From Sulfuracidifex tepidarius (GTDB lineage Archaea; Thermoproteota; Thermoprotei_A; Sulfolobales; Sulfolobaceae): DNA of 64,000 nt. The translations under genes and the position numbers were made by a program. Location of the stretch: NCBI RefSeq assembly GCF_008326425.1, contig NZ_AP018929.1:1812875-1876874 (forward strand). The letters run 5' to 3'. Below, piece by piece: positions 1 through 64,000 of this stretch (its first letter is position 1; every line of letters starts with the position of its first letter). The notes beneath the pieces were generated by a model. It did no database searches. It saw nothing but the letters and a program-made list of their open reading frames with translations, and was not told the origin of the DNA.

Positions 1-12
1 TTCTATTGTGAA

Positions 13-88
13 GCTCGGTAGAATTTTTTAGTATACATCGGAAGAAAAGTGAAGTTAACCTAGTTCACTTAGGACGCCGAGCCTTTTT
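13..88 (+). terminator. Nested stem-loop followed by a T-tract
   Basis: An outer stem pairs gctcgg (13-18) with ccgagc (77-82), and an inner stem pairs aagtgaa (47-53) with ttcactt (64-70). A run of five T follows at 84-88. This could be the 3' end of a transcript coming from left of the window or a short structured RNA. No protein frame crosses it. The region 1-215 shows nothing else that I can support. Confidence 0.3.
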
Positions 89-215
89 GTTAAAAGTATA
101 TTTTTTATTCAATTTCCTATTTTAGACTTCTGTATGTAATGTAATATCCTGTGTTACATTGGACGAGGAAAGTCAATATAGTAAACTACCCGCCTAACGA
201 AAAGTGCTTCCTGCT

Positions 216-506
216 TCATAGCTCCACCTTGCCAGGGGGTAGATAGCGGAGATCCACAGACCCTATGGGTTGTTCTAACCCTGATGTCGAGGAACATTCC
301 ACGTGTCTTGAAGACTGATTGAACAGAGACGTACCACACAGATCCTTGCTTAGAGTCATCTCAATGACGCTTGCCCCGTCTGTGACTGTCATCGAGACAC
401 GCATTACTTTTCTTGTATTTAAACGTACGTACAAGGTGACTATTCTCATGCGGGTCTTCCCCCTCGCCTTTGAACCCATCTCCCGTATATAATAAAAGAA
501 CAACAT
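216..506 (-). CDS. Hypothetical protein, 96 aa, weak support
   Basis: I do not recognise this protein. The ATG at 506 has a TATA-like stretch (about 531-537, minus strand) roughly 26 nt upstream, a normal distance for a leaderless archaeal gene. It is divergent from the PAP2 gene at 549. The product is basic near the N-terminus, has no membrane segment and shows no motif I know. Internal methionines (residues 10 and 20) offer later starts. It may be a small lineage-specific gene, a gene remnant, or no gene at all. Confidence 0.33.
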   Translation of the reverse strand: MLFFYYIREMGSKARGKTRMRIVTLYVRLNTRKVMRVSMTVTDGASVIEMTLSKDLCGTSLFNQSSRHVECSSTSGLEQPIGSVDLRYLPPGKVEL

Positions 507-548
507 TGTTTTGGCAAGTTTTATTATAGTTCTAAATAGCTCTATTGT

Positions 549-1229
549 GTGAACTGGAGATATATACTACCTATTTACTTTATATATATCTTGCTTTCAA
601 TTATAGTCAAACTAATAGGCGAACAGAACTTCCCTGGAAATGTTCTACTATACCATGCCATAAACTCGTCACAAGTGACTCTTCTAAATCCAATAATGGT
701 ATTTCTTTCTGAATATGGAAGAGAATACGTCTGGATTCCAGTAACTGCGGCTCTGTTTATTGCCGGGGGGAAGTACAGAAGAGCTTCGATAATCCTCGCG
801 TCCGCTTTCGTCCTGGCGATAATTTTTGGCGAACTGTCGAAATATGCTGTGGCTCAACCCAGACCTTTTCTGGTGCTCTCCACGTACCATCTCTTAGTCC
901 CTAAGCCTCATGATTTCTCATATCCATCAGGCCATGCCCTAATTGTCGGAGTAGGAGCTATAACTTTACTTCTGACGGTTCCATATTACATATCATTACC
1001 CCTCACTGCAGAAGCGATACTGGTCAGTTATTCTAGGGTCTACGTGGGAGTTCATTGGCCTTTGGACGTCCTAGCGGGATGGATATTAGCGGCAGCGATC
1101 TCGTTAACTGCTATAAAGCTAGAGTGGCTGGAGATGAAAATATATGACCGCGTGAAGAACCTTGCCACTCACGATAGAAATGAGGCGAATATGAAAGAAA
1201 TGAAAAAAGAGAAGAGGAATCAGAGTTAA
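549..1229 (+). CDS. PAP2-superfamily membrane phosphatase
   Basis: This is a membrane-bound phosphatase of the PAP2 (type 2 phosphatidic acid phosphatase) superfamily, probably acting on a lipid phosphate or polyprenyl pyrophosphate at the outer membrane face. All three signature blocks are visible: K98...R105-P106, P126-S-G-H129 and S162-R163 ... H169 ... D173. Hydrophobic segments surround them, with a first one at residues 5-22 and a basic C-terminal tail. The start is GTG at 549, with a T/A-rich box at about 519-527. It ends 2 nt from the convergent glycosyltransferase gene. The exact substrate (undecaprenyl/dolichyl pyrophosphate or phosphatidate) cannot be read from the sequence. Confidence 0.88.
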   Translation: MNWRYILPIYFIYILLSIIVKLIGEQNFPGNVLLYHAINSSQVTLLNPIMVFLSEYGREYVWIPVTAALFIAGGKYRRASIILASAFVLAIIFGELSKYAVAQPRPFLVLSTYHLLVPKPHDFSYPSGHALIVGVGAITLLLTVPYYISLPLTAEAILVSYSRVYVGVHWPLDVLAGWILAAAISLTAIKLEWLEMKIYDRVKNLATHDRNEANMKEMKKEKRNQS

Positions 1230-1231
1230 TT

Positions 1232-2395
1232 TCAGATTTTTCCCGACCTCTCAGTTTTAACCCATACTTTCTTTGCGTGGAGTAACTCTAAAGTCATGGC
1301 ATAGAAATTCATCAGAATGATAAAGTCAATATATGCTAAGGACAGGACGGGGAACAGCGGCTCTATCATGTGTCTCCTTGAGATCGCCACTGATATCAGG
1401 AAGGACATAAGGGTAGCTATAGAAAGAAGTGCACTAGCTATGAAATACATAACGCTGAACGGATAGAGAAGGAACAGTCCGTAGTTCACAACCGATATTA
1501 CCATGAACACCGGGCTTAGAGTTATTATCATGCCGTCTATGACTTTCTTGTTTATTTTCTTTGTTACCTTCAGTGAAACTTCGAAATGACCTCTATACCA
1601 CCTTATTCTCTGCTTCCATAAAACTCTGAACTTGACCGGGACTTCCCTCCATGTTATCGCATTAGGAGAGTAAACTACCTTCAGCCCTAAGGCATGTATC
1701 TTTAAGCTGAGGTCTAAATCCTCGGTCAATCCGTTCTCATCCCATCCGCCTAAGCTGAGCAACACGTCCTTTCTTATGAAGGAACAAGTTCCCTCAAGCG
1801 GAACGAAAAGGCCGGACCTCGCTCTACCAGCTATAGAGTATTCATAAAGGAGTTCTTCAAGCGATGCGAACCTTGACGTGAGCGACTCCCTGACATTCAC
1901 GGGAATCAATCTCCCCTGCACTGCACCTACCTTAGGATCGGAGAACTTAGGAGCTACGATAGATAAAACGTCTATTTTAGGTATGCTATCAGCGTCGAAT
2001 ACTCCTATCACTTCTCCTTTAGATATCGAAACAGCGTAGTTCAACGCTCTGCTCTTTCCATTTACCACGTTTGAAGGAGAGAGCGAAATGCACTTCAAGT
2101 TATCGTATTTAGCTTCATACCTCTTACATTGTTCCTCCGTGTCATCGGTTGATCCGTCCTGCATTACCATGATGTCGTATTTGGACTTATCATACTCCAT
2201 GTTAACTAGCCTGTCCAGAAGTCTTGGAAGGACTTGCCCTTCATTTTTAGCTGGTACAAGTATCGAAAATCTCACTCCACTATATTCCCTTCCCTCGATG
2301 GGTTTCCACGTTACACCCCTTATAGCTAGAAAGGAATTGTAAGCACTCCATGAAGACATAGCTAGACTAAGTATCAGCAATAATACTTGCAACAT
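1232..2395 (-). CDS. Membrane glycosyltransferase family 2
   Basis: This is a processive-type GT2 glycosyltransferase of 387 aa, resembling the cellulose/hyaluronan/PNAG synthase group. An N-terminal hydrophobic helix (residues 3-20) precedes the catalytic domain, which has QDGSTDD near residue 78, the FDADS metal-binding motif near 133, the TEDLDLS acid motif near 225 and QRIRWYRG near 262. Three or so hydrophobic helices follow (about 285-375). It probably makes or extends an exopolysaccharide or a lipid-linked glycan on the cytoplasmic face of the membrane. The sugar cannot be inferred. It is convergent with the PAP2 gene. Confidence 0.85.
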   Translation of the reverse strand: MLQVLLLILSLAMSSWSAYNSFLAIRGVTWKPIEGREYSGVRFSILVPAKNEGQVLPRLLDRLVNMEYDKSKYDIMVMQDGSTDDTEEQCKRYEAKYDNLKCISLSPSNVVNGKSRALNYAVSISKGEVIGVFDADSIPKIDVLSIVAPKFSDPKVGAVQGRLIPVNVRESLTSRFASLEELLYEYSIAGRARSGLFVPLEGTCSFIRKDVLLSLGGWDENGLTEDLDLSLKIHALGLKVVYSPNAITWREVPVKFRVLWKQRIRWYRGHFEVSLKVTKKINKKVIDGMIITLSPVFMVISVVNYGLFLLYPFSVMYFIASALLSIATLMSFLISVAISRRHMIEPLFPVLSLAYIDFIILMNFYAMTLELLHAKKVWVKTERSGKI

Positions 2396-2494
2396 TGAAG
2401 ATGATTTATGTAGAATACATTAAATGCTTTGCTTATCGGTAATCCGATGCTCTCCGTCCTTCGGTTTAAAACCTTAGTCGAGAAATATTAAGTC

Positions 2495-2749
2495 ATGAGC
2501 TCGATCAGATCCCTCTTGGGGGATTATGAACCCCGTGGTAAGTTAGTTCAGGGAGTAGGCAAGTTCATAGCGTTTGGGTTGGACGATCCATTTCACATCA
2601 CTACAGTCACTGGGCTAGCAGTCTACGGTGTGGGGAAAATGATGGAAAGAAGAAGTAACTACGGGATAAGGCGCGCGAAAATGGATATTCATATGACTAT
2701 CAACGAGATGAACAAAATGGTAAATGAGATCCGAAGCCTCAGGTTTTAA
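2495..2749 (+). CDS. Hypothetical protein, 84 aa
   Basis: I do not recognise this small protein. The ATG at 2495 follows a clear TATA box (ggtttaaaacc, about 2462-2472) at the distance expected for a leaderless transcript. The middle (residues 20-48) is weakly hydrophobic and glycine-containing, and the C-terminal third looks like an amphipathic helix rich in Met, Asn and Glu. It lies 23 nt upstream of the UPF0282 gene on the same strand and is probably co-transcribed with it. Confidence 0.65.
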
Positions 2750-2772
2750 ATGATCAAAGTAAGATTATTTTT

Positions 2773-3696
2773 ATGAAGATAGTACCTATTGCGTTTGAAA
2801 GCCTTGGGGTTAGGTCTCAGGCTACTTTTCTGGAGACCCCAGACCTTAAGATACTTGTTGATCCTGCTGTCTCCCTTGCACCTAGGAGGTACGGTCTTCC
2901 ACCTCATAAGCTCGAGGTAGAGAAACTCCTGGAATTGGCTAGGTCTGTGAAAGAATACGCCGAGGAAGCTGACGTCCTGATAATAACACATTATCACTAT
3001 GATCATCACGATCCTGGATTCGTAATACCTAGGGACATATACAAGGGAAAGAAAGTTTTCATAAAAGATCCCAACTCCTTCATAAACGCGAGCCAGGGTA
3101 AGGGAAGAGCTCCGAGATTCCTCAATTCCATCAAGGGACTTCCTGACTCAGTTCAGCCAGCTGACGGAAAGGAGGTAGTCTTGGGTCATACGAAGATAAG
3201 GTTTTCATGTCCCGTTCTCCACGGGGCTGACGAGAAAATGGGTTACGTAATCCAAGTTGCAGTTTCTGACGGAGATGAGACAGTGATGTTCACTTCCGAC
3301 ATAGAGGGAGCTCCTAAGGAAATGCACGTGAAGTTCACCCAGGAAGTTAAACCTTCAACTCTGATAATAGATGGACCTTTGTCTTACATGCTGGGATACG
3401 CGCTAACAGAGGAACAGTTCAACGCCGCCATGAACAACCTAGAGAAAATAGTGAAACAAGGTCTAACCACGATGATAGTGGATCATCACTTGGTTAGGGA
3501 TCAACGCTATCGCGAGATAATTTCGTCTTTGAAGTCCAAGGTGAAGGAAGTTAACGCTAACGTCGTTACAGCTGCAGAATATCTGGGGAGAGAGGAGAAC
3601 CCGTTGGAGTCCAGGAGGAAGGAACTTTTCTCGGAGAGTAATGAGCCGGCCAAGCTACCCCGTGGTGTGGCGGAACTCCTTAAGGGAGGAGGGTGA
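2773..3696 (+). CDS. UPF0282-family metallo-beta-lactamase-fold hydrolase
   Basis: This protein has the metallo-beta-lactamase fold and matches the archaeal UPF0282 family in length (307 aa) and N-terminus. The metal-binding signature THYHYDHHD is at residues 72-80, and further histidine/aspartate positions appear at VLHGAD (about 154-159), TSDIEG (about 174-179) and DHHLVRDQ (about 237-244), consistent with a two-metal site. The physiological substrate of the family is not known to me. The 3' end overlaps the convergent VIT1-like gene by 17 bp. Confidence 0.85.
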
Positions 3697-4435
3697 CTGG
3701 GAAGAAGTGAGCTAAGATTACACCTCCCATGTAACTTCCTATCAGAGCGAGAGAGCCAGTTCCGACTTGTTCCAGAGCACCCCTGACCCTGCTCAGTCCA
3801 GTGTACTTGGAACCCATTGCTCCGAACAGCCCGAGCGAGACTAACGCTATGACTACTGATCCAACCAAGAATGCGTCAAAGTCTCCTCCCACGAAGTACC
3901 CCACTATGAATGGTGAAAGTGGGAGTAATCCACCTACAACCAGGTATAACGCCATGATGAAGCCCAGTTTCACAGGGTTCTCGAAGTCCTCAGGGAATAT
4001 CCTCAGTTCGTTTGCCATCATCTCCTGTAAAACGCTTTGCTTGTTCTTCCAAAGTTTCTCTGCTATGTTCTTTGCCTCTTCCTCAGTGAAGCCTTTTTCT
4101 AAGTAGAACTGTACCAGCTCTTCTTTCTCCATGTTTGGGTATTTCTCTATTTCCATCTTCTCTTTCTTTATTTCATTATCTATGACCTGCATCCTAACTC
4201 TCGTTGATATATACTCTCCTATACCCATCGAGAATGCCTGGCCTATTGTAGCTATTAGACCTGCAACTAGTACGGCAATAACGTCATGTTCGAACCCTGC
4301 AGCTCCTATCGCTATTGCACCCACTCCTATTAACCCATCCTGTATTCCGAATACCTTAGTTCTGAACTTGTCCGCTTCGTCAGTGTAATGCCTGACAGGT
4401 TCATAATTGTCTGAGTTTTTTTCCATGGACTTCAA
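3680..4435 (-). CDS. VIT1/CCC1-family iron/manganese transporter
   Basis: This integral membrane protein (251 aa) is of the vacuolar iron transporter (VIT1/CCC1, DUF125) family, which moves Fe2+ or Mn2+ across membranes. The first helices contain [12 protein letters not shown] and GIGEYIS, where the family has metal-handling Asp and Glu. A hydrophilic central domain rich in Glu/Lys (about residues 88-148: [26 protein letters not shown]) matches the cytosolic metal-binding bundle. Three further hydrophobic segments follow. In an acidophile exposed to high ferrous iron a detoxifying role is plausible, but that is inference. Confidence 0.85.
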
Positions 4436-4530
4436 TAATATAAATTCCTGATTTAAACTATTCGTGTATTACGACAAATGAAAGAAAAGGAATAACTATT
4501 ACGACTAGGCGAAAAAGATGTAAATTGCTT

Positions 4531-5199
4531 TCATTGTTCCCTGTCGCATCTGGCTTTATGGACACAGTATTTGCACTGCCAGCTCATGTCCTGGTTCTGT
4601 TTAGCCTCTGGAGGAGGAGTCTCCCTCTTGAGCAGGTAACCGTGAAGCGACTCTGACCTTTCTAAGGTCTTATTGTAGAGGTCCTGGTCGAAGTTCATTG
4701 GTATTTCCTCAATTTCGAAGTTGCTCCTATCCACGTAAAGGAGTATACCGTGCGATCTAGGATAAGCCCTCAAGTACATGTTCAGTTGTGCTCTGTGTTC
4801 CAGTTTAGGTAAGAACCCCTTCCTTAACTTGTCCTGAAGGTCGTCAACACTTTTGACCTCGACTATGTATCTCTCTTTCGTAAACTGTATAATTATTATG
4901 TCGTCAGCTCTACCCGAGAAGACTATCTCGCTGTTAGAAGGATGAGGTATCCTTATAGGTACCTCACTTATTACGTTGATCCCCTGTTCTTCCTTGAGTA
5001 GATCTGCAATGAGCTCGTGAAGTGCACTACCTAGAACAGTGAACCTTGTGCTTTCATACCCTATGGATACTGGGTACATCCTGTCATAGTACTGTTTCCT
5101 CACACAATTCCATATCTGTGAAGGCCAATATTCTCCATCGAAGCTGTCCTTGATCTCGTTCTCTGACAAGCGTTTATAAATGATTTCCTTCACTACCAT
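4531..5199 (-). CDS. Orphan Cas4/RecB-like nuclease with four cysteines
   Basis: This is a PD-(D/E)XK exonuclease of the Cas4/RecB type (222 aa). Visible elements are C32 near the N-terminus, H61 (GSALHE), D99-D100 (SGRADD), E114-x-K116 (IVEVKS), the QLNMY motif at 138-142, and a C-terminal cysteine cluster C209-x2-C212-x5-C218. One N-terminal plus three C-terminal cysteines is the arrangement that holds an iron-sulfur cluster in Cas4. There is no CRISPR array or other cas gene in the window, so a role in DNA repair or end processing is as likely as adaptation. The start ATG at 5199 has an A/T box (attttaaaaata) about 26 nt upstream. Confidence 0.85.
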   Translation of the reverse strand: MVVKEIIYKRLSENEIKDSFDGEYWPSQIWNCVRKQYYDRMYPVSIGYESTRFTVLGSALHELIADLLKEEQGINVISEVPIRIPHPSNSEIVFSGRADDIIIIQFTKERYIVEVKSVDDLQDKLRKGFLPKLEHRAQLNMYLRAYPRSHGILLYVDRSNFEIEEIPMNFDQDLYNKTLERSESLHGYLLKRETPPPEAKQNQDMSWQCKYCVHKARCDREQ

Positions 5200-5409
5200 A
5201 GAGATTTCATGGGCTATAATTTTAAAAATATTGTGGACGTTTTTATATTTGGTTTTATTTTAACAATAATAATTCATAGAAACGACTGTTTAATGCGACC
5301 CTTTCTCATCTAGGGGTGCTGAACTGGGAACAATAGAACTTTTACCCTTGAATTAAATTTTTGTATGATAGTTACAGGAAGATATTCTATTCTCTTCATC
5401 ATCTAGCAT

Positions 5410-5556
5410 ATGAGATTTAGCACTTTAGGTGATGTGATTAAACACACGTATGGACAACTAACAAAATATGCTCAAGTTTTGCAGAAGTATTTCGAAGATC
5501 CTCATTGGTTTACCTTGAACCTCTCTTCATCAACGAGGGAAATTAGACCTGAATAG
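5410..5556 (+). CDS. Possible small protein, 48 aa
   Basis: A 48-codon frame starting at ATG 5410 and ending at TAG 5554-5556. It would encode a protein starting MRFSTLGDVIKHTYG, with an amphipathic middle and aromatic residues. Its last 55 bp run antisense to the end of the AAA-associated gene. I see no convincing Shine-Dalgarno, so support is only the open frame and plausible composition. The rest of 5200-5501 is A/T-rich and shows only the promoter of the Cas4-like gene. Confidence 0.22.
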   Translation: MRFSTLGDVIKHTYGQLTKYAQVLQKYFEDPHWFTLNLSSSTREIRPE

Positions 5557-5972
5557 ACTCCCCATTCAGCAAGTGTGATCTGAAGGTCATATTTACCTTG
5601 AGGGGAATTATAGCTCTGTATTCCTTTCCTTTCTAACTCATCCATTAGTTCATCTAGAGTGAACTCTTTCAACTCTACCGCAGTCTTGAAGGGTTCTACG
5701 TCCCTTATGGACTCTAGGATGAGCTTTTTCCTTTGTTTTAAGTTAGCGTTAAGGAACTGTAATCCTTTATCTGCGATGATTATATCGCCTCCTCCTATAG
5801 TGACGAAGCCTAGGTAGCTAGCAGTGTAAACTATAGGCATCATGTCATCTATGTCGATCCCCATATCCATGGCGAGTTCGTAGAGGTCAGCTTTACCACC
5901 GTAATTGTTATTGAGAACCATCAGAAGCCCCACTAGGTCAGCTATCCTGGCATTAGGATCTATTAACTCCAT
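5502..5972 (-). CDS. Stand-alone AAA-associated C-terminal domain protein (COG4754/PF09821 type)
   Basis: This 156 aa protein matches the AAA-associated C-terminal domain that normally sits fused behind the ATPase of certain anion-type ABC transporters. Characteristic blocks are DLVGLLMVL near the N-terminus, ADLYELAMDMGIDIDDMMPI (about 28-47), a LGFVTI block, the ADKGLQF block and LKQRKKLILESI. The fold resembles winged-helix modules and is thought to be regulatory. Here it is a free protein with no ATPase next to it. A cognate ABC ATPase lacking this domain lies at 46732 together with a duplicated permease. Neighbours on the same strand are a small membrane protein and the Cas4-like gene, but the spacing does not suggest a tight operon. 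Confidence 0.75.
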   Translation of the reverse strand: MELIDPNARIADLVGLLMVLNNNYGGKADLYELAMDMGIDIDDMMPIVYTASYLGFVTIGGGDIIIADKGLQFLNANLKQRKKLILESIRDVEPFKTAVELKEFTLDELMDELERKGIQSYNSPQGKYDLQITLAEWGVYSGLISLVDEERFKVNQ

Positions 5973-6065
5973 ATGAAGATTTAAAAGAGACTCTAGATTT
6001 AAAAGTGATGCAGAGATTTCTTTCTATTTATTGTATTGATTGCTTTTCCCAGCTTTAATGTTAGG

Positions 6066-6452
6066 TTATGTTTTTCGGTCAGCTTTGTTACTAATAATAT
6101 TATTTTTCTCTGCCATTAAACCGCCTATTACAGTTAACAAAGGAAAGATGTAGAATCCTAAGACCATGAGTATATCTACCGCAGAAATGAAAGAGGAGGA
6201 ACCGAACTCTGCAAGGGCCCTGTCATGTGCTCCAGAGATAGCTGACGTCACTATCTCTAACCCTCCTATCAATGTTGAGATTAAGGGAATGTGCTTCCTT
6301 GAGGCTAGCATGAAGAGCGAAATCAGGACAGCTAAAGCTACCACGGTTCCTCCAGTTACGAGGGGAGGAACCACACGAAATAGGAGGAGTCCGCCCATCG
6401 CAAGAGCTACAGCTGACCCTAGGAGACCGACCTTAAGGAGGTTAAGCCACAC
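6066..6452 (-). CDS. Small membrane protein, about four TM helices
   Basis: This 128 aa protein is almost entirely hydrophobic, with about four predicted helices (roughly residues 8-28, 31-50, 55-72 and 92-112) and a short charged C-terminal tail. I recognise no family. The start is GTG at 6452, supported by a TATA box at 6476-6481 centred 26-27 nt upstream. The same box serves the divergent gene at 6506. A transporter or quinone-linked role would be pure guesswork. Confidence 0.6.
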   Translation of the reverse strand: MWLNLLKVGLLGSAVALAMGGLLLFRVVPPLVTGGTVVALAVLISLFMLASRKHIPLISTLIGGLEIVTSAISGAHDRALAEFGSSSFISAVDILMVLGFYIFPLLTVIGGLMAEKNNIISNKADRKT

Positions 6453-6473
6453 AGCGTAATATCGAAAGGAAGG

Positions 6474-6482
6474 TATTTAAAG
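6474..6482. promoter_or_regulatory. Shared symmetric TATA box of two divergent genes
   Basis: The sequence tttaaa (6476-6481) is its own reverse complement. Its centre is 27.5 nt before the GTG at 6506 (plus) and 26.5 nt before the GTG at 6452 (minus). No second TATA candidate is visible in the 53-bp intergenic gap, so one box appears to direct leaderless transcription both ways. Confidence 0.55.
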
Positions 6483-6505
6483 AGTTTCATTTCAACATTA
6501 TCTTC

Positions 6506-6868
6506 GTGGAGTCAAAATCATTAACTCAAAATCAGTTCTTCTCATACTTCATGACCACCTCCGACATGTATCTGAATCTTTCAAAGAGCAGTGACGTTGT
6601 ACCTACTAGGTGCGAGTTACTCTACGAATCAGTTAGCAGTTCTATAAAGATGCTTCAGTACTACTTTCACATAGACAAACCGAGGGATGAGGCGGTGAGA
6701 ATTTTGTCTGACATACTAGGAGACTGGGTCCAAGAAGCCTACGACATAGCCCTGAAACTGCACTACGATGGATATATCTCGGAGAACCTCTTGGAGGAAG
6801 ACCTTGCAGTTTACGAGGAGAAGATCAGATCCTTTGTGAGGGACGCTGAAGAAGTCATAACTGGTTAA
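6506..6868 (+). CDS. Helical hypothetical protein, possibly PaREP1/HEPN-like
   Basis: This 120 aa protein is predicted to be nearly all alpha-helical. The middle (CELLYESVSSSIKMLQYY, about 32-49) and the spacing of helices resemble PaREP1/HEPN-type archaeal proteins, but the HEPN catalytic RxxxxH motif is not evident, so the assignment is weak. The start is GTG at 6506, set by the TATA box at 6476-6481. It ends inside the convergent aminotransferase gene (14 bp overlap). Confidence 0.55.
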   Translation: MESKSLTQNQFFSYFMTTSDMYLNLSKSSDVVPTRCELLYESVSSSIKMLQYYFHIDKPRDEAVRILSDILGDWVQEAYDIALKLHYDGYISENLLEEDLAVYEEKIRSFVRDAEEVITG

Positions 6869-7994
6869 CGCTCTTTCTCAGAATTTCAACCCCTCTTCTT
6901 ATTTCTTCTTCTTTTGCGTTGGTTATGCTCAACCTAGCCATGGTATTCCCTCCGCGTAAGAAGAAAGGTTTAGCTGGTACGAAGCTCAGTCCTCCCTTCA
7001 CAGCTTCCCTGAAAACAGACCAACTGTCCTTTTTCAAGTCCAAGAGGAGAAAGAAGCCGCAGGACGGTTTATTAAACAAGTCGAAGCCGTTCTCCGTCAG
7101 AGAGTCTGTGAGGACTTTCATCTTGTTAGAGTAGTGCTCGCTCATTCTGGACGACAGGTCCTTTATTAACCCCTTCTTAAGTAGGAGCGATACCACGTAC
7201 TGATTTACCGTAGAGGTAGAGAAGTCAAGTTGCTCCAGGAGGGATATCTTCTCCATGATTTTCCTGTCTCCCACTGCGAACCCAACCCTTAACCCTGGGG
7301 CAAGGATTTTACTGAAACTGCCTACGTATATTACTTTTCCCCAGTTATCGAAGTTCTTGATAGGAGGTGGAACTTTACCCGCTATGGGTCTGTACGGGTC
7401 GTCCTCTATGACGAAGAAGTCGCTCTCGTGGGCTAGCTCCGCTATCTCTTTCCTCTTCTCGACTGACATGGTCACACCTGCGGGATTATGGCAATTTGGT
7501 ATTACATAAAGTAGCTTTATCTTAGTTACCTTGGTCAGACTCCTCACCATGTCCACATCTATTCCGTCCCCCTTCACGTCGAAGGGAAGGGAAACGGAAG
7601 CCCTAAGTTTCATGGTGTTGAATGTCTCCACAAAGGTAGGATTTTCAACTCCTACAACGTCGTTCTCGAGGAAGTACTTTGAAATTAGCTCCATTGCGTG
7701 CTGAGCCCCGCTTGTTACCACTGTCATGTCGTCTTTCGTTGTGACGTTCAGCAAAGGCAGAAAGTGCTTGTTTATGCTCTCTATCAATTCCTCCTGTCCT
7801 CCGGCCCCTGGGTAAATGAGTGACTTGAAGCCTATATTCTCTATTACCTCGTTGTATGCCTCCTCAATCTCTTTCACGGGCATGACTGCAGGGTCTGGGT
7901 TTCCACTGGCTAGGTTTATCTCCACCTTCTTCGCTATCTGAGACCCTAGTTCCACGGGCGATAGCCTAATTTCCCTTCCTATTCTCGACGCCAT
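6855..7994 (-). CDS. PLP-dependent aminotransferase, class I/II
   Basis: This is a fold-type I aminotransferase of 379 aa, of the 2-aminoadipate/MocR-like group. The PLP lysine is K229 in the SFSKILAPGLRVGF block. Also visible are the PNCHNPAG motif (N170), the EDDPYRP motif (D199, Y201) and TSGAQHA for phosphate binding (about 94-100). A C-terminal RLSI carries the likely carboxylate-binding arginine. The gene overlaps the upstream ornithine-cyclodeaminase-like gene by 16 bp, so the two are translationally coupled and probably work in one amino acid pathway. The substrate cannot be fixed; aminoadipate, aromatic or branched amino acids are all possible. Confidence 0.88.
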   Translation of the reverse strand: MASRIGREIRLSPVELGSQIAKKVEINLASGNPDPAVMPVKEIEEAYNEVIENIGFKSLIYPGAGGQEELIESINKHFLPLLNVTTKDDMTVVTSGAQHAMELISKYFLENDVVGVENPTFVETFNTMKLRASVSLPFDVKGDGIDVDMVRSLTKVTKIKLLYVIPNCHNPAGVTMSVEKRKEIAELAHESDFFVIEDDPYRPIAGKVPPPIKNFDNWGKVIYVGSFSKILAPGLRVGFAVGDRKIMEKISLLEQLDFSTSTVNQYVVSLLLKKGLIKDLSSRMSEHYSNKMKVLTDSLTENGFDLFNKPSCGFFLLLDLKKDSWSVFREAVKGGLSFVPAKPFFLRGGNTMARLSITNAKEEEIRRGVEILRKSVNQL

Positions 7995-8932
7995 TTGCCT
8001 TTAACCTCCAGTTCTAACGCATTCCCCTTCCTTTTAACTTCCTCATAAAGTGATGACATAACTGCGACGTCTTCTAGACCTATTCCAACGGACTTAAACA
8101 AGGTCACTAAACCCTCCTCCCTCCTAGCTTTCGCCCTGCCTGAGATCATGGAAGAGATCGTAACTATTTTGTTTTCGTCTAACATCCCCATTTTCTTGGA
8201 AAGGATCAAGTCCCCAGCCTCTTCCAAAGCCATGTCCACGTCCTCTACTACTATCATGGAAGAGCTCTTCACCACTTCAGGGTAAAGTTCGCTCTTCTCA
8301 GGTATGTTGGACCCCATAGCGTTGACGTGAGTTCCCTTGTTCAGATAATCGAGCTTAAGGAAAGGATCCTTGGCTCTGGTTATTGTAACCACGACCTCGC
8401 TCTCCTTACATAGGGTTTTCATGTCCACGGGGAACACCTTGATCCCTTTGCTCTGCAAGTAGCTCAACGCGTTCTTCATCCTGTCCTGACTCCTGGTGAA
8501 GACGTCTATCTTAACTCCGGGCTTCAGTTCGTGGAAAGCCTCAATCTGAGCTAGCCCTTGCTTCCCCAAGCCTATGATCCCTACGGAAGAGTAAGCTTTG
8601 ACTGTGAAATCTGAGGCTAAAACCGAGAGAGCCCCTGTTCTGATCTGAGTCAGCCTGTCAGACTCTATCATGGAGAGTATTTCTCCGTTCTTATCAAACA
8701 GTGTTGACATGAAAGTGCCGTTCACGAACGTCTTGTAACCCAAGTATTCTCTGAACCCACCAGCTTGATACGTTAAAGTAGACCCAGATATGGAAGTCCT
8801 CATCCTTTTTGAATTGACAGCCATTTTCCTATCTAAAAACTCGAATGCTTCCCTCATTGCAGAATAAGCCATGGGGTATGTTAGAGTAGAGTTCACGTCC
8901 ACTTCTCTGATCAGGAGGGCCAATGTTACCAT
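7979..8932 (-). CDS. Ornithine cyclodeaminase/mu-crystallin family dehydrogenase
   Basis: This NAD(P)-dependent enzyme (317 aa) belongs to the ornithine cyclodeaminase/mu-crystallin family. It has the Rossmann motif GIIGLGKQG at about 117-125, preceded by the TQIRTGALS substrate block (about 95-103) and followed by HVNAMGSNIPEKSEL (about 203-217). Archaeal members act as ornithine cyclodeaminase, alanine dehydrogenase or cyclic-imine reductase. The overlap with an aminotransferase gene favours an imine/amino acid interconversion, but that is inference. The ATG at 8932 is 24 nt from the centre of the palindromic TATA box that also serves the divergent HTH gene. Confidence 0.85.
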   Translation of the reverse strand: MVTLALLIREVDVNSTLTYPMAYSAMREAFEFLDRKMAVNSKRMRTSISGSTLTYQAGGFREYLGYKTFVNGTFMSTLFDKNGEILSMIESDRLTQIRTGALSVLASDFTVKAYSSVGIIGLGKQGLAQIEAFHELKPGVKIDVFTRSQDRMKNALSYLQSKGIKVFPVDMKTLCKESEVVVTITRAKDPFLKLDYLNKGTHVNAMGSNIPEKSELYPEVVKSSSMIVVEDVDMALEEAGDLILSKKMGMLDENKIVTISSMISGRAKARREEGLVTLFKSVGIGLEDVAVMSSLYEEVKRKGNALELEVKGKWRRE

Positions 8933-8950
8933 TAGAACTACGTGCCTCCA

Positions 8951-8960
8951 TGTTTAAAAG
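8951..8960. promoter_or_regulatory. Shared symmetric TATA box between OCD-like and HTH genes
   Basis: The palindromic core tttaaa (8953-8958) is centred 23.5 nt from the minus-strand ATG at 8932 and 29.5 nt from the plus-strand ATG at 8985. The 52-bp gap holds no other TATA candidate. The plus gene also has a strong Shine-Dalgarno (aaaggag, about 8973-8979). Confidence 0.5.
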
Positions 8961-8984
8961 ATATTCTACCCTAAAGGAGAAGAC

Positions 8985-9314
8985 ATGGAACTTCCCCCAA
9001 GGTTACAGGACATAGTTGCGTTAATCAAGGAAAAAGGCGTTGTGAACATGACGGACTTAGCTCTGCAATTGAAGGTATCTCCTAAGACTATGAAAGGATA
9101 CGTGAGGGAGTTGATGAGGACTGGATTGGTGGAGATGGACTCTGAAGGCAATATCAGGATAAGCCAGAAGCAAGATGAGAACTTTGAGGAGAAAGTGAAG
9201 AAGATCTTAGAAATACATGAGAGTCAGATATCGATGTTGATGAAGGAGGTAGTGGAGCTGAAGGATCAGGTAGCTAAGCTCAAGAAGAGAAGAGGAGAGA
9301 AACTAGAAACTTGA
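8985..9314 (+). CDS. Small HTH regulator with C-terminal coiled coil
   Basis: This 109 aa protein is a likely DNA-binding transcription regulator. Residues 1-60 form a winged helix-turn-helix (DIVALIKEKGVVNMTDLA, then VSPKTMKGYVRELM as recognition helix and a GLVEMDSEGNIRI wing), of the DeoR/FaeA-like kind. Residues 65-105 are a charged heptad-rich helix suited to dimerisation. A Shine-Dalgarno precedes the ATG. Divergence from the OCD/aminotransferase operon with a shared TATA box makes it a candidate regulator of that operon. It ends convergently, overlapping the DPM1-like gene by 35 bp. Confidence 0.7.
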   Translation: MELPPRLQDIVALIKEKGVVNMTDLALQLKVSPKTMKGYVRELMRTGLVEMDSEGNIRISQKQDENFEEKVKKILEIHESQISMLMKEVVELKDQVAKLKKRRGEKLET

Positions 9315-9978
9315 ACCACCTCACTATTTCCCCGTTGTTGAGCTTGCTCTTCCCTACTTCCCTGTCCTTAAATACGATAGGGTATTCTCCCATCTTTAGG
9401 TTGGACTTCAATGCTCTATAAATGCTACATATTTGGAACTCATATCCGTCAGCGGAGTTGCAGTTGAGAGCCTCTCTCGCTGCTCTCGCTGAATACACTC
9501 TATAGTTAGACGTGTTGTCTTTAAGGTAAGACCTCATTGCTACTCGGAACAAGAAGTTAGCTCCCTTGCTTACTATCCTCCTCTTCAGGGGCCAGTTCTC
9601 AATCCCTCCTCCTTTAACGTATCTGGACCCCACCACTATGTCATACCCTCCTTCCTCTGCCATCTTGAGCATTCCAGGGAGGTAAGCAGGGTCGTGGCTG
9701 AAATCTGCGTCCATGGTGACTATTAATTCGCTCTCAGTCTTCAATGCTCTCTCTAGCCCAGTCCTGATGGCTGAACCCAGACCCCTCTCGTTAGTCCTCA
9801 CTATCACTTCCAAGTTCTTCATCTCCATCTTCCTCAGTACGTCGTAAGTACCGTCAGGGCTGTTATCGTCTACAACCAAGTAGTTTAAAGAGGGGATAGC
9901 CTCATTCATGACTTTGAGGAGCTTGACTATGTTGTCCTTCTCGTTATAGGTGGGTATAACGACGCTAGTTTTCCTCAT
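9280..9978 (-). CDS. DPM1-like dolichol-phosphate mannosyltransferase (GT2)
   Basis: This soluble GT2 enzyme of the dolichyl-phosphate mannose/glucose synthase type transfers a sugar from a nucleotide sugar to the archaeal polyprenyl phosphate carrier. Visible are VVIPTYNEKDN near the N-terminus, VVDDNSPDGT, the MDADFSHDP catalytic block, GSRYVKGGG and NTSNYRVY. It has no C-terminal membrane domain (232 aa), as in DPM1 of eukaryotes. I chose ATG 9978 because GGGGAT lies 6 nt upstream; an alternative ATG at 9999 lacks a ribosome site. The gene overlaps the PUA gene and belongs to the M48-PUA-DPM1 operon. Confidence 0.85.
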   Translation of the reverse strand: MRKTSVVIPTYNEKDNIVKLLKVMNEAIPSLNYLVVDDNSPDGTYDVLRKMEMKNLEVIVRTNERGLGSAIRTGLERALKTESELIVTMDADFSHDPAYLPGMLKMAEEGGYDIVVGSRYVKGGGIENWPLKRRIVSKGANFLFRVAMRSYLKDNTSNYRVYSARAAREALNCNSADGYEFQICSIYRALKSNLKMGEYPIVFKDREVGKSKLNNGEIVRWFKFLVSLLFSS

Positions 9979-10435
9979 TGCATAATCCCCATAGCTCATC
10001 TTTAAGGTGGTGTACGTTTACGCCGAATTTTCCCTTGCCGTTCTTGGTGGCCTCGACAGCCTCATCTACAACCTTTAGTATCGATACTGGAACTCCCTGA
10101 AGTGTCCTTGCTAACACGAATGTGCCAGGCTTCACTTCACAGTGGTATTCCTTTATCCCAGGCACGAAAAGGTCAGCTCCCTTCACTAGAGCCTTTACAG
10201 CACCCTCATCAACAGAGACATATGGAACCTTTAGGCTTAGCTTCATTACTCCGCACAGAGTGGGTAATAGCACGTCCTCGTATGAGAAGAAGGACAAGAC
10301 TCGATTTACGAAGTAATACTTTTTCTTCTTTTCCTTGCCTATCTCTATTTTTCCGCTTAAATCCACACCGTAATTTCGCTTTATTATTTCGCCTATTTCT
10401 TCGCTTTCTTTCTCTGATAAAACATGTCTCTGCAT
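9965..10435 (-). CDS. PUA-domain RNA-binding protein
   Basis: This 156 aa protein has an N-terminal half with a MCT-1/Tma20-like beta module (about residues 1-75) and a C-terminal PUA domain (about 76-150), seen in VSVDEGAVKALVKGADLFVPG, EVKPGTFVLAR and GVPVSILKV. Archaeal proteins of this build bind RNA, and eukaryotic relatives act in translation re-initiation. It starts 7 nt after the M48 protease gene stop and overlaps the DPM1-like gene, so the three are one transcription unit. Confidence 0.8.
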   Translation of the reverse strand: MQRHVLSEKESEEIGEIIKRNYGVDLSGKIEIGKEKKKKYYFVNRVLSFFSYEDVLLPTLCGVMKLSLKVPYVSVDEGAVKALVKGADLFVPGIKEYHCEVKPGTFVLARTLQGVPVSILKVVDEAVEATKNGKGKFGVNVHHLKDELWGLCNEEN

Positions 10436-10442
10436 TTATTTC

Positions 10443-10994
10443 CTATGACCAGTTGTAGTTTAGGTTCTTAAGTCTTGTCGAGACGTCTGGATGTGTAGAA
10501 AGGATAGAAGCTTCCCTGTCGCCGTAAGAAGATATCAGGCTAACCAAGTCCTGACAGGGGACTAACCTAAGTGCGTATCTATCTGCCTCCAGCTCAAATT
10601 TCCTCGATAAGCTCTTCTGCGCTAACATTGCAAGGAGGAGAACCGGGATTGCGACCCAGCTCATTCCGTCGAGTAAGAGGAACATCGAAATGGTTATGAG
10701 AGAACCCATCAGTAAAGCCATTTTCACGTGATGATTTCTCTCTAGGTGTCCAATCTCGTGTGCTATCACTGCTTTCAACTTGTTCTCATCTAAGGAAGCA
10801 GCGCTCTCTGTAAGGAAAATGTATCCTTTCCTTAGCCCCCTGATAGAGAAAGCGTTGATCTGAGAGTGTCCCCTCATTACTCTAACCTCATATTTCTCTT
10901 CGCTAATTAGGTAACTTTTCCTTTTCATGATCCACGGAAGGGCAGTGAAAGGGAATACTATGATTAAGGATAGTAGTAATAAGTAACTATACAT
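10443..10994 (-). CDS. M48-family membrane zinc metalloprotease, short form
   Basis: This is a compact HtpX-like zinc protease (183 aa). An N-terminal hydrophobic segment (residues 2-22) anchors it, the zinc motif H79-E80-I-G-H83 is intact and the third ligand E136 lies in FELEAD. Two hydrophobic stretches (about 92-124) follow the active site. It probably degrades misfolded membrane proteins. It is first in the operon with the PUA and DPM1-like genes, and its TATA box lies inside the palindrome at 11001-11049. A larger HtpX is encoded at 18897. Confidence 0.85.
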   Translation of the reverse strand: MYSYLLLLSLIIVFPFTALPWIMKRKSYLISEEKYEVRVMRGHSQINAFSIRGLRKGYIFLTESAASLDENKLKAVIAHEIGHLERNHHVKMALLMGSLITISMFLLLDGMSWVAIPVLLLAMLAQKSLSRKFELEADRYALRLVPCQDLVSLISSYGDREASILSTHPDVSTRLKNLNYNWS

Positions 10995-11000
10995 AAGATA

Positions 11001-11049
11001 AGAGGGGCGGTACTACTATATTAAATATAGTAGTTTCGGCCACCCCTCT
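11001..11049. promoter_or_regulatory. Imperfect palindrome covering a TATA box
   Basis: An outer arm agaggggcgg (11001-11010) pairs with ccacccctct (11040-11049) with one mismatch. Inside, actactata is mirrored by tatagtagt around ttaaa. Read on the minus strand, the core supplies the TATA box (atatttaa) about 27 nt before the M48 protease ATG at 10994. The symmetry suggests an operator over the promoter. The remainder of 11050-11463 is A/T-rich and shows only the TATA box of the next gene (tttttaaaag near 11430). Confidence 0.45.
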
Positions 11050-11463
11050 GAAAAAATTAGGGCTCGTGTTTGACTGCTCTTTCTATATCTATTATAAGAA
11101 ACAAAACTCCTTTACCTTTAGGGGAAGGTTTTTTGATTCTATTTCACCAATCTACTATTTCTTTTGATATAATATAATTCTTTACTTCCTTTTGGAAGAA
11201 GAGTTATCAATAATTACCGACTTAAGTTAAACGCTATTCATACTATCAATCTTTATTTTTACGTATAACTAAACATTTTTTAGCTATAAACACAAGAATC
11301 TCCTGTTCTATCCTGAGATAACTATAAATAGAATAACTTAACTCATAATTACCGTAGTTAAACAAGATTTAATATTTTAAGATTATTATTGATTTTTCTT
11401 ATAGTTTAATAAAAAGTAAAACGAAATTTTTAAAAGCTAAGAATTCTGATATTTCACTTAGAG

Positions 11464-12204
11464 ATGGAAAGTAAATATTCTGAAATAGTCAAAGTCAACC
11501 TTCCGCGAGGAGTGTTAATTAAGATTATCAGTAATCCATTCGTTTTCATGTCTGTCACAACACACTTTGTCGTCCTGAGGAAGCTGGAGAATGGAAATTA
11601 TTTGGCTTCGCTTATAAATGATGGAGAAATAGGCAAGACGAAGCAGGAGTCCTATTACGGTGAGATCCTACCAGCCAGCATGGTAGGATCTACAGTAATA
11701 TACAAAGGCGAGTCCTTTGACAAGAAGATCAGGCTCGAGGCATCAGTTGATCTATCGTTCTTTGCAAAGGACGGATCAGTCAATATTTCAATGACAATAT
11801 CCACAGAAGACAAAGGACTTCTAGGCTGGGGTAAGGCCAAGTTCCCCATAACCGCTGAGCATGTGATAAAAGGCCATGTAATTCCAAACATTAAGAATTT
11901 CTCGTGTTTGATCAATGAGATGAACGAATCATGGACTGTCGACCCTATCGATGTAGCTAAATACGTGATGATGAAAGCTAAACAGATAGAAAGTGGATTA
12001 ATTCTAGTCCACAATTGTAGTACTTACGCATCATTCAAGGTCGAAGACGGGCAGATAAGCAAAGCTTCAGGTAAGTTCGGGAATCTCCTGATAACTGGTA
12101 ACGATGTCCTAATGAAGTTACTGCAAGAAAAGGAGAAGCTGACCTTAGAGATAGCAGACCCTTCAATGTTTAAAATAATAGAGGTAGTGAATGAAGTCCT
12201 TTAA
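11464..12204 (+). CDS. Unrecognised protein, first of a tandem paralog pair
   Basis: I do not recognise this 246 aa protein. It is clearly homologous over its full length to the product of the next gene: both begin with an acidic stretch, then PRGxLIKIISxPFxFMS near residue 16, VLRKLxxGNYL near 38, AEHVIKxHVIP near 139 and GNDVLxxLxQExEKLT near 222. The N-terminal 150 residues alternate strands in a way that recalls SRPBCC/START-like pockets. The last 80 or so look like a separate alpha/beta domain. No signal peptide or membrane helix is seen, so it is probably cytosolic. A TATA box near 11430 fits a leaderless start. Confidence 0.7.
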   Translation: MESKYSEIVKVNLPRGVLIKIISNPFVFMSVTTHFVVLRKLENGNYLASLINDGEIGKTKQESYYGEILPASMVGSTVIYKGESFDKKIRLEASVDLSFFAKDGSVNISMTISTEDKGLLGWGKAKFPITAEHVIKGHVIPNIKNFSCLINEMNESWTVDPIDVAKYVMMKAKQIESGLILVHNCSTYASFKVEDGQISKASGKFGNLLITGNDVLMKLLQEKEKLTLEIADPSMFKIIEVVNEVL

Positions 12205-12424
12205 TATTATATGGCCGCCTGAAGAGCAGATTTCTATTCAGAATTTCCGTGGTAATATCAGGTTTCATAAAAGATACTCCAGCACTATGTTGATCTTAGA
12301 CGGAATTGAATTTTTATCCTTTGACGCTCAATTTATAAGTCTAATCGAAGTGTAAGTTTAAATAGAGATAATCCGAGAATTTTCTAGGCATATGTTGGAA
12401 ATAATAAAAAACGGTGGTGAAAAA

Positions 12425-13174
12425 ATGGAAGATAGCTATAGCGAGTCGATGAAGATCGACATACCGCGTGGGTTACTAATCAAGATAATATCTGATCCAT
12501 TTATCTTTATGTCAACTACTGGTCACATCATAGTGTTGAGGAAACTCGACAGTGGTAACTACTTGATCGGCACAATAAATGATAGGGTTTTAAACGACAA
12601 AATAACCGAAAAGTCGAAGACAGACCTCTTCATCGGTGAACTGTCTCCTCCGAACTTCACTGGCTCTATGTTAATTTACAGAGGAGACACATTTGACGGT
12701 AAGGTCATTTTCGAGATAGTTGCCGACTTGACGTCATTTTCAAGGGATATGTCTCTGAACTTCTCCATGAAGCTTAAAGTCGATGAAGGAATACTGGGTT
12801 TCTTCAAGAACAGGTTAGCTACTGCAGAACACGTAATAAAATCACACGTAATTCCCACTTTTAAAAAGTTCTCTGATCTGACTAAAGAGGCAAGCGAACT
12901 GACGTTAATTGAGCCAGTAGACATACCGAAGTATATAGTTACGAAAGCTAAGCAGACCTTCAACGGGATAATGATGGTATACAACCCAAATATCTATGCC
13001 TTATTTAAGGTGGAGAACGGAACTATAACTAGGTCAGTAGCTAAGGTAGGAGAAACGTCGCTGAATGGGAACGACGTGTTGTTCAGATTAATTCAGGAAA
13101 GAGAGAAACTGACCGTAAAGACATTGGACCCATTAATGCTCAACGTCACCAGTATGGTCAATGAGTTAGCTTAA
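12425..13174 (+). CDS. Unrecognised protein, second of a tandem paralog pair
   Basis: This is a paralog of the gene at 11464, colinear over all its length (249 aa from this start). I chose ATG 12425 because ggtggtg lies 5 nt upstream and because the paralog's N-terminus aligns there. An upstream in-frame ATG at 12392 would add 11 residues. The protein carries the same PRGLLIKIISDPFIFMS and AEHVIKSHVIP blocks and ends with a GNDVLFRLIQEREKL block. The region between the pair (12205-12391) has its own A/T-rich promoter-like stretch (agtttaaatag, about 12355-12365), so the copies may be regulated separately. Confidence 0.7.
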   Translation: MEDSYSESMKIDIPRGLLIKIISDPFIFMSTTGHIIVLRKLDSGNYLIGTINDRVLNDKITEKSKTDLFIGELSPPNFTGSMLIYRGDTFDGKVIFEIVADLTSFSRDMSLNFSMKLKVDEGILGFFKNRLATAEHVIKSHVIPTFKKFSDLTKEASELTLIEPVDIPKYIVTKAKQTFNGIMMVYNPNIYALFKVENGTITRSVAKVGETSLNGNDVLFRLIQEREKLTVKTLDPLMLNVTSMVNELA

Positions 13175-13257
13175 AGTACTCGGGCTAGTTTGTCATCACT
13201 TTCTCATTTTTCCTACTTCTGACCTCCACATCACGCTTTTTTATTCTCACCCGACTT

Positions 13258-14283
13258 GTGTCTCCTGAGATGAAATCTGTAGTCTTAGAAAACGGCAAAG
13301 TCGTGATTAAAGACGTGGAAATACCTAAGCTGTCTAAGGGTGATGTGCTGATAAAGATGAGGTCCTGCGGGCTGTGTGGGACAGACGTCGAGAAGATATG
13401 TGGTCAATACACTGCTTCCCAGCCCATCCTGGGACACGAACCTGCAGGCGTGGTTGAGGAGAGCATGGCCGAAGGTTTAAACAAGGGGGATAGGGTTTTC
13501 GCCCATCACCACGTCCCATGTTATGAATGCTACTACTGCAGAAAAGGAAGCCCCACCATGTGTCCTTACTACAGGAAAACTAACCTAGACCCAGGAGGTT
13601 TCTCGGAGTACTTCAGGGTGCCTGCATGGAACGTTGAAAGAGGGGGGATTCTCAAGCTCCCTGATAATGTGTCCTTTGATGAAGGCTCCTTCGTAGAACC
13701 CCTGGCTACGGTGGTGAGGGGGCAGAGGAGGGTGAAGATAGACGATGGTGACTACGTCCTCGTGGTGGGTGCAGGCCCCATGGGTCTACTTCATGTCATG
13801 ACCGCTAAAAGGAACGGAGCAGGCGAGGTCATTGTAAGCGACGTTTCTGACTTCAGGGTCGAGTTCGCGTCTAAGATTGCAGACCATTCTCTGAATTCGG
13901 CTAAAGTCAAGGTCCATGAGGAGGTGAGAAGACTAACTGACGGTCGCGGAGCAGACGTTGTTATAGTGGCTTCTGGCTCACCGAGGGCCATCCTAGACGG
14001 GCTCAGGTCAGTGAGGAAGGGAGGCAGACTTCTCCTTTTCGGAGTTCCCTTCAAAGGGACGGTACTAGACTATGATGTGAGCGACCTTATGAACAACGAG
14101 ATATCAGTGATTTCGTCAAACGCCGCGGTTGAGGAGGACACCAGGGAAGCGCTTTCCATGCTTGAGAGGAAAGAGGTAAACGTCGAAAAGCTGGTAACCC
14201 ACAGGTTTCCCCTAGATCAGTTCGAGGACGCCGTAAGGATATCCAAGGAAGGAAAGACCATAAAGGCAGTAATCTACGCTTAG
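13258..14283 (+). CDS. Zinc-dependent medium-chain alcohol/polyol dehydrogenase
   Basis: This is an MDR-family NAD(P)-dependent dehydrogenase (341 aa), closest in pattern to sorbitol/threonine/alcohol dehydrogenases. Catalytic zinc ligands are in CGLCGTD (about 38-44) and GHEPAG (about 61-66). The structural zinc loop has four cysteines, C-x2-C-x2-C-x7-C, at about residues 87-101. The Rossmann motif VGAGPMG is near 172. The start is GTG 13258, with ATG 13270 as a possible alternative. Its last 72 bp are antisense to the end of cbiB. Confidence 0.85.
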   Translation: MSPEMKSVVLENGKVVIKDVEIPKLSKGDVLIKMRSCGLCGTDVEKICGQYTASQPILGHEPAGVVEESMAEGLNKGDRVFAHHHVPCYECYYCRKGSPTMCPYYRKTNLDPGGFSEYFRVPAWNVERGGILKLPDNVSFDEGSFVEPLATVVRGQRRVKIDDGDYVLVVGAGPMGLLHVMTAKRNGAGEVIVSDVSDFRVEFASKIADHSLNSAKVKVHEEVRRLTDGRGADVVIVASGSPRAILDGLRSVRKGGRLLLFGVPFKGTVLDYDVSDLMNNEISVISSNAAVEEDTREALSMLERKEVNVEKLVTHRFPLDQFEDAVRISKEGKTIKAVIYA

Positions 14284-15120
14284 CATAAAGATCAGGAAAA
14301 GAAAGAGGGTGACCCTGAATAGAGTTAAGGCTCTCTTCAAGTCTTCTGGGTTAGGGAGGTCCTTAGCAGGATTTTCAGAGTAAATTCCTCTCTTCTCCAA
14401 TTTAACGTCAAGCAGCCCCGCAGCACAGGGGATGGGATACCTCGCGTTCAGGCTCTCGATTTTGGAAGAAGAGACCATCCTCATGCATCTGTAGACATTC
14501 ATCCTCAAAAGAAGTCCTGCTATCATCATGAAGATCGCTGTAATCCTAGCTGGCACGTAGTTCATGAGAGTATCAACTTTGGCGGAGAACCATCCTTCCC
14601 TCTCAAGTTCAGGAGTCCTGTAACCCACCATGCTATCCATCGTGTTTGAAAGCCTCTGCAGGAGAGCTCCCGGTATTCCCAGGACAAGGAACCAGAAAAG
14701 GGGAGAGACTATTCCGTCTACTGTGCTCTCAAAGAGTGACTCTATAGCCGCTGATATGACGTGGCCCTCATCCTCTTCGGCGAGGTTTCTCCTTACAAGC
14801 TGCTGTGCGTTCTCTTTACCTTTCTCACCTACACTCCCCTTCACTAGCCTGTAGAGCATTGTGATCGAGAACGACACTTTCAGTGAGAAGACTGCGAGCA
14901 CGACTTTCATTAACCAGGGAATATCAAGAGAGTATAGAATTGAAAGGATCAGGAGGATAGGAACTACAGAAACCATCCACAGGAACACACCGTACGCTCT
15001 ACCTCTGAAAGGTCTAGTGAGCCTTTCAGCTATCCTTCCCGTCCACACAACCGGGTGGACAAGGTAAGGAGGCTCCCCTACAAGGTCGAGAGCAAGAGCG
15101 AGAACAGCGACGTAGAACAC
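14212..15120 (-). CDS. cbiB: CbiB, adenosylcobinamide-phosphate synthase
   Basis: This membrane enzyme of cobalamin synthesis attaches aminopropanol (or its phosphate) to adenosylcobyric acid. The family N-terminus DLVGEPPYLVHPVVWTGR (about 12-29) is clear, as are ESTVDGIVSPLFW (about 129-141) and MDSMVGYRTPE (about 161-171). Several hydrophobic helices are present, and the length (302 aa) is normal. The start overlaps the end of cobS by 43 bp, so cobS and cbiB form one unit read leftward. The final 24 codons lie antisense to the convergent alcohol dehydrogenase gene. Confidence 0.92.
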   Translation of the reverse strand: MFYVAVLALALDLVGEPPYLVHPVVWTGRIAERLTRPFRGRAYGVFLWMVSVVPILLILSILYSLDIPWLMKVVLAVFSLKVSFSITMLYRLVKGSVGEKGKENAQQLVRRNLAEEDEGHVISAAIESLFESTVDGIVSPLFWFLVLGIPGALLQRLSNTMDSMVGYRTPELEREGWFSAKVDTLMNYVPARITAIFMMIAGLLLRMNVYRCMRMVSSSKIESLNARYPIPCAAGLLDVKLEKRGIYSENPAKDLPNPEDLKRALTLFRVTLFLFLIFMLSVDYCLYGLSFLGYPYGVLELI

Positions 15121-15821
15121 TTCAGGTCACCTAGGAGGAAGATCGGAAAGGACAGAGTTATCACCGCACCAACAACATCTCCTGAAGAACCGCCTAAGTT
15201 TCTTTCTATGCCAAGGGAGACCGCTATCATGAAAATTAGAATTAGAAGAGTATAAAATGAGAGGAAAGGGATCATTGTCAGGATCAGCAGGGGGTAATAC
15301 CTTCTTAGATATTTTGAGAAGGTTAAGCCCAGGAAGCTTCCCTCTAGAGGGGTAGAGAGTACTAAAGACAGCATCCCAACTCCCCTGCTCAAGACTTCTG
15401 CAGACACTAACGGAACCAGGGAGGAGAGGGGTGATCTTAAGTTCGAAACTGCAGTCAAGAATAAAGAAATGTAGACCAAGGTAGCTCCTATTCCCCCTGC
15501 ACCGACTTGGACGTCCTTGAGAGCCCTCATTTTCTTCTCCTTTCCTATCGCCATCAACGCGTCTCCAGTGTCCAGGAGACCGTCAAGGTGATGGAAACCT
15601 CTGAAGAGCTCCACGAAAGCCAAGAGAAGGAAACTCGAAGCTTCACCTAGGAGCGATCGCGTCAAAAGGAGGAAACCGAAGTCTGTTAGCCCTGCAGTTA
15701 AGCCCACCAGTAAAGGTGCGATGAAGCTCACTGATGCAACTTCTTCCAGCTGTACGTTTACTCTAACCGGAATTATCGAGAAGAAGGCGTACTGTGCTAT
15801 TACCGCTTTTATTTTCTGCAT
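15078..15821 (-). CDS. cobS: CobS, adenosylcobinamide-GDP ribazoletransferase
   Basis: This polytopic membrane enzyme joins adenosylcobinamide-GDP with alpha-ribazole, the nucleotide-loop step of cobalamin synthesis. The hallmark FHHLDGLLDTGDALMA lies about one third into the protein, followed by the VGAGGIGAT block and several hydrophobic helices. I chose ATG 15821 (247 aa), the usual family length. The frame is open 90 nt further to 15911, but that would run across the start of cobQ. It is translationally coupled to cbiB downstream and divergent from cobQ with a gap of only 13 bp. Confidence 0.9.
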   Translation of the reverse strand: MQKIKAVIAQYAFFSIIPVRVNVQLEEVASVSFIAPLLVGLTAGLTDFGFLLLTRSLLGEASSFLLLAFVELFRGFHHLDGLLDTGDALMAIGKEKKMRALKDVQVGAGGIGATLVYISLFLTAVSNLRSPLSSLVPLVSAEVLSRGVGMLSLVLSTPLEGSFLGLTFSKYLRRYYPLLILTMIPFLSFYTLLILIFMIAVSLGIERNLGGSSGDVVGAVITLSFPIFLLGDLKCSTSLFSLLLSTL

Positions 15822-15834
15822 CAGGTAATAACAA

Positions 15835-17223
15835 GTGACTCTTCTAATAGCTTCTACGATGAGCGACTCCGGGAAATCAATGGTAGTGGCCGGGCTATCA
15901 AGGGCATTCAAGGCACGCCCAGTGAAGGTTCAAAACATGTCTCTGAACAGCTTCTCCACATACGACGGTGGAGAGATCTCGTTCATTCAAGCCTATCAGG
16001 CTATGGGGGCAGGGTTTACCCCGAGCAGAGAGAATAACCCGATATTGTTGAAACCTACAGGGAAAGGTGTGGAAGTCATCTTCATGGGTGAACCCCTTGG
16101 AGTGATGAAAGCCGACGAGTATTACTCGTCAATTGAAGATTATTGGCAAAAAATTAAGCAGGGAATAAAAAAAGACGACATAGTTGAGGGAGCTGGAGGG
16201 ATGGGGGAACCCAACTTTCTAGACCGTGACATAACAGTACACAGGGTGGCCTCGGAACTGAAGGCTAACATAATCTTAGTCCTTGACATAGATAGAGGAG
16301 GAGCCTTCGCTTCAGCTTACGGCACTTACCTCATGTCTCCTCCGTCGGTGAGGGAAAGAATGAGGGGGTTCATTATAAACAAGTTCAGGGGAGACGAGAA
16401 ACTCCTGGATCCTGCGACCTCATGGCTCGAGGAACGCACAAGCATGAAATACCTTGGTGTTATAGACTACGACGATGAATTCTCTATGATGCCTGAAGAT
16501 TCAATGAACGTTTTCCCTTTCGGCGACGGAGAGCTTGACGTTGGAGTTATCGCATATCCTTACATGAGTAATTTCAATGAAGTCTTTGCACTGGCAAAGT
16601 CAAATTCCTCAGTAAGGTTCGTAAGGAAGAGAAGGGAAGTCGAGAAGAGCGACTTGTTAATCCTTCCAGGAACTAGGAACACAGTAGAGTCCCTGAAGTG
16701 GCTGAAGGAGAGAGGTCTAGACGATGTGATGAAGAGGAAACCTCTCATAGGGGTCTGCGGAGGATTTCAAATGATGGGACACAAGCTTCTGGACAAGGCT
16801 GGGTTAGAAAGCGGTAATCCGGGTGAATATCTAGGTCTGGGGATCTTCGATTTCGATGTAGTTTACGGGGAAAGGAAGGTGGTATCTCAGTCCTTGGCCA
16901 TGGGAGGTGAACTTTCTGGGTATGAGATAAGGAGGGGAGAAGTAGTTTATGTTAACTCCAAGACCAGACCTCTTTACGTGATAGAGAGGAGGAACAACTT
17001 AACCGTTAGTGTGGAGGACGGAGCTTTCGAAGGAGATAAGTTAGGGCTCAGCATCCACGGTTTCATGTTCTCACCCCAGGGAAAGAGAATACTGCGTCAG
17101 TTCGGGATTGAGTCTACCTCTGGTAGTCTGGAACAAGAGGTGAAAGAGCAAGTATCCTCAATTGAAAAGAAAATTAGAGAGAAAATCGACTTGGATCAAA
17201 TAGAGGAGATTTATAAATCCTGA
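15835..17223 (+). CDS. cobQ: CobQ/CbiP, cobyric acid synthase
   Basis: This ATP- and glutamine-dependent enzyme amidates side chains b, d, e and g of adenosylcobyrinic a,c-diamide. The N-terminal P-loop-like DTB-synthetase domain begins at once with ASTMSDSGKS, and later VEGAGGMGEPN matches the family VEGAGS block. The glutamine amidotransferase domain has the nucleophile C308 in GVCGGFQMMG and a histidine in LSIHGFMF. The start is GTG 15835; the N-terminal motif leaves no room for a later one. Length (462 aa) is near normal. Confidence 0.92.
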   Translation: MTLLIASTMSDSGKSMVVAGLSRAFKARPVKVQNMSLNSFSTYDGGEISFIQAYQAMGAGFTPSRENNPILLKPTGKGVEVIFMGEPLGVMKADEYYSSIEDYWQKIKQGIKKDDIVEGAGGMGEPNFLDRDITVHRVASELKANIILVLDIDRGGAFASAYGTYLMSPPSVRERMRGFIINKFRGDEKLLDPATSWLEERTSMKYLGVIDYDDEFSMMPEDSMNVFPFGDGELDVGVIAYPYMSNFNEVFALAKSNSSVRFVRKRREVEKSDLLILPGTRNTVESLKWLKERGLDDVMKRKPLIGVCGGFQMMGHKLLDKAGLESGNPGEYLGLGIFDFDVVYGERKVVSQSLAMGGELSGYEIRRGEVVYVNSKTRPLYVIERRNNLTVSVEDGAFEGDKLGLSIHGFMFSPQGKRILRQFGIESTSGSLEQEVKEQVSSIEKKIREKIDLDQIEEIYKS

Positions 17224-17238
17224 TACTTAACTCACTCG

Positions 17239-18357
17239 ATGAGCTTTAACCCTTCATCTTTCCTCGATGAGATTTCTCCTCAACTAAGGGAGAAGGTAGG
17301 CAACTCCAAGGTCCTGGTAGCGGTGAGCGGGGGAGTTGATAGTACTACTGCGGCAGCTTTAGCGTACAAGATACTCGGAGAAAATGTAATTCCAGTGATG
17401 ATAGACACTGGATTCCTGAGGGAGAACGAAGCCGTCTCAGTGAAGGAGATGACCAAAGAAGTGATACCTAACCTCGTCATAGAGGACCAGTCAGAATTCT
17501 TCCTCTCCTCTCTGGAAGGTTTGAAGGATGCAGAGGAGAAGAGGAAGAAGTTCAGGGATCTCTTTTACGAGACAATTTCTTCTTTAGCTAGAAAATATGG
17601 AACCAACATGATGATCCAAGGTACGATCGCCGCTGACTGGGTTGAGACTCAGGGAGGGATCAAGACCCAACATAACGTGCTAGTGCAGTTGGGGATAAAC
17701 ACAGAGTCGACTTGGGGCTTCACAGTAGTAGAACCATTGGCAGACTTGTACAAGAACGAGGTCAGGGAGCTAGCCAGGTATTTAGGTCTACCTCCAGAAA
17801 TATCGGAAAGACAACCTTTTCCGGGACCGGGGCTTCTGATAAGAGTGGTAGGAGAGGTCAAGATAGAGAAACTGATGGTTGAGAGAAGGGCTAACACTGT
17901 GGTGGAGAAAGCACTGTCAAGGAAAGGTCTCTCTCAATATTTCGCGGTGGTTTTCGACTCGGATTCGGAAGAGGACAAGCAGAAATCTGCAGAAGTAGGA
18001 ACCAGAGTCAGGGTATATAAGGCAAGAGCTACCGGTGTAAAAGGGGACGTAAGGTCTTACGGTCACATAGCCTCTGTGGAGGGAGATCTGAATTACGACG
18101 CCCTCAGACAGGACGTGTCAAAGCTTTCGAAATATGATGTAACTCACGTAATGTATTTAGTGAAACAGAGAGATCAAGGGAAGTACTCAGTTGGGATACG
18201 TGCAGTTCACACTGAGGACTTTATGACGGCTGATGTGCCTGAGTTGGGGCTCAGTGAACTGTTCTCTATAGCAGAAGAGATAATGAAAGATCCATTAGTG
18301 AAGGAAGTGCTTTTCGATGTTACATCGAAGCCGCCTGCAACGATAGAACTGGAGTGA
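17239..18357 (+). CDS. guaAB: GMP synthase subunit B (ATP pyrophosphatase)
   Basis: In most archaea GMP synthase is split; this is the ATP-pyrophosphatase/dimerisation subunit (372 aa) that adenylates XMP and uses ammonia from a separate glutaminase subunit. The PP-loop SGGVDST is at residues 30-36, [11 protein letters not shown] follows, and the C-terminal domain shows [13 protein letters not shown] (about 195-207) and the final KPPATIELE. It starts 15 nt after cobQ, so the two are probably co-transcribed although their pathways differ. The glutaminase subunit is not in the window. Confidence 0.92.
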
Positions 18358-18451
18358 AGCCTTTCATTTTCTAGGAAGAGATAAATTGGGGACTAGTATT
18401 AAAAAAGTAAAATAGAGAGAAGTTGTTTTGAGCTCTAGTTCTTTATTCTTA

Positions 18452-18844
18452 TTATTGTTCGAACATGTTATCTAGTGCTTTCGCTATATCTCTAATAGAG
18501 ATAATACCTTTCAACGCTCCGTTCTGGTCTACAACAGGAAGATGTCTGATATTATAGGATCTCATGAGGCTTAGGGCTCCAGTTACTGGCGCGTCTTCTC
18601 TAACGGTAATTAGGGATGATGTCATTGCCTCTTCAATGGGTGAGTCAATTGGTTTGCCCTTGCCTAAAGACCTCACTATGTCCCTTTCTGTCGTTATCCC
18701 TATGGGTTTCCCTGATTCGTCAACAATTATCACAGAACCTACGTTCTTCTCTGTCATTATTCTGGCTACCTCCTTTATAGTAGTTTTTTTCTCAGTTGAT
18801 ACTACACCTTCTTTCATGTACTCTTTTACTAACTCTTCTTCCAT
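18452..18844 (-). CDS. CBS-domain pair protein
   Basis: This 130 aa protein is just two CBS motifs (about 8-64 and 71-127), each with the GKPIGITTERDI or GALKGIISIRDI type ending. Such pairs bind adenosyl ligands (AMP, ATP, SAM) or nucleic acid and sense energy state. No effector domain is attached. The ATG at 18844 shares a TATA box with divergent htpX. Confidence 0.85.
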   Translation of the reverse strand: MEEELVKEYMKEGVVSTEKKTTIKEVARIMTEKNVGSVIIVDESGKPIGITTERDIVRSLGKGKPIDSPIEEAMTSSLITVREDAPVTGALSLMRSYNIRHLPVVDQNGALKGIISIRDIAKALDNMFEQ

Positions 18845-18867
18845 ATTAGAAAATTAATTGGAAAAAA

Positions 18868-18874
18868 CTTTAAG
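18868..18874. promoter_or_regulatory. Shared symmetric TATA-like box between CBS and htpX genes
   Basis: The palindromic heptamer ctttaag (18868-18874) is centred 26 nt before the htpX ATG at 18897 and 27 nt before the CBS gene ATG at 18844. This matches the arrangement at 6474 and 8951. It is also the reason I prefer 18897 over the upstream in-frame TTG 18858 as the htpX start. Confidence 0.5.
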
Positions 18875-18896
18875 CTCTCCTATCAATAGTTTACAT

Positions 18897-19880
18897 ATGA
18901 ATCTAACGGTAGTAAGGCTCAAGTTAAGTATGTTGATGGCTAGCATAGGGATAATTCTTCTTGGCTTAGCAGTAGGGTTAGTAGTAGCGAAGCTCGCGTT
19001 CGGAGCTTCGATAGGTACATCTCTAATAATAGGAATTCTGAGTTTCATAGTAGTACTCAACGTGATACAGTGGCTTTTCGGTCCTTATCTCATTCAGGCT
19101 GCCTATCACGTCCATGAGGTGAGTCCTAACGATCCTCAATATTCATGGCTTTATGGTTTAGTAGCCGAGGCAGCATCTTATAATAAAATAAGCATGCCTA
19201 AAGTTTTCATAGCCGACGTTCCTTTCCCCAACGCGTTCGCTTACGGTAGCCCTATAGCGGGAAAGAGGATAGCTTTCACCATGCCTATTTTAAGGCTACT
19301 GAATAGAGAAGAGCTCTTAGCTGTAGCAGGACACGAACTGGGTCACCTGAAGCACCGCGACGTGGAAGTCATGTTAGCTGTAGGTCTCATACCAGCCCTC
19401 ATATTCTATTTAGGATACTGGCTTTTCTGGGGAGGAATGTTCGGTGAAGGAAACGGTAGGAATAACAACGGTGGACTAATTTTACTGCTGGGGCTTGCCA
19501 TGGTCGTTGTGAGCTACCTCTTCCAGTTCTTAGTCCTATTCATAAATAGAATGCGTGAAGCTTACGCAGATGTGAACTCTGCCTCCACGGTTCCCGGAGG
19601 CGCTGAAAACCTTCAAACTGCACTAGCTAAATTGACTCTTTCCACTGATCCGAAAGCTATGGAGAAGTACAAGAAGAAACAAGGCGCAACTGGACAGATA
19701 AGCAGTATGTTGTTCTTCAATTCCCCTACAGACGAAGAAGTTCCCACTTACGACGCTAGAGAGCTGGTAGAGATATGGAAGCACACCAAAGTATCTCCTT
19801 TCGCAGATTTCTTCATGGATCATCCACATCCGGCTAAGAGAATCCAGCTACTGGAGAAGATGAAATACTCTAGCAACTGA
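18897..19880 (+). CDS. htpX: HtpX, M48 membrane metalloprotease
   Basis: This is a zinc-dependent membrane protease of the HtpX family (327 aa) for quality control of membrane proteins. Two N-terminal hydrophobic segments are followed by the zinc motif H146-E147-L-G-H150 and by REAYADVNS with the third ligand. Two more hydrophobic segments lie between (about residues 167-228). The start at ATG 18897 fits the TATA box at 18868-18874; a TTG at 18858 in frame would overlap that box. It probably acts alongside the shorter M48 protein at 10443. Confidence 0.9.
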   Translation: MNLTVVRLKLSMLMASIGIILLGLAVGLVVAKLAFGASIGTSLIIGILSFIVVLNVIQWLFGPYLIQAAYHVHEVSPNDPQYSWLYGLVAEAASYNKISMPKVFIADVPFPNAFAYGSPIAGKRIAFTMPILRLLNREELLAVAGHELGHLKHRDVEVMLAVGLIPALIFYLGYWLFWGGMFGEGNGRNNNGGLILLLGLAMVVVSYLFQFLVLFINRMREAYADVNSASTVPGGAENLQTALAKLTLSTDPKAMEKYKKKQGATGQISSMLFFNSPTDEEVPTYDARELVEIWKHTKVSPFADFFMDHPHPAKRIQLLEKMKYSSN

Positions 19881-20120
19881 TTTTTTTCCTTCAATTAGAT
19901 AAAGATATTTTACTTTTTGATGTAGGTATAAATATTATTTACTTTAATCTCTTAATTTCGTAAAATATTATGTAAATACTGGGATTACTGTGTTCTTATA
20001 TCGTGAGTCCAAATGACTAATAACAAGTAAAGACTACGCTCTCAATTTCTATATATTTCCATATAGTAGTATATTGTTTAATTAGCTTATATTTAAATAT
20101 AGTAATATCACGAGTAGCTT

Positions 20121-21161
20121 ATGATAGACCGAGGATTCGGATTGGTCATTTTACTTGCCATGCTAATTACTATAGTCCCATTTCACGCATCATCAGCAGG
20201 AAGTAATTGGTACGTTAGCGTGAATCCCTCTCAGGTGAAGCTGATCGTGGGGCCTGATAACTCCTCTTACATAGAGACATTATTAACTCAAGCCAAGCAT
20301 GCTGTTTACGTTGAAGCTTACGAGATTACTTGTACTGAGGTTACTAATGATCTTGCTAACCTGGCTAAACATGGAGTTCAGGTCTACCTAGTTCTATCAG
20401 GTCATGTCTACGGAGGGATTCCGTCCGACGAGAACGAATGTGTCTCCCGTCTAAACTCCTCTGGAGTTCACGTGAGATTCCAGTACAACTTCACATATGT
20501 CCATTCAAAGGTTTTCGTGATTGACAACTCCACGGTGATACTGGGATCCATGAACCCAACTTATTACGGGTTCAACATAGATAAAAGCATAGACTTAGTG
20601 GTTCAGAACTCTACCATAGCTAGGGTTTACGCTACGATAATATTGAACGATTATAGGAACATTCCAACTAACTCCGTGAACTATCCTGGTGTCGTAGTAT
20701 CTCCAATAAACAGTGATAACTACATTTCGACTCTGCTGTCGCAACCCGGGACGCTTTATATAGCGATGGAAGAGCTCTACCCCAGCTCTGACCTGTTTTC
20801 CGAGATTTCATCTCACAACACCATCGTGGGAGTAGTGGCCACGTACTCGGAGGACAGCGAGGCAGCATCTCAGTTTGGATTCTCCCAAGTTAAAGACATG
20901 GTGGCAAAGGTGATAGTCGTAGGCGATTACGTCTATGTAGGTTCGGTTAATCTAGATTCCACGTCTTTGTCTCAAAATAGGGAGTTAGGAATTATAATAA
21001 AAGACCCTCAGTTAGCTTCCCAGCTAGAATCAGTCATAACTAGCTGGGGAGGGCATCCCTATCATCCTTCCTTTTTTGACAAATACAAGGAGTACATCGC
21101 AATAAGTGTAGTCGTAATTCTTATAATTTTAGCATTTGCAATCAAGAAATACAGAAAATGA
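20121..21161 (+). CDS. Secreted, membrane-anchored phospholipase-D-like protein with one degenerate HKD site
   Basis: This PLD-superfamily protein (346 aa) has a signal peptide (residues 6-27, ending near HASSAGS) and a C-terminal membrane helix (about 323-341, then KKYRK), so it is placed outside the cell. The first HKD motif is complete: H128-x-K130-x4-D135 and G142-S143-x-N145. In the second repeat K263, D269, G274-S275 and N277 are kept, but the catalytic histidine position is V261. It may be a phosphodiesterase/nuclease that dimerises through one site, as Nuc does, or an altered-activity form. The 240 bp upstream (19881-20120) are A/T-rich with only a promoter-like stretch (atatttaaatatag, near 20090). 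Confidence 0.78.
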   Translation: MIDRGFGLVILLAMLITIVPFHASSAGSNWYVSVNPSQVKLIVGPDNSSYIETLLTQAKHAVYVEAYEITCTEVTNDLANLAKHGVQVYLVLSGHVYGGIPSDENECVSRLNSSGVHVRFQYNFTYVHSKVFVIDNSTVILGSMNPTYYGFNIDKSIDLVVQNSTIARVYATIILNDYRNIPTNSVNYPGVVVSPINSDNYISTLLSQPGTLYIAMEELYPSSDLFSEISSHNTIVGVVATYSEDSEAASQFGFSQVKDMVAKVIVVGDYVYVGSVNLDSTSLSQNRELGIIIKDPQLASQLESVITSWGGHPYHPSFFDKYKEYIAISVVVILIILAFAIKKYRK

Positions 21162-21250
21162 TGAGGGCAGGAAGACAGGATAACATAATATATTTTTAGA
21201 TCTCTTTTTTAAAGAATTCTACAGCAAGGCGTATATGGATACATATATCG

Positions 21251-21277
21251 ATAGCAGGATGTATCTATAGCAGGATG
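21251..21277. repeat. Direct repeat of 11 bp, 16-bp period
   Basis: The sequence atagcaggatg occurs at 21251-21261 and again at 21267-21277. It lies in the 383-bp gap between the PLD-like gene and the next operon. Nothing else in 21162-21544 is supported apart from a TATA box (ggatttttaaag, near 21512) for the gene at 21545. Confidence 0.5.
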
Positions 21278-21544
21278 AAAAGCCTCGTCCCAGCTAGAGT
21301 CTTAGGACTCCTCCGGTGATTGTAATCATGTGTATATCTATCAAAAATAAAGTAAAATATTAAGAGTTTACCCACATACCCTATTTAACGTGGTACTGAT
21401 AAATTAGATTCGTTATATATTTCTTTAAAAGAACTGAATTATCAATTGTACGTGAACGGCCTTCTTTGAGTTTTGTTATCTTGTACCAGAATTTAGCGAA
21501 TTACTTGAGAGGATTTTTAAAGTACCACATAAACCTAATTTTGA

Positions 21545-21769
21545 ATGCCAACTGTCAGGTTACCTTTGGAGTGGTATGAAATCATCGAACATGTTTCTAA
21601 AAATAGGAAAGAGAAGTTCGCCGAAACTCTAAACTTCATCGTTAAATCGGAAGAATGCATCGGTTTAGATTACGTTGAACCTACTTCCTTCAAAAAGATA
21701 GAGGTCTCAACTCAGATGGACTCTACACTTTTCATGAGAAAAATCGAACATTTCCTCTTTTGCAGGTGA
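21545..21769 (+). CDS. Small protein, possible ribbon-helix-helix regulator
   Basis: This 74 aa protein starts with a beta-like strand PTVRLPLEWYEII and then an amphipathic helix pair (about 12-36), the order found in ribbon-helix-helix (CopG/MetJ) DNA-binding proteins. The remainder is unrelated to anything I know. The ATG is leaderless (TATA about 21512-21520). It ends 4 nt before the flippase gene and leads a tight operon of membrane and sugar genes, so it may be an autoregulator. The assignment is tentative. Confidence 0.6.
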   Translation: MPTVRLPLEWYEIIEHVSKNRKEKFAETLNFIVKSEECIGLDYVEPTSFKKIEVSTQMDSTLFMRKIEHFLFCR

Positions 21770-21773
21770 ATTT

Positions 21774-23237
21774 ATGGAGAAATCTGATGTAGGGCTAGTG
21801 AGGGTAGGGATCTATAATCTGCTAATAAAGCTCGTCATAGCTCCGCTCTCGTTCGCCTTCTCTTTGCTCGTTGTGAAATACCTCTCTAATCCTCCCTATG
21901 GTTTAGAAGTATTCGGAACATGGCAATACATTTTCACGTTGATAATAGGGTATTTCACGATCCCTGCGGACATGTTTTCACTCCTCACGTCTAGATATTC
22001 CTCAGAAGGAAGACCCGTAGGGGGTCTCCTCATCCTCAACGGCGTATCCGGTCTCATCTCTTCCATGATTTTCCTGCTACTCATACCTTATTTTGTCTAT
22101 GCGTCTAAATATAATTATCCGGAATATTTTTATATTTCAATCTCTTTAATTCTAATTTACTATATATACAGGATATCTAACGCGATGGTGCTGGGTAGGT
22201 CTCCCAGGAGAGTAGGGGAGATCACTGCGGTTTTTCAGGTAGTGAGACTATCTTCAGCAATTGTGCTAATGTTCGTCTTCAATTTGTCCATAACAGCTGC
22301 CATTCTGGCATACGATCTAGGTTATATGGCCCAAATACTTCTGAACGTGTTCTCGGTTAGGTCTAATCTAAAGGTAGATTTGAAAATAGCGACTGCAGCT
22401 GTGAGGAAGTCCCTTCCAATAGCGGTTTATTACCTTCAAAACATGATTGAGGCAAGCCTGGTTTGGATAGTTGTAGCGATAACCGGAAATACGGTGACAG
22501 TGTCATACTTTGAATCCGCTTTCGTTCTAGCTAACGTGATTACATGGTCTCAAGCAACTCAAACTGGGCTCATCAAGAAACTGTCAGAGACTAAGGATCC
22601 TAAAGTTTTAGAGACCTCATTGAGACTTTTCTCCATTGCCTCTGGGCTCTTCTTGATCCTGATATTCGCTGAAGGAAAGGACGTCCTTTTTAAACTTAGG
22701 CCTGATTACGTTAACTCCGTATTTGCACTTTACGTGATCGCGTTCTCAAATCTTCTGAGAGGAGTATACTCAATATTCTACCAAAGTATACTGATGAAGG
22801 ACGAAACCTTAGCTTATGGAAGCGAAGGAGAGCTGAAGGGGAAAGTAGCGAAGCTCACAAGGTATAACTTGTTCCTTTCCTTCATTGGGGTGGTCATCTC
22901 GGTGTTTCTCATGGAGGTAACTAAAAATGACCCACCTTACATCGTTGCTATAGCTATGTCAGTAGGATTATTAGTGAACTCGCTTTCAATGCTCTTCACT
23001 TCATATTCCTCCTCCAGATCTTTGTACAACTTCAAGCTATCACTTGACATGCTAATACCTATAGTGATATCTTTCGTGGGAATACCGTTGAGCTTCTTCA
23101 TGTTCACCAAGTCTTACGTAGACATGTTCTTGTATGCGATAGTTGTCATTGCAATCTTCACGGCATTGAACATGGCGAACCCATACTTCAGGCTACTTCT
23201 GCGGAATGCAAGAGGATTTATAAGATCGCTGAAGTAA
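21774..23237 (+). CDS. Polysaccharide flippase (Wzx/MATE-like)
   Basis: This integral membrane protein (487 aa) has about 14 hydrophobic segments spread over its length, in the pattern of MOP-superfamily exporters that flip lipid-linked glycans. No soluble domain is present. Context supports the assignment: the next genes are an aldolase-like enzyme and a GT39-type glycosyltransferase. Its TAA stop shares the final A with the ATG of the aldolase gene, so they are translationally coupled. It could serve N-glycan, exopolysaccharide or S-layer glycan assembly. Confidence 0.65.
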   Translation: MEKSDVGLVRVGIYNLLIKLVIAPLSFAFSLLVVKYLSNPPYGLEVFGTWQYIFTLIIGYFTIPADMFSLLTSRYSSEGRPVGGLLILNGVSGLISSMIFLLLIPYFVYASKYNYPEYFYISISLILIYYIYRISNAMVLGRSPRRVGEITAVFQVVRLSSAIVLMFVFNLSITAAILAYDLGYMAQILLNVFSVRSNLKVDLKIATAAVRKSLPIAVYYLQNMIEASLVWIVVAITGNTVTVSYFESAFVLANVITWSQATQTGLIKKLSETKDPKVLETSLRLFSIASGLFLILIFAEGKDVLFKLRPDYVNSVFALYVIAFSNLLRGVYSIFYQSILMKDETLAYGSEGELKGKVAKLTRYNLFLSFIGVVISVFLMEVTKNDPPYIVAIAMSVGLLVNSLSMLFTSYSSSRSLYNFKLSLDMLIPIVISFVGIPLSFFMFTKSYVDMFLYAIVVIAIFTALNMANPYFRLLLRNARGFIRSLK

Positions 23238-24058
23238 TGAAACGCATGTCAGGTCTTGAAATCAGGCTGAAAAGACTATTTCAAAATGAGAGGGCATTCG
23301 TAGTAGCATTAGATCACGGATTGGTCATGGGTCCTATGAAAGGTTTAGAGTCTCCAGCCGAGGTAGTTCCTAAGCTAAGGAGCGCTGACGCCCTTCAGAT
23401 GAGCCCTCCTATGGTTAAAATAGTAAAGGAGAACTTCTTCTCTCGCTCTTCTCCTATGTTGATAGCTAGGTTGGACACAGCAAATGTATGGAGGGATAAG
23501 TATCTAGAGCACAAGGAGGGATATTACTCGCAACTCTTTACAGTTAAGGATGCTATCAAGGCCGGAGCCGACGCTGTGGTAACTTACCTGGTCGTAGGGT
23601 ACGACTCTGACCAAGTTGAAGGTTACAACCTAGAGTCCTTAGCTTCGATCAGGGTCGACGCTGAAGATTTCGGGATTCCCTTTATAGTTGAACCTCTTTA
23701 TGTCGTTAGAGGAAACCCCGATTCAGTTAAGGAAGTTGAAATGGTGAAGTACGTCACCAGACTAGCCTCAGAGCTGGGGGCAGACATACTGAAAGTTGAT
23801 TACACAGGGAAGAACTTCTCTGAAGTGGTGAAAGTAGCGTTCTCGCCTATCCTCATCAGGGGAGGACCTAAGACGTCTAACGACTCTGAGTTCTTATCGA
23901 TGTTGAAGGAAGCCTTAAGTGCGGGAGCTAAGGGTATCACTGTAGGAAGGAATTTGTGGCAATCTAAAGACCCCGAGGCCATGGCCAAGTCTATAGCAAG
24001 GCTAGTTCATGAGAATGCAGACATTGGACAAATTTTAAAAGAATTGGAGCTATCTTAA
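23237..24058 (+). CDS. DhnA/DeoC-family class I aldolase
   Basis: This TIM-barrel Schiff-base aldolase (273 aa) is of the archaeal class I fructose-bisphosphate aldolase family (DhnA/LacD type). Visible are ALDHGLVMGPMKGLE (about 25-39), DAVVTYLVVG, the lysine-bearing ILKVDYTGK strand and ILIRGGPKT, which binds phosphate, then GITVGRNLWQ. Members act as fructose-1,6-bisphosphate aldolase or as ADH synthase of the archaeal aromatic pathway. Placement inside a glycan operon is unusual and could mean a dedicated sugar precursor role, but that is inference. Confidence 0.8.
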   Translation: MKRMSGLEIRLKRLFQNERAFVVALDHGLVMGPMKGLESPAEVVPKLRSADALQMSPPMVKIVKENFFSRSSPMLIARLDTANVWRDKYLEHKEGYYSQLFTVKDAIKAGADAVVTYLVVGYDSDQVEGYNLESLASIRVDAEDFGIPFIVEPLYVVRGNPDSVKEVEMVKYVTRLASELGADILKVDYTGKNFSEVVKVAFSPILIRGGPKTSNDSEFLSMLKEALSAGAKGITVGRNLWQSKDPEAMAKSIARLVHENADIGQILKELELS

Positions 24059-24062
24059 TACA

Positions 24063-25262
24063 ATGCGTTTTGGGAAAGTCTGCCCTATAAAATTGTTTTC
24101 TTATAGCCTACTTGCAATTATAGTTGCGGTATATACTTATTTCACTGTGATGACTTATGCCTTTGTAAATGCCTACATAGGGGACGAAGTTTGGTACCCT
24201 ACTGCTGCATATAACATTCTCAAGATCATATTCCACGTCACTCCTCCTATGTATTTCCCTTATTCCAATGAGCAGGGAATACAAACATACGTGAACACTT
24301 GCCATCCTCCTCTTGCGAAGTACTTCATGGCAACTACTATCATGATGTTCGGATACCAACCTTTCGCTTGGAGGATATGGAGTTGGGTTCTAGGAGACTT
24401 AACCTTAGTAGTAGCTTTCTTTCTCGGGAAATATCTACTGGGAAATCAGGGAACAAAGGCGTACCTGGGGGGTATAGTCTCTACGCTTTTAGTTGCGCTA
24501 GACCCTAATTTCTGGTTGCTCCATGGGGTAGCTATGCTGGAAGTTTATGTATCGTTCTTTGGGATTCTGTCGCTTTATTTTCTACTGAAAAAGAGGTTGT
24601 TGTTGGCTGCGATTTCCCTTGGCCTGGCGATGGCATCGAAAGAGCCGGCTTACCTCTTGGTTATTCCTTTCTTGTATTATGTAGGAGAAATAAAGCGTAG
24701 TCCTGTGGATAGGTCAATTTACGGGTTGGGCGTTCCCATCCTCACCTTTGCAACTGCCTCAATACCGATTATTGCGTATTATGGTGGCATAATTAAATGG
24801 CTTAAGGGTACATTTCTGGATAGGGCATCATGGGATATCACCAATGGACATATCAGTCTAGCCGACGTCTCTCAGATATCTACCCCCTGGGGATGGTTTC
24901 TGAATATACATCCCTTCTGGATGGGGTTTCACTTCTACGCTACAACTAACCCATTCATAATGATATTATGGCCTATTCTAACGGTTTTAGTTATACTCGC
25001 TAAGGAGAAGAACCTGATCTTCACTAGCATGTGGGCATGGACGGAGTGGCTTGGTTTCCTCATGGTATATTTCCTGGGAAACCATACCTTGTTCAGCTTT
25101 TACGTAACAGACTTCTCCCCTGTCATGGACGTTTTCGTTGCCGTTTCGGTGATCTATTTAGTGGATAGGTTCGTTATCCGTCAGGACAAGACAAAGGTGG
25201 AGGAGAACCTTGTATCCGGAGGTGGAACGGAAACGAGTAAAAAGAAGGTAGAGAAACTTTAA
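24063..25262 (+). CDS. GT39/PMT-like membrane glycosyltransferase
   Basis: This polytopic membrane protein (399 aa) resembles dolichyl-phosphate-mannose-protein mannosyltransferases. The first loop contains the GDEVWYPTAAY motif, where family members have a catalytic Asp-Glu, and a TCHPPLAKY block equivalent to the HPPLGK signature. Roughly nine to ten hydrophobic helices follow and a basic tail ends the protein. It would transfer a sugar from a polyprenyl-phosphate donor on the outside of the membrane, which fits the DPM1-like enzyme at 9280 and the adjacent flippase. Confidence 0.75.
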   Translation: MRFGKVCPIKLFSYSLLAIIVAVYTYFTVMTYAFVNAYIGDEVWYPTAAYNILKIIFHVTPPMYFPYSNEQGIQTYVNTCHPPLAKYFMATTIMMFGYQPFAWRIWSWVLGDLTLVVAFFLGKYLLGNQGTKAYLGGIVSTLLVALDPNFWLLHGVAMLEVYVSFFGILSLYFLLKKRLLLAAISLGLAMASKEPAYLLVIPFLYYVGEIKRSPVDRSIYGLGVPILTFATASIPIIAYYGGIIKWLKGTFLDRASWDITNGHISLADVSQISTPWGWFLNIHPFWMGFHFYATTNPFIMILWPILTVLVILAKEKNLIFTSMWAWTEWLGFLMVYFLGNHTLFSFYVTDFSPVMDVFVAVSVIYLVDRFVIRQDKTKVEENLVSGGGTETSKKKVEKL

Positions 25263-25290
25263 TACAAGACAAGATAACAGATTCTTCCGT

Positions 25291-26649
25291 ATGTCAAATA
25301 AAGAGAGCAGAGAACATCAGCAACAATCCTCTAAGGAGTTGAAAAGGGAAATTGGGTTCAAGGATCTGGTATTCCTTTCCCTTGGAGGTCAGTCGCCTTT
25401 CTTAAGCATAATACTATATGGGGCAGAGGCAGTGACACTAGCAGGACTTTTCGGTCCAATAGCTATCATTCTAGGTACAATTTTGGTACTCGCTAACGGT
25501 ATGGCGGTATATGAGCTTTCAAAGAGGTTCACTAAGGCTGGAGGGTACTATACATATGCATTCTATTCTCTAACTAGAAGGTTAGGTTTTGAAACAGGAT
25601 GGGTCTATTTGCTATACTCTGTAGGATATGGAGCGGCATACATTCTAGGAGCTGGCTACGTGTTTTCCACAATTCTCGGCATTTCGCCCTGGATAGTTAT
25701 ATTGGCAGTTTTAGGAGTTGGTTCTCTCCTTGTGGTAAGCGGAATAAGGCCTTCTTCTAAGTATGCTATGTTCGCTAGTATAGTGGAGATTTCCCTTATG
25801 ACAGTCCTAGCTATATTGTTCCTGAAGTCTACCGGTTTCAGGTTCTATAACCCATTTTCTAAGATCCCCTCAGCTGGAGATATAGCTTTAGCAATACTCT
25901 TCGGTTCATCAATTCCAACAGGTTACGGTTCAATTACACCAAACTCGGGAGAAGTGAAGGACCCAAAGAAGACAGTGAGTAGGGCAATAGTGACCGTAAT
26001 TCTTCTAGGCGGACTTCTGGCAGCTTTTGACGTCTATACCATTGCAGACCATATATTTTTCTTTGGCTTAAATCCTAGCAATGTAAATATAGTTGATTTA
26101 ATTAGAGATAGATTCGGGATTATTACTTTTATTTTTGTACTCTTTGGCGCAATAAATGATTCAGTGTTGGCAACTCTATCTTTCATGATAGCCACGTCCA
26201 GAACTATTTTTGCAATGGCATCTACGGGCCTTCTACCCGACAAATTGGGAAAACTACAAGGTTCAAAGCCAACTAATGCAGTCCTCTTGACTATTCTTTT
26301 GTATGCTGGAGTTACTCTAATCTCTCTTCTCTCCCTTGTAACTGCGTTCGAAGCGTTCGTAGTAGTGAGCTCTGTAGCTCTACTAGCTAACTTATTTATC
26401 CATTTGGCTGCAGACTCGTCACTGTTCAAGATCTCCCTCAAGAGAGCTAATAAGAGGAGGGTAGAAATCTCGTTAGCCATAGGAGGAGCCCTATTCACAA
26501 TATACGACCTTGTCTTTTCAATAATATATACTTCTTACTCGATAGTATATGTATTCTTTGCATGGATAATAATAGGTTTCCTAATAGCAGAAGTAGAGGA
26601 TATGGCTAGTCAGGATGTTAATGAAATTGAAGAGAAACATCATAGATGA
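25291..26649 (+). CDS. APC-family amino acid permease
   Basis: This is a 12-helix amino acid/polyamine permease (452 aa) of the APC superfamily. The first helix region reads KDLVFLSLGGQSPFLSI, and SSIPTGYGSITPNSGEVKDPKK (about 210-230) is the TM6-loop block with the family's Gly-rich break. A charged, glutamine-rich N-terminal tail precedes it. The gene follows the glycosyltransferase after 28 bp and is probably the last of that operon. A second, frameshifted APC permease is present at 45283. Confidence 0.85.
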   Translation: MSNKESREHQQQSSKELKREIGFKDLVFLSLGGQSPFLSIILYGAEAVTLAGLFGPIAIILGTILVLANGMAVYELSKRFTKAGGYYTYAFYSLTRRLGFETGWVYLLYSVGYGAAYILGAGYVFSTILGISPWIVILAVLGVGSLLVVSGIRPSSKYAMFASIVEISLMTVLAILFLKSTGFRFYNPFSKIPSAGDIALAILFGSSIPTGYGSITPNSGEVKDPKKTVSRAIVTVILLGGLLAAFDVYTIADHIFFFGLNPSNVNIVDLIRDRFGIITFIFVLFGAINDSVLATLSFMIATSRTIFAMASTGLLPDKLGKLQGSKPTNAVLLTILLYAGVTLISLLSLVTAFEAFVVVSSVALLANLFIHLAADSSLFKISLKRANKRRVEISLAIGGALFTIYDLVFSIIYTSYSIVYVFFAWIIIGFLIAEVEDMASQDVNEIEEKHHR

Positions 26650-26788
26650 AAATGTTTCTCACTAGTTCTAACAACAGAGATTCAAGTTACGTTTATGTTA
26701 ATAAAATTCAATATAGTATAACTATTTTTCTGTATATAAATATAAGTTAAACCCAACATCTTTTATTGGCTGTAAGAAACCTATATTT

Positions 26789-27568
26789 GTGGAGAGAATA
26801 GAAAAGGCCGTAATAACATCTGCTGGAAAAGGAACAAGGATGAAGTATATAACTTCGGTTCTTCCAAAGTGTCTATTACCCTTGCTAGTTAAGGACGGAA
26901 TTGACGGTAAGAAGGTCGCCAAGCCAGTTATAGATCTAATCATGAAGAGTGTGGAGGAAGTCGGGGTTAGTAAGTTCTGCGTAGTTGTAGGGAAAATGCA
27001 AGGAAGGATATTGATGGAATACCTTTTCGATAGAGGTCCGACTTTCGTCTTCCAGAACGAGGCTAAAGGCTTTGGAGACGCAGTGCTGAAGGCTGAAGAC
27101 TTTGCGGACCAGTCTCCTTTCTTCGTCCACGCCGATGACGGAGTTTTGACATCCGGTTACGATGTCTTATCAAGAGCATTCCTTGAAAAAAACGCAGACG
27201 CAGCACTCTTTGTGAGACAAGTGAAGAACCCGTACAGGTACGGGATAATTCAGTTCGAAGAATCGGAAGTAGAAGACTTCATGGGTCACAAACTTTATCA
27301 CGTGAATGGAGTGGAAGAAAAGCCTAAGGAGCCTAAGTCTAACTTAGCTATTGCAGCAGTTTACATCTTTAGGCCATCAATCTTCTCCGCTCTGAAGGAA
27401 GTCAAGGTAAACCAGGATCAAGAACTCGAGCTTACCTTCGGAATAAAGAACATGGTAGAGAAAGGGAAGAAGGTGATCGCTTTGTCTCTAGATAAAGAGA
27501 AATGGCTAAACGTTGGTGATCCTGATAGCTACTTTGACTCGTTTACATATGCTTACAAGGAACTTTAA
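26789..27568 (+). CDS. Sugar-1-phosphate nucleotidyltransferase (GalU/RmlA-like)
   Basis: This enzyme (259 aa) makes an NDP-sugar from a sugar-1-phosphate. The N-terminal signature AGKGTRM (about 11-17), PKCLLPLL (about 26-33), VHADDG (Mg-binding Asp, about 117) and VEEKPKEP (about 175-182) are those of glucose-1-phosphate uridylyl/thymidylyltransferases. The start is GTG 26789, with a T-rich TATA box at about 26760-26766. It sits 27 bp before a sugar kinase gene, so the pair may process one sugar from phosphorylation to activation. Confidence 0.82.
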   Translation: MERIEKAVITSAGKGTRMKYITSVLPKCLLPLLVKDGIDGKKVAKPVIDLIMKSVEEVGVSKFCVVVGKMQGRILMEYLFDRGPTFVFQNEAKGFGDAVLKAEDFADQSPFFVHADDGVLTSGYDVLSRAFLEKNADAALFVRQVKNPYRYGIIQFEESEVEDFMGHKLYHVNGVEEKPKEPKSNLAIAAVYIFRPSIFSALKEVKVNQDQELELTFGIKNMVEKGKKVIALSLDKEKWLNVGDPDSYFDSFTYAYKEL

Positions 27569-27595
27569 AATATCTTGGTTGTATAATTATATCAT

Positions 27596-28498
27596 ATGAT
27601 CCTCGTAGGTGTAGATGGAGGAGGGACGACTACCGAGGCTATAGCTTACGATACTGAAAGCAATGAGACTGTGTCAGCGGAAGCTGGACCAGGGAACTTT
27701 CACAACGTAGGTGTAGCAGAGGCTGTAGCTAACGTTATGACAGCAGTGAAGAAAGCTTCCAGAGGGAGAGTTCCAGACGTGGTTTACATAGGACTGGCAG
27801 GAATGGACTCTAGGTATGACTACGACGTCATGAGGGTCGAGTTGAGGAATGCGGGGAAAAGGACTATAATAGACCACGACGGGTTCGTGGCTCTGTACGG
27901 TGAAACGAAGGGGAAGCCAGGGATCATAGTGATAGCTGGAACTGGTAGTGTAATAGTAGGTTTCGACGGGCAGAACAAGCTAAGATATGGGGGTCTAGGG
28001 TGGCTACTCTCCGACGAAGGCTCAGCATATCAAATAGGTAGAGATTTGCTGAGGACAGTAGTGAAAATGATAGACGGCAGATTACCAAAGACTGCTCTAC
28101 TTGAAATGACGTTGAAGCAGATCAACGCGAATGACGTCGATGACATAGTTAAATGGAGTTATCATGAAGGTCATAGAGTTAAGGAGATAGCATCACTTGC
28201 GGTTGTGGTCCACAATGCTGCTAGGGACGGAGACGAAATAGCCAACACAATACTCAAGAGAAACGCTGAAGAACTCGCAATCAGCTCATCACAGATGAGC
28301 AAGCGACTGGGTGTCAATCTGGTCTATCTAAAGGGAGGGATGTTTGAGTCCTGCATCTATTTTAATTATTTTAGAAGTTTCTTGGAGAACTGTAATGTAA
28401 GAGCCGTGAAATCTAAGGTAAACGCAGCCTTCGGAGCCTTACTCCTCGCAGCAAAGGAAGTCTCGCTCAAGATAGACATAGACGATGTAAACGATTAG
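27596..28498 (+). CDS. BadF/BadG-type sugar kinase (archaeal hexokinase / GlcNAc kinase-like)
   Basis: This is an ASKHA-fold kinase of the BadF/BadG/BcrA family (300 aa). It has the phosphate-1 loop GVDGGGTTTEA near the N-terminus, the catalytic-region IDHDGFVALYG (about 90-100), the second phosphate loop IAGTGSVIVG (about 115-124) and LGWLLSDEGSAYQIG (about 134-148). A characterised relative in Sulfolobus tokodaii is a broad hexokinase that also accepts GlcNAc, which is known for the family and not shown here. The adjacent nucleotidyltransferase supports an amino-sugar or hexose activation route. The end overlaps the convergent gamma-glutamyltransferase gene by 4 bp. Confidence 0.8.
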   Translation: MILVGVDGGGTTTEAIAYDTESNETVSAEAGPGNFHNVGVAEAVANVMTAVKKASRGRVPDVVYIGLAGMDSRYDYDVMRVELRNAGKRTIIDHDGFVALYGETKGKPGIIVIAGTGSVIVGFDGQNKLRYGGLGWLLSDEGSAYQIGRDLLRTVVKMIDGRLPKTALLEMTLKQINANDVDDIVKWSYHEGHRVKEIASLAVVVHNAARDGDEIANTILKRNAEELAISSSQMSKRLGVNLVYLKGGMFESCIYFNYFRSFLENCNVRAVKSKVNAAFGALLLAAKEVSLKIDIDDVND

Positions 28499-29958
28499 AC
28501 GGGTAAAGCTATACCTTCTCCGCGTGGGTCTGCGACTCCTATCCTTTTCCCGTCTTTTTTGCTGACTTTCATGGCTTGAACTATCCCGACTTCAGGGGAC
28601 ATGTAGTCGGTCTGTGTTGCAGGAATTCCAAGCCTCTTCTCTGCTATCACTTTGCTTCCTAGATACATAAACCTGGGCGCAGAGACAGCCTCGTCTATCT
28701 CCATGTTATAATCTACGTAGTATTCCAGTACTTGAGAGTGTATTTGAGGTCTGAGGTCTCCTCCAGCACAACCTATTAATAGCCTTTCGTTCTCGTTCTC
28801 AGCCATAAGTATAGACAGTGTGTGTAGAGGTCTCTTTCTAGGTTGAGGAGCATTGATACCCTCTGTGAATCCAGCTCCCCTATTGTTGAACGTGATGTCG
28901 TCTACTACTATACCTGACCCGAAAGGATAGAACAAACTCTGTACTAACCCGACGTCGTTCTCACCATCTGAAGCAACTAGAAATGTAGTGTCGCCTACGT
29001 CTCTGACTTTCACGTCTATACCGTATTCAATGAGCTTCCTTGTCAGGTAGTTGTTATCTAAAACTCCATCAGGTAAGGTAAAGAAACGCGGATCAGCGAC
29101 CAACTTATTTCTATCGTCGTAAGCTAATGCACTCAGCCTGAGGTGTTCGTTTACCCTTCTCACATCGTTGAAGGGCATTGAGTTGATCCCTGCTAGCTCT
29201 ATCATCTTGAGTAGCTCCAGTGTTGTCAGCCCTTGTGAGTTAGGCGGTATTTCGTATAGGTCATATCCCTTGTAAGGCATCTTTAGTGGTTGGACTACCT
29301 CTCCGTGGAATGAAGAGAAGTCCGAGGAGTCCACTGGGACACCCTTTTTAGCGAGCCCATTCGTGATTTCATCTGTTATTCTCCCCTCGTAGAACGACCT
29401 AGGTTCCTTGGACACTTCCTTGAGGACTTTGGCCATCCTCCTCAGCTTCAGCTCGTCACCGAACCTTTTCCCGCTATAAATTGAATCCCATTCCTGGCTC
29501 ATCCTAGATGAAGAGACTATTGCGTGATGTAAGCTCCTGCTTATGAAGAAACCGTTTTCTGCCAATTTTATCGCAGGTTTAAGCAACTCATCCAAAGGCT
29601 CCGAAGCGAAATTAGAGAAAGTGAAATCCCATAAGTCAACTAGACCAGGGACCAACACTGAAAAGGGAGACTTATCGCTTGGAACTTTCTCAACTGTGAG
29701 TCCTCTCGGTGCTATACTAGAAGCGTTATAAACTATCACACCTTCAGCAGTTTTAGCCATCAAGAACCCATCTCCTCCAAGCCCACTCGTATGTGGCATT
29801 ACGACAGATAGGACTGCGCTCGCGGCCAACACTGCGTCGAAAGCATTACCACCGTTTTCCAAGACCTTTGATCCTACATGAGAGGCTATGTAATTCTGTG
29901 TCGCAATCACTTTTCTACCTACAGCGGAAGGCATACCAATCTTTTTATGCCATGGCAA
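28495..29958 (-). CDS. Gamma-glutamyltransferase family Ntn-hydrolase
   Basis: This Ntn hydrolase (487 aa) cleaves gamma-glutamyl or similar bonds after self-processing into two subunits. The probable nucleophile is T324 or T325 in GDTTFLVASDGEND, followed by YPFGSGIVVDDITFNNRG, the oxyanion and substrate block. SGLGGDGF near 58-65 and NSQGLTTLELL (about 240-250) also fit. No signal peptide is visible, so it appears cytosolic, unlike many bacterial homologs. Archaea of this group lack classical glutathione, so the natural substrate is open. Confidence 0.85.
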   Translation of the reverse strand: MPWHKKIGMPSAVGRKVIATQNYIASHVGSKVLENGGNAFDAVLAASAVLSVVMPHTSGLGGDGFLMAKTAEGVIVYNASSIAPRGLTVEKVPSDKSPFSVLVPGLVDLWDFTFSNFASEPLDELLKPAIKLAENGFFISRSLHHAIVSSSRMSQEWDSIYSGKRFGDELKLRRMAKVLKEVSKEPRSFYEGRITDEITNGLAKKGVPVDSSDFSSFHGEVVQPLKMPYKGYDLYEIPPNSQGLTTLELLKMIELAGINSMPFNDVRRVNEHLRLSALAYDDRNKLVADPRFFTLPDGVLDNNYLTRKLIEYGIDVKVRDVGDTTFLVASDGENDVGLVQSLFYPFGSGIVVDDITFNNRGAGFTEGINAPQPRKRPLHTLSILMAENENERLLIGCAGGDLRPQIHSQVLEYYVDYNMEIDEAVSAPRFMYLGSKVIAEKRLGIPATQTDYMSPEVGIVQAMKVSKKDGKRIGVADPRGEGIALPV

Positions 29959-30185
29959 TAAAAAGAGTGTGTGATATAACGATCAAGGTGAAACGAGCAT
30001 ATATTATGTGTCGCTTACCGCGTCTAACTGGATGTCGAGCACGAGAATGGCTATTGACATGAAATACTGTCTTACCAGTATCTGAAATTTCTAATGTAGA
30101 CAAGGAGAGCCTGATATATAAAGACTATAATTAGGGTTATTTTTATTTAGAAATAAAGAAAGGATAGGTAAAATCTTCGAAATGT

Positions 30186-30551
30186 GTGATAGAAATGGAT
30201 ATCCCGGAGGACATAAAGAGTAACCTTAAAGAGAGCAGCTGTTTGGCTTTCCGCGATGGAATTGTTTTGTGTAAATCAAACGATTTTCCCTTGAAAAGCG
30301 ACGCAAGTTCAGTGACGGAGATAGACAGATCGGCACAGGACATTTTAATAAGGCACGTAATTTATGATCATCCAGAATCTCCTCTCACGGTGGAATACAC
30401 CGCGGATAGGAAATTCATTGAGAAGATCGTAAACAACAAACATGTTAACGTTGTATTTCTGGACGATTCAATGAAGGAGAAATCCCTTGTTAAAGTGCAA
30501 CTAAGTAAAGAAGAAATAGCGATCATGAAGAAGGAAGCTTCATTAGCGTAA
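30186..30551 (+). CDS. Hypothetical protein, 121 aa
   Basis: I do not recognise this protein. It looks like a small alpha/beta protein: DIPEDIKSNLK, then TEIDRSAQDILIRHVI and VNVVFLDDSMKEKS, with a helical basic/acidic C-terminus. The start is GTG 30186 or ATG 30195. It is alone between the gamma-glutamyltransferase and tmcA genes. The 227 bp before it hold A/T-rich sequence and no other gene that I can support. Confidence 0.6.
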   Translation: MIEMDIPEDIKSNLKESSCLAFRDGIVLCKSNDFPLKSDASSVTEIDRSAQDILIRHVIYDHPESPLTVEYTADRKFIEKIVNNKHVNVVFLDDSMKEKSLVKVQLSKEEIAIMKKEASLA

Positions 30552-30651
30552 GACTATGTCCTGTAAAAATTTCGGCTAAGAGTGTAGGACTCCACTGATC
30601 AAGACCATATGTAGATGATTAAGTTTTAAGCCCTGACCATAAAAGAAGCCT

Positions 30652-32955
30652 ATGGATAAGGATGAGTTTCTGCGCATTCTCTCCTCTTCTATCAAAGACG
30701 GAATAGAACGTAATTACAGGAACTTGGTTTTCATTCAGAGGAACGACTCATTTGATGTAGTAAAAGAAATAATAAAACTATATCTGGAAATAAATGAGAA
30801 TCCCTCTATAATATACGGCTTTCATCCTTGGATAAAGGAAGCTAAGGAAAGGATGAGGAAATTGAGGGAAGATCTAGAGGAGTACCGCTTCGAGGATGCG
30901 GATTATTCCAACGCGGAGTGGTTCATGGGCAACTCCTACGATGTAGTGATCATGGACTTAATGGACAATTTTCAGCCCAATAACATAGGTAGAATGGTGG
31001 AACTTTGCAGGGGAGGAGGTCTTGTAATACTCTACACTGACGACTTGAAAGGAAATAAGCTGTTCAGGAACACGATTCTCAGAAACGGGAAAGTGTCGTC
31101 TCTTTACGAGGATCGTTTCCTGAGGAAGCTGAGGGAACATGAAGGCATATTTCTAGTAGATGGTGATAGTTACTTAGCTCTTCCGTTCAAGGGGAGACTG
31201 GACGAAGACCCAGAAAGGAAGGTTGAGGCTAAGAACGCAGCACAGGACATCCACGAGTTATGTAAAACCATTGATCAGGGACTCGCTCTGGAGGGCCTTT
31301 ACTTCATAATGAGCTCGGGGAAGAGGTCTGTGTCGATAACTGCCCCTCGCGGTAGGGGAAAGAGCGCTGTAGTAGGTCTCTTTCTAGCTTCCTTGGCTTC
31401 AGAAGAGAGGAAGAGGAGCTTAAAGGTATTCGTTACCTCTCCAACAATTTACGGGTCGTCCCAAATATTCGAGTTCATGGTGAGAGGGCTTGAGAACCTG
31501 GGGATTGAGTACTCACTGAAGAAGAACTCTAACATGATTTCTTCTATCAACACGGAATACATCAAGGTATCCTACATACCCCCCGACGCTGCATATTCTG
31601 AGGACGGAGATATCTTGATAGTTGATGAGGCAGCTTCGCTAGGGATTGCCTACATAGACATGATAACGAGGACGTGGAAGAAGACAATTATGATCACTAC
31701 AGTTCATGGATATGAAGGCTCCAGCAAGGCGTTCTCTAAATATTTAAAGAGGATGGCTGAGAACAGGAACTTGAAACTAAAGAACATAGTCATGGAGCAT
31801 CCGCTTAGATACGCAAAGGGAGACCCAATAGAGAAATGGTTATACGATTCCCTCCTTCTTGATGCAGAACCGGAAGTCTCTGAGGAAGAGTTTGATTTCC
31901 TCTATTACGATGAAATACCTAAGGAAGTCCTATTTGCAGACGACGCAAGGCTAAGGCAGGCCTATGGTATCATGGTTACTGCCCATTATAGGAATAACCC
32001 TGACGACCTCATGATAATGGCGGACGGCGTGCATCACAGCTTGAGAGGCCTATCTTCGTCCCGCAACTACGTTTCAGTAGTTCAATTATCAGAAGAAGGT
32101 GGACTTGATGAAGAGAAGTTGGATCTAGCCATTAATGGCGGTACTTTCGACGGAGACTTAATACCTGATAGAGTAATAAAACACGTGAGGATAAAGGATT
32201 TCGGCAGGCTAAGGGGATGGAGAGTAGTCAGGATAGCTACTGTGCAGGAACTACAGAACAAGGGTCTAGGAAGTGAGATCCTAAGAATGATCGTGAATGA
32301 AGCCAAGGACAAAGGACTCGATTGGGTAGGGTCATCCTTCATGGGCGATCCAAAGGTACTGAAATTCTGGATCAAGAACGGTTTCATCCCTGTCCATGTA
32401 TCTCCGAAGAGGAACGAGAAACTGGGTGACTTCCCTGTAGTAGTGATAAAGCCTATCTCTGAGGAGGCATACAAGCTAGTTGGAATTGCTTCTTACGTCC
32501 TGAAGGAGAAGCTCCTGAATACTCTTCACGACGTGTACTTTAACATGAGTCCAGAGATAGCTAGAATCCTGATAACGGGAACGAGAGCGCATCGAGATGT
32601 TAACGTAGATCCCATCTATCTGGACAAGGTTTTGGCCTTCATAAAAGGTACAAGTCCGTATGAGTCCTCAGCCGATGGAATTCATATGTTAGTTATGAAA
32701 TATTTCTGGGACTCCAAGAGACAGTGGTCCGTAATGCCAGACGAGGAAGAGTTTCTAATCGGTAAGGTGATACAAGGTAAACCTTGGGGTAACGTCTCAG
32801 CAGTCCTTTCATCAAATAGGTCTCAGGTTACAGAGGGAATATATACTGCGATAGCTGAGATACTCAATAGATATTACCACCTATCGATAGACTCCCCCCT
32901 AGGTGTGATGATTTCACAACACGGCGATATTTATGAGCGGATGCACCTCGACTGA
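30652..32955 (+). CDS. tmcA: TmcA, tRNA(Met) cytidine acetyltransferase
   Basis: This 767 aa enzyme makes N4-acetylcytidine in tRNA and, in archaea of this type, probably also in rRNA. The domain order is family-typical: an N-terminal DUF1726-like domain (to about 190), an RNA-helicase-like ATPase with Walker A PRGRGKSA (about 231-239) and ILIVDEAASLG (Walker B, about 324-334), a GNAT acetyltransferase with RIATVQELQNKGLGSEIL (about 526-543), and a tRNA-binding C-terminus. It is the homolog of NAT10/Kre33. A TATA box (gttttaag, near 30621) fits a leaderless ATG. Confidence 0.95.
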   Translation: MDKDEFLRILSSSIKDGIERNYRNLVFIQRNDSFDVVKEIIKLYLEINENPSIIYGFHPWIKEAKERMRKLREDLEEYRFEDADYSNAEWFMGNSYDVVIMDLMDNFQPNNIGRMVELCRGGGLVILYTDDLKGNKLFRNTILRNGKVSSLYEDRFLRKLREHEGIFLVDGDSYLALPFKGRLDEDPERKVEAKNAAQDIHELCKTIDQGLALEGLYFIMSSGKRSVSITAPRGRGKSAVVGLFLASLASEERKRSLKVFVTSPTIYGSSQIFEFMVRGLENLGIEYSLKKNSNMISSINTEYIKVSYIPPDAAYSEDGDILIVDEAASLGIAYIDMITRTWKKTIMITTVHGYEGSSKAFSKYLKRMAENRNLKLKNIVMEHPLRYAKGDPIEKWLYDSLLLDAEPEVSEEEFDFLYYDEIPKEVLFADDARLRQAYGIMVTAHYRNNPDDLMIMADGVHHSLRGLSSSRNYVSVVQLSEEGGLDEEKLDLAINGGTFDGDLIPDRVIKHVRIKDFGRLRGWRVVRIATVQELQNKGLGSEILRMIVNEAKDKGLDWVGSSFMGDPKVLKFWIKNGFIPVHVSPKRNEKLGDFPVVVIKPISEEAYKLVGIASYVLKEKLLNTLHDVYFNMSPEIARILITGTRAHRDVNVDPIYLDKVLAFIKGTSPYESSADGIHMLVMKYFWDSKRQWSVMPDEEEFLIGKVIQGKPWGNVSAVLSSNRSQVTEGIYTAIAEILNRYYHLSIDSPLGVMISQHGDIYERMHLD

Positions 32956-33001
32956 CGATGGTAAAAAGGATGCTTTAATTTACGTTGGAGGTAGCTTCTC
33001 T

Positions 33002-33847
33002 CTAGAGAAGGAGACCCAAGCTGTTCAGTATTATAGCGACTACTGTGAGAAGAGAGAAGAACTGATGGGTAGCTATTGATGCTCCTGGCTTTGTAGGGCT
33101 CCTGTTTATCGACTTGAAGACCCATAACCCAACTATTATTACTCCAAGTGTAGTACCCAAGGTAAACCAGTAGTGAAGTAACACTACTGCTATTACAAAT
33201 ATTACCGCAAGTATTCCGTGTATTCCCCACGCTATCTGCAATCTCTTCAATGTCTTAGAGTCGTCAGGTCTCTTGGCAGGACTGAACTCAGCCTTGGGAG
33301 CTACTCTCTTGTGAACCCTCAACACGTCCCCTATCTTTTCCCTCATTCTCCTAGTTCCGGTCACAACTCCTCCCATGAATATTACGAAGTAAAGGAAGTG
33401 AGGTGGAACTATAGCCTCTATTAGAAAACTCGTCACGTTTACATTGAAGTATCCTTCTCCGTGTAAGAAAAGCAAGAAGTAAGTTACGAACGTTGTATAA
33501 GCTGCTATGTCGTGTATACCCTGAAACACTGAAGGTAATTTCCCGGCGAGGACATAGAGGGTCGCCATCCCTAGTAGGGCTGTAGCCACTATTGAGGCGA
33601 AGCCTATCTCAGTGAAAGGTGAAGGGAAAAATATCAGCAAAAAGAGCGATAATAGCCCCACCACAGTGGCCATTATCCTATGAAGAGCTTCGGGATCCTT
33701 CTGTGAAGCAACTTCCATCATGTTCCTGGTGTATGGCCACTTAGTTCCTAGTGATAGGCCATAACCATAGCCTTCCACAACTCCTCCTAGAACTATGTTA
33801 ATTCCCGCAAATATGCTCTCCAAAAGAGCTAGGTAAGGAAGTATCAT
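33002..33847 (-). CDS. Polytopic membrane protein, CtaA/Cox15 heme A synthase-like
   Basis: This 281 aa protein has about eight hydrophobic helices in two similar halves. Features that recall heme A synthase are GVVEGYGYGLSLGTKWP near the start, EALHR (about 53-57) in front of a helix, and further membrane histidines (GIHD, FLHGEG, WGIHG, ATHQ). A heme-O/A processing or cytochrome-assembly role is plausible, since Sulfolobales terminal oxidases use modified hemes, but identity to the family is not certain. It may instead be another heme-binding membrane protein. A TATA box near 33870-33882 fits the ATG at 33847. Confidence 0.5.
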   Translation of the reverse strand: MILPYLALLESIFAGINIVLGGVVEGYGYGLSLGTKWPYTRNMMEVASQKDPEALHRIMATVVGLLSLFLLIFFPSPFTEIGFASIVATALLGMATLYVLAGKLPSVFQGIHDIAAYTTFVTYFLLFLHGEGYFNVNVTSFLIEAIVPPHFLYFVIFMGGVVTGTRRMREKIGDVLRVHKRVAPKAEFSPAKRPDDSKTLKRLQIAWGIHGILAVIFVIAVVLLHYWFTLGTTLGVIIVGLWVFKSINRSPTKPGASIATHQFFSLLTVVAIILNSLGLLL

Positions 33848-34269
33848 AAAGTTAATATTTTTCCTATGTCTAAAAAGCTTTGTTCACTAAATGATGAGGA
33901 AAAGGAAATCTTGACTTTTCCTTAGTTTACTCCTTGTTCCTTATATAAATAGCAAACCCATTTAGGTAACTCTAGATTGGACGAAATAAAGAACCCTAAG
34001 ATTACCATTATAACGGTTCATTTTAATTCTAACCTTAAATCTACTTAGGAGGATTAATATTTAATAAGGTAAGATTTTTCCTACTTCATATCTTCTGTGT
34101 ATGTTGTGAGCCTCACAGGGAAATACATTTCCGCTGTCTATTCTCTCAATCATTCTTTCATCTTCATTGCGTTTCAGTAAGAATATATTTTAATCCTTAT
34201 CAGTCAATTCTCTCTATACGCTATATAGATAAAGGTTTTAAGTAAAAGATTTCACATGGTAATATAGAA

Positions 34270-34395
34270 GTGATAGAAGTGAACTACGAAGAACAAACGG
34301 AGAAGTTCCTTGCGAACTTCCTGAGAGAGAAAAGGGAGGAGTGCTACAAGTTATACAACAAAGATATATGTAATGCGCTCTACCCAGAAATATAA
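34270..34395 (+). CDS. Possible 41-aa small protein
   Basis: A 41-codon frame from GTG 34270 to TAA 34395. The sequence is highly charged: EEQTEKFLANFLREKREEC, then two cysteines (C29, C37) and aromatic residues. It reads like a real amphipathic helix, and a TATA-like box (ttttaagta, 34233-34241) lies upstream. It sits in the 612-bp gap 33848-34459, whose remainder shows only A/T-rich sequence and promoters. I cannot assign a role. Confidence 0.4.
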   Translation: MIEVNYEEQTEKFLANFLREKREECYKLYNKDICNALYPEI

Positions 34396-34459
34396 ATCAA
34401 AGCCAGATTTTTATTTAGACACCAAAAACACTTTTAAAACAGTTTTCTAATTCTTCAAT

Positions 34460-34855
34460 ATGTCATTATCTTCGATGATAAAGGCGGATCAGGAAACTCT
34501 TGGAAAGGCTGTGCTGGACGTTTTGAGAAGTCAAGACCCAGCTAGGGACATATATTCTTTTGTAGACTCTCTGATATCTATAAAGAGAGACGATGCTGTA
34601 TCTGCTCTTGTTAAAGTGCTGAAGTATTTGTCTAAGAACGCAAACGATGAGGAATTCAGGAACTTTTACGGATACGTTCTGACGTCAATATCGGATTCTA
34701 GTGAGGATGTGGTCTCTCGTTTCATGGAGATACTCATGGACGCGCAGTCTTACTTGGATCAAGATGCACAGATCAAAGAGAGTAACGCACTGAACAATGC
34801 CCTCATGGTCCTTCCAAAAGAGACTTCAAAGAGAATTATGTCTAAGTTACAATGA
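34460..34855 (+). CDS. All-helical hypothetical protein, 131 aa
   Basis: I do not recognise this protein. It appears to be a bundle of helices of about 12-20 residues separated by short turns (DPARDIYSFVDSLISI, DDAVSALVKVLKYLSKN, DEEFRNFYGYVLTSI, SEDVVSRFMEILMDA), which recalls HEAT-like repeats. It is cytosolic by composition. Leaderless ATG at 34460 with a TATA box (cacttttaaaac) near 34430. The next gene, a photolyase, follows after 142 bp. Confidence 0.65.
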   Translation: MSLSSMIKADQETLGKAVLDVLRSQDPARDIYSFVDSLISIKRDDAVSALVKVLKYLSKNANDEEFRNFYGYVLTSISDSSEDVVSRFMEILMDAQSYLDQDAQIKESNALNNALMVLPKETSKRIMSKLQ

Positions 34856-34997
34856 AGTTTTTAAGGACGAGACTTATTTTTCTATACCAGGAATTAGAAA
34901 CTATTTATGTTGCTTTAACTTGAAATTAACTTTTGATTTCTCTGCGTATAATTTCCCAGATTTTAACTGTAATTTTACTTTTAGATTTAACCTCACC

Positions 34998-36284
34998 ATG
35001 AGAGTCGTAAGTGTGAAATGTGTTTACTGGTTCCGACGAGATCTTAGAACTGTAGATAACAAAGGGCTTTATGAGGCAACTCAACAATGTGACGTCATTT
35101 ACCCTTTGGTTGTAATAGACAGAAACATAATGGAGAGGGAAGACACGTCACCTAGAAGAGCCTTCTTTTACCTTCAGTCCCTCAACTCCCTCAGGGAGAA
35201 GATACCCCTGACTATAAAAGGGGGAGACCCAGTGGAGGAGGTCCCAAAGTTCGTGAGGAACATGGGAGCGTCAGCGGTTTTCTTTAACAGGGATTATGGG
35301 TATTACGCTACGAAAAGGGATTCCAATGTGTGTGAAAGAGTCCAGTGTATTACCTTCAAGGATCACGTCCTGGTAGAACCCGGAGAGCTACCCTTATACA
35401 AGGTCTTCACCCCCTACTTCAGGAAGTGGTCTGAGGTTCCTAAGGAGAAACCTTACCCTGAGGCGTCCGGGAATTTCGAAGGAAGGAACAATCCTGTGCC
35501 AGAAAAGGAGGACTACACTGTACCCTGTTCTAATGAGGAGTGTGCCAGGGAGAGAGTTTTCATGGAAGATAAGGGCACGACCATGCTCTCTCCCTTCATC
35601 AAGGTAGGTCTAGTCTCAGAGAGGTTCATCTACTGGAACACGAAGAGTGAGAGAGTGAGGAGACAACTATGTTGGAGGGACTTTTACATTCAGCTTTACA
35701 CTTCTGACTACAGACTATTAACTAACGGAGTGAGGAAGGAGATTAAATACGATAATGACCCGAAGCTTATAGAGGCATGGAAAGAGGGCGAGACGGGAAT
35801 ACCAATAGTCGACGCTGCGATGAGGGAACTAAACGATACTGGATGGATGGATAACAGATTAAGGCTGGTGACCAGCTTTCTCCTTACTAAGGTAATGTTA
35901 GTAGATTGGAGAATAGGAGCGTTACATTTCATGAAGAACCTCCTTGACGGTGAGTTTATAATAAATACAGCAAATTGGCAATGGAGTGCGGGAGTAGGAG
36001 TTGATACTAGACCTTTGAGGAGGTATAACATTGTGAAACAGTCCAAAGAGTATGACTCTGAGGGAATTTACATCAAGAAGTGGGTTGACGAGCTAGATGG
36101 TGTTCCGGCCGAGTATATACATGAACCTCATAAGATGCCTCTGGAACTGCAGGAGAAGTTGGGTATAAAAATAGGTAAAGACTATCCTTACCCTGTAGTT
36201 GACGTCGATGAGGGCTACAGGGAATTTGTGAGGAGATATAAGGAAGTCCATGAGAATGTATTAATGAGGGACTCAACCCCTTAA
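34998..36284 (+). CDS. phr: Deoxyribodipyrimidine photolyase / cryptochrome family
   Basis: This FAD-dependent light-driven repair enzyme splits pyrimidine dimers (428 aa from ATG 34998). The frame is open further upstream, but the family N-terminus VYWFRRDLRTVDN lies just inside this ATG and a TATA box (tttttagatttaa) lies at 34978-34990. C-terminal FAD-binding blocks are WRDFYIQL (about 218), GIPIVDAAMRELNDTGWMDNR (about 264-284) and the ANWQWSAGVGVDTRP-type block near 325. A role in DNA repair fits a surface-exposed hot-spring acidophile. Confidence 0.9.
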   Translation: MRVVSVKCVYWFRRDLRTVDNKGLYEATQQCDVIYPLVVIDRNIMEREDTSPRRAFFYLQSLNSLREKIPLTIKGGDPVEEVPKFVRNMGASAVFFNRDYGYYATKRDSNVCERVQCITFKDHVLVEPGELPLYKVFTPYFRKWSEVPKEKPYPEASGNFEGRNNPVPEKEDYTVPCSNEECARERVFMEDKGTTMLSPFIKVGLVSERFIYWNTKSERVRRQLCWRDFYIQLYTSDYRLLTNGVRKEIKYDNDPKLIEAWKEGETGIPIVDAAMRELNDTGWMDNRLRLVTSFLLTKVMLVDWRIGALHFMKNLLDGEFIINTANWQWSAGVGVDTRPLRRYNIVKQSKEYDSEGIYIKKWVDELDGVPAEYIHEPHKMPLELQEKLGIKIGKDYPYPVVDVDEGYREFVRRYKEVHENVLMRDSTP

Positions 36285-36338
36285 AGAATTAGAAACACGG
36301 GAAAGACTTCTGCTAAAATATAAGAGAGCCTACAAACT

Positions 36339-37484
36339 TCAAGAGGATAAGTAGCTTGCTCTTTCCTTCAGTATTATAATAGCAATTATTGAAATTATTA
36401 CCAGGGACTCTAAGGCCAGGAAGGACTCAGCTAACCCGATAAACAAGGATACACCTCCCACGATTATTGGAGTTATTATTGCTACTATAGACATTAAGCT
36501 GAAGAACAAACTGTTGGCGGAAGTTATGTTGTCTTTAGAGAACCCTCTGCTCAGAACTGTCAAGGAAACTGGATAGGTAAGTCCGTGGGGTATTCCGAGT
36601 ATCGCCATTGAGGCTAAGAACTCTGAAAACGTTTGAGAGAAAGATAGAGAAAATAGACCTACACTAGCGATAACAAGGGAGATAAATATTAATGAAAATA
36701 TCCTTTTCACAGGTTTCAATGCCATGAATAGCCTAGAGAAGAAGGAGGTCGTAAAATAGACCGCGAAAGATACAGCTACTAAACCTGCAGGTATCCCTCT
36801 GGAAACCTCTAGGATACCCCCGAAAGATGTTATAGCCGCAAATGGGACGTCATATGAGGTGTTATTTATAACTGCGAGAATGAAAGGTATACTCTTAACT
36901 ATCTTAGTCGAAACCTTAGTCTGGTTAGAGGACGGTACTTTCAAATAGAATGAGAGTATAGATACCGCTATTCCGAAAGGAGCGAAGACAAGGAAGACGT
37001 CCTTCAAAGGATATGCCTTAAGAACTAGATATTCTATGTAGGGACCAACAACCAGGCTAAGGGAGAGAGCTACCGTGTAAAGCGATATAGCCCTTTCCCT
37101 GATCCTTCTGTCACCTATCTCAGAGGACATGCTAATCACGTTAGGGAAAATTATTCCCGCTGCGAAGCCCACAACTACAGAAGCTATCCATACAGTAGCT
37201 CCGTTTAAAAAAGGGGTGGAAATTAGAGTTACGCTGTAAAGTATTGAGAATACACGTACGAGGAGCTTTCTAATTTGAGGAAGATACGGATTAACAATTC
37301 CGCTCGCGAAGAACATGGAACCAGACATGAAAGCTGCAAGTATACCTACTTGCGGAGTCGTAAAGTCAAAGTAATGTTTCACGAAAAGAGGAAACGTAGT
37401 AATGACTATGTTGTTAGAACCTCTAAGAAAGAAGGCCAACGAGAACATCAAAGAGATAATGTATAAGTCCCGTGCTAGTCTCAT
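36339..37484 (-). CDS. MFS transporter, 12 TM
   Basis: This is a major facilitator superfamily permease (381 aa) with twelve hydrophobic helices in two halves. After helix 2 there is a short basic loop (PQIRKLLVR), and IGDRRIRERAISLY (about 126-139) is the charged cytosolic loop between helices 4 and 5. Substrate is unknown; a sugar or drug exporter are both possible. It is convergent with the photolyase gene and has no obvious operon partner. Confidence 0.75.
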   Translation of the reverse strand: MRLARDLYIISLMFSLAFFLRGSNNIVITTFPLFVKHYFDFTTPQVGILAAFMSGSMFFASGIVNPYLPQIRKLLVRVFSILYSVTLISTPFLNGATVWIASVVVGFAAGIIFPNVISMSSEIGDRRIRERAISLYTVALSLSLVVGPYIEYLVLKAYPLKDVFLVFAPFGIAVSILSFYLKVPSSNQTKVSTKIVKSIPFILAVINNTSYDVPFAAITSFGGILEVSRGIPAGLVAVSFAVYFTTSFFSRLFMALKPVKRIFSLIFISLVIASVGLFSLSFSQTFSEFLASMAILGIPHGLTYPVSLTVLSRGFSKDNITSANSLFFSLMSIVAIITPIIVGGVSLFIGLAESFLALESLVIISIIAIIILKERASYLSS

Positions 37485-37579
37485 AGACTAACAAGGGAAG
37501 TCTTTTTAAAAAAATTAAGTGAAATGTATCAGTAAACTTGGGCTCTTCTTTTGAATTATATACTTCTCTTCTCCCCTCC

Positions 37580-37849
37580 TTACTTTACCTTAATCTCTCC
37601 CTTCCTTGAGCTTTCCTCTACAATTAAGCTAACTAACCTCTTTCTCATTATTATTGTTACTACTATGCCACCCTTAATTTCTATTTCTACCCTATGAGGG
37701 GTCACAATAATTGGGCGAGCCCTGAATTCAGGAGGAAGATCTTTAATATCAAAGTTACTATCTATAAGGTAATGTATCAAGTCTTCTACTATCGGCGATG
37801 AAACTCCGTAGAACACTTCAATAGACTTGCTGTAACTTCTTTTTTGCAT
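37580..37849 (-). CDS. Hypothetical protein, 89 aa
   Basis: I do not recognise this basic 89 aa protein. The N-terminal half is helical (SSPIVEDLIHYLIDSNFD), and the C-terminal half reads as beta strands (RVEIEIKGGIVVTIIMRKRLVSLIVEE). There is no membrane helix. The ATG at 37849 has a well placed TATA box (ctttaataaaag, 37869-37880). The neighbouring intergenic stretches (37485-37579 and 37850-38040) show nothing more. Confidence 0.6.
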   Translation of the reverse strand: MQKRSYSKSIEVFYGVSSPIVEDLIHYLIDSNFDIKDLPPEFRARPIIVTPHRVEIEIKGGIVVTIIMRKRLVSLIVEESSRKGEIKVK

Positions 37850-38040
37850 ATACTATATCTTCTTTATCATCTTTAATAAAAGTTGTTAAATCATACTTGG
37901 TAGTATGGACACATTTGACCTCTAAGTGTATTATTTAAGATGTAGATATTTTATAGTATTAAGTGTACTTCATTAAAATAAAGTAATAGCTGATATAAAA
38001 ATAAATAATGACGAAATATGAAAAATATTTGAGTCGGGTT

Positions 38041-38466
38041 CTAACGTGAGCTTGACCTTGGAGGTGAGTCGAGTATTTCCTCGACTTTCTTGAAGAAGAT
38101 TAAAACTTCGTCTTCTTTCACTTCTTTCAAGATTTGCTCTATCAAGAACTTGTATCTAGCTCTGGTTTCATTCAGAGTGCTAATTCCCTTCTCTGTTATC
38201 TTAACGAACACTATCCTCTTGTCTTCTCCTCTGCCTCTTTCAAGGAGTCCTTTGCTCTCCATCTTGTCTATCAACTCCGTAGTTGAAGATTTGCTTATCC
38301 CTACCATGTCTGCAATCTCCCCCATTTTCTTCGGACCGTCAATTATCTGGTAAAGGATCTGTACCTCGGTGACGCTGACCCCTACTTGTTCAGCTTCCCT
38401 TTGTAGAAGTCTCCTGAGGTCTCTGAATCCTCTTAGTATTAATTCCCAATTTTCCACTTCTACCAC
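38041..38466 (-). CDS. MarR-family transcription regulator
   Basis: This 141 aa winged-helix protein has the MarR layout: dimer helix (LRGFRDLRRLLQREAEQ), the HTH (GEIADMVGISKSSTTELIDKMESKGLLERG, about 50-79), a basic wing (RGEDKRIVFVKITEKG) and C-terminal dimerisation helices. Its first 77 bp overlap the end of the MFS exporter gene in another frame, so translation is coupled. In Sulfolobales, MarR proteins such as BldR and ST1710 sit next to an MFS exporter gene and respond to aromatic drugs or aldehydes; a similar self-regulated efflux operon is likely here. Confidence 0.85.
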   Translation of the reverse strand: MVEVENWELILRGFRDLRRLLQREAEQVGVSVTEVQILYQIIDGPKKMGEIADMVGISKSSTTELIDKMESKGLLERGRGEDKRIVFVKITEKGISTLNETRARYKFLIEQILKEVKEDEVLIFFKKVEEILDSPPRSSSR

Positions 38467-40039
38467 CGATTACTGATATTAGACCTGCTAATATCGTAGC
38501 AATGAGAGATATTAATATTACTTCATCAAAACCTTGTATGAACGCAGGGGCTATAGCGTTAGCGAAGAAGCTGGGTTGTGACACTTCAGCTGCTAGAGAT
38601 GGAGGAAGCTTAGACGCGAACGGAGTCAAAGGATCGTAACCTAGGAGCGCCGAAAATAGAGCTACCGCAGCAGGCAAGTTGAAGTTTATTCCCACTCTAG
38701 CTAATGAACTGGGCAGAGCTATTGCCATTCCGCTGATTATGATGATGAAGTACATGCTTACGCTTAACGTGGACGCGGTGTTTCCCAGAGCTGCCCTCAT
38801 TCCCGAGGCTACTCCGCGGTACTGTGGGTTAACAGCCCTCATTATGTCTGCAGTGTTGGGTGAAGTGAATATTCCCATTCCAGCACCTATAATGAAGATA
38901 GCTGAAGCGAAGTAGAGGTAATTGAAATCGTAGGGCATGATGTACAACATGAACAGACCTATAGCCGTAGCGAGCATACCTATTCCTTCGAATTTCACCG
39001 TGCCGAACCTATCTGAAAGATAACCGCTGAGCGGACCGAATATTGCATACCCAATCAAGTTAGGTATCAGGAATATCCCAGCCCAGAACGGAACTGAAGA
39101 GAACGAATATCCGTGTAATGGAAGCCATATCCCCTCAAGCAAGAGAATCAGCATGATAGTTATCCCTTGCCTTACAAGCGACGCTATCATGTTAGATGAT
39201 ACGGACGCAGAGAATAGCCTGGACTTGAAGAGGCTAAGGTTGAACATTGGATTGGGTATTCGTCTCTCCTCATAGAGGAAAGCTCCGAACAGGATCAGAG
39301 AGATTGGGAGTCCAGCTATCACTATGGGATTGCTGAACCCGAACTGAGAGCCGCCGTAGGGGACAAGCATGTAGGTCACTGATATCAAGAGAAGAGTGAG
39401 GAAACCTCCAAATAACGCGTTATCGAGTACGTGTATTTTCGCTGTATTTTTGGTTCCCACGTCCTTCAGGGTCAAGTAAGACCAGATAGATCCTACTATT
39501 CCCACTGGGACGTTCACTAGGAATATGAACCTCCAATCAATTGTGGATAGTACTCCGCCAAGAATTAGTCCTACTATACCTCCTATTAAACCAGCTATTT
39601 GGTTCAGTCCCAAAGCTCTCCCGAGCTCGTTCCTGGGGAAGTAGTCCGTGAGAACTGCAGAACTGTTAACCATCAAAAACCCTCCTCCTACGCCCTGAAG
39701 AAGCCTAAACGCTATGAGTTCCAGTATACCTTGATTACCCGTGGCTGTTACGGAAGCTAAAAGGGCAGACGCGACGGTAAAGATCACGAAACCCAGAGTA
39801 TACAGCCTGGCTCTTCCGAAGGTATCGGATATTCTTCCGAAGGTCACAACCAAGGTCGAGGTCACAACCATGTAACCCAGTATCAGCCAGATCAGGTAAG
39901 CTATCGCTGAAGGGTTTTCGGGATTGAAGTTCAACCCTGAGAATATTGCAGGTAAAGCGATAATTATCATGTTATAGTTAGCGAATGCCATGAATATTGC
40001 TATTGATGTATTAGTTAGAGCTAACCACTTCGATTGCAT
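38390..40039 (-). CDS. MFS drug exporter, DHA2 (EmrB/QacA) type, 14 TM
   Basis: This exporter (549 aa) belongs to the 14-helix DHA2 branch of the MFS. Helix 2-3 loop GRISDTFGRARLYTLGF (about 67-83) is the conserved motif A, and QGVGGGFLMVNSSAVLTDYFP (about 114-134) is the motif C region. The later half has LSGYLSDRFGTVKFEG. It is the first gene of an operon with the MarR regulator. An inverted repeat next to its TATA box (40077-40096) is a probable operator. Confidence 0.85.
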   Translation of the reverse strand: MQSKWLALTNTSIAIFMAFANYNMIIIALPAIFSGLNFNPENPSAIAYLIWLILGYMVVTSTLVVTFGRISDTFGRARLYTLGFVIFTVASALLASVTATGNQGILELIAFRLLQGVGGGFLMVNSSAVLTDYFPRNELGRALGLNQIAGLIGGIVGLILGGVLSTIDWRFIFLVNVPVGIVGSIWSYLTLKDVGTKNTAKIHVLDNALFGGFLTLLLISVTYMLVPYGGSQFGFSNPIVIAGLPISLILFGAFLYEERRIPNPMFNLSLFKSRLFSASVSSNMIASLVRQGITIMLILLLEGIWLPLHGYSFSSVPFWAGIFLIPNLIGYAIFGPLSGYLSDRFGTVKFEGIGMLATAIGLFMLYIMPYDFNYLYFASAIFIIGAGMGIFTSPNTADIMRAVNPQYRGVASGMRAALGNTASTLSVSMYFIIIISGMAIALPSSLARVGINFNLPAAVALFSALLGYDPLTPFASKLPPSLAAEVSQPSFFANAIAPAFIQGFDEVILISLIATILAGLISVIGGRSGKLGINTKRIQRPQETSTKGS

Positions 40040-40065
40040 AGATTGTTCTATACCGAACTAGTTAA

Positions 40066-40096
40066 TAAGCTTTTTAATAGTTAGGTCTCTAACTAT
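40066..40096 (-). promoter_or_regulatory. Promoter plus 8-4-8 inverted repeat (probable MarR operator)
   Basis: On the minus strand a TATA-like box (ttaaaaagc, about 40066-40074) lies 27-35 nt upstream of the exporter ATG at 40039. Directly upstream, atagttag (40077-40084) and ctaactat (40089-40096) form a perfect 8-bp inverted repeat with a 4-nt spacer. It covers the BRE position, where a bound dimer would block TFB. Confidence 0.5.
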
Positions 40097-40243
40097 CAGC
40101 TTAATGATACTGCTCTTCATTTAAAATAGCTAAAAGGAGATGTAAAGAGCTGAACATCCAAACAACTTAGACTTAAAATGAAGAAAACACTATCTTCCTT
40201 ATTTCGATAGAAATCTGTTCACACAGGTTTATCACGTTTCTTA

Positions 40244-40267
40244 GTTATATGGAGAGTTATATGGAGA
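40244..40267. repeat. Tandem 12-bp repeat (two copies)
   Basis: The unit gttatatggaga is repeated exactly at 40244-40255 and 40256-40267. It lies in the 400-bp gap between the exporter promoter and the tnpB element. The rest of the gap shows no gene. Confidence 0.6.
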
Positions 40268-40360
40268 TTTCACTTCAGCGTCAATAGGTTTTCCTGATAC
40301 GTCTAAAGAAATGTAAATTCATATAGGAACGAAGTTCACTGACTTTTTTTACAAAAGTTT

Positions 40361-41579
40361 GAAAGCCTCGCCTCTTAAGGTGAGGATGAAAGTTTAAATA
40401 CTCCTTTTTCCTTGAATTTGCTTAACGGCTAGGAGGGGAGAATCAATCAGAGCTACAGTTTCAATGAAGATTGGTTCATCAGACTCCCTCCTAGCACTTG
40501 TTAATAACTATGCGAAAGCATTAAGGTATGTCCTATTCTGGTTGAAAGAAAACGTCCCGAACCCAGAAGAGGAGGGAGTGTTGGGGAAAGTCCACGAGGA
40601 GTTATACGATAAGATAAGGAGTGAACATAACCTTACTTCAAAAATCGCTGAGGACTGTTATAGAGACGCACTTTCAGTATACAAGGGTTTGGTATAATAA
40701 CCCCCAAGAAAGGCAGGTCCCCGAGAGTGTACAAACCTACAGTGTGGTTAACACCCAAGTTAAGTTATAACGTGGACATGGAGAGGATAACTGTTAGAGT
40801 TGCTGGCGTCCTAGGAACCTCAAGGAATACGTGAACTTTACGATTAAGGAGGCTAGGCTCGTCGTAAAGGACGGTAAGGCTTTTCTCAAGGTCGTTTTCG
40901 AGAGAGGCCCACAACACGTTGAACCTAAGTCGAGTGTTGCTGTTGACGTGAATATGAACGAAATAGTAGTAGGTAAGGACGACAAACACTACGTTAGGAT
41001 CCCAACAAGGCTACACGAAACCCACCATCAAAAGTCTTTAGCTGAAAACCTTCAGAAGAAGTACCAGATGTGGAGGGAGAACAGAAGGATCCTTCATAGG
41101 ATTCGTTCCTTCCACCAGAAGGCTAGGAGGATCATGGAGGATTAACCAAGGAAGGTAGGGAAGTGGGTCGTGGAAGTTGCAAACTATTTCAATTCTAATG
41201 TTATAAAGCTAGAGAAATTGACCAACATGATAAGGAACGTGAACAGACTCCCTAAGGAGTACCGCGACAAGCTGTGCCTCATGCAGTACAGTCGTGTCCA
41301 GTACTGGATTGAATGGCAGGCTAAGAAGCACGGATTGATTGTCGAGTACGTTAACCCCAGGTACTCCTCAACGTCCTGTCCTAAGTGCGGACAGAAGATG
41401 GTAGAGACTGGACACAGGTGGTTCTCATGTCCATGTGGTTACGAGGACGACCGTGACGTTATTGCTATCATGAACCTCAATGGGAGGGGTTCTCTGACCC
41501 TCTCGTCTGCCCCTCAAATGAGGGATGTAAACCCGAACCGATGAGGGGAACCCTCGCCTTCAGGGCGGGGAGAAATCAG
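40361..41579 (+). mobile_element. Decayed IS200/IS605-family tnpB-only element 1
   Basis: The left end contains a hairpin of cctcgcc (40366-40372) and ggtgagg (40379-40385). The right end contains a hairpin of cctcgcc (41552-41558) and ggcgggg (41564-41570). The end region matches element 2 (43813-45100): GAAAGCCTCGCC on the left, and CGATGAGGGGAACCCTCGCC then GGCGGGGAG..TCAG on the right. No tnpA is present. The internal tnpB is broken, so the element cannot supply its own proteins. Boundaries are estimated from the similarity of the two copies. Confidence 0.75.
40425..41544 (+). pseudogene. tnpB: tnpB (IS605 OrfB) pseudogene
   Basis: TnpB is the RNA-guided nuclease of IS200/IS605 elements. 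Compared with element 2, the start ATG has become ACG (40425-40427), an extra T near 40686 shifts the frame, and a stop follows MED at about 41143-41145. Surviving pieces show the RuvC strand [15 protein letters not shown] with its catalytic Asp, and the C-terminal zinc ribbon CPKCGQKM ... [17 protein letters not shown] with the final Asp. The 5' promoter (agtttaaata, about 40391-40400) is intact. No functional protein is expected. Confidence 0.8.
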
Positions 41580-41759
41580 AGTTGCATTATACACTTTCGT
41601 CTAGTTAGTCTTAGTTTGGTATAATAATGTAATTTATCCAAAAATTTACATATTACAGTAATTTCAATAAAATCATGCACAACGTCATGGAACGTTATAG
41701 GATCCGCGTTCTTACAACAGTCAGTCTATTTAGAGAACTTCATGGTATGCCAAGGTCTC

Positions 41760-43757
41760 CTACCTTTCTTCTTGTTTCTCAACGTCTTTCCTTTCTTGTC
41801 TGCTGTCATGAACTTCACATGTGTTCTTATCTACATCTGTGATAAATCCTCTCCTCTTAAGTTCCTCATAGGAGTCCATTCCGTACTTCCTGATTATTTC
41901 TCTCCTCGGAACTACCTTTCCTCTGTATTCTTCGACACATCTCATCATATCATAAACTATCTGGAACTCGCCGTAAACTTTCTTGCATACGTCTGAGTAT
42001 CCCTTACTGATCATCATCCCCCTGAAGGAGGGCGACCCCATCATGATGCATACGTCAATTTCATCTTCGCATTTAGACTTCTTAATCAACTCTGTGGCCG
42101 TGCCTCTATCAACTCCGAGTTTAGAGATACCCCTATATTCGTAGGGAAAGCCGTTCTTCAAGGAAACGTGGAACCTCCACGCCTCTTCGTACTTAGGGTT
42201 GTCCAACGCTTTCAGAAGTCTGAAATATGCGAACGAAATCCACCTCGCGTTTGAGATCACTTCCTCCAGATCCTTGGAGCTCAGTTTCGGGCAGAGGTTA
42301 TCTATGTTCTCTCCAGAAGCCCAGTTCCTTAGGAACGTCTCGCCTTCCTTGCAACCTCTGAGAGACGCTACGACGTCAGGAGCGTTGGTTACTGTCTTCA
42401 CTATTTCCTCCTTTCCTTCAAGGTCTAGCCCCCTGATTGAGTCTACGTCTATGTAACTCATGGAGACAGCTACTCCCAGCTCGCTCAATGCTATCTCTTT
42501 ATCCTTCTTTATCAACCCAAGGTCGTTGAGCTTCTTTAAGTATTCCTCCAGTTTTGTAGTTTCATCTCTAAACTTGAGTGTACCCTCAAGTGTTTTCTTG
42601 AGGTTTTCCTCTGTTATTCTTCCAGCCCATGAAATTATTCCAAGGATAAGGTTCTCAGTCTTGCCCCTCTTATCTCCGTCCTTCATCTTAGAGAGGAAGA
42701 ACTTCTCCCAAAACCTCTCAGCTTTCACTACCGTGTCCGTGACTATCACTGCTATTCCTTCCTTGTCGTAGGAAGGCCTCCCAGCTCTCCCAGCGATCTG
42801 CCTGAACTCCATAGGGTCTAGGTCACGCCAACCCGTGAAGTTTCCCTTATCGTCTGTAGTTGGTAACACCGTATCATAAAATATTGTAGAGAATACGGGC
42901 AAGTTAACTCCTTGGCCTAAAGCAGTCGTAGAGATCAGGACGTTCAGTCTCCCTCCTTTGAAGTCCTCAACGATCCTCTTTTTTACGTCGTAGGCTAACC
43001 CGCTGTGGTAAGCCTCGGCGTGAACTCCGAACTTCATCAGAGTGTTCTTCAGCTGTTCCGTTGAAGCTCTGCTCTTCACGAATACCAGACAGTTCTTGTT
43101 CAAGGCCCCCGTGACGTATGTCACCACGCCCAGGAGTACTGCTAGCTTGGAGTTACTCAGGTTAGGTACGTCCAGCTCCGTGTCGAAACCGTTATCGAAG
43201 CACCTCAGGACGTATGGGTAAGCAACGCATTCATGAAGAGGGACGCTCCTCTTCTTTACCTCGATTAACTTGGCGTTAAGCCACTTGGCGTACTTCTCGA
43301 CATTAGGAAGCGTTGCGCTCAGGGCGACAATGGGGACCATGTTAGCCTTTGCCCAGGCTACGATGCTCTCTATCGGTATACCTCTGTCCCCTTCAACGTT
43401 GTGAACCTCATCTATGATAACCATGCTCACGTCCTTTAACCACTTGTACCTATGCCTTATTGCGCTGTCGAACTTCTCGTAAGTGGCCAATAGGACTTCC
43501 CCGTTAAAAGTCCTCAAGTCGTTCTCATAGACTTCTGAGTCAGCATATATGACCCCTTGTCTCTTGTTCATCACGTCGAGGTATACTTCTCTTGATAACG
43601 CCTTTAATGGAGAGACGTATACCACAACCTTGCTTCTGGTTACCAAGAGGCTCTTGGCTAGATGAGTCTTTCCTGACCCAGTTGGTGCTGTGATCAGGAA
43701 ACTCTCGTTTGAGGCTTCGTCATATTTTTCATAGAAAAGCGAAAGTAAATCCTTCAC
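41760..43757 (-). CDS. Ski2-like DEVH-box helicase (Hel308-related)
   Basis: This is an SF2 helicase of the Ski2/Hel308 group, probably a 3'-5' DNA helicase for fork repair or an RNA helicase. In order: APTGSGKT (motif I), DEVH (motif II), LSATLPN (motif III), a VFVKSRASTEQL block (motif IV) and QIAGRAGRPSYD (motif VI), then a winged-helix/ratchet-like C-terminus. I prefer GTG 43757 (665 aa): a TATA box lies at 43779-43788. A TTG at 43811 in frame would add 18 residues but would sit upstream of that box, right at the end of tnpB element 2. The gene stands between two inverted tnpB elements. Confidence 0.8.
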   Translation of the reverse strand: MKDLLSLFYEKYDEASNESFLITAPTGSGKTHLAKSLLVTRSKVVVYVSPLKALSREVYLDVMNKRQGVIYADSEVYENDLRTFNGEVLLATYEKFDSAIRHRYKWLKDVSMVIIDEVHNVEGDRGIPIESIVAWAKANMVPIVALSATLPNVEKYAKWLNAKLIEVKKRSVPLHECVAYPYVLRCFDNGFDTELDVPNLSNSKLAVLLGVVTYVTGALNKNCLVFVKSRASTEQLKNTLMKFGVHAEAYHSGLAYDVKKRIVEDFKGGRLNVLISTTALGQGVNLPVFSTIFYDTVLPTTDDKGNFTGWRDLDPMEFRQIAGRAGRPSYDKEGIAVIVTDTVVKAERFWEKFFLSKMKDGDKRGKTENLILGIISWAGRITEENLKKTLEGTLKFRDETTKLEEYLKKLNDLGLIKKDKEIALSELGVAVSMSYIDVDSIRGLDLEGKEEIVKTVTNAPDVVASLRGCKEGETFLRNWASGENIDNLCPKLSSKDLEEVISNARWISFAYFRLLKALDNPKYEEAWRFHVSLKNGFPYEYRGISKLGVDRGTATELIKKSKCEDEIDVCIMMGSPSFRGMMISKGYSDVCKKVYGEFQIVYDMMRCVEEYRGKVVPRREIIRKYGMDSYEELKRRGFITDVDKNTCEVHDSRQERKDVEKQEER

Positions 43758-43778
43758 TGAAGTGAATTTCTCTCCACG

Positions 43779-43788
43779 TTTAAAAGAG
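43779..43788 (-). promoter_or_regulatory. TATA box of the helicase gene
   Basis: The run gtttaaaaga (43779-43788) read on the minus strand is a good TATA box about 26 nt before GTG 43757. The right end of tnpB element 2 stops at about 43813, some 25 bp further upstream. The element therefore replaced whatever upstream control the helicase had but left the core promoter. Confidence 0.45.
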
Positions 43789-43845
43789 TTTTTTCGCTGA
43801 AGAAAGCTCAAACTGACTTCCTCCCCGCCACGGCGAGGGTTCCCC

Positions 43846-45004
43846 TCATCGATTCGGGTTTACATCCCTCATTTGAGGGGCAGACGAGAGGGTCAGAGAC
43901 CCCTATTTAGGTTTATGATCGCAATAACGTCACGGTCGTTCTCGTAACCGCATGAAGGACAGCGGAAAAATACCTATGAGAGATCTCCTCCATCCTTTTC
44001 CTACTTTTAGGGCATGAAACGGAAGAGTAACTGGGATTCACGAATTCTACGACCGCCACGCTTCTCAGCTTGCCACTCAACCCAATATTGAATCCTACGA
44101 TATTGCATCAAATACAACCTATCCCCGATCAAGTGGTAGTTTGTTAACACGTTTAATCAGGTTCTTGAGGTTCTCTCTAACTTGATAACGTTGGCACCGA
44201 AATCCTCAGCAACCTCAACAACCCACTTTCCCACTTTTCTAGCATCCTCCGTAATCCTCTTAGCCTTTTGATGAAGAGAACGAATCCTGTGAAGAATCCT
44301 CTCGTTCTCCCTCCACCTCTTTGGGTTAATTCTTTTGAAGGTTTTCAGCTGAAGACTTCCACTGGTGAACCTCGTGAAGGCGAGTCGGAATCCTGACGTA
44401 GTGTGTATCGTCCTTGCCAACAACTATTTCGTTCATATTGATATCAACAGCAACGCTTGATTTAGCTTCGACTTCCTCTTTCGGTCTCTCAAAAACGACC
44501 TTGAGGAAAGCCTTATCATGGTTAACCACTAGCCTAGCCTCCTTCATCCTCCAACTCATGTAGTCCTTGAGGTTCCTGGGATAACCCAGTGGTAGTTTTC
44601 ACCAACACTCGCTATCCTAACAGTCATGTTATATCCTAACAGTCATGTTATCGAAGTCCACGCTATAGCTCGCTCTAGGGTAGCCACACTGTAGGTTTGT
44701 ACACTCTCGGGAAACGTCCTCTTCTCGGGTTATTGTACCAACCCTTGTATATCGCGAGAGCATCCCTATAACAGTCCTCAGCAACCTTTGATGGTAGGTC
44801 GTATTCCTCTCTTAACTTCGTGTATAACTCCTCGTGGACTTTTCCTAACACTCCCTTCTCTTCCGGATTTCTCACGTTCTCCTTCAACCAAAATAACGAA
44901 AAACGTATTGCTTTCACGTAGTCGTTCACGAGGGCTAGGAGGGGTTCAGAGAGAGCGATCTTCATTGAAACAGTAGCTCTGATCGCTTTAACCCTCCTAG
45001 CCAT
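43846..45004 (-). pseudogene. tnpB: tnpB (IS605 OrfB) pseudogene with a 19-bp tandem duplication
   Basis: The ATG (45002-45004) and the N-terminal [20 protein letters not shown] are intact, but the frame then breaks at a 19-bp tandem duplication and again near 44420 and 44157. Pieces still show [16 protein letters not shown] with the RuvC Asp. The zinc-ribbon region near 43920-44030 is corrupted: the equivalent of CPKCGQ cannot be read in one frame. It is homologous to the pseudogene of element 1. Confidence 0.8.
44613..44650. repeat. Exact 19-bp tandem duplication inside tnpB
   Basis: The unit tatcctaacagtcatgtta occurs at 44613-44631 and again at 44632-44650. Because 19 is not a multiple of three, it shifts the tnpB frame. 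Element 1 has only one copy of the matching sequence, so this is a recent slippage or repair scar. Confidence 0.8.
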
Positions 45005-45282
45005 CAATAGAATTTCGAAAAAAAACTAATATTTAAACAAAGGGGACTATCCATCCCCGCCTCAGAGAGGCGAGGCTTTCCGCCCCCTTAACCCCTTTTT
45101 CTGTAAGAACGAGTAGAGTAAACCTTCCCTAAATAGAGAAAAAGGAAACCTTACTAGGTTAGTCTACAGATTAGCTCTGCTTTTTGTTAAACGTTAGCTT
45201 TTGGAAAGTTTTCCTACACGTTAGCCTTCAAATCTCCTTTAGATTACCTTTATTACATATTGTTTTCTTCTCTTTACTTGCA

Positions 45283-46645
45283 GTGAGCAAAGAGGAAATT
45301 TCCGTACCAGAAGCCATTGCCGTAGGCTTAGGTGCAATAATAGGAGCTGGAATATTTGTACTTTCAGGGGCTGCTATCTCTCTGGCTGGGTCGTACTCAA
45401 TTTTGGCATTCCTGTTCATTGGAGCACTGAGCGTTCTTGTAGCTATGTCTCTAGGAGAACTCACCACAATTTTCCCCCACGAAAAAGGTTCAACATATTC
45501 TTACGTGTTCAAAGCATTTGGACATGAATTGGGACTCTTGACTGGGATCATGGTATACTTCAGTTTTTCTACTTCTATTTCTGCGGTGGCAGAGGGATTC
45601 GGATCTTATCTCTCCTCAGCTCTTCATGAACCCTCTCTCTCACTGATTTTTGCTGCTATTTTAGTAGTTGTGCTGACCTTAGTTAATTTGTCAGGAGTTC
45701 AGAAGGCAGCCAAGACTGACCTTGTACTCGTTGCAATCAAGTTGAGCGTTCTATCCGTATTCATAATATTTTCATTCTCTTTCGCTTTTCTCCACTTCTC
45801 TCTCTCACTTCGCCTCAACGCCTTCTCAGACCGAAGTGCTCCCTTTCTTCTCCTCTAGCATTGCAATATTTTTCGCGTATACCGGGTTTCAGGTCATAAC
45901 GTCTTTTGCTGACGACGTTACGGGAGGACCTAGAAACGCTGCTAAGTCCGTGATCTATTCAGTATTGATAAGCATGGTCTTTTACGTTCTAGTCGTGATC
46001 TCAATGATATTCTTAGTTCCTGTGAGCCAGTTTAAGATCGATGCTGATCCCCTCTCGTATGCCTTGGCTTACTCTCACGCCCCTTCTTGGCTCCATGTTT
46101 TAGTTGACGTAGGAGGAATGATCGCTACGGCTTCAGCTACTCTGGCCAAGGTGTTAGCTTCTGGTAGGACTCTCTATCAGATCTCAGTCGACATGAACTT
46201 ACCGAAGTTCCTTGCAAAGTACGATAGCTCCAAGGACGTGGCTCCTGTAGCAACCATCGTTTCTTCAATTATAGCATTTATTACTTTCTTTGCAGGAAAT
46301 ATATATGTAATAGCAGCAATAAGTAACTTCGGTCTCATGTTTTCCTTTATCATGAGTAATCTAGCTTTGTTTCACTTCAGGAAAAGGGGTATACGCGGAA
46401 CATATACTATGCCGTTTTTCCCAGTCACAGTAATAATCTCTACCTTGATGTTGCTTTCCCTGATGTTGGGATTTCCAAGAGAAGCTCTTGTAATAAACAT
46501 GGTAATTATAATTATCATACTATTGATTTCCTATATACTAAAGGATTTAAAGGAAATCAATCATTTTTTCAAAAGCAAAGTAGAATCAAAAACTTCAGCT
46601 CCTATCTTTTTTAAAAAAGCGACTATTATAAACTCTAGAAAATAA
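45283..46645 (+). pseudogene. APC-family amino acid permease, frameshifted
   Basis: The first part (start GTG 45283, VSKEEISVPEAIAVGLGAIIGAGIFV) carries the APC helix-1 motif GAIIGAGIF and continues to about residue 170. The frame then runs into nonsense and stops at 45856-45858. The correct reading resumes in the +1 frame (SHFAST.. then IAIFFAYTGFQVITSFADDV, the TM6 motif) and goes on to 46645. The switch maps to a TC dinucleotide run at about 45795-45810. With the shift repaired the protein would be about 455 aa with 12 helices. It may be a young pseudogene, a phase-variable gene or a sequencing error. Confidence 0.75.
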
Positions 46646-46731
46646 TATTCGATATTAGATAGAAAGATTTAAAGGTTTTGTTTTCTCGTGTAAGCATAGG
46701 TGCATGAGTTGGAAGAACGATACTGAAAACG

Positions 46732-47484
46732 GTGAAGCTGGGCTTCATATACGAGAATCAATACAAGGTATTCCAGAATATAAACATTGATGTGCCTGAA
46801 AGGAAGTTCGTTTCTATTACAGGTCCTTCAGGCGTTGGCAAGTCTACCCTGCTTAGAAACCTTGGTGGTTTCATCACTCCTTCTGAGGGCGAAGTTCTAC
46901 TTTTGGGAAAGAAAGTTGTGAAACCTACACCTAAGATTTCTCTAATTCATCAGTCCATAGTTACATTTCCGTGGATGACCGCTCTCGAGAATGTAGCCCT
47001 ATCAGTGAAGAGCGTAAAGAAAGTCAGCCAAGCTGAGGCTGAGAAAGTCGCAAGGAAGATGCTGGAGCTAGTCGGTTTGAGGGGATTTGAGGATTTCTAC
47101 CCCAAGGAAATGAGCGGTGGAATGAGGCAAAGGGTAGCCATAGCTAGAGCCTTGGCTGTAGACCCCATAGTCCTACTTATGGACGAGCCGTTCAGTCACC
47201 TAGACGAGCTTACCGCTGAAGGTCTCAGGAACGAGGTTTACAATATTCTCTTTAACGAGGAAAATAGCCTGAGTAGCGTGGTCATGGTATCGCATAACTT
47301 GAAGGAGATAGTGGAGCTTTCTGACATAGTTTACGTGATGAACGGGAGACCGGCGGAGATAGTCGGAGAGATCTACATTGACATTCCGAGACCTAGGAAA
47401 ATGGATGATCCTAAGTTTGAGGAATACATGGACAAACTGTTCTCAATGCTTACTCCGATACCGGTGAAGGGTGAGAGGAAATGA
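46732..47484 (+). CDS. ABC transporter ATPase for an anion-type (COG4986) system
   Basis: This ATP-binding subunit (250 aa) has Walker A GPSGVGKST (31-39), the signature MSGGMRQR (127-134), Walker B VLLMDEP (147-153) and an H-loop VSHN. It belongs to the nitrate/sulfonate/taurine-like group. It stops soon after the H-loop region and lacks the AAA-associated C-terminal domain that relatives often carry; that domain is a free gene at 5502. The start is uncertain: GTG 46732 is used here, while ATG 46704, better placed to the TATA box (46668-46673), is in another frame. The stop overlaps the permease start by 4 bp (ATGA). Confidence 0.85.
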   Translation: MKLGFIYENQYKVFQNINIDVPERKFVSITGPSGVGKSTLLRNLGGFITPSEGEVLLLGKKVVKPTPKISLIHQSIVTFPWMTALENVALSVKSVKKVSQAEAEKVARKMLELVGLRGFEDFYPKEMSGGMRQRVAIARALAVDPIVLLMDEPFSHLDELTAEGLRNEVYNILFNEENSLSSVVMVSHNLKEIVELSDIVYVMNGRPAEIVGEIYIDIPRPRKMDDPKFEEYMDKLFSMLTPIPVKGERK

Positions 47485-49103
47485 ACCCCGTGGTTCTAGC
47501 AACTCTAGGTACCATGGCAACCACGGGTAGAGTCTTAGGTCTGATCCTGTTTTCGATAGTGAGCGGTTGGCTTTTAGCTTACGCCAGCGTGAAAAGTAAA
47601 CCCTTTGAGAACATCTACATACCTCTTATAGAGGTGTTAGAGTCCGTCCCAGTGTTTTCCTTCTTTCCTATAGTTCTCCTATTCTTCGTAACAGACATAG
47701 GAGGGCCGTTAGGCGTGGAATTAGCTGCTGACTTCCTCGTTTTCACCGCTGTAGTGTGGAACATATGGATGGGCGCTTATCAGGCATTCAAGACTGTACC
47801 GAATGAGATGCTTGAGGTGGCTGAGAACTATAAGATGGGTTTACTGGCTAGGTTGAAGAACGTTTATATACCTTTCTCCATTCCCAGGATAGCGACTAAC
47901 CTGCTCCCCAGCTTCTCAGACGGTATGTTCTACATCACGGTGAGTGAGGTCTTCTCTGTGGGAGTTCACATCTATCAAACTTTCGGGATAGGAGCAGTCA
48001 TCACGGACTTCATGAATGAGGGGAACTATAACTTGGTCGGGCTATCTCTCCTGGTACTGGGCATATTTACGACGGGGATAGTCCTGTTACTGAGGGAGTA
48101 CTCAAATTACGCAGTGGCGAAGTACGGACTGGACAGCAACCTGCCTGTCTCTAGGAGAGGGAGAATACATTTCGGAAACTCTGCAAGGCTCATAAACACT
48201 CTTTCTAGCGCAAAGAGGTTATCAATATATACTAACAAGATACCATACCGTTCTGTCAAGGAAAAAGAGGACGAGTATTACATGGAAGAGAAGGGAAGGA
48301 AGTGGTTGAATTACGTCGGAGCTATGATAGGGCTTGTCCTCCTATTAGCCATAGTGTACGGGGCGTTCTCCGTGATCACTTCGGTTAGCGGTAGTACATG
48401 GTCGTATCTCTTATCTCAAGTCCCGTCAATTTTGGTAGGACTCGGATACGACTATTTGAGGGTAACCTTCATCACCGTGTTAGCGTTCCTACTCTCCATA
48501 ACTTTAGGATACTACTTAGCTATTCACAATACTCTAGACAGGATATTCATACCTCTGATTCAAGCTTTCAGCGCTTTCCCTGCTCCTGCTTATTTCCCAT
48601 TCCTGTTCGGCTTCCTTTACGGTTACACCAACGTGTTTGGTCCTTTCAAAGACGAGTTCTTCATAATACTCTTGGGTTTCATAAGCACGTTCTACTACGT
48701 GTTCTTCAGTTTCTGGATGGGAGTTAAGGCTTTACCCTCTGAGTACTGGGAGGTAATGCAGAATTACAACATGGGCTATTGGACCAAAATGAGGAAGATC
48801 ATATTACCCGGTACTATGCCTTACCTTGTGGCAGGTATATCGTCTACAGTGAACAGCGCTTGGGGAGGACTTGCTATAGGGGAATACTGGCCTCAAATAT
48901 ACAACAATTACAACTTAATTGCCACGCACGGAGTTATGGCTATAATCGATAACGCTACCGCTACGGGGAATCTAGCGTTAGGATCATGGGCATCATTTAT
49001 ATTTGCAGTAGTGGTAGTGATATATGCTCTTCTCTTCACACGCAACCTCATGGAGATCGCTAGAAAGAAGTATATAGCTGAAGAAGGCATATATGCAGCC
49101 TAA
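47481..49103 (+). CDS. Duplicated ABC permease (COG4986 type)
   Basis: This 540 aa protein holds two binding-protein-dependent transport permease domains in one chain (about residues 10-210 and 330-520), each with five to six helices and an EAA-like loop (EVAENYKMGLLARLKNVYIP; WEVMQNYNMGYWTKMRKIILP). The repeats are visibly similar. It fits the 'anion transport system, duplicated permease' class. No substrate-binding protein gene lies nearby, so the substrate is unknown; an oxyanion is a family-based guess. It is translationally coupled to the ATPase. Confidence 0.85.
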   Translation: MNPVVLATLGTMATTGRVLGLILFSIVSGWLLAYASVKSKPFENIYIPLIEVLESVPVFSFFPIVLLFFVTDIGGPLGVELAADFLVFTAVVWNIWMGAYQAFKTVPNEMLEVAENYKMGLLARLKNVYIPFSIPRIATNLLPSFSDGMFYITVSEVFSVGVHIYQTFGIGAVITDFMNEGNYNLVGLSLLVLGIFTTGIVLLLREYSNYAVAKYGLDSNLPVSRRGRIHFGNSARLINTLSSAKRLSIYTNKIPYRSVKEKEDEYYMEEKGRKWLNYVGAMIGLVLLLAIVYGAFSVITSVSGSTWSYLLSQVPSILVGLGYDYLRVTFITVLAFLLSITLGYYLAIHNTLDRIFIPLIQAFSAFPAPAYFPFLFGFLYGYTNVFGPFKDEFFIILLGFISTFYYVFFSFWMGVKALPSEYWEVMQNYNMGYWTKMRKIILPGTMPYLVAGISSTVNSAWGGLAIGEYWPQIYNNYNLIATHGVMAIIDNATATGNLALGSWASFIFAVVVVIYALLFTRNLMEIARKKYIAEEGIYAA

Positions 49104-49733
49104 TCACTTGAATATGTAGGCAAATCCTCTATTACAGTTTCTAACTCTAAAATTAACCTCTCCATTTTTAACCTTCTCCTCTCTAACCATGATAACGTTG
49201 CCATCGAGCATTACGTTCGGTAATATATACATGCTTATTTTCTTGCCTTCTTCGTCTCTTATCCTGACCTGCACGGATTTGTCGAGTTCACAGAAGTAAC
49301 ATACCCTGTCATCAAGGTTTTTGAATTTCATTAGAACCTTCGCTACCGACCCCCCTTTGATCCTGGTATCAGTTCTCACTCTCCATTCCCTTACTCCCTT
49401 AACTACTTCCTTCACATTTTTTAATTGGTCTTTAACTTTAATCTTTGTAAGCACGTTTTCAGTGTTACTGCATATAGGGATAATGAACGAATCTGTATCA
49501 TAAAGGACACATTTGATTGAGCTCATAACTAGGGTATCCTTCTCATGATCCATAACTATTTTAGTAGAGAAATTTAATACGTTCACCTTGTTTTCTATTA
49601 ATATAAAGATATTATTTCTTCTTTTTATTACTCTATTGATTTCTAGAAAATTCAGCATATCTCTTTGTAGATCGTTACTATTCAAGCTTTTGTTCGCATA
49701 GATCTCGGCTAACTTCAAGCAGATGTGATCCAT
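49104..49733 (-). CDS. Hypothetical protein, 209 aa
   Basis: I do not recognise this protein. The N-terminal 60 residues look helical and the rest beta-rich. A VCYFCELD stretch holds a CxxC pair (about 143-146), and other cysteines lie at 5, 75, 89 and 200. The ATG at 49733 has a TATA box (cctttttatatatt) near 49757-49770. It is convergent with the permease gene, the two stops being directly adjacent, and divergent from the next unknown gene. Confidence 0.6.
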   Translation of the reverse strand: MDHICLKLAEIYANKSLNSNDLQRDMLNFLEINRVIKRRNNIFILIENKVNVLNFSTKIVMDHEKDTLVMSSIKCVLYDTDSFIIPICSNTENVLTKIKVKDQLKNVKEVVKGVREWRVRTDTRIKGGSVAKVLMKFKNLDDRVCYFCELDKSVQVRIRDEEGKKISMYILPNVMLDGNVIMVREEKVKNGEVNFRVRNCNRGFAYIFK

Positions 49734-49859
49734 CTCTCTTTCATATTTACTAGCAACCTTTTTATATATTATTACCTCTTTTTTTTAAAAAGATAATATA
49801 CTTAGTGAAAACTAAATACAGAAATAATTTTTTAATTTAACAGACTACCATATTTATGA

Positions 49860-50666
49860 ATGTCGAAAGAGTGTAGGGAGATTAGGAAATGCGTTGAGGC
49901 CCTTTCGTCAGGTCAGAGATGCTCTGCAATAGGAATGAAGTTACTTAGGGATTTAGGAGTTGTGAAGGATAATCAACTATTTTCTGCTTACGAACTAGTC
50001 TTTTGTGAAACCGATCTCACAGTGCAAATAAACTCAGAAGGGGATACGACAAGGACATTCACCACTGTTGCAATACCTCTAAGAAGGATAGAGACAAGAG
50101 AACGTTCCTTCCATTACGTTAAGTTCTCGGAGGACGTCATAAAGAATGTAATTGACTCAATCAATATTCAAATCAAATCAAGAATAAGAAAAAATTATAC
50201 AGTAGAAAGAAAAATTCTAAATCTAAAAGATGAAAGCGTTCTCATAAAATTAAACTTCAGATATTCTCCCCCACTAGAAGCAGGGGATGTGGAAGAATAC
50301 CTTTACACTAAGACCGATATTCATCTACATCGGGTTTTCAGGGATGATGACGAAGAGGATACAGAAGAGGTTGAGGCTATAAGGATCTCTTATCCTACAT
50401 GGTACGCTAGGATTCACATCAGATTTCCTCCCACGTATCCTTTAAATCCTTCTCCTCATGTAAAAGGTTCGTTTTCCTCTTCTTCGACTATGAATCTTGC
50501 GGACAACTATATAGACATGGACATACCCGTGAAGGTGGATAAGAGTCCGGATTACGTTGCCCTAACTTCGGAGATTTATAAACCACATTTCCCTGCTTCA
50601 TATGCGATCACTTGGCTCATTCCGTCCAGGGATCAATTCTATAATTCAATGAAAAGAGGGACGTGA
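49860..50666 (+). CDS. Hypothetical protein, 268 aa, with N-terminal cysteines
   Basis: I do not recognise this protein. Cysteines 5, 11 and 21 near the N-terminus, plus one in LVFCETDL, could bind a metal. The central part is beta-rich with many charged residues, a strongly acidic loop DDDEEDTEEVE lies near 160-170, and the C-terminal third has SYPTWYARIHIRFPPTYP and ends SYAITWLIPSRDQF. Hydrophobic helices are absent. The codons become more A/T-rich around 50160-50240. It heads a run of small unknown genes. Confidence 0.6.
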   Translation: MSKECREIRKCVEALSSGQRCSAIGMKLLRDLGVVKDNQLFSAYELVFCETDLTVQINSEGDTTRTFTTVAIPLRRIETRERSFHYVKFSEDVIKNVIDSINIQIKSRIRKNYTVERKILNLKDESVLIKLNFRYSPPLEAGDVEEYLYTKTDIHLHRVFRDDDEEDTEEVEAIRISYPTWYARIHIRFPPTYPLNPSPHVKGSFSSSSTMNLADNYIDMDIPVKVDKSPDYVALTSEIYKPHFPASYAITWLIPSRDQFYNSMKRGT

Positions 50667-50725
50667 TCGAAATATTACGTTAAATTAAAGAAAATTTTTT
50701 AATAAAAAATCATATATCTTAGAGC

Positions 50726-51055
50726 ATGGCTAAGGTATTATTTCTTATATATTCTAAGGAGATGTTGGAAAGCGCTATTACAATAGCGCTGAACTCTTTC
50801 AAGAACAAGAGGTATGAAGATGTGAAAGTTATCTTTTTAGGGAATTCAGTAAGGAACTTGATATCCCTTGACGAGGAGTCATCAGTAAACTTGGAGGAAC
50901 TGTCTAAAGTGGGAGTAGTCGATTCAGCCTGTTTTTACTCTGCTGATAAGGCAGGGGTAAAGGATGACATATTGGATAAGGGGATCACTTTAGCTCCAGT
51001 AGGAGAGAGGATAGCGAAATATGTGAACTCTGGATATGTCGTGATAACTTTCTAG
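50726..51055 (+). CDS. DsrE-like small protein
   Basis: This 109 aa protein resembles the DsrE/TusD fold: KVLFLIYSKEMLESAITIALNS (strand-helix), EDVKVIFLGNSVRNLI, ELSKVGVVDSACFYSADKAG (a cysteine at about residue 73) and ERIAKYVNSGYVVITF. DsrE relatives bind sulfur or small thiols in relays. In a sulfur-oxidising order that is plausible, but no hdr, tusA or dsr partner is in the window. A TATA box (attttttaataaaa) lies about 30 nt upstream. Confidence 0.6.
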   Translation: MAKVLFLIYSKEMLESAITIALNSFKNKRYEDVKVIFLGNSVRNLISLDEESSVNLEELSKVGVVDSACFYSADKAGVKDDILDKGITLAPVGERIAKYVNSGYVVITF

Positions 51056-51159
51056 AAAAAGTTAATGTTTTTCCCTCCTAAATGATCTATACTTAACTAT
51101 TATAGACATCCAAGAGAATTTATCAAAAACTTAATAAGGCTAGAAGATATTAATAAAGT

Positions 51160-51450
51160 ATGCTAGAGTACGTTCCTGATGTCGAAGACTGCGTGCAAGA
51201 GATGCTTGGGCTCCTGGGAGTAGAAAAGAAAACTGAAATTAATTTAGATTTTGTAGATAGTGTAGAAAAATATGTAGATCACTTCCTAAAGCTCAATTCT
51301 AAAGTTATTGCAATAGTTGTACATTCTACTAGGAAGGAAATAGCTGAAATAATAAAGAAAGAACTAAAAAGAATTAATCCTAAATCAGAGATATATGAAT
51401 TCTATTCAATTAAAGTTGATCCTAAGAAAATGATAATACTATATAGTTAG
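51160..51450 (+). CDS. Hypothetical protein, 96 aa
   Basis: I do not recognise this protein. It appears to be alpha/beta: EDCVQEMLGLLGVEK, then VDSVEKYVDHFLKL, a strand SKVIAIVVHS and a helix TRKEIAEIIKKELKRI. It is cytosolic by composition and shows one cysteine. It follows the DsrE-like gene after 104 bp. The 245-bp gap behind it (51451-51695) holds the promoter of the TPR gene (ttttaaacg near 51650) and no other gene that I can support. Confidence 0.6.
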   Translation: MLEYVPDVEDCVQEMLGLLGVEKKTEINLDFVDSVEKYVDHFLKLNSKVIAIVVHSTRKEIAEIIKKELKRINPKSEIYEFYSIKVDPKKMIILYS

Positions 51451-51695
51451 TACTTGTAAAGACTTAGAGATCTAATAAATATTGTACATACGCGGGTTTC
51501 CTGGTTACCCTCTATACTTTTCTATATTGACTAGACTTCTTCATTTTCACTAGCAAGTCTAATTAGAGATGCATATTGCATATATGGAGAATGAAGGATT
51601 GTGATAGGAGGTGAAGTTAACATACTCTTAATTCATTGATAGCACGTTAATTTTAAACGTTATTAAGTTCACTTTACCATCTCAAAAGGGTCAAC

Positions 51696-52778
51696 ATGAA
51701 ACAAGATGACGTGAAAGAAGGCGAGGCAGAGTCTATGATAGGTAAAGCCTTGGAACTCATTCACCAGGGTAAGACTAAGGAAGGTATAGAGATACTGATC
51801 CAAATATATAAGGCTAGAAAAGACGAGGACGCTCTTAGCCTCATCATGCAGTATTCTCCTGAGATGGTAAGAAATGCCGTTGGAGACGACGAGGCCGTAT
51901 CAATTGCGCTTTATTTCGCTGACAACAAAAGGTACAATCTCTGTATGAAGATATTAGAGGAAATGGACAACGATCTGGGAACTGAGGCCAGGGTGAATTG
52001 CTTCCTTAAGGCGAACGAGATCAACTTAGCATGGAACGAAGTTCAGAAGTTCAGAGACCCTTCCATGAGGAAGGTAGGAGAAGGAATAATAAATTCCTGG
52101 TTAGGGAGAAGAGAAGAGGCCCAGAAGCTGTTCCAGGAGGCCCTCTCACTTGACGGAAGGAACCAGGAGGCGTTACTTAACTTGGCTATGCTTGCCATAG
52201 AGAAGGGGGACTACTTTGAATCAGTGAAGTACGTGGAGAGACTGGATGTCTTACCAGACGAGATAGCAACAGAGCTCTGTGAAAAGTTGAGCGACGGTAA
52301 TTCTCTTCTTCGCGTTGCCGAGAAGTGGGCTAAAAATGAGCCAAATAGGGTCGAAGTTTCCCTGTGCTTGTCTAAGGCTTACGATTTACAAGGGAATTCC
52401 GAGAATGCAATAGAAATCCTTGAAGGAATAAAAGACTGGAGAGCTTCACTTTTCAAAGGGATTCTATTAGAGAAGCAAGGAAAACTGCAGGAATCATTGG
52501 ACTCGCTCATGGCCGCAGATTCTCAATGCAAACATTCTCAGTCTGAGATAATTTTTGAGATCGCATTAGTTTCGTTCAAGCTAGGGGCCAAACACGCATT
52601 AGATAAGGCAAACGAGGCCCTTGAAATGGCAAGGAATTCTAAGAACGGAGTAATACAGGCCCTTGCGTGTGGACTAATTTACGTGATGACGGGAGAGTTG
52701 AGGTGCAGTAAAGGACTACTCTGCGCCAATAAGGACGTTGTAAAAAGGAAACTACCATCTTTGGATCTGGAATGTTAA
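51696..52778 (+). CDS. Tetratricopeptide-repeat protein
   Basis: This 360 aa protein is a string of TPR-like helix pairs. Clear units include GKALELIHQGKTKEGIEILIQ (about 16-36), LGRREEAQKLFQEALSLDGR (about 136-155), NQEALLNLAMLAIEKGDYFES, VSLCLSKAYDLQGNSENAIEIL and KQGKLQESLDSLMAAD. It is soluble with no signal or membrane helix. TPR proteins act as scaffolds for partner proteins; no partner can be named. It may be the anchor of the unknown cluster 49.1-52.8 kb. Confidence 0.8.
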   Translation: MKQDDVKEGEAESMIGKALELIHQGKTKEGIEILIQIYKARKDEDALSLIMQYSPEMVRNAVGDDEAVSIALYFADNKRYNLCMKILEEMDNDLGTEARVNCFLKANEINLAWNEVQKFRDPSMRKVGEGIINSWLGRREEAQKLFQEALSLDGRNQEALLNLAMLAIEKGDYFESVKYVERLDVLPDEIATELCEKLSDGNSLLRVAEKWAKNEPNRVEVSLCLSKAYDLQGNSENAIEILEGIKDWRASLFKGILLEKQGKLQESLDSLMAADSQCKHSQSEIIFEIALVSFKLGAKHALDKANEALEMARNSKNGVIQALACGLIYVMTGELRCSKGLLCANKDVVKRKLPSLDLEC

Positions 52779-53109
52779 GTGTAAAGGAACCTTATTTAAA
52801 AATGAGACATGATTTTTACTTAATTTATAGGCTAAATATAATATCTGTATGTGACTATTTTCCCTTCTCCTGCGTTAGTCATTCAACTCATATGTCTCGT
52901 CACCAAAGACTCACTCAACGTGGCATGGAACGATATCATTTTGTGATTATATATCTGTATTTAGATATAGATACAAGAATATGCATCCACGTCAAATTTT
53001 TACTATACAAATGAATGTTTGATCACGAGCACCTCTATTTAATCCATGTCTTACTTCAAGATGATTAATTGAAAGTAATATTTTTATTGTATCACTACAC
53101 TGTTTTACT
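52779..53109. other. Intergenic region without supported gene
   Basis: These 331 bp are A/T-rich. A frame overlapping the end of the TPR gene is open to 53014, but its composition is unlike a protein. The only structure I support is a T-rich TATA candidate (atatttttattg, near 53078) ahead of the flavoprotein gene. Confidence 0.5.
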
Positions 53110-54435
53110 ATGACAGACTATGATGTGATAGTCCTAGGAGCAGGCGGTGCGGGTTATACTGCGGCATTTGAAACCTCTAGAGCAGGGATGAAAGTGCTGA
53201 TGTTAGACCCAAAATTCGTTCTGGGTGGAAACTGCCTATATGAGGGTTGCATACCATCTAAAACGTACTGGCTGGGAGCATCTCTCGCGAGGAGAGAGGA
53301 GAAGTTACCTTTCGTTCAGACAAAGGTCTCATTTGAGAAACTGGTAGACTGGAAAGACAGCGTTCAAGAACAGAGGTTCGTCCAGCACTCTCAAGAAGTC
53401 AAAGAACACGAAAACGTCACGTTCATGGGAGAGGCAGGAACTCTCCTTGATCAAAACCACGTTAAAGTGAAAGATAGGGTATTCAGCACTAAATACGTGG
53501 TCGTGGCTACAGGAGCGGAACCTTTAGTGCCTGATGGGTTCCAAGACGGAATCACCACGCATGATTTGTTGATGCCAAAAACTAAGGTGAGGAGCTTACC
53601 GGAAAGCTTGGCTATAGTTGGTGGAGGTTACATTGGACTGGAGATGTCATCTATCTTCTCGAAGCTCGGATCCAAGGTAACACTTTACGCCTCTCATCTG
53701 CTCAACGTATCTGTGGAGGTTCAAGACTTATTGGAGAAGAGACTGAAGGAGAACGGAGTTGAGATAGTGAAGGAAAGGGCGAAGCAGGTTAAGAAGGCTG
53801 ACGGGGTGAAGTACGTCATCACAGAGAAGGGAGAGAGGAAGTACGAGGAAGTTTTGGTGGCGACCGGGAGAAGACCTAATGTGAAGGGGATAAACTTACC
53901 CTTGGGTAAGAGAGGAGAAATAGAGGTAACCCACGGGATGAGGTCCAAGGTAGATAACATATTCGCTCCAGGAGACATTAACGGTAAGTTCATGTTGTTC
54001 CACGTGGCTGTACTAGAGGGATGGGTGGCATCGCAGAACATAATTGAGGGAGGCAGGGAAGTAGTAGAGATGGACTACCACGCTGTTCCTTTTGCAGTGT
54101 ACAGTGACCCGCAAGTGGCGTGGTCTGGGATGTGGAAAGAGGACGCGGTGAAGGCGGGTTATGAAGTTGAGGTCAGGAGGTTCGATCTGAGCAAGGACGC
54201 AAGGGCACAAATAGAAGGCGATGCTGAAGGATGGATAGACGTGGTTGTGGAAAAAGGAAGCCAGAGGATCCTCGGGGCACAAGTTGTCGGAAAGGACGCA
54301 GACCTCCTCATAGGGGAATTGTCTCTCGCTATAGGCCTGAGGATGACTACATACGAGATGGGAAGATTCAGTCAACCACATCCAACTCAGCTGGAGAACA
54401 TTACTTCGCTTATGAGGAAGGCTATGTCTAGATGA
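53110..54435 (+). CDS. Class I FAD-dependent disulfide oxidoreductase
   Basis: This pyridine-nucleotide-disulfide oxidoreductase (441 aa) resembles dihydrolipoamide dehydrogenase or mercuric reductase. FAD site GAGGAGY (10-16), redox disulfide C42-x4-C47 in GGNCLYEGCIPSK, NAD site VGGGYIG (about 175-181), second FAD motif FAPGDI (about 284-289) and the C-terminal HPTQLE (about 429-434) with the catalytic His-Glu pair are all present. It lacks a mercury-specific C-terminal Cys pair. No 2-oxoacid dehydrogenase genes are adjacent, so the electron acceptor is unknown. Confidence 0.88.
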   Translation: MTDYDVIVLGAGGAGYTAAFETSRAGMKVLMLDPKFVLGGNCLYEGCIPSKTYWLGASLARREEKLPFVQTKVSFEKLVDWKDSVQEQRFVQHSQEVKEHENVTFMGEAGTLLDQNHVKVKDRVFSTKYVVVATGAEPLVPDGFQDGITTHDLLMPKTKVRSLPESLAIVGGGYIGLEMSSIFSKLGSKVTLYASHLLNVSVEVQDLLEKRLKENGVEIVKERAKQVKKADGVKYVITEKGERKYEEVLVATGRRPNVKGINLPLGKRGEIEVTHGMRSKVDNIFAPGDINGKFMLFHVAVLEGWVASQNIIEGGREVVEMDYHAVPFAVYSDPQVAWSGMWKEDAVKAGYEVEVRRFDLSKDARAQIEGDAEGWIDVVVEKGSQRILGAQVVGKDADLLIGELSLAIGLRMTTYEMGRFSQPHPTQLENITSLMRKAMSR

Positions 54436-54485
54436 GACTATAGCCTGATATCTCCTCATTATAAGCTATGTCTAGTTTATCTTCA

Positions 54486-55800
54486 TAGGGGGTTCAAAGG
54501 GGGCGGAAGACCCCTTCCGTCAGGGAGGGGATGGATAGCCCCCTCATATTTAAATATCGGCCCTTCAAAAACCTCCTAATGCCTGACGTAGGATTCAGGT
54601 TTCGAGCTTACACAAATTCGCAAACGTTGAGGGCGTTAAAGGCCCAGTTGAGGGTGGCGTGTGAGGTGTAAAACACCCTGCGTTGGGCAGACTCCTATTT
54701 CTATCAAAGAGATGGGAAAGGTCTGAACCAAACCCAGTTGAGGCAACTCGCCTTGGACCTGAGGAAGCAGGACGGGGAGTATCAACAAATGCACTCTCAT
54801 GCTCAGAACGTTGCGGATCGTTTCTACGAGGCTAGGGAGAGGTTCTTCAATGGATTAGCGCGTTTCCCCAAGGAGAAGCCCCACAGATGGTACTCCCTGG
54901 TCTATCAGAGCGGGTGGAAGGTGCTGAGCGTGAAGATAATCAGGAAGAATAGTAAAGAAGCGAGAACCACCCCAAGGAGTTGATGAAGTTGAGCCTCTCC
55001 CACCTGGGAGTCTTCAAGGTCCTCGTGCACAGGGACTCCCCCTCGATAAGGTAAAGAGGGTAATCGTGAAGTTGACCCCTCCGAGAGGGTCTACATCTCC
55101 TTCGCGGTCGATTACGAGTTCCCCAAGCTACCTAAGGTTAACAAGGTCATGGCACTGGACGTGGGCATCAAGACCCTCATCATGACGTCCGATGGGGAGT
55201 ACTTCCCCAACATGAAGCCTTACGAGAAGGCGTTGTGGAAGGTGAGGCACCTACACCGAATCCTGTCCAGGAAGGTTTTCCTATCCAAGAACTGGTTCAA
55301 GGCGAAGGTCAAGTTAGCCGAGGCATACGAACACCTCAGGAACCTGAGGAAAGACACATCTACATGAGGCTGGGCAAACACTTCGCGAGGAACTACGACG
55401 TCGTGATGGAGGACATACAAGTCAAGGAGCTCGTGGACAAGTCCCCCAGGAAGTTGAGGCTCAGGCTCCACGACGTCGCCTTCCGCGAGTTGAAGAACAC
55501 CTTGAAGTACCAGATGGAGAAGCACGGTAAGGCACTCCTCCTTGTGGACCCACCCTACACTTCCAAAACCTGCGCCAAATGCGGTTACGTGAGGGAAGAC
55601 CTAACCCTCCGATAGGATCTTTTCCTGTCCACGATGCGGTTGGGTGACTGACCGTGATTACAACGCCTCCCTGAACATCTTGCGTAGATCGGGATCGGTG
55701 CGACCCTTAGATGTGGAGTTCCGCCCTCTACCGGTATCGGTACTGGCAAGGTGGAGCCGTGAATCAGGAAGCCCCGTCCGTAAGGGCGGGGTGAGTTCAC
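54486..55800 (+). mobile_element. Decayed IS200/IS605-family tnpB-only element 3
   Basis: The left end begins near ggggttcaaagggggcgg (54489-54506) with the small hairpin cggaa ... ttccg, and carries GGGGATGGATAG and a TATA-like ATATTTAAATAT as in element 2. The right end is the hairpin ccccgtc (55772-55778) / ggcgggg (55785-55791). The internal tnpB differs from that of elements 1 and 2, so this is another family member with similar ends. No tnpA. Boundaries are approximate. Confidence 0.72.
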
Positions 55801-55826
55801 TTAAAAGTCTTACAAGGGGCATATAA
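54579..55826 (+). pseudogene. tnpB: tnpB (OrfB) pseudogene, second type
   Basis: The N-terminus [17 protein letters not shown] is followed by a TAA where related genes would have Tyr (after CEV), then by frameshifts near 54960, 55060, 55360 and 55610. Joined pieces still read as Tnp[11 protein letters not shown] (RuvC Asp), [11 protein letters not shown] (Glu), the zinc ribbon CAKCG ... CPRCG and [10 protein letters not shown] (last Asp). All catalytic residues remain in fragments, so decay is fairly recent. Confidence 0.78.
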
Positions 55827-56059
55827 GTTATGTTATAATGGTTCCGAATAATATGAACAACTTTTTGATAAAAAATTCTATTATTGTCGTTGTTAATTTC
55901 ATTGAGAAGAAATTAGATATGAGAAGAGGGAAACATTCCATTACTTTCAAGGGACATGTCTAGTTCTTTTTTAGATATTGAAGCACAGGAATAAGAAAAA
56001 GAGACTGACGGTTATGTAGAACTTCAAGTTCTAGGATCTTTTTAGAAAAACTTTCATGT

Positions 56060-59000
56060 TTACACGATCATCCTTGGCCTGCTCTTCAGCTTCTTGTAAA
56101 CCAGTATCATTAAGGAAGGAGCTAAGTACCTCCATAGGAGGGTAGTCTCTAGGATTGCTGCTACAGCCAAAGCGAAACCTATCTCCTGAAGTATGGCAGC
56201 ATGGACTAGCATCAGGGAGCCCAGAGTGCCTGCGAATATGAGGCCTAGGAAAGCTATGGTAGTCCCTATCCTCTTCACTGCAGTTTGCACAGCTTCTTCC
56301 ATCCCCTCCCCTTTCTCAAGCTCCTCATGTATCCTGGCTGCTAAGAAGATGTTATAGTCCATTCCTATTCCTATTATGATTGCAACCAAGATCAGCGGTA
56401 TTACAGCGAAGACCCCTGATGTCATGAAGACTATCCTCTCCACTCCTAGCGTTAGTGCAACTGCGGAGAGTATTGTGAATAGTATTATCCCGGCGATTGC
56501 GAACGACCGAGTTATCACAACTAAAATGATGTACATCGTGATCGATATGAGAGCTACTATCGTGAAGAAGTCCGACTTCACGAAGTTGAGTATGTTGTAA
56601 GAGTCAACAGGTCCTCCACCGACGTAACCGCTCTTTCCTATCTTCTCTATCACGTCGTGTACAACCTGGAAAGCCTGGTTAGAGAACGGAGGGTATTTCT
56701 GGTTAACTACGAAGAGCATGTAACCGTGGGATATGTATTGAGTGTAGTTATAGTCTTTCAAATTGCTCTGGTTAACCAGATATCCCTCAGGCGATACCGG
56801 GCTCTGGACTGCAGTGACCCCGGGTATTGAGGACAAGTTATGATAGATCTGATATGCACTCTGATAACTGAAGTTCCCGGGCACAACTACGCATATGGGG
56901 AACACGTTAGAGGTGGTGAGGGTCTGGCTCAGCAAGTTTATCCCTTCAGTTGCTTGGGATGGTGGTAAGAGACCCAGTATGTTGAAGGTCAACGGAGTGC
57001 CGATTGCTAACACTGCAGAGATAGCTACTAACCCTATCACTATTCCAGCCTTGACTCCAGCCTTGGAGTATTTACCCTTTACTTCTTTCTCTTTCTTCTC
57101 CACAATCTTCCTAGGGAAGAACAATTTGTCTCCCACCGCAGCTAAGACAGAAGGGAAGAGAGTGATCGAGGCGACCCATATGACCAGCACAGCCAACATT
57201 TCAGCTATCGCAGTGTCAGAGAAGAAAGGAACGTTATACACGTAGATGAAGAGGAAGGACAGCGCTACTACAAAGGCAGTTATGGTCACAGCTTTCCCTC
57301 CCCATTTCACCATCTCTATCACAGACTCCTTCTTGTCCAACCCTTTCTCTCTCTCCTCGATATACCTGCTAGCCATGAAGACTACGTAGTCAGTCCCGAG
57401 CCCCAAGGCCAGGAGCAGGACTTGGCTCGGGGTTAGGAAGTCCACAGTGATCCCCAGTATCTTGATGACCACTGCGTAGATGAGGTCTGACGCAGCCACA
57501 TATGCAGCCATGTAAACCGTCAGTGGAACGAAGGCCGCTACTATACTCCTGAAATATACCCCGGTCAATATGATGGCGAGCGCTATTCCGACAGGTATAG
57601 CTATCGCGAATGCTGAGGATCCAATACCTCCTATTACGTGGGACACGGGCTTCCCTCCCGTGAGGTAGACCTTGCCGGTGAAAGACGGCATGTGGGACTC
57701 AACGTACTGCTGTATCTGCTGTGTTTCCTTGTAAGTGACGTTACCTCCTATTATCACTAAGAGGTAAGATCCATTGTAGAGCTGGTCTCTCAGTCTCTCT
57801 ATCGGTTGGACCGGGAACTTACCTGAGGAGATAGACATCAACGCCAACTTCTCAGGTGAGATGTTATCTTTCACTCCCTGGAATAGATAATCCTGTAAAA
57901 TCGTGGTGTTGACCGAAATGGTGGGAGACGAGTTCAAGAAAGAGTTAGCGACTAATTGGGAAGCCAGCTCCTCTGCATTTACACCTTGAGCTAACTCCTC
58001 TGCAAGTCCCTTAGGTGTAATGTTAGACTTCTCCAGAATTCCAGACAGCTTAGTGAGATGGGTCGACACGAGATAGGAGGTCAGGTTTTGAACGTTGTCG
58101 TTCTCTATGAGCGATACGTAAACCCAGGAGGGTATACCGTTCTTGTTCGACGCTTGTGACGCAAGGTATTGGATCAGCTGAGTGGAGTTGCTTGTCATTA
58201 CTCTTTCGATTAGTGAAGGGGAAACGTTAGCAACTTTAGACAAGTAGTTCACTGCGAATTGACTAGGAGAGGAATTCAAGTCCTTATAGACCTCGTTGAT
58301 GAAGGGGATTGCAGAAGAGTTGGCTTTCTCTTCAATTATCTGCGTTGCGATTCCGGTGAAGTTATCATCAGTTAAAGCCTCTTCCACGACAGATGAAGGT
58401 AGCCCGCTCTTCTCCTGAATTACGTGAATTGTCACGTTCAAAGGACTCTCGAATAAGAGAGCTTGCGCTATCTCCAAAGGAACATGGAATGTCTGATTAA
58501 CGTAATTCGCGGTGAACTGCTGTATTAAAGTGGAGTTCTGGAAATTCTGCAGAGAGAACTCAGTGGCCAGGGAATACGAAAGTCCGTATTCCTTCGTCCC
58601 GTAGAAAGTCTCGTTAGTAGCTTTGGGGATCAGCCCGCTCGCGACGTACTCTGGGTTCCCTCCCTTGTAGCTTGAGTTCCACAGGAGGTCGAAGTTCCTA
58701 AAGTAGACCGACGCAGTACCGTTCAGTTTATAGTAAATTTCCTTGAAGGCTATGCCGTTGCTTACGGTCAAGTCGTGTGTCTGGTTAAATGCCTTCCCCC
58801 ACACTTCAAGGAACTCGGCCACAGTCCCGAACTCTAACAGATTCAGTTTTGTAGCTGTAGAATTGATTAAAGTCTCATTTCCCTTCAGGTAAGTGAAACT
58901 GGTGTTCAGCTTCTCTCCCTCCTGATGGATCTGTTCGACTTTGTCAGAGGTGTTATAGATCACCGAGGAGAGGTTGACGAATTTGCCCTCTATCACAGGG

Positions 59001-59485
59001 ATGGATTCGTTTAGTTTTTCTAGACTCTCCAACCCGTTCGTTAGGTTAGTGTACGCTGAATTCAGTTTTCCCTCTATCTTGACTTCACTGTTAGATATGT
59101 TCTGAAGGGCGAACTCTAAACTCCTGGTCCCGTTAATTCCCTTGTAGAAGGAGGAATTCAGTATCCCCTTTTCTATGGTGAAGAAATCTGATATACTAGC
59201 GTTCCCGTATTTAGTGAAATTAGCAAAGAACGTAGAATAGGCGCTCGTGTTGCCCTGAATGAAGAGGAGGGCTGAGGCGGAAGACGCTCCTCCTATGTGA
59301 AAGTACTTGGAGGTTATCTCTTGCGCTTGCTGGGCAGTGCTACCAGGAATTGAGATTGTGATCTGGTTTGAAACTGAGTTAAAGAAAAGGGAGGTGAAAG
59401 GTGCAGCTAGGATTACTACAACAATCCAAACCGCAATAACTACGTACCATTTGGAAGCCTCAAACTTTCCGAGTTTATCAAACAT
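56060..59485 (-). CDS. MMPL/RND-family membrane transporter
   Basis: This very large exporter (1141 aa) has the MMPL/RND build: helix 1 (about 15-35), a long extracytoplasmic region (about 40-625) rich in Asn-x-Ser/Thr sequons, five to six helices, a second external loop (about 850-985) and a final helix block. Each helix block has the family motif: [18 protein letters not shown] and [18 protein letters not shown]. It is proton-driven by family analogy and may export lipids, glycans or toxic compounds. The first loop is much longer than in typical MMPL proteins. It is a single gene in the same direction as the AioA-like gene. Confidence 0.88.
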
Positions 59486-59704
59486 ACTATGGGTGTATTA
59501 TCCTGTTGGATAAAAGCGTTACCATAAGATATATCTTTATTTCTTGATAAACTTAGGTCATTGATAACTTTGTCCATAGATAAAAGATAAAAAGTTGAAT
59601 AAAAGCTTTTCACGAATAGTCATCTGGAGCTGAATGCTATTTCTCTCAAGAAGATTTCCTGAAAAGAATAGAAAATAAAAAATAGTTCAAGGTCTTAAAA
59701 CAGA

Positions 59705-60115
59705 TTACTTTTGCTTCATTTCTTTTACATTTTCCTTGCTTATTTGTACGTCCTTTTCTAGGAACCAGATTACTAGAGTTGACGCCGCGAGGATTACGTC
59801 GAGTATCAGGGACGCATCTACGTAACCGTTGAATGGTAGTACCTTACCCACGAAAGGTGCTGGAAACAACCTAGACTCGGCAAGCAGTGCGAAGTCTATC
59901 ACATAAAACGCAGTGATCAGTGGATACGTGTATCTCATTCCCAGGATCAGTAGAGCTGAAGCTAAGATCGCGAGTGAAGCCGTGAAACCGAAGAAAGTTT
60001 CATATATCATAGTGGCTGTGGGGTTCGGGAGTACTGCGTGGGTAAGGACTAGGTGAATTCCTGCCCATAGAGATGAGAGTATTGCCAAAACCCATCTAAT
60101 TGCTATTGTGTTCAT
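59705..60115 (-). CDS. Small membrane protein, four TM helices
   Basis: I do not recognise this 136 aa membrane protein. Four hydrophobic helices (about 5-27, 38-60, 64-83 and 100-120) are followed by a charged tail rich in Lys and Glu. It recalls small quinone- or redox-linked membrane proteins of Sulfolobales, but no heme or metal motif is evident. It lies between the MMPL gene and the DUF1404-like gene, with A/T-rich gaps of 219 and 292 bp that show no other gene. Confidence 0.6.
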   Translation of the reverse strand: MNTIAIRWVLAILSSLWAGIHLVLTHAVLPNPTATMIYETFFGFTASLAILASALLILGMRYTYPLITAFYVIDFALLAESRLFPAPFVGKVLPFNGYVDASLILDVILAASTLVIWFLEKDVQISKENVKEMKQK

Positions 60116-60407
60116 AATATCACACTTTCATCACTTCTATTTTCATGTATAAAGTGTCTTTTCCCAAATTGTCTGTTTAATATAACTGAAGAGGAACAGA
60201 GTTCAGACGTGATGAAAATTACTTGGGATTTAGTTTTAAACATATTTTCAGAAAATGAAGGTATTACTCGTTTCAAAAATTTTGTCTAGTTTGTGAAGAT
60301 AAAGAAAAAAGCTGTCTAACTATGGTCTGATTTTATAGAATTTTAATTTTTAATTAAGAATATAATTAATTTCCTCACCCTTCATTCAGCTAACGTTTCT
60401 CCCTCAT

Positions 60408-60974
60408 TCACATCATCTTGAATGTAGTCCTTAGGAAGTTAGCTATAGCTACCAGAAAGATTACGAACATGATGAAGAACATGGATAGCCCTGTCAGGAA
60501 CTCTTGGGGTTCACTGAAGGGAGAGAAGGGATATACGAGGTTGGAATAGGGTGGCCACCCAGCTAACAGTATGATTGCCAACACGCTGTCTGCACCCATC
60601 CAAGCTATCAACAAGGAGAGCCTGATTCCGTTGTTTAAGGCATGGAGCGACCCTCCGGCGAGAATCCCTCCGATAATGAGGGTAGTGTCGTTCAACGCCC
60701 TGAAAACAGGGAAGGCGCCAGCAAGGGCGAAGAAGTAAGGCACATGCCAGAAGACGGCTAGAAATGCGCCACCCAGGATCGCATAAGAGGGAAGTTTCAG
60801 GATCTTATACGCCAGGAGGAACCCACCTATGAAGAGCGCATAGTGGCTCAGCATGAACACGAACTCCTGGTGGAACTCAACCGTCTCTGTGAAGGGGTTA
60901 ACTGCTAATCCTATCAGAACTACTGGGGCTATGAAGTTTGAAATCTTCATTTGATCCCGATTCAGGACTTTCAT
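60408..60974 (-). CDS. DUF1404-type membrane protein
   Basis: This 188 aa protein has about six hydrophobic helices and the histidine-containing pattern of DUF1404, a family restricted to Sulfolobales: VEFHQEFVFMLSHYALFIGG (about 32-51), VFWHVPYFFALAG (about 74-86) and GSLHALNNGIRL (about 108-119). Membrane histidines could bind heme or metal. DUF1404 genes often sit near respiratory and iron-oxidation genes, which fits an AioA-like gene 450 bp upstream. The function is unproven. Confidence 0.6.
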   Translation of the reverse strand: MKVLNRDQMKISNFIAPVVLIGLAVNPFTETVEFHQEFVFMLSHYALFIGGFLLAYKILKLPSYAILGGAFLAVFWHVPYFFALAGAFPVFRALNDTTLIIGGILAGGSLHALNNGIRLSLLIAWMGADSVLAIILLAGWPPYSNLVYPFSPFSEPQEFLTGLSMFFIMFVIFLVAIANFLRTTFKMM

Positions 60975-61205
60975 AAGAATGATTAAGCCTTATGTGACTA
61001 TAATAGTTTGCTAACCTCTAACAATTGGATAAGACAAGATTAATTAAATTAAATACGATAACTTGAATATCAAATTAATTAAAAATCATAAATACATTCT
61101 GAGTGATAAGTTGTTATATACTTTCGACATAGAGAAATTAACTGGCGTAAGTAAGTCAGGTTAAAACGATTAAGCCTTTTAAGATCTTCTAAATATACGT
61201 TATAT

Positions 61206-61228
61206 TCTAGGAAATTTAGTTTCCTAGA
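61206..61228 (-). terminator. Perfect 9-bp hairpin in the 449-bp gap after the AioA-like gene
   Basis: tctaggaaa (61206-61214) and tttcctaga (61220-61228) pair perfectly around a 5-nt loop. The hairpin is about 200 bp downstream of the aioA-like stop codon on the minus strand and 230 bp before the DUF1404 gene. It could end or process the aioA-like transcript, or be an operator. The rest of 60975-61423 is A/T-rich and without a supported gene. Confidence 0.35.
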
Positions 61229-61423
61229 CTAAGCTAGTACTATAGAGAAGATTTCGTATTTCAAAAAGGAAATGAACATATAAGGACTTCTTTTTATGGG
61301 ATCTAATGGATCGATTCTATCTAAAAATAGGTTCTAAAATCGAGGATAATATGAAAATACGGTGGGAAATAAGAAATGTAGATATGAAAAATGGGGAAAA
61401 GCCTCTCTTTAAAAATAAGGATC

Positions 61424-64000
61424 TTAGCTGGATCCTCCTGAGCTGGGTATTTGGAATTGTACCGGAGCGAATGGAATAGTCTGCTTCTGTTCTGGTGGAA
61501 GAGTACCAATCTTCTGTATGTTTACCCAAGACCACTTGACCATCTGGTTAGCAGTTACGGGGTCTACAGTGACTGTGGTAGTCTGGTTCGCACCTGGTTT
61601 GATCTCATAAGCCATTGCAATGAATAGCTGTCCTTGAGGGACTGTGTTAGAAATCCACACTACTCCGTCCACAGACCCAAAGTCGTTGTAAGCTTGTATT
61701 ATATCTCCGTTTTCTAGACCCTCTTTCGAAGCGTCTTGAGCGTTCATCATGATGATAGGCTGTGGGACTCTCCTCAAGATGTCGGGGATTTGATAGTCCA
61801 CCCATCCTGACTGGAAGATTATGTTCCACCTCCCGTTGTTTGCCCAGTAGTTGTACTTGCTTTGCAAAGACGCTGCGTATCCGAACACACCCACGTAAGG
61901 AGTCGGGAAGACGTTGAAGCCGTTAATCACGTATGGAGCTAAGTCTGATAAGGTATACCCGAACATGGATTGAAGGTCGCTGCTGTCTAGGTATTTCACT
62001 TCACGGGTGATCAGAGGTATCTGGGTGTTTCCAACAGTTACGCTCTTGGACGGGTCTATTGTGACGGCCTCAGCTCTAAGTTTGCCAGCTATTAGAGGTT
62101 CCGCGTAGTTCACCAGACCCCAGAGAGTGACGCTGCCATTGCTGTTAGTAGTCTTTCCGAGTATCGGAAGCTGAACGCCCACTGTCCTTGCCATCTTTAA
62201 GTCGTTGAGATCTATTGAAGACCAATAAGGAGTCCAGTGTGGAACCACGTATCCGTACGGCCAGCTCTTGAAGTTTGTAGGTCCATTAGCGACGTAGTAG
62301 TTCCAAAGGTCGTTGTATATACTGAACCAGTCGTAGTCGTAGTAGTCTTCTGAGTAGCTGGAGAGGGATGACAGGGAAAGGGGAGCCGAGTTAGAAGTCA
62401 TGTGTTTGCTTAAGCTTGTCCATATAGGGTTGAAGGCGTTGTATAACCTCTGTGCTTGAGGAGAGTTCTGGTTCCCTTCAGAGACATACATTTGGTAAAT
62501 GTCAAGTGCTATCATGGCGTAGATCCATACGTCTGGCATCGACATCCCAAGCGGTGAATGGTATATGTCGTCAAGCCTCAGCCTCCTGTCGTGGCCGTTC
62601 CACCTTATCTCATATGTTTCACCGTGGTTAGACGCTGACGGCAGTATCAGGTGGGCTGCGTGTTTTAGTAGGTCGTTTTGTTCCAGGAATATGTCGTTTC
62701 CAACCACGAACAAAGCTCCTGAAGTGCTTCCGAGACATGATGTCACTGTACTAGCGTACTGGTCTGAGGTGGGGAATTGAGGGATTGTGGCGCCTACAGC
62801 GGAAGTGTCGTAGTTGGGTGAGGTACCTGCATTAGAGGATGAGGACGGGATTCCCAAGGAGGAGGTGTTCTCAACGCATTCCTGCAGTAAGCGGGACCTA
62901 TTGTCCAAAACTTGGCTCAACTTCTCTCCGCTCATTGTCTGTTTGTATGGGTTAGCGGTGAACATCCACAGCATCTTCCCGTATCCGCTGTATATCAGGT
63001 AGTCTATTATGGGGTTGTACTGGTATATCTGAGGGACTAGTGATGAAGTATACTGGTTGTAGAAGTTCTTGATGTACTCCGCTATGGTAGTGCCTGATAC
63101 TGTCTGGCCTGAGGCTTTCAACTGCTGCGGTACGTAAGTGTGCATCTGAATGAAGAACTGTCTCCCTTCACTCAAATTGCTCTGCCATGGCGGAGGTGGA
63201 GGTATGGGGAACGCAGCTCCCCTCTGGTGTCCGAAACCTGTGGATACACCGCATCCCGGTCTACCTGAGAGTGCACCAGTGATTATACCGAGGTTAGCTA
63301 CAGCATATATTGGAGTGTAGTTAGCGGACCATATTATTCCCTTCTCGAACTCCATGAGGACTCTGTTGTAGAAAGTGGAGCCGTTGGCGCTCTTGGGCTT
63401 GGCTAGCATGTCTCCCATTTTCTGAATTACGTTCTGTGGTACTCCAGTGATGGAGGAAGCCTCAGATAACCAATCGCTCAGTGATTTAGACTGTAGGTAC
63501 TGGATGTAGTAGTTGTATGTGTCCTGGTTGAAAGCGAAACCGTTGGAGCTTGCAGACTGGTAAAGCTGGACGAAGTGGTTCACCACGTCGGGATATGTGT
63601 AGTAGATGTATGCAGCTACAGCGTTCGCCAGCTCGCTGTCTGTTCCCGGGTTGACCTGAACGAACAGGAACTGGTCGCTGTTTCCGTTCATCGCGTCCTG
63701 TATACTGACTCCTAGTTTAGCAGCTACAGCGTGGACTGTCTCCGAAGGTCTGGCTTCAACTATGATGATGTTCCCTGCAGCGGCTGGCTCTCCTGGGTCA
63801 AACCAAGTCTGCTTTCTACTGATGGTTGATCCATCTATGTTATCGAAGATGTGTTGTATCAAGTTAACAGTAGACGTAGAATACTCGTTAATTCCCCATA
63901 AAACTAAGACATCCGCTATGCTTATATCTAGCATGCTGGCTGTGTCAGTTCCGTTGCCGTTAGTGGCCTCCTCCAGAGCGTCCTGAGTGAAGGAGAATGC
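61424..64000 (-). CDS. AioA-family molybdopterin oxidoreductase (arsenite-oxidase-like), C-terminal part
   Basis: This is a bis-MGD molybdoenzyme of the DMSO reductase superfamily, arsenite oxidase large subunit branch. The frame is still open at the window edge, so the N-terminal iron-sulfur region is missing; about 858 residues are seen. Family blocks align by eye with Alcaligenes Aio[22 protein letters not shown]-like, [53 protein letters not shown] and AYNDFGS. At the position of the arsenite-contacting Arg of AioA there is Thr (codon 63239-63241), while the His four residues on is kept (63227-63229). A C-terminal tail ends in SSGGSS. The Rieske partner would be off-window or absent. The substrate may not be arsenite. 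Confidence 0.82.

Follow-up and report, generated by a model that had tools for sequence, protein, structure and literature searches.

Tandem two-domain proteins of Sulfuracidifex tepidarius as candidate hydrophobic-ligand sensors or carriers from an unnamed Sulfolobaceae family

The SRPBCC/START (helix-grip) fold is already known from several kinds of proteins. Miyakawa et al. 2013, cited in PMC7718255, call STK_08120 a fatty acid carrier in their title, and PMC11962113 describes CoxG-like proteins of Sulfolobus acidocaldarius as membrane anchors of glycerol-3-phosphate dehydrogenase (G3PDH). A Rieske oxygenase is likewise described with a helix-grip fold in a passage of PMC12445004. Here, we examined two adjacent genes of S. 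tepidarius that lie in a stretch of 64,000 nucleotides (hereafter, the window) and encode proteins with an N-terminal SRPBCC domain and a distinct C-terminal domain (Table 1).

STK_08120-like proteins (PF11485, formerly DUF3211) share with the N domain of the pair the SRPBCC fold, the archaeal family in which they occur, and a distant profile similarity; however, most of those read are single-domain proteins of approximately 135 aa without a C domain, and the histidine triad described below is absent from them by eye. PF11485 matched neither the window proteins at E ≤10 nor 24 family members at E ≤5. Furthermore, a C-terminal tail, R[LM]ERI[KR]R[KR][IL], ends 21 of the 23 STK_08120-like proteins printed (L121–L147, with L127 left out of the count; the exceptions are L142 and L146), which suggests a shared partner or targeting signal. 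The R[LM]ERI[KR]R[KR] part of this tail, a criterion seen here and unpublished, is missing from both window proteins. CoxG (8uds) has the same N-domain fold, whereas the window proteins have a different C-terminal part and no Pfam match. In archaeal Hanks-type kinases (G359, G101, and G042), a domain like the C domain precedes the kinase, whereas in the window proteins it follows the SRPBCC domain. The pair thus represents an SRPBCC family that adds to this known fold a candidate three-His site and a putative regulatory domain of which little has been described.

We put the probability at roughly 0.4 that the pair encodes soluble sensors or carriers of a hydrophobic ligand, with a candidate His site and a regulatory output, belonging to an unnamed Sulfolobaceae family. 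The N domain would form a START/SRPBCC pocket that is closed by a long helix and holds a lipid-like molecule, with a fatty acid, a lipid intermediate, or a quinone as the expected ligand. The three His would together bind a metal or the ligand's polar head at a single site, and the C domain would signal to a partner protein whether the pocket is occupied, or else serve in dimerization. We have moderate confidence in this architecture-based reading and little confidence in the identity of any one ligand or metal.

The gene pair and its duplication history

The two genes are full-length tandem paralogs, as the original prediction had described them, with 77 of 150 aligned residues identical between the N domains (51%) and 40 of 94 between the C domains (43%). 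BLAST comparisons of the two proteins gave approximately 1e−80 in both directions, indicating a similarity beyond chance. For copy 2, the ATG at 12425 was preferred to that at 12392, since it matches the start of copy 1 in the alignment and has a Shine-Dalgarno-like GGTGGTG 5 nt upstream. Separate promoter-like regions had also been claimed for the two genes. TATA-like elements were found by eye at both copies, and a TTAAAA core also occurs 5′ of the copy 1 orthologs in both congeners (G026 and G025). That each copy has its own promoter is plausible.

Table 1. Positions of the gene pair and of its annotated elements in the window
Feature	Position	Strand	Remarks
Copy 1, TATA-like element TTTTTAAAAG	11427..11436	+	read by eye
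Copy 1, coding sequence	11464..12204	+	ATG at 11464, stop ending at 12204; 246 aa; SRPBCC domain and C domain
Copy 1, N-terminal SRPBCC (helix-grip) domain	11464..11919	+	residues 1–152; AlphaFold2, fold comparison
Copy 1, candidate triad His34 codon	11563..11565	+	N domain, alpha2/beta2 turn
Copy 1, candidate triad His133 codon	11860..11862	+	helix alpha3 (long helix)
Copy 1, candidate triad His138 codon	11875..11877	+	helix alpha3 (long helix)
Copy 1, C-terminal domain	11926..12201	+	residues 155–246; separate model, hhalign
Copy 2, TATA-like element TTTAAATA	12357..12364	+	read by eye
Copy 2, Shine-Dalgarno-like GGTGGTG	12413..12419	+	read by eye
Copy 2, coding sequence	12425..13174	+	249 aa; longer alternative start ATG at 12392, the start in the ORF list
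Copy 2, first candidate triad His codon	12524..12526	+	
Copy 2, second candidate triad His codon	12830..12832	+	
Copy 2, third candidate triad His codon	12845..12847	+	

The orthologs of copy 1 in G026 and G025 share 81% and 65% identity with it, respectively. In a tree of 71 rows, the pair and these two orthologs formed one clade (SH-aLRT 100), in which copy 2 branched outside the copy 1 orthologs (SH-aLRT 92), a placement obtained by a quick tree method that the long branch of copy 2 could mislead. The tree thus places the duplication within the genus. The one-contig congener G025 has a single copy here, approximately 115 bp from the dehydrogenase gene. The reading frame of copy 2 in G026 is broken by at least two indels before the sequence runs into N, its upstream region resembles that of copy 1 by eye, and, because this assembly is 71% complete, an assembly error is possible. 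The simplest story would be a duplication within the genus, after which copy 2 was lost or decayed in the two congeners examined. Accordingly, the argument that both copies were retained, and hence have divergent roles, is not supported, since copy 2 is absent from G025 and frame-broken in the incomplete assembly of G026. Judged from the comparison with the G026 ortholog (dN 0.103, dS 1.03, dN/dS 0.10), copy 1 is under purifying selection; dS was saturated in the other comparisons. Two long in-frame paralogs, their orthologs, and this ratio rule out chance ORFs.

On the 5′ side of the pair, an M48 peptidase gene is divergently oriented and is itself preceded by a DUF1947-PUA gene. Just upstream of the peptidase gene is a 21-base palindrome, CTACTATATTTAATATAGTAG (11013–11033, with one mismatch on one strand), which is the sole place in the window matching it with at most three mismatches (chance mean 0.01) and is a possible regulator site.

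Fold of the N-terminal domain and distribution of the family

In an AlphaFold2 model of copy 1 based on seven sequences (mean pLDDT 76.6, pTM 0.55), the predicted N domain consists of a strand at residues 2–10, helices at 15–23 and 25–32, strands from 35 to 114, and a long helix at 131–152, which is the helix-grip order (beta-alpha-alpha-beta sheet-long helix) of SRPBCC/START proteins. The top match of this domain by VIA-align was CoxG (8uds; Z 12.3, 134 residues, rmsd 3.2), which by the VIA-align rule ties with STK_08120 bound to myristic acid (3w9k; Z 11.7 over 131 residues). ABA receptors, at approximately Z 10, and other START-type proteins were also among the closest folds, with 429 of 1,000 aligned chains at Z ≥5, and Foldseek gave an E-value of about 5e−5. 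When the N domain was compared by hhalign with 21 STK_08120-like sequences, the result was 87% (10% identity over 106 columns), against a baseline of 0.1–1.7% from six comparisons between unrelated domains. Both the predicted structure and its comparison with known folds thus support the SRPBCC-like character that the original prediction had read from the strand pattern.

By sequence, neither copy had a significant Pfam, NCBIfam, PHROG, or PDB match, in agreement with the expectation that no characterized family would be clearly hit. Pfam returned no matches of any kind for the window proteins at E ≤10. Membership in a known Pfam or NCBIfam family was rejected, as no model matched the window proteins (24 members were also tried against Pfam), and so was a direct relative in the PDB, where the best E-value of 1.4 was taken as chance.

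The structural matches bear on two other explanations. The proteins might be plain carriers, whose N domain shuttles fatty acids or isoprenoid lipids in the manner of STK_08120 and whose C domain dimerizes or stabilizes. This would suit the presence of STK_08120 with myristic acid among the closest folds, the 87% profile comparison, the existence of members without a C domain, and the fact that a PF11485 gene directly adjoins a family member in two genomes (L035 in G004 and L155 in G021). However, STK_08120-like sequences lack the His triad by eye, and a plain carrier would not need a C domain that resembles kinase-fused domains; we regard this explanation as somewhat unlikely. A second idea, that the proteins tether a quinone-linked enzyme to the membrane as CoxG-like proteins do for G3PDH in S. 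acidocaldarius, draws on CoxG as the joint top fold match and on the zinc-type dehydrogenase gene found 3′ of the pair. The window proteins, however, had no Pfam match at E ≤10 and hence no CoxG match, and the dehydrogenase was seen as a neighbor only in the window and G025; a tether seems very unlikely. Under the preferred reading of a ligand sensor or carrier, the fold would provide a pocket that probably binds a lipid.

With copy 1 as the query, relatives were detected in 20 of the 31 Sulfolobaceae genomes, among them the window's own. A profile search for other archaeal copies had been proposed at the outset, and a 24-row family profile (A1) matched all 31 genomes, often repeatedly (1–7 matches each, one broken gene sometimes being counted twice), even though the window proteins match nothing in Pfam or NCBIfam. 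Seven of these matches, the pair and five others, lie in the window's own genome, and G023 has a single match (2033316–2034095). When 300 genomes sampled from the phylum were searched with the full profile, it matched 18, of which 15 were Sulfolobaceae; the three remaining genomes matched in the C-domain part only. The loci with names belong to Metallosphaera and other Sulfolobales. Some members have the N domain without the C domain (e.g., L013, L018, and L060), suggesting that the pocket can work alone. The family is real and conserved, and none of the libraries searched has a name for it. No paper about it was found in the open-licence literature, although others may exist.

Relatives were absent from the viral contigs searched, from plasmids for copy 1, and from phages for copy 2; the best PHROG E-value was 0.22, and a viral or plasmid origin was rejected.

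The histidine triad

Three histidines of the N domain (H34, H133, and H138 in copy 1) recur across the family, a feature newly recognized here. Of the 74 N domains that could be read, 68 carry the full triad and six carry none of the three His, with no mixed case. This count started from 82 ORFs with an N-domain match, of which the short fragment of G026 copy 2 was dropped; of the resulting 81, seven were set aside (four without the N-terminal part, two cut C-terminally, and L198, which was ambiguous). The profile used for gathering was built mostly from His-bearing members, so that His-less members may be missed. The two helix histidines are separated by four residues in 60 sequences and by three in eight; both are nonetheless kept despite this one-residue shift.

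On a tree constructed with the triad columns blanked, two changes were needed to explain the losses, one in L155 of G021 and the other in a group of five proteins (L068, L073, L197, L202, and L203). Because the three His are kept or lost together and were lost twice on the tree, they probably form one shared site, most simply for a metal or for the head of a ligand. Both losses lie on fast-evolving branches, and they are limited evidence for the one-site reading. If the triad does bind a metal, such a site would be unusual for an SRPBCC fold.

Rieske oxygenases hold their iron with H-x4-H plus Asp, a 2-His-1-carboxylate site in a catalytic domain that is preceded by an N-terminal Rieske domain. 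A metal-dependent enzyme with catalytic Fe or Zn on the three His in the SRPBCC cavity, comparable to this mononuclear iron, would account for the all-or-none pattern and for the H-x4-H or H-x3-H pair on a helix. The window proteins differ in that the chain starts with the SRPBCC domain, without a Rieske domain, and in that H-x4-H lies on the C-terminal helix, a different helix than in Rieske oxygenases. Moreover, the proteins have no known redox partner, and no carboxylate ligand was identified, which makes a catalytic role rather improbable.

The triad-less member L155 is also the one that directly adjoins an STK_08120-like gene in G021. The five triad-less proteins of the other group share a zinc-finger-like motif, CC-x3-F-x5-F-x2-H-x5-H, N-terminal to their SRPBCC domain; when two of them were searched against Pfam, L197 gave a weak match to zf-C2H2_jaz (E 0.24) and L068 gave none.

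The C-terminal domain and its likely relatives

Modeled alone, the C domain had a mean pLDDT of 85.7, and 66 of its 97 residues reached ≥90; the predicted order of elements was beta, alpha, four beta, alpha, beta, alpha. The distinct C-terminal domain proposed earlier is therefore predicted to fold on its own. It had no clear match among solved structures (best PDB Foldseek E 0.12; best VIA Z 6.1 over 80 residues); the best E-value among viral structures was 0.023, and none of these matches was trusted. Absence of the predicted fold from these match lists does not show that the fold is new.

By hhalign, the Sulfolobaceae C domains compared at 95.0% with three kinase-fused domains and at 96.6% with 11 DUF2226-like (PF09987) domains; these values are not independent, because most of the sequences had been chosen with the C-domain profile (A4), L110 and L112 having been gathered via PF09987 instead. 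Profile A4, whose rows already included the domains of G042 and G271, had matches in 28 of the 398 genomes searched, and 10 of these 28 lie outside Sulfolobaceae. A profile from Sulfolobaceae C domains only, run on the ORFs gathered so far, matched the kinase proteins of G042 (E 3e−6) and G359 (E 2e−5) and the proteins of G271 (E 1e−6), G236 (E 2e−6), G390 (E 6e−5), and G378 (E 4e−4). At E 1e−3, it missed proteins from G265, G351, G154, G101, and G212 (L097, L098, L100, L110, and L112). Based on these scores, the link to the C domain is good for G042, G359, G271, and G236 and weak for the rest. L053 is probably a chance match: although it scored E 3e−4 with the Sulfolobaceae-only profile and E 7e−4 in the phylum sample search, on par with the weakest outside matches, it reads as a PyrI-like protein.

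In G359, the C-like domain is N-terminal to a PF00069 kinase within one ORF. G101 has the same arrangement, its C-like domain having been found via a PF09987 match below the cut-off, whereas in G042 the kinase lies after the C-like domain in another (the next) frame. The DUF2226-like genes of G271, G236, G265, and G212 adjoin genes for T2SSE pilus-type ATPases (L211, L212, L074, and L219, each from a different family of Thermoproteota), and two of the four are also near T2SSF; the G212 protein was found through PF09987. The loci in G351, G390, and G378 gave no context clue. The DUF2226-like proteins read differ from the window proteins in having other C-terminal parts.

PF09987 itself matched in 11 genomes, but neither the window proteins nor 24 members, and nothing in G000. 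Five of its loci were read (L110–L113 and L116) and two were used; L111, L113, and L116 look unrelated. L110, one of the 11 DUF2226-like domains, is above the PF09987 cut-off (22.7 vs 22 bits). We found no work on DUF2226 in archaea in the open-licence literature.

PATAN/DUF4388 (PF14332) presumably resembles these domains in its G-x-x-A/V-L motif and its link to type IV pili. It matched none of 24 members, had no match above the cut-off in 151 genomes, and was not found in four bacterial plasmids. Matches below the cut-off occurred in 5 of the 151 genomes; of the two that were read, L105 resembles an RNA polymerase subunit and L109 an amidotransferase.

Proteins of G154 and its relatives (4 of 8 genomes) may have an SRPBCC-like part followed by a C-like part. 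In these proteins (L151–L154), the N part compared by hhalign at 3.0% with the N domain of the family and at 57.5% with the STK_08120-like set, and its best PDB E-value, 1.3, was taken as chance. The C part compared at 92.4% with the DUF2226-like set, 25.1% with the kinase-fused domains, and 16.3% with the C domain directly; it would thus be linked to the C domain through the DUF2226-like set only.

Because its likely relatives accompany kinases and pilus ATPases, signaling is favored over plain transport, and the C domain may serve as a signaling output. The genes read next to the window pair included neither a kinase nor a pilus gene. If the sensor reading is true, the pair would be an archaeal case in which a ligand pocket is fused to a regulatory domain of the kinase type. 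A bolder form of it, in which the proteins are metal-dependent lipid or quinone sensors universal in Sulfolobaceae, with a three-His metal center in the SRPBCC fold that bridges the alpha2/beta2 turn and the long helix and is read out by an unnamed domain that in other Thermoproteota precedes Hanks-type kinases and adjoins pilus ATPases, is unlikely. A little-described archaeal domain that appears common to kinases, pilus-locus proteins, and SRPBCC proteins could already be annotated.

In two genomes (G359 and G101; L214 and L215), a vWA gene lies near the kinase with the C-like domain, a neighborhood that recalls the kinase-vWA logic of archaellum control. Around the family members, no neighbor gene was common to all loci read, and a few were shared by two or three genomes. 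Small HEPN-like and nucleotidyltransferase-like genes, assigned by eye, lie directly 3′ of members in two genera (L161 and L158). A MarR-type regulator gene, also by eye, is beside or near members in three genomes (L067, L072, and L158), and a gene that by eye resembles a sugar-phosphate nucleotidyltransferase is near a member in two genera (L069 and L155).
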